The notes beneath the pieces are model-generated. The model worked only from the letters and a program-made list of their open reading frames with translations, had not been told where the DNA came from and searched no databases. From Chloroflexota bacterium (GTDB lineage Bacteria > Chloroflexota > Limnocylindria > Limnocylindrales > CSP1-4): a DNA stretch of 33,976 bases. A program made the translations under genes and the position numbers. Location of the stretch: the NCBI GenBank assembly GCA_021789435.1, contig JAJYJO010000020.1, positions 1-33,976 on the forward strand, read 5' to 3'. Positions 1 to 33,976 of the stretch are shown here, piece after piece. Numbering within the stretch: position 1 is the first letter of the stretch; the number at the start of each line of letters is the position of its first letter.

Positions 1-1
1 C

Positions 2-619
2 TCCAAGGTCCTGGCCCGCGGCGAGGAGCGGCTGTCCGAGGCGACGCGCCGTGACGTCCACCACGACATCGAGGCCGAGGCCGACCGGCTCTATCGGCTG
101 GTGGAGGACCTCCTGGTCCTCGCCCGCTTCGACGGTCAGCGGCTGACGCTCGGCGACGAACCGGTGCTGTTGCAGCGCCTGGTGCCCGGGGTCGTCGCCT
201 CGGAGAAGGCTCGCTGGCCATCGGCCCGACTCAGACTGGAGGCGCCGCCCGGCCTGCCGACCGTCCGGGCCGACCCGACCTACACCGAGCAGGTCCTGCG
301 CAACCTCCTCACCAATGCCGCCAAGTACGGCCCGCCGGGTGCCGAGATCCGGATCGTGCTGGAGGGCAGCGGGGACGAGGTCCTGGTCCGGGTCCTCGAC
401 GAGGGGCCGGGCTTTCCCGCCGAGAAGGCCGACCTCCTCTTCGACCTGTTCTACCGCAGCCCACTGACCGCCGGGGCGGCCGGCGGGGCCGGCATCGGTC
501 TCTTCGTCTGCCGTCGGCTGGTCCAAGCGATGGGCGGCCGCATCTGGGCGGCCAATCGGCCCGAGGGGGGCGCCGAGTTCGGCTTCAGCCTGCGCACGCT
601 CGTCGAGGACGAGGCGTAA
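2..619 (+). CDS. Sensor histidine kinase, C-terminal part (5' end outside window)
   Basis: The frame is open from the window edge and ends in TAA, giving about 205 residues of a membrane or cytosolic two-component kinase. The N-terminal piece looks like the second helix of a HisKA dimerisation domain (EADRLYRLVEDLLVLARFDG). The HATPase_c domain follows, with N box LRNLLTNAAKYGPPG, G1 box VLDEGPGFP, F box LFDLFYRS and G2 box AGIGLFVCRRLVQAMGG. The phospho-accepting histidine and any sensor domain must lie upstream, outside the window. No response regulator follows directly. The nearest one (7509-8318) is 6.9 kb away on the same strand, so its partner cannot be inferred here. The family call is secure; the signal is unknown. 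Confidence 0.93.
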   Translation, partial: SKVLARGEERLSEATRRDVHHDIEAEADRLYRLVEDLLVLARFDGQRLTLGDEPVLLQRLVPGVVASEKARWPSARLRLEAPPGLPTVRADPTYTEQVLRNLLTNAAKYGPPGAEIRIVLEGSGDEVLVRVLDEGPGFPAEKADLLFDLFYRSPLTAGAAGGAGIGLFVCRRLVQAMGGRIWAANRPEGGAEFGFSLRTLVEDEA

Positions 620-699
620 GGCCCAACCCCCGGCCCCCGTGCCCCGCGCGGAAGAGGCGTGCCGATGGCCGGTGGCTTCCCGCCAGCCCCGGTCGCGCC

Positions 700-1131
700 A
701 GCGGCTTCCCGAGCCGCCGCACCGTTGCCGACGATGCATCCGTCCCAAGACTGATCCGGGCGAAGATTGAACCGGCGAGCGGCCTGGCGCATCTCGTAGG
801 CACGGTGGTCATCGAGCAACTGGAGGGGCTGATCCGCGTGGGGCCTGACGCGTCCGGAGGCACCCAGGAGGCCGAGCGCCGCGTGGCGTTCGAGCAGTTC
901 ACGCAGGTCCGCCTCGAGCGCGCCTATCGTCTGGCCGGCGTCCTGCTCCGCGACCGGGCGGCAGGTCACGCAGCCATCCGACTTCGGCAATGTGGATCTT
1001 GGATCGGTGCGGGTCCTTGGGGGGACGTCTTCGTCGGGGGTCAGGACAGCACGCAGGGCGGTGCACGGCTCTGGGCGCTGCGTCCGGGCACCACGGTGAG
1101 GTGAGCCCCCGACGGTTCGACGCCGCAGTCA
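700..1131 (-). pseudogene. Possible decayed or unrecognised small gene, minus strand
   Basis: The minus-strand frame is open from a stop at 1131-1129 down past 700. Between about 1060 and 730 its codon choice is like the real genes (CTC GAG GCG GAC CTG and similar) and the translation looks globular (segments ALEADLRELLERHAALGL and DDHRAYEMRQAARRFNLRP). There is a CxxC pair (CVTC) near its start. There is no ATG or GTG at the front, only a TTG at 990. The frame runs on into the end of the kinase gene without a sensible stop, ending at 451. I recognise no family. It may be a remnant that lost its start and stop, or a chance frame. Confidence 0.3.
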
Positions 1132-1226
1132 GGGGGTCGTGCTGCGAAGGATTCACGAGACCCCCTCCCACCAAGTCCCCCCGGCGTCGGGATCGGCCCG
1201 GGCTGGCGGACCGCCGCCCCGTCCGA

Positions 1227-1232
1227 TAGGCT
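1227..1232 (+). promoter_or_regulatory. -10-like hexamer TAGGCT for ligD
   Basis: TAGGCT lies 9 nt before the GTG start of ligD, matching the TAnnnT pattern seen before many genes in this window. Transcription would start at or within about 3 nt of the GTG, so the mRNA would be nearly leaderless. No clear -35 is visible. Confidence 0.4.
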
Positions 1233-1241
1233 CGCCGCGTC

Positions 1242-3983
1242 GTGAGCCTCGAGCGCTACCAGCAGAAGCGCGACTTCACCCGGACGCCCGAGCCGGCCGG
1301 GTCCGTTCCGGGACCCGCGCCGGGCGCTGGCGGCGGTCGCTTCGTCGTCCAGCGCCACCGCGCCAGACGCCTCCATTACGACTTCCGGCTCGAGATCGAC
1401 GGCGTGCTCGCCAGCTGGGCGGTTCCGCGCGGCCCGACGCTGGACCCTGCCGCCCGCCGGATGGCCGTCCACGTCGAGGACCACCCGCTCGGCTACTTCG
1501 ACTTCGAGGGCCTGATCCCGGCCGGCGAGTACGGCGCGGGCGACGTCATCGTCTGGGACTGGGGCCGTTTCTCGCCGGAGGGATCGCCCGACCCCGCCGC
1601 CGCCGTCCGGGCGGGCGAGCTCAAGTTCCGGCTCGAAGGGCGGAAGCTGCGGGGGAGCTTCGTCCTGGTCCGCACCCGAGCGGGCGGAAGGGGTGGCCGG
1701 GAAGGCCGCGAGGACTGGCTCCTGATCAAGCACCGCGACGCCGATGCGGCACCCGGCTGGGACCCGGAAGCCCAGCCGCGCTCCGTCAAGACCGGCCGGA
1801 CCAACGACGAGGTGCGGGCCGGGGCGCCGGCCAGAATCGAGGCCGCCCCACCGCCGGTCGGGCCACTCGATCAGCCGTCCGGCGGGCTGTCCGCCGAGCC
1901 GCCCGGCTCACGTCGGGCTCCGATGCCCGCCTTCGTCGAACCGATGAAGGCCACCCTGGCCGACCGGCCGTTCAGCGACCCGGCGTGGCTCTTCGAGGTG
2001 AAGTGGGACGGCTACCGCGTCGAGGCGGTCGTCCGGGACGGCCGCGTCCGCCTGTGGACGCGCAACGGCCAGGACGCGGCCGCCTACTTCCCCGAGCTGG
2101 CGGGCCCACCGACCTGGATCGGTGCCGGCGAGGCCATCGTCGACGGCGAGGTGGTCGCCCTCGACGAGGCCGGCCTGCCGCGCTTCAGCCTGCTCCAGGA
2201 GCGCCTGGGCGGGATCCGCTCCGGCGGGAGTCGCCCGGGCCGGCTCGCCTACCAGGTCTTCGACCTCCTCTACCTCGACGGTCGCAGCCTCCTCCAGACG
2301 CCGCTCGAGGAGCGGAAGCGACTCCTCCGCCGGGTCCTGCGCGACGACCCGACGGTGGTCTACGCGGGCCACGTCGCGGCGGACGGCGAGGCGTTCTTCG
2401 CCGCCGCCGGGGAGCGTGGCCTGGAGGGCATGGTGGCCAAGCTCCGGGTCGGCCACTACGAACCCGGCCGGCGCTCGGCCACGTGGCTGAAGATCAAGCG
2501 CTGGACGGAGCAGGAGGTGGTGGTCGGCGGCTGGTTGCCGCGCCGGGGATCGGCGAGCGACATCGGCTCGCTCGTGGTCGGGGTCTACGACGACGGCCGG
2601 CTGGTCCCCGCCGGGAGTGTCGGGTCGGGCCTGGACGCGCGGACGCGGGCCGGGCTGCTGGACCGGCTGCGCCCGCTGGAGCAACCCACGCCGCCGTTCG
2701 ATCCCGCGCCGCGGCTCGGCGGCGTCCACTGGACGGCGCCGCGGCTGGTCGTCCGCGTCTCCTTCGCCGAATGGACCAGGGACGGGCGCCTCCGCCAGCC
2801 GACCTTCCGGGGCCTGGATCCGGGGCGCGACCCGGCCGCCGTCCGCCGCGAGCGACCGACGCCGACCGCCGCGGCCCGCCGCGCCGCCCGGCCGATCGCC
2901 GCTTCGGGGCCGGGTGCCGCTCCCGAGCGGGGCGCCGTGGCGGAGGCATCACCCCCCGGGCCGGAGCCTCCCGGGCCGGAGGCCGCCGTGGGGGAGCCCA
3001 CCGGGCCGGAGCCACCGGTCGAGGAACCGCCGGTCGAGGAACCGGCCCGGTCCGCCACACCCGCCGAGCTGGCCGCGCTCGATGCGCTCCCCGCGTCGGG
3101 AACCTGGCTCGTGGGCGGTCATCACCTGCGCCTGACGAACCTCGACAAGGTCCTCTTCCCGGAGGGCGCGATCACCAAGCGGGACGTGGTCCGCTACTTC
3201 GCCGAGATCGCCCCGGTCCTGCTGCCTCACCTGGCCGGGCGGCCCCTCAACCTCCATCGCTTCCCGGACGGCGCGACGGGCTCCGGGTTCTGGCAGAAGG
3301 ACATTCCCCGGGCGGCACCGGGCTGGCTCCGGCGCTGGCGGGAGACCGGGGTGGAGGGCCGAGGCGCCAACACTCACCTGGTCGCCGACGGGGTCGCCGC
3401 CCTGGCCTGGCTGGCCAACCTGGCCGCCTTCGAGATCCACGCCTGGACCTCCACGGCGGAGGCCCCGGACCGGCCGAGCTACGCGCTGATCGACATCGAT
3501 CCCGGAGACCGGACGACCTGGGATGAAGTCCTGGCCCTCTCGCGGCTCTACCGCGCGGCGCTGGCGCACCTGGGCGTGCGCGGCTTCCCCAAGGTCACCG
3601 GCCGGCGGGGCATCCAGGTCTGGATCCCGGTCGTGCCGCGCTACGGCTTCGGCGAGATCAGCGCCTGGGTCGAGGCGCTGTCGCGGGCGGTCGGGTCGGC
3701 CGTCCCGGACCTGGTCTCGTGGGAGTGGGAGAAGGCCCGGCGGGGTGGGCTGGCGCGCCTGGACTACACCCAGAACGCGCCCAACAAGACGCTGGTCGCG
3801 CCGTACGCCGTCCGGCCCGCCCCGGCGGGTCCGGTCTCGGCCCCGATCGCCTGGGACGAGCTGGACGACCCGGCCCTCCGCCCGGACGGCTGGACGATCC
3901 GGACGATCCTGGGCCGCGTCCGGGAGCGGGGCGACCTTTTCGCCGGCGCCCTGCGCGATGCCCAGGAGCTGCCCCGGCTCTGA
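1242..3983 (+). CDS. ligD: ATP-dependent DNA ligase D (PE-LIG-POL), non-homologous end joining
   Basis: 913 residues, GTG start. LigD trims, fills and seals double-strand breaks, normally recruited by Ku. The N-terminal 3'-phosphoesterase domain (about 8-165) keeps the active-site set H39, H45, D47, R49, H81 and Y85, each three residues off the Pseudomonas numbering. The ligase domain (about 228-530) has the adenylated lysine K254 in EVKWDGYR, then DGEVVALD, EGMVAKL near 395 and WLKIKR near 415. A Pro/Gly/Glu-rich linker (about 535-615) carries repeated PPVEEP units. The primase-polymerase domain (about 625-905) has D751-x-D753 in IDIDPGD, TGRRGIQVWIP and D841 in LDYTQN. The domain order is that of Pseudomonas, not Mycobacterium. 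No ku gene is in the window. It converges on aceE. Confidence 0.97.
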   Translation: MSLERYQQKRDFTRTPEPAGSVPGPAPGAGGGRFVVQRHRARRLHYDFRLEIDGVLASWAVPRGPTLDPAARRMAVHVEDHPLGYFDFEGLIPAGEYGAGDVIVWDWGRFSPEGSPDPAAAVRAGELKFRLEGRKLRGSFVLVRTRAGGRGGREGREDWLLIKHRDADAAPGWDPEAQPRSVKTGRTNDEVRAGAPARIEAAPPPVGPLDQPSGGLSAEPPGSRRAPMPAFVEPMKATLADRPFSDPAWLFEVKWDGYRVEAVVRDGRVRLWTRNGQDAAAYFPELAGPPTWIGAGEAIVDGEVVALDEAGLPRFSLLQERLGGIRSGGSRPGRLAYQVFDLLYLDGRSLLQTPLEERKRLLRRVLRDDPTVVYAGHVAADGEAFFAAAGERGLEGMVAKLRVGHYEPGRRSATWLKIKRWTEQEVVVGGWLPRRGSASDIGSLVVGVYDDGRLVPAGSVGSGLDARTRAGLLDRLRPLEQPTPPFDPAPRLGGVHWTAPRLVVRVSFAEWTRDGRLRQPTFRGLDPGRDPAAVRRERPTPTAAARRAARPIAASGPGAAPERGAVAEASPPGPEPPGPEAAVGEPTGPEPPVEEPPVEEPARSATPAELAALDALPASGTWLVGGHHLRLTNLDKVLFPEGAITKRDVVRYFAEIAPVLLPHLAGRPLNLHRFPDGATGSGFWQKDIPRAAPGWLRRWRETGVEGRGANTHLVADGVAALAWLANLAAFEIHAWTSTAEAPDRPSYALIDIDPGDRTTWDEVLALSRLYRAALAHLGVRGFPKVTGRRGIQVWIPVVPRYGFGEISAWVEALSRAVGSAVPDLVSWEWEKARRGGLARLDYTQNAPNKTLVAPYAVRPAPAGPVSAPIAWDELDDPALRPDGWTIRTILGRVRERGDLFAGALRDAQELPRL

Positions 3984-3989
3984 CGGACC

Positions 3990-4013
3990 GGCGCGCTCCG
4001 TGATCGGCGCGCC
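3990..4013. terminator. Hairpin between convergent ligD and aceE
   Basis: A perfect 7-bp stem GGCGCGC / GCGCGCC with a 10-nt loop lies 7 bp after the ligD stop and 19 bp from the aceE stop. It could end both transcripts. There is no T-run on either side, so this rests only on symmetry and position. Confidence 0.35.
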
Positions 4014-4031
4014 CCGGAACCGGGCCGCCGG

Positions 4032-6710
4032 CTAGAGGCTCCGCGGATCGACCGCGTCCGGGTCCACGCCCAGCTCCTTGAAGGCGCGACCGGCCTCCTT
4101 CGGCGGCAGCTCCCCACAGCGGACGAGGGCGGAGAGCCCGGCCGCCGCGATGTGCGGCGGGTCGATCTCGAAGTAGGCCCGGAGTGCCTCGCGGGTGTCG
4201 CTGCGGCCGAAGCCGTCGGTGCCCAGCGAGAGGTAGCCGGCGGGCAGCCAGCGGGCGACCATGTCGGGGACGGCCCGGATCCAGTCGGTGGCGGCCACGA
4301 CCGGACCACCCTCCGGCCCCAGCAGGCTGGTCACGCGGGTGACGCGCGGCCGTCCCCCGGGGTGCAGCCGGTTGTGTCGCTCGGCGTCCAGGGCGTCCGC
4401 CCGCAGGCGCTGGAACGACGGCGCGCTGTAGACCTCGGCCGCCACGCCGTAGCGCTCGGCCAGGAGATCCGCCGCGGCGACGACCTGCTGGAGGATCGAG
4501 CCGGAGCCGACCAGCCGCAGCTGGTGGCGCCCCCCGTTCGGGGCTGGCCGGAGCCGGTAGAGGCCGCCGACGATCTGCTCGTCGGTCAGCCCGTCCGGCC
4601 GCGCCGGCTGGGCGTAGTTCTCGTTGTAGAGGGCGACGTAGTAGAAGACGTCCTCCCCGCGGACGTACATCCGCTCGATGCCGTCCCGCAAGATGGCGGC
4701 CAGCTCGTAGGCGTAGGCCGGGTCGTAGGCCCGGATGTTGGGGATGTTGGCGGCGAGCGCCAGGGAATGGCCGTCGTCGTGCTGGAGCCCCTCGCCGTGG
4801 AGAGTGGTCCGGCCGGCGGTGGCGCCCATCAGGAAGCCGCGCCCCCGCGCGTCTCCGAAGGCCCACATCTGGTCGCCCGTCCGCTGGAAGCCGAACATCG
4901 AGTAGAAGATGTAGAAGGGCACGACCGGCTCGCCGAGCGTCGCGTACGCGGTGCCGGCGGCCTGGAAGCTGGCCATCGCGCCGGCCTCGGTGATCCCCTC
5001 CTCCAGGACCTGGCCATCGGTCGCCTCGCGATAGGAGAGGACCAGGTTGGAGTCGACCGGCTCGTAGCGCTGGCCCAGCGCCGCGTAGATGCCGACCTCC
5101 TTGAAGAGCGGGTCGAGGCCGAAGGTGCGCGCCTCGTCGGGCACCACGGGGACGATCCGCTTCCCGATCCCCGGATCGCGAACCAGGTTGCGCAGCAGCC
5201 GGCCGAACGCCATCGTCGTCGAGACGGGCACTTCGCTCCCGGAGGCGAACTCGGCATCCACCTTCGGCTCCGGCGAGGGCAGCGGCCGGCTCCGGACGAC
5301 CCGCTTCGGCAGGCTCCCGCCGAGCGCCCGGCGCCGCTCGAGCATGTAGCGGACCTCTTCGGAGTCCATTCCCGGGTGGTAGTAGGGCGCCTCCTTCAGC
5401 CGGTCGTCGGGGATCGGCAGCTCCAGGCGGTCGCGGAAGACCTTCAGCTCGGCTTCGGAGAGCTTCTTGGCCTGGTGGGTGATGTTGCGGCCCTCGACGC
5501 CCGGGCCGAGGGTCCAGCCCTTGATCGTCTTGGCCAGGATCGCCGTGGGCGCGCCCCGGTACTCGGTCGCCGCCCGGTAGGCGGCGTAGAGCTTGCGGTA
5601 GTCGTGGCCGCCCCGGCGCAGGTGGGTCAGGTCGTCATCGGAGAGGTGGTCCACCAGGCGACGCAGGCGGGGGTCCGGGCCGAAGAAGTGCTCGCGGATG
5701 TAGGCGCCGCCGGCGACGGAGAACTTCTGGAACTCGCCGTCGAGTGTCTCGTTCATCTTGTTGACGAGCAGGCCATCGACGTCGCGGGCCAGCAGCTCGT
5801 CCCACTCGCGGCCCCAGATGACCTTGATCACGTTCCAGCCGGCGCCCCGGAAGAGCCCCTCCAGCTCCTGGATGATCTTGCCGTTGCCGCGGACCGGTCC
5901 GTCGAGCCGCTGCAGGTTGCAGTTGACGACGAAGGTCAGGTTGTCGAGGCCTTCGCGGGCGGCCAGGCTCAGGCCGGCCAGCGACTCCGGCTCGTCCATC
6001 TCGCCGTCGCCGAGGAAGGCCCAGACGCGGCTCCCGGAGGTGTCGGCCAGGCCCCGGTTCTGGAGGTAGCGGTTGAACCGGGCCTGGTAGATGGCGGCCA
6101 GGGGACCGAGCCCCATCGAGACCGTCGGGAACTCCCAGAAGTCGGGCAGACTGCGGGGGTGGGGGTAGGAGCTCAGGCCGGCGGCGCCCGAGACCTCGCG
6201 GCGGAAGTGGTCGAGCCGGTCCTCGCTCAGGCGGCCCTCCAGGAAGGCCCGCGCGTACATGCCGGGAGCGGCATGCCCCTGGAAGAAGATCTGGTCGCCC
6301 GGCCCTCCGTCGTCCTTGCCGCGGAAGAAGTGGTTGAAGCCGACCTCATACAGGCTGGCGGCGGAGGCGTAGGTCGCCAGGTGGCCGCCGATGCCCGGGA
6401 AGCGGGTGTTGGCCCGCAGGACCATGGCCACGGCGTTCCAGCGGACCAGCCGGCGGATGCGCCGCTCCAGCGCCTCGTCGCCGGGGAAGAACGGCTCCTG
6501 CTCGGGGCTGATGGTGTTGATGTAGCGGGTCTGGGTCAGGGGCGGGAGCCCGACGTGGAGCTGGCGGGCACGCTTGAGCAGCTTGTAGACCAGGAAGCGG
6601 GCACGCTCGGGACCCTCGATCTCCACCACCTGGTCGAGCGAATCGAGCCATTCCTGGGTCTCTGCCGGATCGATGTCGGGCAGCTGGTGCTTGAACTCGT
6701 CGAAGTACAT
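4032..6710 (-). CDS. aceE: Pyruvate dehydrogenase E1 component, homodimeric type
   Basis: 892 residues, close to the 887 of E. coli AceE. It decarboxylates pyruvate with thiamine diphosphate and passes the acetyl group to the lipoyl E2 subunit in the cytosolic PDH complex. The ThDP/Mg motif GDGEMDEPES begins near residue 234, the expected place. Other family landmarks are RYINTISPEQEP, GHAAPGMYARAF, PHPRSLPDFWEFPTVSMGLG and the transketolase-like region with EGITEAGAM and YYVALYNENYAQP. ATG at 6710 has a GGAG 7-8 nt upstream (6721-6718). No E2 or E3 gene is adjacent. The DUF2255-type gene ends 40 bp upstream on the same strand, so the two may share a transcript. Confidence 0.97.
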   Translation of the reverse strand: MYFDEFKHQLPDIDPAETQEWLDSLDQVVEIEGPERARFLVYKLLKRARQLHVGLPPLTQTRYINTISPEQEPFFPGDEALERRIRRLVRWNAVAMVLRANTRFPGIGGHLATYASAASLYEVGFNHFFRGKDDGGPGDQIFFQGHAAPGMYARAFLEGRLSEDRLDHFRREVSGAAGLSSYPHPRSLPDFWEFPTVSMGLGPLAAIYQARFNRYLQNRGLADTSGSRVWAFLGDGEMDEPESLAGLSLAAREGLDNLTFVVNCNLQRLDGPVRGNGKIIQELEGLFRGAGWNVIKVIWGREWDELLARDVDGLLVNKMNETLDGEFQKFSVAGGAYIREHFFGPDPRLRRLVDHLSDDDLTHLRRGGHDYRKLYAAYRAATEYRGAPTAILAKTIKGWTLGPGVEGRNITHQAKKLSEAELKVFRDRLELPIPDDRLKEAPYYHPGMDSEEVRYMLERRRALGGSLPKRVVRSRPLPSPEPKVDAEFASGSEVPVSTTMAFGRLLRNLVRDPGIGKRIVPVVPDEARTFGLDPLFKEVGIYAALGQRYEPVDSNLVLSYREATDGQVLEEGITEAGAMASFQAAGTAYATLGEPVVPFYIFYSMFGFQRTGDQMWAFGDARGRGFLMGATAGRTTLHGEGLQHDDGHSLALAANIPNIRAYDPAYAYELAAILRDGIERMYVRGEDVFYYVALYNENYAQPARPDGLTDEQIVGGLYRLRPAPNGGRHQLRLVGSGSILQQVVAAADLLAERYGVAAEVYSAPSFQRLRADALDAERHNRLHPGGRPRVTRVTSLLGPEGGPVVAATDWIRAVPDMVARWLPAGYLSLGTDGFGRSDTREALRAYFEIDPPHIAAAGLSALVRCGELPPKEAGRAFKELGVDPDAVDPRSL

Positions 6711-6750
6711 GTGGTGGCTCCAGGATCTGCGGGGACGCCGCCCGGGTGGG

Positions 6751-7122
6751 CTAGACGGGCACCAGGCGGAGCGTTGCCGGGACGACCTCCGGTCGGAGCA
6801 GGAGCGGCGTCGACGGATCGTCCGCGTATTTGCGGACGAAGCCGGCGCTGGCGCGCTCGACCGAGGCAGGATCGTCCGCGGGGACGACCCGGACCGGGAT
6901 GCTCCGGTCTCCGGCGATGAGGGTCGCCGTGCGCTCGGCGACCGCTTCGCGGTACCAGCGGCCGCGCTCTCCGTGAACCGAACGGACGAAGAGATCGGGC
7001 CCGTCGACCACGATCCAGATGATCACCCGGTGGGTGATTCCGTCCGGGCCACGGGTCTCGATCTCGACCTCCTCGGTCGCGTCGAGCGTCGCGAGGGCCC
7101 CCAGCGGGAGGGCAGGGATCAT
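6751..7122 (-). CDS. DUF2255-family protein, possible flavin/deazaflavin split-barrel fold
   Basis: 123 residues. The core matches what I know of DUF2255: an EVEIETRGPDG strand, then THRVIIWIVVDGPDLFVRSV, then HGERGRWYREAV and a C-terminal LLRPEVVPATLRLVPV. The W-x-V-V-D-G ... V-R-S ... G-R-W-Y-R pattern resembles F420- or FMN-binding split-barrel enzymes, so a redox role is possible but only inferred. I chose the ATG at 7122 because a TACCCT -10-like element ends 6 nt before it. An in-frame ATG at 7140 would add six residues, and one at 7161 would add 13, both inside the tandem repeat. No signal peptide or membrane segment. It may be co-transcribed with aceE. Confidence 0.8.
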   Translation of the reverse strand: MIPALPLGALATLDATEEVEIETRGPDGITHRVIIWIVVDGPDLFVRSVHGERGRWYREAVAERTATLIAGDRSIPVRVVPADDPASVERASAGFVRKYADDPSTPLLLRPEVVPATLRLVPV

Positions 7123-7126
7123 GGTC

Positions 7127-7184
7127 AGAGGGTAGTCCATCCGCGGCAGAGGGTAGTCCATCCGCGGGCGAGGGTCGTCCGCGG
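7127..7184. repeat. 21-bp tandem repeat, two exact copies (one mismatch at the end) plus a decayed third
   Basis: Unit 1 is 7127-7147 and unit 2 is 7148-7168. They differ only in the last base. A degenerate partial copy follows at about 7169-7184. Read on the minus strand, each full unit contains ATGGACTACCCTCT, so both the -10-like TACCCT (7134-7129 and 7155-7150) and an in-frame ATG are duplicated. The period is two helical turns. Confidence 0.85.
7129..7134 (-). promoter_or_regulatory. -10-like hexamer TACCCT for the DUF2255 gene
   Basis: It reads TACCCT on the minus strand, then CTGACC, then ATG at 7122. The 6-nt spacing would place the transcription start on the A of the ATG, a leaderless mRNA. 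A second copy lies at 7155-7150 through the tandem repeat. Confidence 0.45.
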
Positions 7185-7428
7185 ACGAGCCGCGGGACGA
7201 GTCGCGAACGGGCAACCGTGCCGCCGCCGTAGCGTCCGCACCCGCGATTGCAATGCGCCTTTGATGCTTCCCGCCCGTCCGCCCGAGCATGCTGGGCCCG
7301 GCGCGGCCACGGGCTGCCGCGCTGGGCCGCCCGTCCGCGCGGCGACTCGGGTGCGCGGGGGCCGGAGGCGGCTGTGGCCCGCAACGGGCCGGCGCCGAAC
7401 CGGCGGTGAGCGCCGGGATGGCGCAGCA

Positions 7429-7434
7429 TAGGCT
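7429..7434 (+). promoter_or_regulatory. -10-like hexamer TAGGCT for the response regulator
   Basis: TAGGCT lies 74 bp before the GTG at 7509, implying a leader of roughly 68 nt. The gene also has a strong ribosome binding site (GGAGG, 7496-7500), so this is a conventional leadered message. No good -35 is seen. Confidence 0.35.
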
Positions 7435-7508
7435 CGACAGCCGCGAGGTCACACGCGTCGCCGGCCGGCACCCGGGCGGGGGCGCGGGCCGACATGGAGG
7501 CATGATCG

Positions 7509-8318
7509 GTGAGTACACAGCCCCTGGTCCTCGTCGCCGACGACGAGCCCCGGATCACCAAGCTGGTTTCGATCGCCCTCAACGACGAGGGCTTCCGGGT
7601 CGTGACCGCCGGCGGCGGGGAGGAGGCGCTGGCCAAGGCCGAGGAGATCCGGCCGGACATCGTCCTGCTGGACATCGTCATGCCCGACCTGGACGGGATC
7701 GAGGTGATGCGCCAGCTGCGCGAGCTGCGGCCGGTCCCGGTGATCCTGCTGACCGCCAAGGGCTCCACGGCGGACAAGGCCAAGGGCCTGGACCTGGGCG
7801 CCGACGACTACGTGGCCAAGCCCTTCCATCCGGACGAGCTGGCGGCCCGCGTCCGGTCCGTCCTCCGCCGCGCCTCGGGCTCGGCCCCAGGGGCCGGGGT
7901 CATCGCCTTCGACGACGTTGAGATCGACCTCGAGCGCCGGATGGTCACCCGTGGCGGCGAGCTGGTCCAACTCTCACGGACGGAGTGGCTGCTGCTCCAG
8001 CACCTGGCCGCCAACGCCGGCAAGGTGGTCCTCCACACGGAGCTCCTCACCAAGGTCTGGGGCCCGGAGTACCGCGACGACCTCCAGTATCTGCGGGTCT
8101 GGGTCAGCCGGGTCCGTCGCAAGCTCGGTGCCAAGCCGGGCGAGCCGGGCCGGATCAAGACGTTCCAGGGCATCGGCTACCTCCTCGACATCGACGGCGC
8201 CCGGGCGGACGCCGCGGCGGCAGCCAGCCCGGCGCAGGGGTCGGCCGCGCCGCCCCGAAACGACGACGATGCCGATCGGGCCGTGCCCGGGGAACCCGCC
8301 GGCGCAGCCCGCTCCTGA
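7509..8318 (+). CDS. OmpR/KdpE-type response regulator
   Basis: 269 residues, GTG start with GGAGG 8 nt upstream. The receiver domain (about 5-120) has the acidic pair D11-D12, phospho-acceptor D55 in VLLDIVMPD, T82 and K104 in AKPF. The winged-helix DNA-binding domain (about 130-230) has LSRTEWLLLQHLA, the KVWGPEY turn, and YLRVWVSRVRRKLG with GIGYLLD at the end. The WGPEY/YLRVWVSRVRRKLG pattern is most like KdpE. The last 40 residues are Ala/Pro/Asp-rich and probably disordered. No kdp genes or adjacent kinase are present, so the regulon is unknown. The 11-bp-spaced direct repeat at 8711-8730 is the kind of site this family binds. Confidence 0.95.
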   Translation: MSTQPLVLVADDEPRITKLVSIALNDEGFRVVTAGGGEEALAKAEEIRPDIVLLDIVMPDLDGIEVMRQLRELRPVPVILLTAKGSTADKAKGLDLGADDYVAKPFHPDELAARVRSVLRRASGSAPGAGVIAFDDVEIDLERRMVTRGGELVQLSRTEWLLLQHLAANAGKVVLHTELLTKVWGPEYRDDLQYLRVWVSRVRRKLGAKPGEPGRIKTFQGIGYLLDIDGARADAAAAASPAQGSAAPPRNDDDADRAVPGEPAGAARS

Positions 8319-8370
8319 GCGATCGGCCTGTCGGCCGGTCGACCAGCCAGGGCCTGGACTGCCGGGCCAG

Positions 8371-8424
8371 GACCGCGGGTCGCGACCGTCGGGCTTCGAC
8401 CGCGGGTCACGACCGTCGGGCCAG
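8371..8424. repeat. 27-bp tandem repeat, two copies
   Basis: Copy 1 is 8371-8397 and copy 2 is 8398-8424. Both start GACCGCGGGTC and run through GACCGTCGGGC, with one internal substitution and a few changes at the end. Related fragments flank both sides (GGACTGCCGGGCCAG before, GGACTGCCGCGGGG after), so an older longer array may have decayed. Confidence 0.75.
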
Positions 8425-8548
8425 GACTGCCGCGGGGTTGACCTCGCCGAGTGGGACCACCACCAACGGCAGCCCGCCCGGCCCAAAGCTGCGATCAGCA
8501 GCACCGGCCGGCCCCGCCACAGCCAGCGCATACAACCAGCGGACACAG

Positions 8549-8582
8549 CAAGCGGCCCGGGGAGGGGGACCCGGGCCGCTTG
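8549..8582. terminator. Strong 13-bp perfect hairpin, terminator-like
   Basis: CAAGCGGCCCGGG pairs exactly with CCCGGGCCGCTTG around an 8-nt loop. It is 230 bp past the response-regulator stop, so on the plus strand it could terminate that transcript. On the minus strand it would end the possible small RNA starting near 8658. Neither side has a T-run, which is common for hairpins in very GC-rich genomes. Confidence 0.6.
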
Positions 8583-8637
8583 TGCAAGAGGAGGGACGCC
8601 CCGTCACCGGCATCCCCGCGGAGTCTGTAAGAGCTGA

Positions 8638-8658
8638 CATCCGGCCTGCTGCCGGATG
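8638..8658. repeat. 8-bp perfect inverted repeat, 5-nt loop
   Basis: CATCCGGC, loop CTGCT, GCCGGATG. It is short and fully paired, with no T-run on either side. It could be the 5' hairpin of the proposed small RNA or an operator. Confidence 0.7.
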
Positions 8659-8664
8659 CCCACC

Positions 8665-8670
8665 ATCCTA
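8665..8670 (-). promoter_or_regulatory. -10-like TAGGAT, minus strand, start of candidate small RNA
   Basis: It reads TAGGAT on the minus strand, identical to the hexamer before trxB, and sits 6 nt before the first hairpin. There is no protein-coding start just downstream. Confidence 0.3.
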
Positions 8671-8710
8671 GGCGCGCCGCGGTTCCAGCCCGCTCTCCGC
8701 CGGGCCGGAA

Positions 8711-8730
8711 GCGTTACAGCCGCGTTTCAG
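8711..8730. promoter_or_regulatory. 11-bp-spaced direct repeat, Pho-box-like
   Basis: GCGTTACAG and GCGTTTCAG are separated by CC, so the half-sites repeat every 11 bp. On the minus strand they read CTGAAACGC and CTGTAACGC. OmpR/PhoB-family regulators bind such head-to-tail half-sites. It lies 39 bp upstream of the minus-strand TAGGAT, where an activator could act. Chance is possible because the gene it would control is itself only proposed. Confidence 0.35.
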
Positions 8731-8905
8731 GGACCGCCGGCCGCGGTGGCGGGATCGTCCGGGACTTGCCGGCGACGCGAGCGGTGGCGCCCGGGACCCC
8801 CGAGTGGGCGGCAGCCGCGGGTATCGCGGCGGCTCCCGGTTTGCCGCTCGAGCGACCCTCCGGGCGCGGACGTCCGTGCCCCGACCCCGTCCGCACCGGG
8901 ACCGC

Positions 8906-9352
8906 TCAGGCCACGCAGTCGCGGGCCAGGATCTCCAGCGCCGCGGCCGCCAGATCGCGGACCTCCACGTCGAAGCGGGCCGTGGGCCGCGGGTTGTCCG
9001 GCGGGCGCGGGCCGACCCGGACGGTCAGTCGGCCGGGCGGGCGGGGTCGCTCGCTCCAGGCATCGTCGGCCGAGACCAGCCACGACCGCTCCGGCGGAGC
9101 CTGGACCGCATCCCGACCCGCCGCAGCCCACGGCTCCGACGCGTAGTGGATCGCTCCGAGCGCTCCGAGGCCGTCGAGCGCGGCCAGTGGCGCCGGCGCC
9201 AGGATCACCAGGTCGTAGCGCGCCTCGCAGAGACGGACGAGGGCGTCCAGGGCGCCGGGCACGAGGGCCCATCCCGGGCCGTCCAGGGGCCGCGTCGCGG
9301 GCGGTCCCGGCTCCAGGATCGTGCCGATCGGATCGACGTAGACGGTGGTCAC
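8906..9352 (-). CDS. Small degenerate HAD-like protein
   Basis: 148 residues, GTG start at 9352 with GGGGAGG just upstream. The N-terminus, VYVDPIGTIL, resembles HAD motif I (hhhDxDGT). It keeps the nucleophile-position D7 but has I9 where the general acid/base aspartate belongs. LVPGALDALVRLCEARYDLV then resembles the helix before motif II, but the motif II Ser/Thr is missing (LVILAP). SWLVSADDAW may be motif IV. It is probably not a normal phosphatase. No signal or membrane segment. It is transcribed away from the nicotinamidase gene, across 246 bp. The family assignment is my reading of a weak pattern. Confidence 0.65.
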   Translation of the reverse strand: MTTVYVDPIGTILEPGPPATRPLDGPGWALVPGALDALVRLCEARYDLVILAPAPLAALDGLGALGAIHYASEPWAAAGRDAVQAPPERSWLVSADDAWSERPRPPGRLTVRVGPRPPDNPRPTARFDVEVRDLAAAALEILARDCVA

Positions 9353-9396
9353 GCGGCCTCCCCGCGCCGGCGGTGGTCGTGCCGGGCGGAGGTTCC

Positions 9397-9402
9397 ACGC
9401 TA
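9397..9402 (-). promoter_or_regulatory. -10-like TAGCGT for the HAD-like gene
   Basis: It reads TAGCGT on the minus strand, 44 bp before the GTG, leaving a leader of about 38 nt that includes the Shine-Dalgarno GGGGAGG. No -35 is clear. Confidence 0.35.
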
Positions 9403-9573
9403 CGCGCCGCCACGTCGCGAAGCCGTCCCCCGTCCCGGCCTTCCGGCTTACACCTCCATTGCGGGCGGATCGCGGGCACATTGCGGGCGATCGGCCGACG
9501 GCCAGCTGCGGATCGCGGCGCGTGGCCGGGACACGCGGCCGGGGGACGTCCAGCCGGCCCGGACCGGCTGGGG

Positions 9574-9592
9574 TAGAGTGCCCGACAGGAGG
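9574..9592 (+). promoter_or_regulatory. -10-like TAGAGT and Shine-Dalgarno AGGAGG for nicotinamidase
   Basis: TAGAGT (9574-9579) is followed 7 nt later by AGGAGG (9587-9592), which is 6 nt before the ATG at 9599. A start near 9586 would give a leader of only about 13 nt, just long enough to hold the ribosome binding site. Confidence 0.45.
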
Positions 9593-9598
9593 CGCAGG

Positions 9599-10210
9599 AT
9601 GACCGGCCAGACCCTTGATCGCGGCTCCCGGACGGCACTCCTCGTCGTGGACGTCCAGAACGATTTCGCGGACCCGGCGGGCAGCCTGGCCGTGCCCGGC
9701 GGGACGGCCGTGCTGCCCCGGATCAATGCGGCCATCGCCGCCGCGGGCGCCGCCGGCGGCTTCGTCGTCTACACCCAGGACTGGCACCCCGCGCACACGC
9801 CCCACTTCGCCGCCGACGGCGGGATCTGGCCGGTCCACTGCGTCCAGGGCAGCTGGGGGGCAGAGTTCCATCCGGACCTGTCGGTCGTCGGGCCGACCGT
9901 CCGCAAGGGCGCCAACGGCGAGGACGGCTACTCCGGTTTCACGATGCGGGACCCGGCCACGGGAGCGACGGTGGCGACCGAGCTCGACGGGCTGCTCCGC
10001 GGCCGGGCCGTCCGGCGGCTGACCGTCTGCGGCCTGGCCACGGACTACTGCGTCAAGGCGACGGCCCTGGACGCGGTCCGGCTCGGCTACGAGACGGAGG
10101 TCCTGCTCGACGCGATCGCCGCCGTCGACCTGGCCCCCGGTGACGGCAGGCGCGCCCTGGACGAGATGGCCGCGGCCGGGGTGCGCCTCCGGTCGGCCGC
10201 CCCCGCGTGA
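9599..10210 (+). CDS. pncA: Nicotinamidase (PncA-like isochorismatase family)
   Basis: 203 residues. It hydrolyses nicotinamide to nicotinate for NAD salvage in the cytosol. The cysteine-hydrolase triad is D18 (LLVVDVQNDF), K103 (TVRKGANGEDGYSGF) and C151 (GLATDYCVKATALDA). The metal site DWHPAHTPHF and the WPVHCVQGSWGAEFHPDL segment are typical of true nicotinamidases rather than generic isochorismatases. The ATG is fixed by AGGAGG 6 nt upstream. Its TGA overlaps the GTG of the SRPBCC gene by 4 bp, so the two are translationally coupled. Confidence 0.93.
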   Translation: MTGQTLDRGSRTALLVVDVQNDFADPAGSLAVPGGTAVLPRINAAIAAAGAAGGFVVYTQDWHPAHTPHFAADGGIWPVHCVQGSWGAEFHPDLSVVGPTVRKGANGEDGYSGFTMRDPATGATVATELDGLLRGRAVRRLTVCGLATDYCVKATALDAVRLGYETEVLLDAIAAVDLAPGDGRRALDEMAAAGVRLRSAAPA

Positions 10211-10743
10211 AGCGGCGCGACGTCCTCGCCGCGACCGCGTCCGCCGTGGCCCTGCTCCTCCTCGAGCGGCTCGCCGCGGACCACCTGCGGGCCGACGGGA
10301 CGCACCTCGCGACGATCCGCAGCCGGACCCAGGTGGCGGCACCGCGCCGGCGGGTCTGGGACGAGCTGGCCGACCTGGAGGGGCAGACCCGCTGGATGCA
10401 CGACGCGAAGCAGATCCGCCTCCTGGGCGCCGGACCGGCCGGCGTCGGCACCCGGGCGGAGGCCGACGTCCGCATCCTCGGGATCGGCCTCCGCGACCCC
10501 GTTCGCATCACGGCCTGGGAACCGCCGGCCCGGTTCGAGATCGAGCACCTGGGTCGCTTCCGCGGCCGCGGCACTTTCCGACTCGAGGAGACGGCCGCCG
10601 GGACGACCCGGGTGACCTGGGACGAGACGCTTCTCCCCCCGGTGCTGCCGACGGCGGTCGCGCTGCTCCTGCGCCCGATCCTCCGGCGCGTCTTCCGGGC
10701 CGACCTCGAGCGGCTGGCCCGGCTCGCCGAGCGCGCCGGCTAG
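10207..10743 (+). CDS. SRPBCC-family protein with N-terminal hydrophobic segment
   Basis: 178 residues, GTG start overlapping the nicotinamidase stop (GTGA). After a basic start (MKRRDVLAA) comes a hydrophobic stretch to about residue 23, either a short membrane anchor or a signal-like segment. The SRPBCC/polyketide-cyclase fold follows: RTQVAAPRRRVWDELADLEGQ, TRWMHDAKQI, a GVGTRAEADVRI strand, WEPPARFEIEHLG and TRVTWDETLLPP. The fold binds hydrophobic ligands; the ligand here is unknown. The C-terminal region (PTAVALLLRPILRRVF) is the usual amphipathic long helix. Confidence 0.85.
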   Translation: MKRRDVLAATASAVALLLLERLAADHLRADGTHLATIRSRTQVAAPRRRVWDELADLEGQTRWMHDAKQIRLLGAGPAGVGTRAEADVRILGIGLRDPVRITAWEPPARFEIEHLGRFRGRGTFRLEETAAGTTRVTWDETLLPPVLPTAVALLLRPILRRVFRADLERLARLAERAG

Positions 10744-10760
10744 CGGACGAGGGTGCAGGC

Positions 10761-11651
10761 ACGGAGCTCCACCTCGTCGACGCCACCTACGAGCTCTTCC
10801 GGGCCCACTTCGCTCCCCGGCCGGCGATCCGCGGCCGCGACGGACAGGTCCTCACGGCCGTCGCCGGCCTGGCCGGCACCCTGCTCGCCCTGCTCCGCGA
10901 CGAGGGCGCGACGCACGTGGGCTGCGCCACCGACCGCGTGATCCGCTCGTTCCGCAACGACCTCTACCCGGGCTACAAGACGGAGGCCGGCGCGCCGGCC
11001 GAGCTGCTCGCCCAGTTCGCGCTGGCGGAGCGGGCGATCGAGGCGCTGGGGCTGGTCCTCTGGCCGATGGTCGAGCCCGAGGCGGACGACGCGCTCGCCA
11101 CCGCCGCTGCCCGCTGGGCGGACGACCCGCGGATCGAGCGGATCCTGATCTGCAGCCCGGACAAGGACCTCGCCCAGTGCGTCCGCGACGGGCGGGTGGT
11201 CCTGCGCGATCGCCGCCGCGGCCTGACCATCGACGCGGCCGGCGTGGTGGCCAAGTGGGGCGTGCCCCCGGCAGCGATCCCCGACTACCTGGCCCTGGTC
11301 GGCGACGCGGCCGACGGCTACCCCGGCCTGCCGGGCTTCGGCGCCAAAACCGCGGCGACGCTCCTCGCCCGCTACGGCTCCGCGGCCGCCGTCCCTGCCG
11401 ACCCGGGCGCCTGGGACGTCCTGGTACGGCCGGCGCCGAAGCTCGCCGCGACGCTCCGTGAGCACGCCGCGGAGCTCGCCCTCTACCGGACGCTCGCCCG
11501 CCTCCGAACGGACGTGCCGCTCCCCCAGCGCGACCCGGAGGAGCTGGGCTGGCGGGGCGCCCCGCGCGCCGCGTGGGAGGCGTTCTGCGACGAGCTGGGG
11601 CTGCCGCGGCTGCGGACCTGGCCGCATCGCTGGCGGCCCGAGCCGGCCTGA
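10761..11651 (+). CDS. 5'-3' exonuclease / flap endonuclease domain protein, apparent ACG start
   Basis: About 296 residues. It is the stand-alone 5' nuclease that removes flaps or RNA primers. Motifs: ELHLVDATYELFRAHFAP with the first metal-binding Asp, YPGYKTEA, the EPEADDALAT acidic cluster, ICSPDKDLAQCV, and the helix-hairpin-helix GDAADGYPGLPGFGAKTAATLL. Homologs normally begin MxxHLVDGTYELFRAHF. Here the codon at the Met position is ACG (10761-10763). No in-frame ATG, GTG or TTG lies nearby, while GAGGGTG sits 5-12 nt upstream as a ribosome binding site. Either ACG initiates, or a sequence error or mutation removed the ATG. The gene starts 17 bp after the SRPBCC stop. Confidence 0.85.
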   Translation, partial: TELHLVDATYELFRAHFAPRPAIRGRDGQVLTAVAGLAGTLLALLRDEGATHVGCATDRVIRSFRNDLYPGYKTEAGAPAELLAQFALAERAIEALGLVLWPMVEPEADDALATAAARWADDPRIERILICSPDKDLAQCVRDGRVVLRDRRRGLTIDAAGVVAKWGVPPAAIPDYLALVGDAADGYPGLPGFGAKTAATLLARYGSAAAVPADPGAWDVLVRPAPKLAATLREHAAELALYRTLARLRTDVPLPQRDPEELGWRGAPRAAWEAFCDELGLPRLRTWPHRWRPEPA

Positions 11652-11676
11652 TCCGGGGGGCGGCTGGAGCGAAGGG

Positions 11677-12498
11677 TCAGCGCAGGAGTTCGAGGATCGC
11701 GGCGTGGTGCTCCGGCGCCGCGGCCAGCAGGCTCCAGCTCTTGTCCGGCCGGCCCAGGTCGAACCACGGCTCGCCGTCGAGCGTCGTGACCCGGGCTCCG
11801 GCGCGTTCGGCGACCAAGCCGGCGGCGGCCACGTCCCAGGCCGAGATGCCCTGGCCCTGGGCGTACGCGTCGAAGCGGCCGTTCGCGACGTAGGCGAGGG
11901 TCAGCGCGGCCGAGCCCATCGAGCGCGACGCCCTCAGCAGCCGCACCACCTTCCGGCGGCGACGGACCGGTCCGCCGATGGCGATGGTGGCCACCAGGTC
12001 CTCGAACCGCTCCTTGTGAGCCACCTGGATCGGCCGCTCGTCGAGGAGCGCCGGGCCGTCGGCGGACGCCGAGAACGTCTCGCCCCGGACGGGGTCGTGG
12101 ACGATTCCGGCCACGGGCCGGCCGTCGATCGCCAGGCCGATCGAGACGCAGAAGAACGGGATCGCGTTGGCGTAGTTGATGGTTCCGTCGAGGGGGTCCA
12201 CGATCCAGGTCCTGCCGACCCCCGGCCCGAGCGCACCGCTGCCGGCGGTCTCGCCCGATTCCTCGGCCAGGAAGCCGTCCGCCGGGTAGCGCTCCCGGAT
12301 GCCGCGGATGATCAGCTCCTCGCTGAGGTGGTCCGCCTCGGTCACGACGTCGCGCGGCCCTTTCAGATCCACCCGTTCCAGCCGTCCGAGCCGTTCCAGC
12401 TGGAGCCCGCCGGCCCGGATCGCCAGCTCCGCCGCGAGCGCCAGCTCGTCGGCCCATCGCGAGGTCGAGAGCGAGGAGGAGACGACGGTGGGGGTCAC
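11677..12498 (-). CDS. Inositol-monophosphatase family enzyme
   Basis: 273 residues from GTG 12498. It is a Mg-dependent, Li-sensitive phosphatase of the IMPase/CysQ/FBPase superfamily. Motifs: DVVTEADHLSE, GFLAEESGE, WIVDPLDGTINYA (metal site) and AWDVAAAGLVAERAGARVT with the C-terminal metal Asp. The substrate could be inositol-1-phosphate, histidinol phosphate or PAP; the sequence does not decide. The longer frame begins at GTG 12516. I prefer 12498 because TACGAT at 12510-12505 lies inside the longer version and ends 6 nt before the second GTG, giving a leaderless message. It converges on the exonuclease gene with a 25-bp gap. Confidence 0.93.
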   Translation of the reverse strand: MTPTVVSSSLSTSRWADELALAAELAIRAGGLQLERLGRLERVDLKGPRDVVTEADHLSEELIIRGIRERYPADGFLAEESGETAGSGALGPGVGRTWIVDPLDGTINYANAIPFFCVSIGLAIDGRPVAGIVHDPVRGETFSASADGPALLDERPIQVAHKERFEDLVATIAIGGPVRRRRKVVRLLRASRSMGSAALTLAYVANGRFDAYAQGQGISAWDVAAAGLVAERAGARVTTLDGEPWFDLGRPDKSWSLLAAAPEHHAAILELLR

Positions 12499-12504
12499 CG
12501 CCCC

Positions 12505-12510
12505 ATCGTA
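12505..12510 (-). promoter_or_regulatory. -10-like TACGAT for the inositol-monophosphatase gene
   Basis: It reads TACGAT on the minus strand, 6 nt before GTG 12498. The same hexamer precedes the PPOX gene at nearly the same distance. It would place transcription start on the GTG. Confidence 0.45.
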
Positions 12511-12571
12511 GGCCACCGCGCCGGCCCGCGTCGGGGTCGGCGGGCTGGGCGACGGCCGCCGGCTGCCGAAC

Positions 12572-13060
12572 TCAGCGGCAGTCGACCGCCAGCGGGCGGA
12601 CGGCCGCGCCGAGGGAGGTCACCAGGCCCGAGAAGGTGATCGTCCCGCCGGGCGGGACCGGCGGGCTCAGCAGGAAGCCCGCGTCCGGGCCGATGCCGGG
12701 CTCGGTCGGGTCGAAGACGCGACAGGTGCTGTCGCCGGCGCTCGTCCCGTCATTGTGGACGGCGATCGCGACCTGGAGCCCGGCCGGCCGGGCCGTGACA
12801 CCGGTGACGCTCCCGGAGAACGGGCCCACCCCGCCGACGGCGAGGTGCGCGACGAGGGCCAGGGCCGCGACCGAGAGTCCGATCGCGAGCAGGATCGTGC
12901 CGTGCGCCTGGGTCGCCGCCGGCTGCGGGAGGCCGAGCGGGTTGCAGCGTTCGCAGAGGGAATCGCCGGCGGCGACGGGCAGCCCGCAGCGAAGACAGGG
13001 GTGAGGTGGCTCCTCCGGGAGGGTGCGAAGAGGCGCGGCTGGAATCGGCGAGGGACGCAT
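12572..13060 (-). CDS. Zinc-ribbon, single-pass membrane protein with extracellular beta domain
   Basis: 162 residues, ATG start. A short Pro-rich lead is followed by a zinc ribbon with C22-x2-C25 and C36-x2-C39 (CLRCG ... CERCNP). One membrane helix follows at about 55-76 (LLAIGLSVAALALVAHLAVG), then an extracytoplasmic part of about 85 residues rich in beta strands (LQVAIAVHNDGTSAGDSTCR, PPGGTITFSGLV) that resembles FxLYD-like domains. A Cys after the helix and another near the C-terminus (VDCR) could form a disulfide. Such proteins are common and uncharacterised in GC-rich bacteria. It ends 74 bp upstream of the phosphatase start on the same strand. Confidence 0.8.
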   Translation of the reverse strand: MRPSPIPAAPLRTLPEEPPHPCLRCGLPVAAGDSLCERCNPLGLPQPAATQAHGTILLAIGLSVAALALVAHLAVGGVGPFSGSVTGVTARPAGLQVAIAVHNDGTSAGDSTCRVFDPTEPGIGPDAGFLLSPPVPPGGTITFSGLVTSLGAAVRPLAVDCR

Positions 13061-13709
13061 GGCCGAGGGTCACCGAAGGTCGGGCAGCTCAGTGATGGCC
13101 GCGCCATGGTGCCAGAAAGCTCGGCGCCCGGCAGGCACCGCCGCCGGTCCGCCGATCCTGCGCCCGCCAGGCGCGACGGTCGGCGCGGAGTCGCCGGCCC
13201 GGCCGCGATGGTGGATCCGGGGCGCCGGCAGCGTACCAATGAGCCACCCGGACCCGAGACCCCTGGCGCCTCGGCCTTCCTGCCGCCGGGAGGGATCATG
13301 AGGCAACACCGGCGAGGTGTCCGTCGGCCGACGGGTTACCTCTCCGCCGGACCTCCGGCGGGCTGCCGGTTGCAGGGAGAACGTGCGGTTCTTCAAATCG
13401 CGGCGGGAATCCGACGAACGGCTCCTCTGGACGCGCGACAGCCAGTTCGTCGAGGTCCTGGCCAGGGTCCCCGGCCCACCGGCTGCTCGAGCGGGCCGAA
13501 TCCGGCTACTGCCTGATCGGGCCCGACCTGGCCGAGCGGGGGGTCGACTTCGGGCAGGGTACCTGCTCGGCCGCTCGGCGCAGGAGCCACGCCTGCCGCG
13601 GCAGCTTCGGGGGCGCCGGCTGGCCGTGCCCGGCCTGGACGCCCGGCTGGCTGCCGTCGGGGCGCGGCGGGCCGATTCCCGATCAACCTCGCTTGGCCGA
13701 GGGATGGCC
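13061..13709. other. 649-bp interval between zinc-ribbon gene and Rieske fusion gene
   Basis: The left half (13061-13380) shows no convincing gene; several open frames there are compositional shadows. The right half holds the probable frameshifted small gene at 13383-13690. I see no strong promoter hexamer for the zinc-ribbon gene. Confidence 0.5.
13383..13690 (+). pseudogene. Probable frameshifted small gene of unknown function
   Basis: GTG at 13383 follows GGGAGA closely and opens a protein-like frame (MRFFKSRRESDERLLWTRD, then SQFVEVLARV). At about 13470, in a CCCC run, the coding signal moves by one base. Dropping one C joins it to PAHRLLERAESGYCLIGPD and LAERGVDFGQGTC. Near 13555 the GC3-rich signal seems to return to the first frame (LLGRSAQEPRLPRQLRGRRL). 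No clean stop is reached before the Rieske gene on the other strand. Two compensating indels, from decay or from sequence error, would explain this. I recognise no family. Confidence 0.4.
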
Positions 13710-14945
13710 TCAGCCCTGGAGGATCACCTGGCCCGAGGCCTGGTCGACCTTGATCGGCAGGCTCTGGAGCGGGGCGGGAGCGGGCCCGCCGACGACGCTC
13801 GCCTGGTTGGCCGGATCGAAGGCCGCGCCGTGGCAGGGGCAGAGCAGCAGGCCCGAGCCCGGATCGTAGCCGACGGTGCAGCCGGCGTGGGTGCAGACGG
13901 CGTCGAACGCCACGCACTTTCCGCTGGCCAGGCGGACCAGCACGCCCGGGTCGCCGGTCGTCGGGTCCTGGAAGTCCAAGGCGGTCCGCGGCTGGAGCTG
14001 GCCCAGGTTCGCGATCACGTCGGTGGCGGACCCGCCCCCGGCGCCCGGCGCCGCGCTCGGCGGAGTGCTGGCACCCGGCGCGGCGCTCGGCGCCGTGGCC
14101 CCGGTCAGGCCGCCCCCACTCGGGGACGACCCGGTCTGGCCGGTGACGTCGCCGCCCAGGACGCGCCCGAAGGCCCCCGCGACCAGCGTCACGGCGATCG
14201 CTCCCCCGCCGACGATCGCGGCCTGCAGGAAGGCACGCCGCCCCGGCGAGACCGGGACCGCGTCCTCGAGCTGCTCCACCAGGCCGACGGGCAGGATCCG
14301 CCGCCGCCAGCGCTCGTCGGCCCGCTCGACGGCGCCCGGCAGCCACGGACCGAGCGCCCAGCGGCCCGGCCGGCCGACGAAGGCGATGGTCAGGAAGCCG
14401 GCCGCGTAGGGCAGGTCGGGGCCGTAGTAGTACGGCGCGATGGTCCACGAAGAGGTGAGCCAGAACAGGAGCGAGATCGCGGCGCCGCCGGCGGCGGAGA
14501 GCCGGTAGAGCATCCCGAGCAGAATTCCGATCCCCGCCGCGATCTCGCCGACCGCGACCAGCAGGCCGATCGCGACCGGATGGGGGATGGCCACCGCCTC
14601 GATCAGCGGCGCCAGGGGCGAACCGTGGGTGAAGCCCTGGAGCTGCTGGGCGATCGAGCCCGCGCCGGCGGCGCGAAGGAAGGCCGGTGTGAGGAGCTTG
14701 TCCAGGCCGGCGTAGAGGAAGGTGAAGCCGAGGAAGAAGCGGAGCGGCAGGAGCGCATCCAGGATCCGTCCCTCGCCCGGCATCTCCGCGGGGGTGGACG
14801 GCGCGCCCCGTTCGGGCCTTGACGGTCGGCCGGCCGGGGACCCGCCGGCCGGGGACCCGCCGCTCGGGGACCCGCCGCTCGGCACCCGTGCCGCGGAAGG
14901 CACGGGCCCGCGGGCAGGCTGGTGACGGCTGGGCTTGGAACGCAC
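13710..14945 (-). CDS. DoxX-like membrane domain fused to a Tat-anchored Rieske 2Fe-2S domain
   Basis: 411 residues from GTG 14945, chosen because GGAGGAG (14960-14954) lies 8 nt upstream. The order is a Pro/Gly/Ser-rich cytosolic tail with SGGSPAGG-type repeats (about 1-55), then four membrane helices of DoxX/TQO-small type (LLPLRFFLGFTFLYAGLDKL onward, about 60-200). Next is an internal twin-arginine segment, SPGRRAFLQAAIVGGGAIAV, followed by a Ser/Pro/Gly/Ala linker. Last is the Rieske domain with CTHAGC and CPCHG, the usual Cys/His pairs, about 17 residues apart. The iron-sulfur domain should face outside. The function is probably quinone-linked electron transfer; partners are not visible. 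Divergent from the PPOX gene. Confidence 0.9.
   Translation of the reverse strand: MRSKPSRHQPARGPVPSAARVPSGGSPSGGSPAGGSPAGRPSRPERGAPSTPAEMPGEGRILDALLPLRFFLGFTFLYAGLDKLLTPAFLRAAGAGSIAQQLQGFTHGSPLAPLIEAVAIPHPVAIGLLVAVGEIAAGIGILLGMLYRLSAAGGAAISLLFWLTSSWTIAPYYYGPDLPYAAGFLTIAFVGRPGRWALGPWLPGAVERADERWRRRILPVGLVEQLEDAVPVSPGRRAFLQAAIVGGGAIAVTLVAGAFGRVLGGDVTGQTGSSPSGGGLTGATAPSAAPGASTPPSAAPGAGGGSATDVIANLGQLQPRTALDFQDPTTGDPGVLVRLASGKCVAFDAVCTHAGCTVGYDPGSGLLLCPCHGAAFDPANQASVVGGPAPAPLQSLPIKVDQASGQVILQG
14833..14885. repeat. 15-bp tandem repeat inside the Rieske fusion gene
   Basis: About four imperfect copies of a unit like GGGGACCCGCCGGCC or GGGGACCCGCCGCTC encode the Ser-Pro-Gly-Gly tail repeat of the DoxX-Rieske protein. 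The phase is kept, so the repeat changes tail length without breaking the frame. Confidence 0.7.
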
Positions 14946-15105
14946 GCTTGACTCTCCTCCACTCGGGACGCCGCGCCATTCTGCCGATGCCGCGTTGCGG
15001 CCCGGCCGCGGAGGCGATGAAGCTTTCGCAACGCCGGCCCGGCGGCGCTCGGCGGCGGCCACCAGTGCGGGGCCGTAGCGCCGGCGCGCCGTGGTGGCGG
15101 CGCGC

Positions 15106-15111
15106 TACGAT
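15106..15111 (+). promoter_or_regulatory. -10-like TACGAT for the PPOX-type gene
   Basis: TACGAT ends 7 nt before ATG 15119, so transcription probably starts at the ATG (leaderless). There is no Shine-Dalgarno in the 7-nt gap. Confidence 0.5.
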
Positions 15112-15118
15112 CGCGATC

Positions 15119-15571
15119 ATGAGCGATCACCTCCCGCCGCCGGCACCGGGGGCCGCCGCGTCGCTCCCCGCGTCAGTCCGGGCCTTCCTCGACGCTCCGC
15201 GCTTCGCGGTCGTGGCGACCCACGATCCGGACGGCGTCCCGCACCAGGCCGTCGCCTGGTACCGCCTCCTCGAGGACGGCATCGTCCTCAACAGCGCAGC
15301 CGGCCGCCGCTGGCCGGAGAACCTGCGGCGTGACCCGCGGGTGGCCGTCGCGATCGCGGACGGCTACGACTGGGTCGGCCTGCGCGGCATCGTCGAGATG
15401 ATCGAGGACCAGGACCGGGCCCAGGCGGACATCGCGGAGATGGCCCGCCGCTACCACGCCGACGATCCGGAGAAGGCGGAGCGCCTCATCGCCGATCAGT
15501 TCCGGCGCCAGCGGCGGATCAGCTTCCTGCTTCGCCCGGCGAGCATCCATGCCGAGATCGAAGGCGCGTGA
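15119..15571 (+). CDS. PPOX-class F420-binding protein (Rv1155/TIGR03618-like)
   Basis: 150 residues. Split-barrel fold of the pyridoxamine-phosphate-oxidase superfamily. The VRAFLDAPRFAVVATHDPDG opening, PHQAVAWYRLLEDGIVLNSA, GRRWPENLRRDPRVAVAI and GYDWVGLRGIVEMI match the F420-binding branch typified by mycobacterial Rv1155. It probably uses reduced F420 to act on an unknown substrate. The four-helix insertion found in some members is absent; a helical part (IAEMARRYHADDPEKAERLI) precedes the last strand. It sits 103 bp upstream of cofD on the same strand, which supports F420 as the cofactor. The leaderless promoter fixes ATG 15119. Confidence 0.88.
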   Translation: MSDHLPPPAPGAAASLPASVRAFLDAPRFAVVATHDPDGVPHQAVAWYRLLEDGIVLNSAAGRRWPENLRRDPRVAVAIADGYDWVGLRGIVEMIEDQDRAQADIAEMARRYHADDPEKAERLIADQFRRQRRISFLLRPASIHAEIEGA

Positions 15572-15635
15572 GCCCGGGGCGGCAGCCATCTCCCCGCGGC
15601 ATCGCGGCCGTCCGGCAGTCGCTGTCGCCGGGGCG

Positions 15636-15641
15636 TAGCCT
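15636..15641 (+). promoter_or_regulatory. -10-like TAGCCT for cofD
   Basis: TAGCCT lies 33 bp before ATG 15675, leaving a leader of about 27 nt with AGAGGGAGCG as the ribosome binding region. No -35 is obvious. Confidence 0.35.
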
Positions 15642-15674
15642 GTCGCCGTCGGTCTCGAGCCAAGAGAGGGAGCG

Positions 15675-16616
15675 ATGCGCGTCGTCGCCCTGGCCGGAGG
15701 CGTCGGGGGCGCCAAGCTGGCCCACGGGCTCCAGCAGGTGCTCGCGCCGGGCGAGCTGACGGTCGTCGTCAACACGGGCGACGACCTCGAAGTCCACGGC
15801 CTCCCCGTCTGCCCCGACGGCGACACCGTCCTCTACACGCTGGCCGGCGTGGCCAACCCGTCCACCGGCTGGGGGATGGCCGACGAGACCTGGGCCGTCA
15901 TGGGCCAGCTCGGCCGGCTGGGCGAGCCCACCTGGTTCGCCCTCGGCGACCGCGACATCGCCACACATCTCTTCCGCCTGGCGCGTCTCCGGGCGGGACG
16001 CCGCCCGACCGAGGTCAGCCTGGAGCTCTCCCGCGCGCTCGGCGTCGCCGCCCGGATCCTGCCGATGGCCGACCGGCCGGTCCGGACCCAGGTCCGCACG
16101 ACCGACGGCTGGCTCGCCTTCCAGGAGTACTTCGTCCACCGCCACCAGGAACCGGAGGTGCACGAAACCCGGTTCGACGGGATCGACGCCGCGGCCGCGA
16201 CCCCGGAAGTGGCCGATGCCCTTGCAGCCGCGGAGCTGATCGTCCTCTGCCCGTCGAACCCGTTCGTCTCGATCGCGCCGATCCTCGCCGTGCCGGGGAT
16301 CCGGGCCGGCCTCCAGGGAGCGCGGCGCCGTGGCGTCCGGGTCGTGGCCGTCTCCCCGATCGTGGGCGGCAAGGCCCTCAAGGGTCCGGCGGACCGGATG
16401 CTCGCCAGCCTGGGCAAGGACGTCTCGGCCCTCGGCGTCGCCCGCGAGTACCGCGGGCTGGTCGACCTCTTCGTGCTCGACCGGGTGGACGCGGGCCTGC
16501 TGCCGGAGGTCCGAGCGCTCGGCATGCAGGCGGCCGCGACCGACACGATCATGACCGACGACGCGGGCCGCGCCCGCCTGGCCGCCGACCTCCTCCGGCT
16601 GGCGGCGGCGGGCTGA
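15675..16616 (+). CDS. cofD: 2-phospho-L-lactate transferase (CofD/FbiA), coenzyme F420 biosynthesis
   Basis: 313 residues. CofD transfers the phospholactyl (or phosphoenolpyruvyl) group from the GDP/GTP-activated donor made by CofC onto FO, giving F420-0 or dehydro-F420-0. The N-terminus VVALAGGVGGAKLAHGL is the family's Rossmann-like loop. NTGDDLEVHGLPVCPDGDT supplies the metal/phosphate-binding aspartates, GDRDIATH is conserved, and CPSNPFVSIAPIL plus VSPIVGGKALKGPADRM complete the signature. Full length. ATG is preceded by GAGGGAGCG. cofC follows after 25 bp with its own -10-like hexamer. Confidence 0.96.
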   Translation: MRVVALAGGVGGAKLAHGLQQVLAPGELTVVVNTGDDLEVHGLPVCPDGDTVLYTLAGVANPSTGWGMADETWAVMGQLGRLGEPTWFALGDRDIATHLFRLARLRAGRRPTEVSLELSRALGVAARILPMADRPVRTQVRTTDGWLAFQEYFVHRHQEPEVHETRFDGIDAAAATPEVADALAAAELIVLCPSNPFVSIAPILAVPGIRAGLQGARRRGVRVVAVSPIVGGKALKGPADRMLASLGKDVSALGVAREYRGLVDLFVLDRVDAGLLPEVRALGMQAAATDTIMTDDAGRARLAADLLRLAAAG

Positions 16617-16628
16617 GGTCGCGTTGCC

Positions 16629-16634
16629 TACCAT
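16629..16634 (+). promoter_or_regulatory. -10-like TACCAT for cofC
   Basis: TACCAT ends 7 nt before ATG 16642. The same hexamer precedes the OsmC gene. It supports a leaderless internal promoter in the 25-bp cofD-cofC gap and picks ATG 16642 over GTG 16669. Confidence 0.45.
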
Positions 16635-16641
16635 TCGCCCC

Positions 16642-17340
16642 ATGCACGTCCCGGACGAGGCCGCTCCCGTGAGTAACGGACCCGGCGCGGTCGCCGCCCG
16701 TCCGGGCGGCCCGGCCGGTGTCGCGGTCGTCGTCCCCGTCCGCGCCCTCGAGGGCGCCAAGTCCCGCCTGGGCGCGCAGCTCGACGCGGAGGAGCGCCAG
16801 GCCCTCGTGCTGGCCCTCTTCGAGCGGGTCCTGGAGGCGGCCCGCGGCACGGCCGGCGTGGGGCGGGTGATCGTGGTGAGCCCGGACGGGGAGGTCCTGC
16901 GGCGGGCGGCCCGCGCCGGCGCGCTGCCCCTGCGCCAGCAGTCCGGAGACCTTAACGCGGGGCTGGTCCAGGCGGCGGACCTGGCCGCGGCGATGGGGGT
17001 CGCCGCCGTCCTGGTGCTGCCCGCCGACCTGCCGGCGATCAACCCTGCGGAGGTCCGCCGGCTCGTCGAGTCGGCCTCGGCCTCCGCCCGCCCGGGCCGC
17101 CCCCTCGTCGCATTGGTCCCGGATCGCCACGGGGGCGGCACGAACGCGCTCCTGGTTTCGCCGCCGCGGGCGATCCCGTTCCGCTTCGGCGAGGGCAGCC
17201 GCAGCCTGCACGCGACCGAGGCGCGGGCCGCCGGCGCGGTCTACCTCGAGCTCGACGGGCCGCTCAGCCTGGACATCGACACACCGGACGACCTCCTGCT
17301 CGCCGACCTGGCCGGCCTCGACCACGGAGATGGGCGGTGA
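16642..17340 (+). CDS. cofC: 2-phospholactate/phosphoenolpyruvate guanylyltransferase (CofC/FbiD)
   Basis: 232 residues from ATG 16642. CofC activates 2-phospholactate, phosphoenolpyruvate or 3-phosphoglycerate with GTP; the sequence does not settle which. The nucleotidyltransferase fold shows VAVVVPVRALEGAKSRLG at the N-terminus (GTP/phosphate loop), LVLPADLPAINPAEV (metal-binding region), DRHGGGTNALLVSPP and a C-terminal LDIDTPDDL. The first 25 residues before the fold are not conserved, so GTG 16669 is an alternative start. Its stop overlaps the cofE GTG (GTGA), which indicates translational coupling. Confidence 0.95.
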   Translation: MHVPDEAAPVSNGPGAVAARPGGPAGVAVVVPVRALEGAKSRLGAQLDAEERQALVLALFERVLEAARGTAGVGRVIVVSPDGEVLRRAARAGALPLRQQSGDLNAGLVQAADLAAAMGVAAVLVLPADLPAINPAEVRRLVESASASARPGRPLVALVPDRHGGGTNALLVSPPRAIPFRFGEGSRSLHATEARAAGAVYLELDGPLSLDIDTPDDLLLADLAGLDHGDGR

Positions 17341-18125
17341 GCCCGACCGACGACCCGGAGGGCGGCCGGCTGGAGGTGATCGCCCTCCCGGGTATCCCCG
17401 AGGTCGAGCGCGGCGCCGACCTGGGCGCGCTCCTCGCCACCGCTCTCCGCGAGACTCCGGGCGCCTGGCCGCCCGGCGATGACGCGGTGCTGGTCGTGAC
17501 CCAGAAGGTCGTCTCCAAGGCGGAGGGCGCCGTCGTCGACCTCGAGACCGTCACCCCCCGGGCCGACGCCCTTGCCTGGGCGCGGGCCTGGGACCGGGAT
17601 GCGCGGCAGATCGAGGTGGTCCTCCGCGAAGCCCGCCGGATCGTGCGGATGGAGCACGGCGTCCTCATCACGGAGACGCCGCACGGTTTCGTCTGCGCCA
17701 ACGGCGGCGTCGACGCCTCGAACGTCGGGCCCGGCAGCGGGCACCTGGTGACCCTCCTGCCGGTCGACCCCGACCGCTCGGCGGCGGGTATCCGGGCCGC
17801 GATCCGCGAGCGGACCGGCCTGGACCTGCCGGTGATCGTCTCGGACAGCTTCGGCCGGCCGTGGCGGCTGGGCATCACCGACGTCGCCATCGGCCTGAGC
17901 GGCCTCGCCCCGCTCCAGGACCTTCGTGGGGCGCCCGACGCGGACGGCCGGGTGATGCGCACCACGGTCCGGGCCGTCGCCGACCAGATCGCCTCGGCTG
18001 CCGAGCTGGCGATGGGCAAGACGAGCGGCCGGCCGGCCGCCCTGGTCCGCGGGGCGGGCGCGCGTCGGGCAGAGGCCGGCATCCGCGACGCCCTCATGCC
18101 GGCCGAGCAGGACCTCTTCCGTTGA
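17337..18125 (+). CDS. cofE: Coenzyme F420-0:L-glutamate ligase (CofE), stand-alone form
   Basis: 262 residues, GTG start overlapping cofC by 4 bp. CofE adds glutamate residues to F420-0 with GTP. Motifs: VTQKVVSKAEGAVVDL, EARRIVRMEHGVLITET, the GFVCANGGVDASNVGPGSG loop, and SDSFGRPWRLGITDVAIGLS with metal-binding Asp residues. There is no C-terminal nitroreductase/FMN domain, so unlike actinobacterial FbiB it cannot itself reduce dehydro-F420. Either the lactate route is used or a separate reductase exists elsewhere. Its TGA shares one base with the ATG of the next gene (TGATG). The FO synthase genes (cofG/cofH or fbiC) are not in the window. Confidence 0.96.
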   Translation: MSPTDDPEGGRLEVIALPGIPEVERGADLGALLATALRETPGAWPPGDDAVLVVTQKVVSKAEGAVVDLETVTPRADALAWARAWDRDARQIEVVLREARRIVRMEHGVLITETPHGFVCANGGVDASNVGPGSGHLVTLLPVDPDRSAAGIRAAIRERTGLDLPVIVSDSFGRPWRLGITDVAIGLSGLAPLQDLRGAPDADGRVMRTTVRAVADQIASAAELAMGKTSGRPAALVRGAGARRAEAGIRDALMPAEQDLFR

Positions 18126-19642
18126 TGCGGTCGAGCGCCACTCCCTCGATCGCCGCCGCGTCGAGCCGCCGGCTCCCGGCCATCGACCTCCCCTGGCCCG
18201 TGCTCGCGGTCGCCGGCCTCATGATTGCCGGGTTGCTGGCGCTATCTGGCCAGTACGGCTTCCACGGCGACGAGATGTACTACGTCGTCGCCGGCCAGCA
18301 CCCGGCCTTCGGCTACGTCGACCAGCCGCCCCTGACGCCCCTGCTCTCCGCCACGTCGGTCGCCCTGCTCGGGGTCTCGCCGACGGCCGTGCGCGTCCTG
18401 CCCGCGCTCGAGATGGCGCTCATCGTGGTCCTGGTCGCGCTCACCGCGCGGGACCTCGGCGGATCGCGACGGGCGCAGGTGCTGGCGGCGATTACGGCCG
18501 CTCTCTCCGGCTATCTCGGCGCCGGCCATCTCGACACCACCACCGATCCGGACCTGCTGGCCTGGGCGATCATCCTGTGGCTCCTGGTGAGGCTGCTCGC
18601 CGGCGGCGACGGGCGCCTCTGGCTGGTCGTCGGCGTCACGACCGGGATCGGCCTCGAGAACAAGGACACGCTCCTGTTCCTGGGCGCGGGGCTGGCGGTG
18701 GGACTCGTCCTGGCCCGCCGCTGGGACGTGGTGCGCTCGCCGTGGGCCTGGGCGGCCCTCGGGATCGCCGCCCTCCTGTGGGCGCCGAACCTCGCCTGGC
18801 AGGCGACGAACGGCTGGCCGCAGATCACCATGGCGCGGGCGATCGCCGGGTACGCGGCCGACAACCGCGCGCAGATCGTGCCGCTGCTGTGGCTCTTCAC
18901 CGGACCGCTGCTCTTCCCGGTGAGCATCGCGGGTCTGGCCTGGGTGCTCTTCGCGAAGGCAGCGGCTCCCTGGCGGGCGATCGGGATGGCCGCCCTGGTC
19001 GCCCTCGTCCTCGTCGTCGTCAGCGGCGGCAAGGCCTACTACGCCATCGGCGCCGCTCCCGTGTTCATGGCGGCCGGCGCGATCCTCCTCGACCACTGGC
19101 TGGCCCGCGGCCATCGACGGCTCAAGGCGGCGGGCTTCACCGCGGCCGCGGCCGTTTCGGGGGCGCTGATCGCGTACCTCACCCTGCCGATCCTGCCCGT
19201 CGCGACGTACGCCGCGACATCGCTCCCCTCCGCGGTCCCCGACACGGCGAACGAGATCGGCTGGCCGCAGTTCGTCGCCACGGTGGAGGGCGTCGTCGCC
19301 TCACTCCCGGCGGCGGAGCGCGCCCGCGCGGTGATCCTCACCAACGACTACAGCGAAGCGAGCCCGCTCGTGCTGCTGGGCTCCGGGCTGCCCCCGGTCT
19401 ACTCGGGCCACAACGCGTACTGGGCCTGGGGGCCGCCGCCCGCGGGCCGGACCGTCGTGGTGCACGTCGGCGACTGGCGGCCGGCCGACTACGGCGCGTA
19501 CTTCACCGGCTGCCACGACGTCGCACGGATCGACAACGGGCTCGGGATCATGAACGGGGAGCAGGGCGCGCTCGTCTCGGTGTGCACCGGCCTGCGGGCG
19601 TCGTGGGCCGCGATGTGGCCGGCGCTCCGGACCATCAGCTAG
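18125..19642 (+). CDS. GT39-like integral membrane glycosyltransferase
   Basis: 505 residues with about ten or more membrane helices. It is of the GT-C type (ArnT/PMT family), which uses lipid-linked sugars to glycosylate targets outside the cytoplasm. After the first helix comes YGFHGDEMYYVVAGQHPAFG with the Asp-Glu pair of the first outer loop, then YVDQPPLTPLL. A GAGHLDTTTDPDLLAWAI loop and NKDTLLFLGAGLAVGL follow. The C-terminal 150 residues form a soluble outer domain. The ATG overlaps the cofE stop by one base, so it is translationally coupled to F420 genes, an unusual context. Acceptor and sugar are unknown. There is no evidence that it modifies F420. Confidence 0.88.
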   Translation: MRSSATPSIAAASSRRLPAIDLPWPVLAVAGLMIAGLLALSGQYGFHGDEMYYVVAGQHPAFGYVDQPPLTPLLSATSVALLGVSPTAVRVLPALEMALIVVLVALTARDLGGSRRAQVLAAITAALSGYLGAGHLDTTTDPDLLAWAIILWLLVRLLAGGDGRLWLVVGVTTGIGLENKDTLLFLGAGLAVGLVLARRWDVVRSPWAWAALGIAALLWAPNLAWQATNGWPQITMARAIAGYAADNRAQIVPLLWLFTGPLLFPVSIAGLAWVLFAKAAAPWRAIGMAALVALVLVVVSGGKAYYAIGAAPVFMAAGAILLDHWLARGHRRLKAAGFTAAAAVSGALIAYLTLPILPVATYAATSLPSAVPDTANEIGWPQFVATVEGVVASLPAAERARAVILTNDYSEASPLVLLGSGLPPVYSGHNAYWAWGPPPAGRTVVVHVGDWRPADYGAYFTGCHDVARIDNGLGIMNGEQGALVSVCTGLRASWAAMWPALRTIS

Positions 19643-19716
19643 AACCCACGGGCGCTGATCCGCGGGGCCCGGGTCCGGGTCGGGTCGTGGATCACGCCCT
19701 GATCCCGCTTCCGGGC

Positions 19717-19756
19717 GATAATCGCTCCGCCCACTCCCACCCCCTGCTACCGGAGA
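19717..19756 (+). promoter_or_regulatory. -10-like GATAAT and ribosome binding site for the LLM gene
   Basis: GATAAT (19717-19722) lies 41 bp before GTG 19764. GGAGAG-type purines (19752-19757) sit about 6 nt before the GTG. It differs from the TAnnnT pattern in its first base. Confidence 0.35.
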
Positions 19757-19763
19757 GCGAAGC

Positions 19764-20714
19764 GTGCGACTCGGCCTGCAGATCCCGTCCTTCACCTGGC
19801 CCGGCGGCGACGCCGCGATCGGCCCCACCCTGGCGCGGATCGCGCGGACCGCCGACGACGTCGGCTTCGACTCGATCTGGGTCATGGACCATTTCTTCCA
19901 GATCCGGAGCGTCGGACGGGCCGAGGAGCCGATGCTGGAGGGCTGGACCACGCTCGGCTTCCTGGCGGCGCAGACGCGCCGAGCGACCCTGGGCCTGATG
20001 GTCGGGGGCGTTCACTATCGTGCTGCCGGCCTCTGGATCAAGGCGGCCACCACCCTCGACGTCCTGTCCGGCGGTCGGGCCTGGCTGGGCATCGGCGCGG
20101 CCTGGAACCAGGATGAGTCGGAGGGCCTCGGGTTCGGCTTCCCACCGCTCGGCGAGCGCTTCGAGATGCTCGAGGACGTCCTGCGCATGGCCCACGGCAT
20201 GTGGACCGGCGAGGGCGGTAGCGGCGGGTCCTTCGAGGGCCACCGGACCACAGCGACGCGCCTGCTCAATGCACCCCAGGCGCTCAGACGGCCACATCCG
20301 CCGATCATGGTGGGCGGCGGCGGTGAGCAGCGGACGCTCCGCCTGGTCGCCCGCTACGCAGACGCCACGAACGTCTTCGGCGGCCCGGACCAGATCGCCC
20401 ACAAGTACGCCGTCCTGCGCGCCCACTGCCAGGCGGTCGGCCGCCCGTTCGCCGAGATCGAGCGCTCCACCCTGCAGACGGTCGACCTCGAGGACGGCCG
20501 GGGCGATCCCGCCGCGGTGCCGATGGGCCACGGCCCGAGCCGGCCCCCCGAGACTCCGGACCAGGTCGTGGAGCGCTTCGGGCGCCTGGCGGAGGCCGGC
20601 GCCCAGACCGTGATCTTCAACGTCCCGCGCGTGGCCGACGCCGACCGGCTGGAGCGCCTGGGCCGCGACGTCCTCCCCCAGCTGAAGGCGCTCGGGCCGC
20701 CCGATCTCGCCTGA
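19764..20714 (+). CDS. LLM-class F420-dependent oxidoreductase
   Basis: 316 residues, GTG start. TIM-barrel luciferase-like family in the F420-dependent subgroup (TIGR03560-like). Landmarks: LGLQIPSFTWPGGD at the first strand, DDVGFDSIWVMDHFFQI, TTLGFLAAQTRRATLGLMVG, the GRAWLGIGAAWNQDESEGLG loop, PPIMVGGGGEQRTLRLVARY (phosphate/F420-binding strands) and NVFGGPDQIAHK. It would transfer hydride between F420H2 and an unknown substrate. It sits 121 bp downstream of the cof/GT39 block with its own likely promoter. Full length, cytosolic. Confidence 0.93.
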   Translation: MRLGLQIPSFTWPGGDAAIGPTLARIARTADDVGFDSIWVMDHFFQIRSVGRAEEPMLEGWTTLGFLAAQTRRATLGLMVGGVHYRAAGLWIKAATTLDVLSGGRAWLGIGAAWNQDESEGLGFGFPPLGERFEMLEDVLRMAHGMWTGEGGSGGSFEGHRTTATRLLNAPQALRRPHPPIMVGGGGEQRTLRLVARYADATNVFGGPDQIAHKYAVLRAHCQAVGRPFAEIERSTLQTVDLEDGRGDPAAVPMGHGPSRPPETPDQVVERFGRLAEAGAQTVIFNVPRVADADRLERLGRDVLPQLKALGPPDLA

Positions 20715-20788
20715 CGGAGCTCCGGGGGAAGACGATGTCGACCGCGGGCGGCCATTCATACCCCCGGGGAGTATCTGGACGCTTGTGG

Positions 20789-20794
20789 TAGGAT
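20789..20794 (+). promoter_or_regulatory. -10-like TAGGAT for trxB
   Basis: TAGGAT lies 38 bp before ATG 20833, leaving a leader of about 32 nt that contains AAGAGGG as ribosome binding site. Confidence 0.4.
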
Positions 20795-20832
20795 CGCGGG
20801 AGACAACCCTGCGACACACCCAAGAGGGCCAC

Positions 20833-21975
20833 ATGAGCGAACCCACCAACGGCCGGACGCCGGACCGGAAGCCCGCCGGAGGCCTGACCATCGACTTCGG
20901 CGGCGGTCTCTCCGGAGGCCTGGCCGGACCGCTCGCCGGCCCCCCGATGGTCGCCGGCGAGGCCGCGGCCGGCGCGGCGCTGCCGCAGGCCGGCGGTCCG
21001 GCCGCCGGCGGCCACGACCATGGCGCGGTGGAGGCGAAGGTCGTCATCGTGGGCTCCGGGCCCGCCGGCCTGACCGCGGCGATCTACGCGGCCCGGGCGA
21101 ACCTCGCCCCGGTCGTGCTGGCCGGGACGACCCCCGGTGGCCAGCTGATGATCACCAGCGAGGTCGAGAACTACCCGGGCTTCCCGGACGGCGTCGAGGG
21201 CCCCGAGCTGATGGCGCTCTTCCGCCAGCAGGCGGAGCGTTTCGGGGCGACCATCGTGGATGCGGACGTGGAACGGGTCGACTTCTCCGGCCGGCCGTTC
21301 GGGCTCTGGGCCGACGGCGTCGAGTACCGGGCCCAGGCCGTCATCATCGCGACCGGTGCCTCGGCGATCTGGCTCGGCCTGCCGAGCGAGACGCGGCTGC
21401 GGGGCCGCGGCGTCTCCGCCTGCGCCACCTGCGACGGGTTCTTCTTCCGCGACATGGAGATCGCCGTCGTCGGCGGGGGCGACAGCGCCATCGAGGAGGC
21501 CCTCTTCCTGACGAAGTTCGCCAGCAAGGTCCACCTGGTCCACCGCCGCGACCAGTTCCGCGCCTCGAAGATCATGCAGCAACGTGCCTTCGAGCACCCT
21601 CGCATGGAGATCCACCTCAACGCCACCGTCGAGGAGGTCCTGGGCGAGGAGCGCGTGGAGGGCCTCCGCCTGCGGGACACGACCGACGGGCACCTCTGGA
21701 CGCTGCCGGTCCAGGGGCTCTTCGTGGCGATCGGGCACCGGCCGAACACGGCCGTCTTCCGGGACCCGCTGGAGGTGGACGCCAAGGGCTACCTGGTTGT
21801 CCACGACGAGACGCTCTCCCGCGTCGAGGGCGTCTTCGTGGCCGGCGACGTCCACGACCATCGATATCGCCAGGCGATCACGGCGGCCGGCGACGGCTGC
21901 AAGGCCGCCATTGACGCCGAGCGCTGGCTGGAAGCGGAAGGGATCGCCGAGGTCAGCACGGCCACGGCCTGGTAG
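20833..21975 (+). CDS. trxB: Thioredoxin reductase with long Gly/Ala-rich N-terminal extension
   Basis: 380 residues against about 310-320 for the family. The first 65 residues are low-complexity (TIDFGGGLSGGLAGPLAGPP, then an Ala/Gly/His run). The enzyme core begins at AKVVIVGSGPAGLTAAIYAA (FAD-binding GxGxxG). TTPGGQLMITSEVENYPGF and the NADPH-domain AVVGGGDSAIEEALFL with HRRDQFRASK follow. The redox motif is C197-A-T-C200 in SACATCDGFF. GVFVAGDVHDHRYRQAITA closes the FAD domain. It passes electrons from NADPH to thioredoxin in the cytosol. No trxA is adjacent. ATG 20833 is supported by AAGAGGG upstream. The extension has no membrane or export signal. Confidence 0.95.
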   Translation: MSEPTNGRTPDRKPAGGLTIDFGGGLSGGLAGPLAGPPMVAGEAAAGAALPQAGGPAAGGHDHGAVEAKVVIVGSGPAGLTAAIYAARANLAPVVLAGTTPGGQLMITSEVENYPGFPDGVEGPELMALFRQQAERFGATIVDADVERVDFSGRPFGLWADGVEYRAQAVIIATGASAIWLGLPSETRLRGRGVSACATCDGFFFRDMEIAVVGGGDSAIEEALFLTKFASKVHLVHRRDQFRASKIMQQRAFEHPRMEIHLNATVEEVLGEERVEGLRLRDTTDGHLWTLPVQGLFVAIGHRPNTAVFRDPLEVDAKGYLVVHDETLSRVEGVFVAGDVHDHRYRQAITAAGDGCKAAIDAERWLEAEGIAEVSTATAW

Positions 21976-22030
21976 CGCCGGCAGGGCGGAGCGCTGCGCC
22001 CGGTCCGGGGCGGCGCGGGCGGTCCGCTCG

Positions 22031-22066
22031 CCCGCGGCTCCCGCGGCTCCCGCGGCTCCCGCGGCT
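22031..22066. repeat. 9-bp tandem repeat, four perfect copies
   Basis: CCCGCGGCT is repeated four times without error in the trxB-OsmC spacer, ending 38 bp before the OsmC -10-like hexamer. It is the sort of array that changes length by slippage. Part of it is self-complementary (CCGCGG). Confidence 0.9.
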
Positions 22067-22104
22067 CCATGGACGCGGGCCGACGGGCGGCCCGGCCGAG
22101 CCGG

Positions 22105-22110
22105 TACCAT
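22105..22110 (+). promoter_or_regulatory. -10-like TACCAT for the OsmC gene
   Basis: TACCAT lies 26 bp before ATG 22137, giving a leader of about 20 nt with GCGAGGTG as ribosome binding site. The cofC gene has the same hexamer. Confidence 0.4.
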
Positions 22111-22136
22111 TCGGGCTGCGTCCGAGCGAGGTGACG

Positions 22137-22622
22137 ATGAAAGAGAAGCACGCGGTTGTTCGCGTTGAGGAGGGCCTGCGTCTCCTCGCCCAGACGGGGT
22201 CTGGCCACCGAGTGGCGATGGACAACGCGGTCGGCGATACCGCCCCGCGGCCGGCCGAGCTGATCCTGGTCGCGCTGGGGGGCTGCACGGCGATGGATGT
22301 CGCCTCCATCCTCCGCAAGAAGCGGCAGGTCGTCACCGACTACACGGTCGACGTCACGAGCGCCCAGCTGGACGACCATCCGGAGCCGTTCACGCGCTTC
22401 GACGTGGTCCACGACGTCCACGGGCCGCAGGTGGATGAGGAGGCGGTCCGGCGGGCGATCGAGCTCTCGGCCACGCGCTACTGCACCGTCAGCTCCACCC
22501 TCACCTCGGGCCTGGTGGAGATCCACCATCGCTACCGGGTACACGGTCCCGACGGCCGGATCCTCGAGGGGGAGGTCGTGGTGACGGGCCCGGGCCGCCC
22601 CTACTCCGTCGCCGCGGGCTGA
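22137..22622 (+). CDS. OsmC-family protein (peroxide/hydroperoxide reductase fold)
   Basis: 161 residues. OsmC-fold proteins reduce organic hydroperoxides with two cysteines. Here the first Cys is in LVALGGCTAMDVASIL and the second in SATRYCTVSSTL, both at the family positions. The N-terminal RLLAQTGSGHRVAMDNA and the DYTVDVTSAQLDDHPEPFTR strand pair also fit, in the YhfA-like branch. It acts in the cytosol and is probably re-reduced by a thiol system; thioredoxin reductase is encoded just upstream. I chose ATG 22137 over GTG 22131 because GAGGTG lies just upstream. Confidence 0.9.
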   Translation: MKEKHAVVRVEEGLRLLAQTGSGHRVAMDNAVGDTAPRPAELILVALGGCTAMDVASILRKKRQVVTDYTVDVTSAQLDDHPEPFTRFDVVHDVHGPQVDEEAVRRAIELSATRYCTVSSTLTSGLVEIHHRYRVHGPDGRILEGEVVVTGPGRPYSVAAG

Positions 22623-22945
22623 TCTCGCCCGCCGCCGGGCGCCGCCCGCGGGAATGGCCGGGGGTCTTGACTCCGCCCCGCAGTCCGCCCCCGCCGGCAA
22701 GACACAGATGACGGCGCTCAGCACGTACGCGCGGAGCCGACGCTCTCGCGGGAGTGCCGCTGGCCTGGCGATAGGCGCATCGCCGCATAACCGCGGGAAT
22801 GGGCCCGGCGGGTTCAGGAAGCCGGGGGAGACAGGTTCGGCGGGCCTCCCGGCGGGTCCGGCGCAACAAGTCGGGGGCGAGCCGCCCGCGCCCGCTTGAG
22901 TGCCGTTTGCATGGTTATGCACAGGCCGTGTATAGTCATGCGCCC
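22623..22945. other. 323-bp control region upstream of argC
   Basis: No gene is convincing here. The right 40 bp hold the argC promoter and its ARG boxes. A short inverted repeat GGCGAT / ATCGCC (22767-22784, 6-nt loop) and a repeated GCGGGAATGG-type string (near 22648 and 22793) lie further up. I cannot assign these. Confidence 0.5.
22907..22942 (+). promoter_or_regulatory. argC promoter overlapped by tandem ARG boxes (ArgR operator)
   Basis: Box 1 is a perfect inverted repeat TGCAT-ggtt-ATGCA (22908-22921). Box 2 is the weaker TGTAT-agtc-ATGCG (22929-22942). Their centres are 21 bp apart, the spacing of paired ARG boxes in known ArgR operators. TTGCAT (22907-22912) as -35 and TATAGT (22931-22936) as -10, with an 18-bp spacer, fall inside boxes 1 and 2. 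The start codon is 9 nt beyond the -10. Bound ArgR would block RNA polymerase directly. The argR gene is fourth in the operon, so this is likely a feedback loop. Confidence 0.85.
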
Positions 22946-24145
22946 ATGGCAGCGATCCACCCCGGCCCCGGCCGACCGACCTCCCACGCCCCCGGCGAGG
23001 GGCCCTCGGCGCCCGCGAGCGCGACCGGAACGCGGTCCCCGCGAGTCGGGGAGGATCGCCTGCCTGGGAGAGCCGGCGCCGCCGGCGGCCCGATCCGGGT
23101 CGGCATCGTGGGCGCCACCGGTTACGTGGGTGCCGAGCTGGTCCGCCTCCTGGAGCGGCACCCCTCCGTCCGGATCGTCGGCCTGAGCGCCCGCGGCCGG
23201 GACCGGGAGCCGATCGGCCGGACGCACCCCCACCTGGGTGCCACCGGCCATCGCATGGACGCGGCCGTCCCTGAGGCGGAGAGCGTCTTCCTCGCCCTGC
23301 CGCACGGCGCGGCGGCGGCCATCGTTCCCGCGCTTCTCGCGGAGGGCCGGGTCGTGGTCGACCTCGGCCCCGATTTCCGGCTCCACGACCCAGCCGACTA
23401 TCCCCGCTGGTACGGGTTCGAGCACCCTGCCCCGGAGCTGCTGGCGGGCGCGGTCTACGGTCTGCCGGAGCTTCACCGGGTCGAGCTCGGGGCCCTGTCG
23501 GGAGCCGCTCCCGTCCTCGTCGGCTCACCCGGCTGCTACCCCACCGCGGCCATCCTGGCACTCGCGCCGCTGGCCCGCGAGGGTCTGATCGGCGACCTGG
23601 TGGTCGATGCCAAGAGCGGCGTCTCCGGGGCCGGCCGGGAGCCGAAGCTCGAGACGCTGTTCGGCGAGGTGAACGAGAGCGTGCGCGCCTACGGCCTGGG
23701 GGGCCACCGACACACGGCCGAGATGGAGCAGGAGCTCGCGGCCCTCGGGGCGGGCGCGCCCGGCGGCCCGCGCGCCAACCCGGGCGCGGCCGCCGTCGAC
23801 TTCCTGCCGCACCTGGTGCCGATGACCCGCGGCATCCTGGCCAGCTGCCACGTCCGGCCGACCCGGGCGGTCGGCCAGGCCGAGCTCGACGCGCTCTACA
23901 CGGCCGCCTACGCGGAGGAGCCGTTCGTCCAGGTCGTGGCCGAGCCGCCGGCGACCAAGCACGTCCTCGGCAGCAACTTCGCCCGGATCCACGTCCGGTA
24001 CGACGAGCGGACCGGACGGATCCTGGCGCTTGCCGCCATCGACAACCTGGTGAAGGGCGCGGCCGGCCAGGCCGTCCAGGCCTTCAACCTGGTCCACGGC
24101 CTGCCCGAGACCGAAGGCCTCGAGCAGCTCCCGCTCGTCCCCTGA
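22946..24145 (+). CDS. argC: N-acetyl-gamma-glutamyl-phosphate reductase, arginine biosynthesis
   Basis: 399 residues; about 50 more than usual, because ATG 22946 adds a Pro/Gly/Ala-rich lead before the core start IRVGIVGATGYVGAELVRLL. No ATG lies closer, though a shorter GTG start cannot be ruled out. The promoter position supports 22946. ArgC reduces N-acetylglutamyl phosphate with NADPH to the semialdehyde. The catalytic C197 is in GSPGCYPTAA. The NADP-binding GATGYVG, VVDLGPDFRL, AKSGVSGAGREPK and GGHRHTAEMEQEL match the family. It is first in the argC-J-B-R-G operon, with 22 bp to argJ. Confidence 0.95.
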   Translation: MAAIHPGPGRPTSHAPGEGPSAPASATGTRSPRVGEDRLPGRAGAAGGPIRVGIVGATGYVGAELVRLLERHPSVRIVGLSARGRDREPIGRTHPHLGATGHRMDAAVPEAESVFLALPHGAAAAIVPALLAEGRVVVDLGPDFRLHDPADYPRWYGFEHPAPELLAGAVYGLPELHRVELGALSGAAPVLVGSPGCYPTAAILALAPLAREGLIGDLVVDAKSGVSGAGREPKLETLFGEVNESVRAYGLGGHRHTAEMEQELAALGAGAPGGPRANPGAAAVDFLPHLVPMTRGILASCHVRPTRAVGQAELDALYTAAYAEEPFVQVVAEPPATKHVLGSNFARIHVRYDERTGRILALAAIDNLVKGAAGQAVQAFNLVHGLPETEGLEQLPLVP

Positions 24146-24167
24146 GCGGCCCTCCCGGAGCCGAGCG

Positions 24168-25538
24168 ATGACCGCCGTCCGCGACCCGCGCCACCCGGCC
24201 GGGACCGACCTCCTGGACCCACTGCCGGCCCGGTTGCCCGACGCCGAGGCGTCCGCGCAGCTGCCGGCGGGATTCGTGGCCGGCGGGGCGTCGGCCGGCA
24301 TCAAGCGCTCCGGTCGTCCCGACCTCGCGATCGTCGCGACGACCAGCGGCCGGCCGGTCCCCGCGGCGGCCGTCTTCACCTCGAACGCCATGCCGGCCGC
24401 GCCGGTCCGCCTCAGCCGCGCCCACCTCGCCGCGACCGACGGGCGGGCGGCCGCCGTCGTCTGCACCAGCGGCTCCGCCAACGCGGCCACGGGCGCGGCG
24501 GGCGACGCGGACCAGCTGGCCGTTGCCCGGCACCTGGCCGACGCGCTGGGCGTCCCCGTGGAGCAGGTCCTGACGCTCTCCACCGGCGTGATCGGGACGC
24601 GGCTGCCGCTGCCCACGATCGCGGCCGGCATCGCCGCCCTGGTCCCCGGGCTGGTCCCCGAGGCGAGCGGCTTCACGGCCGCCGCCCGGGCCCTCATGAC
24701 GACCGATCGCCGGGCCAAGGCCGCGACCGTGCGGCTCGCCCTGCCGGCGCCGGACGGCCCGGCGCGGCCGGTCACGGTGAGCGGCATCGCCAAGGGCGTG
24801 GGGATGATCCACCCGCGGATGGCGACCATGCTCGCGGTGGTCCTGACCGACGCCACCGTCGAGCCGACGACGCTCCGGACGCTCCTCCGCGGCGCAGCCG
24901 CCCGGACGTGGGACCAGCTCACGATCGACGGCGACACGAGCACGAACGACACGGTCTTCCTGCTGGCTTCCGGGGCGGCCGGGACAGCCACCGTCGAGGC
25001 CGGCAGCGACGCGGCCGCCCGCCTGGCCGCAGGGATCGAGGCGGTGGCCCGCTCCCTGGCCCGCCAGCAGGCCGCCGACGGCGAGGGAGCCACGACCCTG
25101 GTCACCTGTCATGTCGCGGGGGCCGTGGACGACGCCGAGGCGCGGGCGGTCGCCCGCTCGGTCGCGGCGAGCAGCCTGGTCAAGGCGGCCGTCCACGGCC
25201 GCGACCCGAACTGGGGCCGCATCGCGGCCGCCGCGGGCAACGCCCACCTCGCCGACACCGCCGTTCTCGAGGCGGCCGGGCTCGACCCGGCCGAGGCGCA
25301 CGAGCGGGCCGGCCGGCCGGCCCGCCTGGATCCCGACTGCCTCCGGGTCGCGATCGCCGGCCACCTCGTCTTCGACGGCCGGCCGCTCGACTTCGACCGT
25401 GCCGCGGCCCGTGCGGCGATGGAGGCGCCGGAGGTGCTGATCCGGCTCGACCTTGGCCTGGGAGAGGGAAGCGGCGAGGCCTTCGGCTGCGACCTGACGG
25501 AGGAGTACGTGGTCGAGAACGCCGAGTACACCACGTGA
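24168..25538 (+). CDS. argJ: Glutamate N-acetyltransferase / amino-acid acetyltransferase, arginine biosynthesis
   Basis: 456 residues. ArgJ recycles the acetyl group from N-acetylornithine to glutamate, and bifunctional forms can also use acetyl-CoA. The precursor cleaves itself into alpha and beta chains at the Ala-Thr bond in HPRMATMLAVVLTD, with T220 as new N-terminal nucleophile. GVGMIHPRM precedes it. The usual KGSGMI is KGVGMI here, a mild change. SGSANAATGAAGDADQL, STGVIGTRLP, DTSTNDTVFLLASG and HGRDPNWGRIAAA are all present. A GGAG ribosome site lies 8 nt before the ATG. argB follows after 13 bp. Confidence 0.96.
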   Translation: MTAVRDPRHPAGTDLLDPLPARLPDAEASAQLPAGFVAGGASAGIKRSGRPDLAIVATTSGRPVPAAAVFTSNAMPAAPVRLSRAHLAATDGRAAAVVCTSGSANAATGAAGDADQLAVARHLADALGVPVEQVLTLSTGVIGTRLPLPTIAAGIAALVPGLVPEASGFTAAARALMTTDRRAKAATVRLALPAPDGPARPVTVSGIAKGVGMIHPRMATMLAVVLTDATVEPTTLRTLLRGAAARTWDQLTIDGDTSTNDTVFLLASGAAGTATVEAGSDAAARLAAGIEAVARSLARQQAADGEGATTLVTCHVAGAVDDAEARAVARSVAASSLVKAAVHGRDPNWGRIAAAAGNAHLADTAVLEAAGLDPAEAHERAGRPARLDPDCLRVAIAGHLVFDGRPLDFDRAAARAAMEAPEVLIRLDLGLGEGSGEAFGCDLTEEYVVENAEYTT

Positions 25539-25551
25539 GCGGCCGCCAACG

Positions 25552-26340
25552 ATGAGCGAAGTCCTCGTCCTCAAGCTCGGCGGGACCACCCTGGCCGAGC
25601 AGCGCCAGGTCCTCGACGAGGTGGCGGCCGTCGCCCGCCACCGGCCGGTCGTGGTGGTCCACGGCGGCGGCAAGCGGATGACCGAGTGGCTCGAGCGGCT
25701 GGGGGTTCCCAGCCACTTCGAGGACGGCCTGCGGGTCACCGACCCGGCCGCCCTGGAGGTCGCCGCGGCCGTCCTGCGCGGCGTCGTCAACTCGGAGCTC
25801 GTGGCGGCCCTGCGCGACCTGGGCGTGGACGCGGTCGGGCTCTCCGGCGTGGACGGCGGCCTGCTCGTGGCCGAGCGGATCCCGGGGATGGGCCTGGTGG
25901 CCCACGTGGTCGGCGTCCGCCGCGATCTCCTCGACGCCCTGCTGGTGGGGGGCCAGGTGGCGGTCGTCGCGCCGCTCGCCCGGGACGAAGGCGGCCTCGT
26001 CTGCAACGTGAACGCCGACGACGCGGCGGCCGGCATCGCGGCCGGGCTCGGGGCGCGGCAGCTGGTCCTGATGACCGACGTGGACGGCGTCCGGGACGAC
26101 GCCGGGCGGCGCCTCGCCACGCTCACTGCCGCCGAGGCCGAGGAACTGATCGCCGCCGGCGTCATCGGGGGCGGGATGGTCCCCAAGGTCCGGGCGGCGC
26201 TGGGGGCGCTGGCCTGGCCCGGCGCGGAGGCGATCATCGCCGACGCCGCCTCGCCGGACGCCCTGGCGCGCGCGCTGGGCGACCCCTCCTTCGGGACCCG
26301 GATCACCGCCGGTCGTCGCGAGCCGGCCCCGGCCGCCTGA
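25552..26340 (+). CDS. argB: Acetylglutamate kinase, arginine biosynthesis
   Basis: 262 residues. It phosphorylates N-acetylglutamate with ATP. It belongs to the amino-acid kinase family: LVLKLGGTTL at the N-terminus (phosphate loop), VVVVHGGGKRMTEWLERLG, FEDGLRVTD, then NVNADDAAAGIAAGLGARQL, LMTDVDGVRDDAG and GGGMVPKVRAAL at the C-terminal ATP site. It lacks the N-terminal helix of arginine-sensitive hexameric forms, so control may rest on ArgR instead; this is inference. It is separated from argR by 3 bp. Confidence 0.96.
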   Translation: MSEVLVLKLGGTTLAEQRQVLDEVAAVARHRPVVVVHGGGKRMTEWLERLGVPSHFEDGLRVTDPAALEVAAAVLRGVVNSELVAALRDLGVDAVGLSGVDGGLLVAERIPGMGLVAHVVGVRRDLLDALLVGGQVAVVAPLARDEGGLVCNVNADDAAAGIAAGLGARQLVLMTDVDGVRDDAGRRLATLTAAEAEELIAAGVIGGGMVPKVRAALGALAWPGAEAIIADAASPDALARALGDPSFGTRITAGRREPAPAA

Positions 26341-26343
26341 GCG

Positions 26344-26922
26344 ATGCGCGACCCGACGGCCACGCCGGCCCTCAAGCACCAGCGCCAGCAGGCGATCCTG
26401 GAGTTGATCGCGCGGACGCCGGTTGCCAGCCAGGAGGAGCTCGCCGAACGGCTCCACGGCCTGGGTTTCGCGGTGACCCAGGCGACCGTGAGCCGCGACG
26501 TGGCCGAGCTGGGGCTCGTCAAGATCGGGCGGGGCGACCGGCACCGCTATGTCTCGCCGGCCGACCTGCCGGCGCCGCCGGACCCGTTCGTGGCGACCGA
26601 TCGGCGGCTGCGGCGGCTGCTCGAGGACGTCCCGGTCACCGTCGTCCGGAGCGGGCTCAGCCTGGTGCTGCGCGCCGCCCCCGGACTCGCCAGCGCGATC
26701 GCCCAGGCGATCGACCAGTCGTCGCTCGAAGACCAGGTCGGCACGCTCGCCGGCGACGACACCCTGCTCGTCCTCTTCGCCGACGAACCGGCCCTGATGC
26801 GCTGGCTGGCGCGCTTCGCGGCCATCCAGTCGGCCGGTCCGGCGGAGCCGCTCCCTGCCGGCCCGCCTGCCCCCACCCCGCCTGCCCCCACCCCGCCTGT
26901 CACCTCGGAGGCTCCTCGATGA
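26344..26922 (+). CDS. argR: Arginine repressor ArgR with Pro-rich C-terminal tail
   Basis: 192 residues against about 150-170 for the family. ArgR hexamers bind ARG boxes when arginine is present. The winged helix-turn-helix (about 8-75) has RQQAILELIARTPVASQEEL and QATVSRDVAELGLVKI. The C-terminal oligomerisation/arginine-binding domain has GLSLVLRAAPGLASAIAQAI and GTLAGDDTLLVLF. The extra tail, PPAPTPPAPTPP, comes from a 15-bp duplication (about 26868-26898). The site it should bind lies in front of argC. Its stop overlaps the argG ATG by 3 bp (ATGA). Confidence 0.94.
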   Translation: MRDPTATPALKHQRQQAILELIARTPVASQEELAERLHGLGFAVTQATVSRDVAELGLVKIGRGDRHRYVSPADLPAPPDPFVATDRRLRRLLEDVPVTVVRSGLSLVLRAAPGLASAIAQAIDQSSLEDQVGTLAGDDTLLVLFADEPALMRWLARFAAIQSAGPAEPLPAGPPAPTPPAPTPPVTSEAPR

Positions 26923-28208
26923 AGAAAGTCGTCCTCGCCTACAGCGGAGGCCTGGACACGTCGGTCGCGGTCGCCTGGCTGCGCGAGCAGTACGCGGCCG
27001 AGGTCGTGACCCTGACCGTCGACCTCGGCGGTGGATCGCTGCGGGAGGGCGTGGAACGCCGGGCGATGCGGGCCGGTGCGTCTCGAGCCTATGTCGTGGA
27101 CGCTCGGGAACGCTTCGTCCGCGACTTCGTCTGGCCGCACCTGCGGGCCGACGCCCTCTACCAGGGCGTCTACCCGCTGGCGACCGCCCTGGCCCGGCCG
27201 CTGATCGCCCAGCTCCTAGTCGAGGTCGCCCAGCGCGAGGGTGCCGACGCCGTGGCACACGGCTGCACGGGCAAGGGCAACGACCAGGTCCGCTTCGACG
27301 TGGCCGTCCACGCCCTGGATCCCGGCCTCACGGTCGTGGCCCCGATGCGCGTCGGGATGGGCCTGAGCCGCGAGCAGGAGATCGAGTACGCCGAGGCGCG
27401 CGGGATCGAGATCCCGGTCACCCGGGAGTCGCCCTACTCGGTGGACGTCAACCTGTGGGGTCGCTCCTGCGAGACCGGCGTCCTGGAGGATCCCTGGGTC
27501 ACCCCGCCGACCGACGCCTACGACTGGACCGTCGCGGCCCACGCCGCCCCGGCCGCGGTCCAGATCGCCCTGGAGTTCGAGGGCGGCGTGCCGGTCGGCC
27601 TGGACGGCGAGCGCCTGGATCCCGTGATCCTCGTCGAACGCCTCAACGCGCTCGGCGGAGCCCACGGCGTCGGCCGGGTGGACCACGTGGAGGACCGCCT
27701 GGTCGGCATCAAGAGCCGCGAGATCTACGAGGCGCCGGCGGCCGAGATCCTCCACGTGGCCCACCGCGCCCTGGAGGGCCTGACCCTCACCAAGGACACG
27801 CTGCGCTTCGACCGGATCGTGGCCGACGAACTGGCCCAGCTGACCTACGACGGGCTCTGGTTCAGCGCCCTCCACCGCGACCTGCGCGGCTATTCCCTCT
27901 CCTCCCAGCGGGTCGTCTCGGGCGAGGTGCGCGTCCGGCTGGACCACGGCTCGGCCGTCGTGATCGGCCGCCGCAGCCCGCTATCGCTCTACGATCGGGC
28001 CCTGGCGACGTACGACAAGGACGACGCCTTCGACCACGCCTCGGCCGTCGGCTTCATCGAGATCTTCGGCCTGCCCCTGCGGACCGAGGCCGCCCGCCAT
28101 GGGGCGGTCGGCCACCGCCACGGCGCGGCCTGGAGCTGGACCGAGCCGCTGCTGGCCGACCTGCCGACCAGCGTGACCGACCCGGAGGTGGCCGGTGCCG
28201 CCGGTTGA
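26919..28208 (+). CDS. argG: Argininosuccinate synthase, arginine biosynthesis
   Basis: 429 residues. It joins citrulline and aspartate with ATP. The N-terminal PP-loop AYSGGLDTSVAVAWL is the AMP-forming motif. AHGCTGKGNDQVRFD, ESPYSVDVNLWGRSCETGVL and KSREIYEAPAAEIL are family signatures. ATG 26919 overlaps the argR stop and has GGAGG 7 nt upstream. argH, argF and argD, the other arginine genes, are absent from the window. The 3' end overlaps the next gene by 14 bp, so the operon continues. Confidence 0.96.
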   Translation: MKKVVLAYSGGLDTSVAVAWLREQYAAEVVTLTVDLGGGSLREGVERRAMRAGASRAYVVDARERFVRDFVWPHLRADALYQGVYPLATALARPLIAQLLVEVAQREGADAVAHGCTGKGNDQVRFDVAVHALDPGLTVVAPMRVGMGLSREQEIEYAEARGIEIPVTRESPYSVDVNLWGRSCETGVLEDPWVTPPTDAYDWTVAAHAAPAAVQIALEFEGGVPVGLDGERLDPVILVERLNALGGAHGVGRVDHVEDRLVGIKSREIYEAPAAEILHVAHRALEGLTLTKDTLRFDRIVADELAQLTYDGLWFSALHRDLRGYSLSSQRVVSGEVRVRLDHGSAVVIGRRSPLSLYDRALATYDKDDAFDHASAVGFIEIFGLPLRTEAARHGAVGHRHGAAWSWTEPLLADLPTSVTDPEVAGAAG

Positions 28209-28545
28209 TCCGGGCCGGGTCGGCTGGCCGGTCGGCGGCCCGCGCCCGGTCGGCGGCCCGCGCCCGGTCGGGCGCTGGCCCTCCGCCGTGGACGACGCTG
28301 CCGTGGAGGCCCGCCTGCGGCCGCCGCCGGGCCACGGGCGGGCGACCCATCGCGGCGACTCGGAGGTCCTCACCTGCCAGCGCTGCGGCTGCCGGCTGAC
28401 GGCGCGGACGGCCTCGGCGGCCGGCGGGGGGATGGGCCCCGACGCTGCCTGGCGGCACTACGAGGGCGCCGCCGGCCGGGACGCGCGGGGCTGCCGCGTG
28501 CCCTGCGTGGACCTGCCGCACCTGGTCGGCGCGCCCGGCGCCTGA
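28195..28545 (+). CDS. Small cysteine-rich protein of unknown function, coupled to argG
   Basis: 116 residues, GTG start 14 bp inside argG. The first 30 residues are Pro/Gly/Arg-rich with an exact in-frame duplication (GGPRPV twice, from an 18-bp tandem repeat at about 28231-28266). The C-terminal half carries CQRCGCRLTARTAS, then WRHYEG and GCRVPCVDLPHLV: five or more Cys with His residues, in a pattern that could bind zinc. I recognise no named family. Because it sits between argG and a sensor kinase with gaps of -14 and +12 bp, it is very likely expressed with both. The N-terminus could also begin at a later GTG. Confidence 0.6.
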   Translation: MPPVDPGRVGWPVGGPRPVGGPRPVGRWPSAVDDAAVEARLRPPPGHGRATHRGDSEVLTCQRCGCRLTARTASAAGGGMGPDAAWRHYEGAAGRDARGCRVPCVDLPHLVGAPGA

Positions 28546-28557
28546 GCGGCGACGGAG

Positions 28558-29889
28558 GTGAGCGCCGCCGGTCCCGAACGCGGCCCCGCCGTGCCTGGCC
28601 GGTCGCGAGCCGCGAGGCCGGCCGGGCCCGGCCCCCGCCGGCACGACCGCGGCCCGGCCGCGCGCAAGCTCCGCGAGCTTTCGCTCCTCCACGAGTTCGC
28701 CACGCTCCTGACCTCGGCCAGGACCTGGGAGGAGCTGATGCGGACCCTGGTGGACCGCACGACGGAGGCCCTGGAGGTCGACGCGAGCTCCTTCTACCTG
28801 GTGGACCGCGACGGGCTGGGCGTCACGCTGGCCGCGACCAACGGCCTCGACCCCGCCCAGGTCGGGCGGGCGCACCTGGCGCTCGGAGAGGGGCTGACGG
28901 GCCGCGCCGCGGCCCAGCGACGACCGATCATCTCGCCGAACGTCCGCAGCGACCCGCGCTTCAAGTGGATCCCCGGCCTGGACCAGGCGCGCTACACCTC
29001 CTGGCTGTCGGTGCCGCTCCCCTGGGACGACCGGATCGTCGGCGTCCTCAACGTCCAGACCGTGCAGGAGCACCACTTCGAGCCCGCCGAGGTCGAGTTC
29101 CTGGTGACCATCGCGGCGCTGCTGGCCGGCATCGTCGAGAAGGGCCGCCTCCAGGCCGATCAGGCGACCCAGCTCGAGACCCTGACGGCCCTGGATGCGG
29201 CGCGGGCCGAGTTGCTGAGCGTCGTCGCCCACGAGCTGCGGACGCCGCTCGCCGTGGTCCGCGCCTACCTCGACCTGCTCGGCGATGCCGCTCTCGGCGC
29301 GGGGCCCGGCGACGCGCGGACGGTCGAGGCCTGGCTGGGCGCCGCGACCGAGCAGGTGACCCGCCTGGACCGGCTGGTGGACTCGATCCTGGTCACGGTG
29401 CGCGGGGATGGCCTCACGGCGCTGGCCCGCGATCCCTTCGACGTCGGCCGCGCAGTGGACGAGACGATCGTGGAGCTTGCGCCCCTGCTGCGGGCCCACC
29501 CCCTGCGCTGGCCCGGCAGCGACGGACCGATGCCGGCCCTGGGCGACGACGGCCGCTTCCGCCAGGTCCTGGAGCACCTCCTCGAGAACGAGGCGAAGTA
29601 CGCCCCGACGGGCGGCGGAGTCTCCGTCGGGGCCTGGGCCGAGGACGGCGAGGTCCGCGTCTACGTGACCGACGATGGCCCCGGCATCCCCCGCGAGGAA
29701 TGGCAGACGGTCTTCGACGCCTACGTCCGGACGGGCGGCCGGCCGCGCGGCTCCGGGATCGGCCTCTACGCCGCCCGGCGGCTCATGGAGGCGATGGGCG
29801 GCCGGGCCTGGCTGGAGCCGAATGGCTACGGCGGCAGCCGGTTCGTGGTCGCGCTGCCGAAGGCGAACCGGAGCGGAGGTGGGCCGTGA
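28558..29889 (+). CDS. GAF-domain sensor histidine kinase
   Basis: 443 residues, GTG start; cytosolic, with no membrane helix. After a basic disordered lead (about 1-35) comes a GAF domain (about 45-200; LLHEFATLLTSARTWEELM, SSFYLVDRDG, LGEGLTGRAAAQRRPIISP, WLSVPLPWDDRIVGVLNVQT). A HisKA helix with H225 in VVAHELRTPLAVV and a HATPase domain with LLENEAKYAP, VTDDGPGIP and GSGIGLYAARRLMEAMGG follow. The GAF ligand is unknown. GGAGG directly abuts the GTG, which is closer than ideal, so the exact start is uncertain. The paired regulator begins 13 bp later. Confidence 0.92.
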   Translation: MSAAGPERGPAVPGRSRAARPAGPGPRRHDRGPAARKLRELSLLHEFATLLTSARTWEELMRTLVDRTTEALEVDASSFYLVDRDGLGVTLAATNGLDPAQVGRAHLALGEGLTGRAAAQRRPIISPNVRSDPRFKWIPGLDQARYTSWLSVPLPWDDRIVGVLNVQTVQEHHFEPAEVEFLVTIAALLAGIVEKGRLQADQATQLETLTALDAARAELLSVVAHELRTPLAVVRAYLDLLGDAALGAGPGDARTVEAWLGAATEQVTRLDRLVDSILVTVRGDGLTALARDPFDVGRAVDETIVELAPLLRAHPLRWPGSDGPMPALGDDGRFRQVLEHLLENEAKYAPTGGGVSVGAWAEDGEVRVYVTDDGPGIPREEWQTVFDAYVRTGGRPRGSGIGLYAARRLMEAMGGRAWLEPNGYGGSRFVVALPKANRSGGGP

Positions 29890-29902
29890 GCGCGGGTCGA
29901 GC

Positions 29903-30613
29903 GTGAGCGGCCCGGACGAGGGCAGCCTGCTGATCCTCGTGGTCGACGACGAGCCGGCCATGGTGGGCGCCGTCTCGGCCCTCGTCGGCAGCGCCGGCCA
30001 CCGGGTCGTGACGGCCTACGACGGCGACGCCGCGCTGCGGCGGTTCGCCGCCGAGCGGCCGGACTTGGTGCTGCTGGACTTGGCCATGCCCGGCCGCGAC
30101 GGCCTGGAGGTCTGCCGCGCGCTGCGGCGCGCCGGGCCGGTCCCGATCATCGTCCTGACCGGGGAATCGGACGAGCTGGCCAAGGTGGAGGCGCTCGACG
30201 CCGGGGCCGATGACTACGTCACCAAGCCGTTCGGCCGCCAGGAGCTGCTGGCCCGGATCCGGGCCGTCATGCGCCGTCGCGGCCGGACGGCGCTTGTCGC
30301 CGCGCCGCCGATCGCCCGCGCCGGCGACCTGGTCCTGGACCGCGAGCGCTTCACCGCCGCCGTCGCCGGGCGTGCCCTCAGCCTGACCCGGACCGAGTTC
30401 GCCCTGCTCGCCGAGCTCGTCGCCGCCGGCGACCGGGTCGTGCCCCGTGCCCGCCTCCTGGAGGCGGGCTGGCCCGGCGAGCCAGACCCCGACGGGGAGT
30501 GGCTGAAGCCGCACGTGGCGCGGCTGCGCGCCAAGCTGGCCGCCGCGGGCGGCCCCTCGCCGCAGGCGGTCCGGGGCGTCGGCTACCGGCTGGCGGCCGA
30601 CGCCCCGTGCTGA
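29903..30613 (+). CDS. OmpR-type response regulator paired with the GAF kinase
   Basis: 236 residues from GTG 29903. The receiver has D15-D16, phospho-acceptor D59 in VLLDLAMPG, a T in IVLTGES and K in YVTKPFG. The winged-helix DNA-binding domain has LSLTRTEFALLAELVAAGD, a slightly odd recognition segment (EWLKPHVARLRAKL in place of the usual VDVHIxxLRxKL) and GVGYRLAAD at the end. It is the last gene of the long arg-containing run, so its level may follow arginine status. The targets are unknown. Confidence 0.93.
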   Translation: MSGPDEGSLLILVVDDEPAMVGAVSALVGSAGHRVVTAYDGDAALRRFAAERPDLVLLDLAMPGRDGLEVCRALRRAGPVPIIVLTGESDELAKVEALDAGADDYVTKPFGRQELLARIRAVMRRRGRTALVAAPPIARAGDLVLDRERFTAAVAGRALSLTRTEFALLAELVAAGDRVVPRARLLEAGWPGEPDPDGEWLKPHVARLRAKLAAAGGPSPQAVRGVGYRLAADAPC

Positions 30614-30724
30614 CGGGCGCCCCGGGCCGGCCGGCCATTCCGGGTGCCCGCCTGCCGAGGGCTCGGGTGGTGGCGTCGCCGTAGGCCCGGAAACCCGTGC
30701 GGCACCGCGCAGGCTCCGCCGGCA

Positions 30725-30750
30725 CCCGCGGCAGGTCGCCCAGCCGCGGG
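30725..30750. terminator. Hairpin between convergent response regulator and gltB
   Basis: A perfect 8-bp stem CCCGCGGC / GCCGCGGG with a 10-nt loop lies 112 bp after the regulator stop and 44 bp from the gltB stop. There is no T-run. Position between convergent genes is the main support. Confidence 0.4.
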
Positions 30751-30793
30751 CCCGACCCGGGCGAGCGCGAGTGGTCGGGCGAGTCCGACTGCC

Positions 30794-33700
30794 TCAGGAA
30801 TCGCGCGGCTCCACGAGCCACGTTGCCGCCCGGACCGCCGGCCAGTCGGCCAGCAGCGATCCCGCCAGGGCGCTCCCCTCGTCGGCGTGTTCGGCGATCA
30901 GGAGTCGCAGCTGCTCCTCCAGCTCCGCGCCGTCCGGCCGAGTCGCTACCGCGTCGGGCAGGCGGCGCGCTTCCACGCTCGGGGCGTGGATCCGCTGCGG
31001 GACGAGACCGACCGGGTCGTAGAGGAGGGCGCGGCCCCCGGTCATACCCGCCCCGAAGTTGCGGCCGACCGGGCCCAGCACCACGACCGTGCCGGCCGTC
31101 ATGTACTCGCAGCCGTGGGCGCCCACGCCCTCCACGACCGCGACCGCCCCGCTGTTGCGGACCGCGAAGCGCATGCCGGCCCGGCCCACCAGGTAGAGGC
31201 GGCCGCCGGTCGCGCCGTAGAGGCAGGTGTTGCCCGCCACGGCCTGGGCCGCGGCGACGAACCGGGCCCGGCGCGGCGGCCGCACCACGACGGTCCCGCC
31301 GGAGAGGCCCTTGGCCACGTAGTCGTTGGCCACCCCCTCGACCGTGACCCGCAGGCCGGCCGCCAGGAAGGCACCCAGGCTCTGCCCCGCGGCGCCGGCG
31401 AGGCGCAGCTCGACCACCTCCCGACCGCTCCCCTCCCCCGGGTCGGGCAGGCGGCCGCCGCCCGCCGGCTCCAGGCCGGCGCGCTGCCGCGCGAGCTCGC
31501 CGGAAAGCCGCGCCCCGACGGCGCGCTCGGCCGGGGTCACGTCGGCGGCGAGCACCGTCGTCTCGCCCGGGACCGCCTCGGCCAGCGCCCGGGCCGCCAG
31601 TCGCTCGTCGAGAACCGAGGCGCGCGGCGGCCGGGCGAGGCGGCCGCGGGTCCTGGGCGAGCGGCCGCGACGGTCCGCCGGCACCACCCACGGCGGAGCC
31701 CCGACGAGCGCCTCCAGCGCCAGGGAGTCCCCGGCAATCGCCAGCCGGTCCGCCCGTCCGATCGCCGCCTCCAGGCGCGGGAAGCCCAGCCGCGCCAGCT
31801 CGCGCCGGACGTCCTCGGCCAGGGCCAGGAAGAAGCCGACCACCGCCTCCGGGGTCCCCGTGAACCTGGCCCGCAACTCGGGACGCTGGGTGGCGATGCC
31901 GGTCGGGCAGGTGTCCAGGTGACACTGGCGGGCCATGTCGCAGCCGAGGGCGACCAGGGCGCTCGTTCCGAAGCCGAACTCCTCGGCGCCCAGGAGGGCC
32001 GCGGTCACGATGTCCCGACCGGTCTGCAGGCCGCCGTCGACCCGCAGCGCGACGCGATCGCGGAGCCCCTGGCGGATCAGGACCTGGTGCGCCTCGGCCA
32101 GGCCCAGCTCCCAGGGCAGGCCGACATGCTTGATCGAGGAGAGCGGGCTGGCACCCGTGCCGCCGGCGTGGCCGCTGATCAGGACGTAGTCGGCATGGGC
32201 CTTGGCGACTCCCGCCGCGATCGTTCCGACGCCGGCGCCGGCGACGAGCTTCACGCCGATCCGCGCCCGCGGATTGACCGCCCGCAGGTCGGCGATCAGT
32301 TCGGCCAGGTCCTCGATCGAGTAGATGTCGTGGTGCGGCGGCGGGCTGATCATGGTGGCGCCCGGCCGGCCGCGCCGGAGGGCGGCGATGAAGGCGGTGG
32401 CCTTGGCCCCCGGCAGGTGGCCGCCTTCGCCCGGCTTCGACCCCTGGGCCATCTTGATCTCGAGCTGCTCGGCCCGCGCCAGGTAGCCGACCGTCACCCC
32501 GAAGCGTGCGGAGGCGACCTGCTTGATGGCCGACTCGCGCATCTCGCCCGCGCCGTCCGGTTCGTACCAGGCCGGGTCCTCGCCTCCCTCGCCGGTGTTG
32601 GAGGCGCCGCCGAGCCGGCGCATGCCGATGGCCAGCGCCTGGTGCGCCTCCGGGCTGAGCGAACCCAGGCTCATCGCAGAGGAGACGAACCGGGCGGCGA
32701 TGGCGTCGGCCGCCTCGACCCGGCCGAGGGGCAGCGGCCGGCGGGCGGGTCGCAGCCGGAGGAGGTCGCGCACCAGGGCCGGCTCGTCGCGGACCAGGGC
32801 CGCCCGGTACCGCGCCAGCTCGGCGTCGAGCGACGCGTTGACCTCCGCCCGGGCGAGCTCGGTGCCGGGCCCGACGCCGGCCACGCGGTGAGCGGCCAGC
32901 GACTGCATCGCCCGGACGACGGCAGGAGCGAAGGCGTGCAGCTCCCCGTCGGACCGGAAGCGGGCGAGGCCCGGGTCGACCAGGCCGGGGGCGGCGGGCG
33001 ATCCGTAGGCCGCCGCGTGGCGCGCCGCGATCTCCGCCCCCAGGCGGTCCGGGCCGGCGGCGCCGGGGAGGCAGGGCGCGGCCGGGAAGCAGCGCCGGGC
33101 CAGGTCGTCGGTCAGGCCGATCACCTCGAAGAGTCCCGCGCCTCGATAGCTGGCCAGGCTGCTGATCCCCATCCGCGCCAGCACCTTGCGCAGGCCATGC
33201 TCCAGCGCCGCGAACAGGTTGGCCGTCGCCTGCTCCGCCGTCAGTTCCGGGGCCCGGTGAGAGCCCGCCTGCTCGGCCGCCAGTTCCAGGGCCAGCCAGG
33301 GGTCGACCGCGCCCGCGCCGGCCGCCAGGAGCATCGCCACGCCGTGGACGTCGAGTGCTTCGCCCGTCTGGACAGCGACGTCCGTCCGGGCGCGCAGCCC
33401 GCGCCCGACGAGGGCCGCGTGGACGGCGCCGACGGCCAGCACGGCCGGCACCGGCAGGCGATCCGGCCCGGCCGCCCGGTCCGAGACCAGCAGGAGGTCC
33501 GTCCGGCCGCCGCGGGCCGCGGCCACGGCCGCGCGTTCGAGGCGATCGAGCGCCGGCGCCAGGCCGGAAGCGCCCTCGGCACACGGCCAGGTGGCGTCGA
33601 GCCGGCGGGTCCGCGGTGCCGGCGGGGCACCCCGGCGGGCGGCCAGCGCCCGCCAGGCCTGCCCGTCGAGGAGCGGGCCCGGCAGCCGCGCCAGGCGCGC

Positions 33701-33976
33701 CCGCGGGCCGCGGCCGGGAGCGTCGAGCAGACGGCTCCGGCGCCCCAGGCTGGTCGCCAGGCTCATGACGATGGCCTCGCGCTCCGGATCGATGGCGGGG
33801 TTCGTCACCTGGGCGAACGACTGGCGGAGGTAATCGGCGGCCGGCCGCGGGCGGCGGCCCAGCACCGCCGGCGGCGTGTCGTCCCCCATGCTCCAGGTCG
33901 GCTCGCGGCCGGTCATCGCCATCGTCCGCAGCTGCAGGCGCAGCTGCTCGGCGTCGAGCCCCAGCAGGACCCGCCG
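30794..33976 (-). CDS. gltB: Glutamate synthase large subunit, C-terminal about 1060 residues (5' end outside window)
   Basis: The frame is open to the window edge and enters at RRVLLGLDAEQLRLQLRTM, inside the central part of the protein. The missing N-terminus should carry the glutamine amidotransferase domain. GltB makes two glutamates from glutamine and 2-oxoglutarate. Visible are SMGDDTPPAVL and NPAIDPERE (central domain), the FMN barrel with GGHLPGAKATAFI, GHAGGTGASPLSSIKHVGLP and GGLQTGRDIVTAALLGAEEF, and the 3Fe-4S cysteines in CDMARQCHLDTCPTGIATQ. The glutamate-synthase C-terminal beta-helix has repeated GxxGG turns (VAKGLSGGTVVV, YMTAGTVVVLGPVG). The small subunit gltD is not seen downstream. 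Confidence 0.96.
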   Translation of the reverse strand, partial: RRVLLGLDAEQLRLQLRTMAMTGREPTWSMGDDTPPAVLGRRPRPAADYLRQSFAQVTNPAIDPEREAIVMSLATSLGRRSRLLDAPGRGPRARLARLPGPLLDGQAWRALAARRGAPPAPRTRRLDATWPCAEGASGLAPALDRLERAAVAAARGGRTDLLLVSDRAAGPDRLPVPAVLAVGAVHAALVGRGLRARTDVAVQTGEALDVHGVAMLLAAGAGAVDPWLALELAAEQAGSHRAPELTAEQATANLFAALEHGLRKVLARMGISSLASYRGAGLFEVIGLTDDLARRCFPAAPCLPGAAGPDRLGAEIAARHAAAYGSPAAPGLVDPGLARFRSDGELHAFAPAVVRAMQSLAAHRVAGVGPGTELARAEVNASLDAELARYRAALVRDEPALVRDLLRLRPARRPLPLGRVEAADAIAARFVSSAMSLGSLSPEAHQALAIGMRRLGGASNTGEGGEDPAWYEPDGAGEMRESAIKQVASARFGVTVGYLARAEQLEIKMAQGSKPGEGGHLPGAKATAFIAALRRGRPGATMISPPPHHDIYSIEDLAELIADLRAVNPRARIGVKLVAGAGVGTIAAGVAKAHADYVLISGHAGGTGASPLSSIKHVGLPWELGLAEAHQVLIRQGLRDRVALRVDGGLQTGRDIVTAALLGAEEFGFGTSALVALGCDMARQCHLDTCPTGIATQRPELRARFTGTPEAVVGFFLALAEDVRRELARLGFPRLEAAIGRADRLAIAGDSLALEALVGAPPWVVPADRRGRSPRTRGRLARPPRASVLDERLAARALAEAVPGETTVLAADVTPAERAVGARLSGELARQRAGLEPAGGGRLPDPGEGSGREVVELRLAGAAGQSLGAFLAAGLRVTVEGVANDYVAKGLSGGTVVVRPPRRARFVAAAQAVAGNTCLYGATGGRLYLVGRAGMRFAVRNSGAVAVVEGVGAHGCEYMTAGTVVVLGPVGRNFGAGMTGGRALLYDPVGLVPQRIHAPSVEARRLPDAVATRPDGAELEEQLRLLIAEHADEGSALAGSLLADWPAVRAATWLVEPRDS

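What the first reader, a model, noticed from the sequence alone, without database searches (positions are those of the whole stretch)
13710..14945. DoxX membrane domain, internal Tat signal and Rieske domain in one protein
The four-helix DoxX-like part is followed by SPGRRAFLQAA plus a hydrophobic stretch, then a Rieske domain with CTHAGC and CPCHG. Actinobacterial QcrA proteins combine Sec-inserted helices with a final Tat-inserted helix before the Rieske domain. Here the same solution seems to have arisen on a DoxX base. This would make a self-contained quinone-linked oxidoreductase, which I infer and do not see.
Basis: partly seen in the sequence, partly recalled or inferred. Interest (0 to 1): 0.6.

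Follow-up and report, generated by a model that had tools for sequence, protein, structure and literature searches.

The report
DoxX–Rieske membrane protein, internal Tat signal
One bacterial gene fuses a four-helix membrane unit of poorly understood function (DoxX) to an export signal, a fifth helix and an iron-sulfur electron-carrier domain; the same fusion, export signal included, recurs across one bacterial phylum, which predicts a membrane protein built by two different export machines, while its electron-transfer role is still untested.

Summary
Confirmed. The minus-strand gene at 13710-14945 encodes 411 aa: DoxD/DoxX bundle (64-193), twin arginine (R236-R237), fifth helix, and a bc-type Rieske domain with intact ligands. 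It is not a chance or assembly fusion. The host is a Candidatus Limnocylindrales (Chloroflexota) bacterium. I collected 82 distinct homologs with the same domain order, in ten Chloroflexota families plus two Streptomycetaceae. RR is kept in 79 of 82 and is the only strongly conserved feature of an otherwise unalignable cytosolic connector. Where the halves occur apart, RR stays with Rieske (as a Tat-lipoprotein-like signal) and is absent from DoxX. Charge distribution, TatC in the genome, and a separate QcrA-like Rieske near its own cytochrome b support the QcrA analogy. Dual Sec/Tat Rieske proteins are known; PMC5449189 mentions one five-helix Kitasatospora case, probably this architecture, not called DoxX. 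So: a new variant of a known kind. The quinol-oxidising role is unproven: no thiosulfate or cytochrome gene recurs nearby; recurrent neighbours are an OmpR-type two-component system and DUF2231. A side result may be more surprising: the same RR–helix–Rieske tail sits on pseudokinase-like domains in large-genome Chloroflexota.

The parts
14954..14960 (-). Shine-Dalgarno-like GGAGGAG, 8 bases before the GTG start
   Evidence: read directly
13710..14945 (-). whole gene, 411 aa DoxX–RR–helix–Rieske protein, stop codon included
   Evidence: homologs
14757..14945 (-). N-terminal cytosolic tail, residues 1-63, low complexity, basic
   Evidence: sequence; low pLDDT
14367..14756 (-). DoxD/DoxX four-helix bundle, residues 64-193
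   Evidence: Pfam PF04173 and PF07681; helices
14406..14450 (-). conserved outer loop SWTIAPYYYGPDLPY (residues 166-180), candidate substrate or docking site
   Evidence: W167 81/82, P171 81/82, G175 79/82, D177 82/82; the functional role is inferred
14235..14240 (-). twin arginine R236-R237 (in SPGRRAFLQAA, residues 233-243)
   Evidence: 79/82 and 80/82 conserved
14166..14234 (-). fifth helix, residues 238-260, presumed Tat-inserted anchor
14019..14165 (-). flexible Ser/Pro/Ala/Gly linker, residues 261-309
   Evidence: sequence; pLDDT below 50 over 263-305
13713..14018 (-). Rieske [2Fe-2S] domain, residues 310-411
   Evidence: Pfam PF00355, PDB relatives, fold
13827..13895 (-). cluster-binding loops C351-T-H353-A-G-C356 and C369-P-C371-H372-G
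   Evidence: ligands 82/82; disulfide pair 76/82, lost together in the other 6

Best explanation
A five-helix membrane redox protein assembled by two translocases. SHOWN from sequence: DoxX bundle, conserved RR, fifth helix and bc-type Rieske domain in one chain, conserved across Chloroflexota. INFERRED with good support: helices 1-4 enter co-translationally by Sec (N-terminus in, end of helix 4 in); the Rieske domain folds and receives its [2Fe-2S] cluster in the cytosol; Tat then recognises R236-R237 and moves the domain out, leaving helix 5 as its anchor on a flexible linker. INFERRED with weak support: the outer conserved loop of DoxX (SWx3PYYYGxD), with K83 and E134 of the bundle, forms a site for quinol or another small reductant; the tethered Rieske head docks there, takes one electron and hands it to an acceptor outside, without a cytochrome b and so without a Q cycle. 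The Ser and Tyr that raise the potential in mitochondrial bc1 (after CPCHG) are mostly Ala and Phe here, so a moderate potential suited to menaquinol or a low-potential partner is expected. My odds: architecture 0.95, Tat-dependent outside location 0.85, quinol as electron donor 0.4.
For: Domains. Fusion conserved in relatives at 38-56% identity, RR invariant in 29 of 29; phylum-wide; 82 distinct proteins, RR in 79. Some lineages carry textbook Tat motifs (TRRDFLKG in L144 and L145). Charges fit the positive-inside rule: connector net +3.6, outer loops net -0.7 each. Helix 5 is only moderately hydrophobic and often followed by R/K, as described for Tat-dependent helices in PMC5449189. Split cases: DoxX alone (L210, L211) lacks RR, helix 5 and Rieske; Rieske alone (L213; Streptomyces L087, L098, L109) keeps RR and has a lipobox. 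TatC is in the genome. The genome has a separate QcrA-like Rieske and another twin-arginine Rieske, each within 0.5-1.3 kb of a cytochrome b gene, so this is not the bc-complex subunit.
Against: No experiment. Three of 82 lack RR (L138 has RK; L195 and L198 lack an adjacent pair there). Rough Hessa-type scores do not make helix 5 clearly less hydrophobic than helices 1-4 (median 1.6 against 1.2-4.3), and that scale was entered from memory. No cytochrome, cupredoxin or thiosulfate gene recurs as neighbour, so donor and acceptor are unknown. The DoxX half has no solved relative among the hits shown, so a quinone site cannot be tested here.
Confidence: 0.55

Rival explanations
1. It is a redox sensor or oxidative-stress device rather than a respiratory enzyme: the outer Rieske cluster reports or buffers the redox state and DoxX couples this to the membrane or to partner proteins, as in the DoxX–SseA–SodA complex of Mycobacterium tuberculosis.
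For: An OmpR-type response regulator and a histidine kinase lie directly beside the gene in several lineages (7 loci with the same divergent arrangement, others downstream). The same RR–helix–Rieske tail is fused to kinase-like domains in family f21. A DoxX protein of M. tuberculosis belongs to an oxidoreductase complex tied to oxidative stress (PMC6930017).
Against: A two-component system next door may only regulate expression, and such genes are common. The DoxX core keeps many conserved polar residues, which suggests chemistry and not just anchoring. No neighbour is shared by most loci.
Confidence: 0.3
2. It is a thiosulfate:quinone oxidoreductase (TQO)-like enzyme in which a Rieske domain replaces the DoxA subunit: thiosulfate is oxidised outside and electrons enter the quinone pool.
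For: Pfam DoxD ('TQO small subunit DoxD') matches the membrane half.
Against: The NCBIfam TQO DoxD equivalog scores 26.1 bits against a cut-off of 300. No thiosulfate or sulfur gene recurs nearby. A high-potential one-electron Rieske centre is an unlikely donor to quinone.
Confidence: 0.07
3. The RR pair is only a positive-inside topology signal; Sec inserts all five helices and the Rieske cluster is assembled outside.
For: The connector is rich in Arg anyway; by the rough scale helix 5 is not clearly less hydrophobic than other helices; 3 of 82 lack RR.
Against: A topology signal would not need the exact adjacent pair at one fixed place (79/82, next best column 76%), nor canonical TRRDFLKG motifs, nor retention of RR when Rieske is on its own with a lipobox. 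Fe-S domains are normally matured in the cytosol.
Confidence: 0.08

Closest known systems
Actinobacterial QcrA (bc1-complex Rieske subunit, three helices, dual Sec/Tat; PMC5449189)
   Same: Even number of Sec helices in front, RR just before one final moderately hydrophobic helix, Rieske domain outside.
   Different: Four DoxX helices instead of two; no cytochrome b or c beside the gene; NCBIfam QcrA score 56.7 against a cut-off of 275. The same genome has its own QcrA-like protein (L008, FTRRRFLLGSL) on the same contig as a cytochrome b gene.
KSE_30950 of Kitasatospora setae (five-TMD Rieske with RR before TMD5, one sentence in PMC5449189)
   Same: Five helices, RR before the fifth, Rieske at the end; found in a close relative of the genera in which I see the fusion (L082 Peterkaempfera, L091 Streptacidiphilus).
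   Different: The paper does not name DoxX nor follow it up; I could not fetch the sequence, so identity of architecture is likely but untested.
DoxD/DoxX family (TQO of Acidianus; DoxX of the SseA–SodA complex of M. tuberculosis)
   Same: Membrane half matches PF04173 and PF07681 above cut-off.
   Different: No DoxA, SseA or SodA gene recurs beside it; TQO-specific model far below cut-off; carries an extra helix and a Rieske domain.
Tat lipoprotein-like Rieske proteins (e.g. L213 in the same family; Streptomyces L087)
   Same: RR signal plus related Rieske domain; L213 matches the family model at E 3.7e-41.
   Different: Lipid-anchored through a lipobox Cys rather than fused to DoxX through helix 5.

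Membership tests
Rieske [2Fe-2S] proteins, bc type | CxH...CxxH ligands and Rieske fold | tested here: met
   PF00355 above cut-off; ligands 82/82; Foldseek
Rieske [2Fe-2S] proteins, bc type | disulfide between the two loops (CTHxGC, CPCHG) | tested here: met
   C356 and C371 present in the window protein and in 76/82; absent together in one clade of 6
QcrA / bc1-complex Rieske subunit | score above the family cut-off and cytochrome b partner gene | tested here: not met
   56.7 against 275 bits; cytochrome b genes lie beside other Rieske genes
Dual Sec/Tat-targeted polytopic proteins | N-in, even number of helices, then RR motif, then exactly one helix and an outside cofactor domain | tested here: met
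   sequence-level only:
Dual Sec/Tat-targeted polytopic proteins | low hydrophobicity of the last helix plus C-terminal positive charges | tested here: inconclusive
   helix 5 moderate, not clearly below helices 1-4; mean 0.96 K/R in the flank
Dual Sec/Tat-targeted polytopic proteins | export of a reporter that depends on Tat and on RR | not testable with these tools
   needs reporter fusions in tat-plus and tat-minus cells
DoxX/DoxD superfamily | profile match above curated cut-off | tested here: met
   PF04173 51.7 bits (cut-off 22.7), PF07681 35.8 (23.6)
Thiosulfate:quinone oxidoreductase | TQO DoxD equivalog score; DoxA partner | tested here: not met
   26.1 against 300 bits; no sulfur-enzyme gene among recurrent neighbours

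The most novel reading that the evidence does not exclude
A family of single-chain, cytochrome-b-free quinol oxidoreductases of the Rieske type: DoxX supplies the quinol site and a Tat-inserted, tethered Rieske head carries the electrons outside. RR–helix–Rieske would be a mobile redox head attached in evolution to DoxX and, in large-genome Chloroflexota, to pseudokinases that would read the redox state outside the cell.
Probability: 0.3. Interest if true: 0.8.

Novelty: new variant of a known kind. Interest (0 to 1): 0.55.

Why it matters
It adds a widespread family to the few proteins assembled jointly by Sec and Tat, with a membrane part unrelated to QcrA; this supports the idea that an RR-plus-helix-plus-cofactor tail can be put behind any part whose end faces the cytosol. 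It also gives DoxX, a common family of unsettled function, a physical electron-carrier partner, which makes the question 'does DoxX handle quinol?' directly testable with one purified protein and EPR.

Tried and rejected
Cytochrome, cupredoxin or sulfur genes as conserved neighbours: none found among recurrent clusters; many first clusters were shadow reading frames in GC-rich DNA and were discarded. F420 genes (CofD, CofC, CofE, a PNPOx-type protein, luciferase-like) next to the gene: real but shared only within the order, so probably inherited gene order. Streptomyces as general proof of a DoxX–Rieske pair: only 3 of 37 lone-DoxX loci have a divergent Rieske gene, weak. A Rieske-domain tree to date the fusions: too few columns and long branches; it cannot settle one origin or several, nor whether the kinase tails came from DoxX fusions. 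Plasmid records: only unfused Rieske matches, none covering 80% of the query. Papers: none in the held library was found to name a DoxX–Rieske fusion.

Full report
OBSERVATION. The reading frame is exact: minus strand, GTG at 14945, stop 13712-13710, 411 residues, with GGAGGAG eight bases before the start. Pfam gives DoxD (E 1.3e-13) and DoxX (1.2e-8) in the first half and Rieske (4.1e-11) at the end. SPGRRAFLQAA is at 233-243, before a hydrophobic helix. AlphaFold with 29 family members gives helices for the DoxX part, a helix at 234-263, a disordered linker at 263-305 and a Rieske fold with pLDDT mostly 92-98 (mean over the protein 75.9, pTM 0.54). The listed Foldseek hits in the PDB are Rieske proteins.

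HOST. The window is contig 49 of a 2.85-Mb, 156-contig genome. The other families carry no names; 'f21', with genomes up to 13.7 Mb, is probably Ktedonobacteria, which I did not verify.

CONSERVATION. Among 100 relatives the match covers the DoxX half and beyond in about 24 other members of the same family and 7 of the sister family. In the first alignment of 29, R236, R237, C351, H353, C369 and H372 are invariant at 38-56% identity to the window protein. Across 400 Chloroflexota genomes about 47 have an essentially full-length match at E below 1e-70, in families f1, f2, f13, f18, f21, f22, f28, f35, f38 and f80. Outside the phylum the scan showed the fusion in Streptacidiphilus and Peterkaempfera, and lone DoxX in Streptomyces; only the best 80 of 506 candidates were kept, so other phyla are not excluded.

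THE TWIN ARGININE. Among 82 distinct fused proteins, R236 is conserved in 79 and R237 in 80. In the 48 columns from 194 to 241 no other residue exceeds 76%, and most of the connector does not align. An automatic window first scored 78 of 82; L199 was misplaced and does have TTRRDFIWG. Several lineages have canonical TRRDFLKG. When the halves occur apart, RR goes with Rieske: L213, in the window's own family, is a lone Rieske with PHRRAVIKAG and a lipobox-like AAAC; three Streptomyces-type Rieske genes beside DoxX have TTRRRTVLAAG...LSGCG; the lone DoxX proteins L210 and L211 lack RR before a fifth helix, the fifth helix itself and Rieske. This is the strongest evidence that RR is an export signal and not a topology charge.

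TOPOLOGY. Net charge is +1.0 for the loop between helices 2 and 3 and +3.6 for the connector, against -0.7 for each outer loop, which gives N-terminus in, RR in, Rieske out. The genome has TatC. The hydrophobicity criterion of PMC5449189 is inconclusive here.

WHAT IT IS NOT. It is not the bc-complex Rieske subunit: the genome has a QcrA-like Rieske protein (L008; FTRRRFLLGSL) about 0.5 kb from a cytochrome b gene on contig 69, and another twin-arginine Rieske (L009) about 1 kb from a cytochrome b gene on contig 71. It is not a TQO by NCBIfam (26 against 300 bits).

NEIGHBOURHOODS. Gene calling on 82 loci showed no recurrent cytochrome, cupredoxin or sulfur gene among the clusters identified. 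Recurrent are an OmpR-type response regulator with a histidine kinase, divergent and upstream in seven loci and downstream in two small-genome relatives, and a DUF2231 membrane protein directly downstream in nine. In the window the neighbours are a PNPOx-type protein, CofD, CofC and CofE of F420 synthesis, and an inositol monophosphatase. The gene therefore looks genetically self-contained, but its electron donor and acceptor are unknown.

MECHANISM. Shown: domains, order, conserved residues. Inferred: dual Sec/Tat assembly (about 0.85) and electron transfer between a site in the outer DoxX loop and the tethered Rieske head (about 0.4). The positions that hold the potential-raising Ser and Tyr in mitochondrial bc1 are A374 (Ala in 73 of 82) and F376 (Phe in 69 of 82); from general knowledge of bc1 mutants this predicts a lowered potential. 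In the Aquidulcis-type clade both disulfide cysteines are lost together while all ligands stay (6 of 82).

PRIOR KNOWLEDGE. Dual Sec/Tat Rieske proteins are established (PMC5449189). That paper names in one sentence a Kitasatospora five-TMD Rieske, KSE_30950, with RR before TMD5; given the fusions in related genera this is probably the same architecture, but I could not fetch it. No held paper was found to name a DoxX–Rieske fusion. A later survey of Tat tail anchors mentions neither DoxX nor Chloroflexota. I therefore rate it a new variant of a known kind.

SIDE FINDING. In family f21 the RR–helix–Rieske part lies at the end of 500-784-residue proteins whose first half is a Pfam protein kinase domain (5 of 5 full-length proteins tested). 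All 18 Rieske tails found there keep RR before the helix. The DFG motif reads EFG or GFG in all 17 where it could be seen, and HRD reads HRN or HGM in the six where it was matched, which suggests pseudokinases with an outside Rieske head.

Noticed in passing
L151-L168 (family f21), e.g. L153:2685-4292 minus, L154, L166:1664-3697 plus: Protein-kinase-like domain (DFG replaced by EFG or GFG, HRD by HRN/HGM where matched) followed by RR, one helix and a Rieske domain: a possible redox-reading pseudokinase receptor inserted by Tat. Most have lost both disulfide cysteines (CTHxGV..CPAH).
   Followed up: partly
L036-L040, L088 (small-genome sister family, Candidatus Aquidulcis type): The DoxX–Rieske protein has lost both disulfide cysteines together (CTHQGT..CPNHG) while keeping all four cluster ligands.
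   Followed up: partly
L177, L178, L179, L186, L190, L191, L192, L199, L201: A DUF2231 membrane protein lies directly downstream on the same strand as DoxX–Rieske; in the window's genome three other Rieske proteins (L001-L003) carry an N-terminal membrane part that looks like DUF2231 by eye (not tested).
   Followed up: partly
window 15119-18125, plus strand: PNPOx-type protein, CofD, CofC and CofE: an F420 synthesis cluster divergent from the DoxX–Rieske gene; luciferase-like protein at 19764-20714.
   Followed up: partly
window 12572-13060, minus strand: 162-residue protein without a Pfam match, with an N-terminal zinc-ribbon-like CxxC pair (CLRCGLP..CERCNP), one helix and an outer part, downstream of the finding.
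   Followed up: no
L087, L098, L109 (Streptomyces and a relative): Lone DoxX gene head-to-head with a Tat-lipoprotein-like Rieske gene: the unfused version of the same pair.
   Followed up: partly
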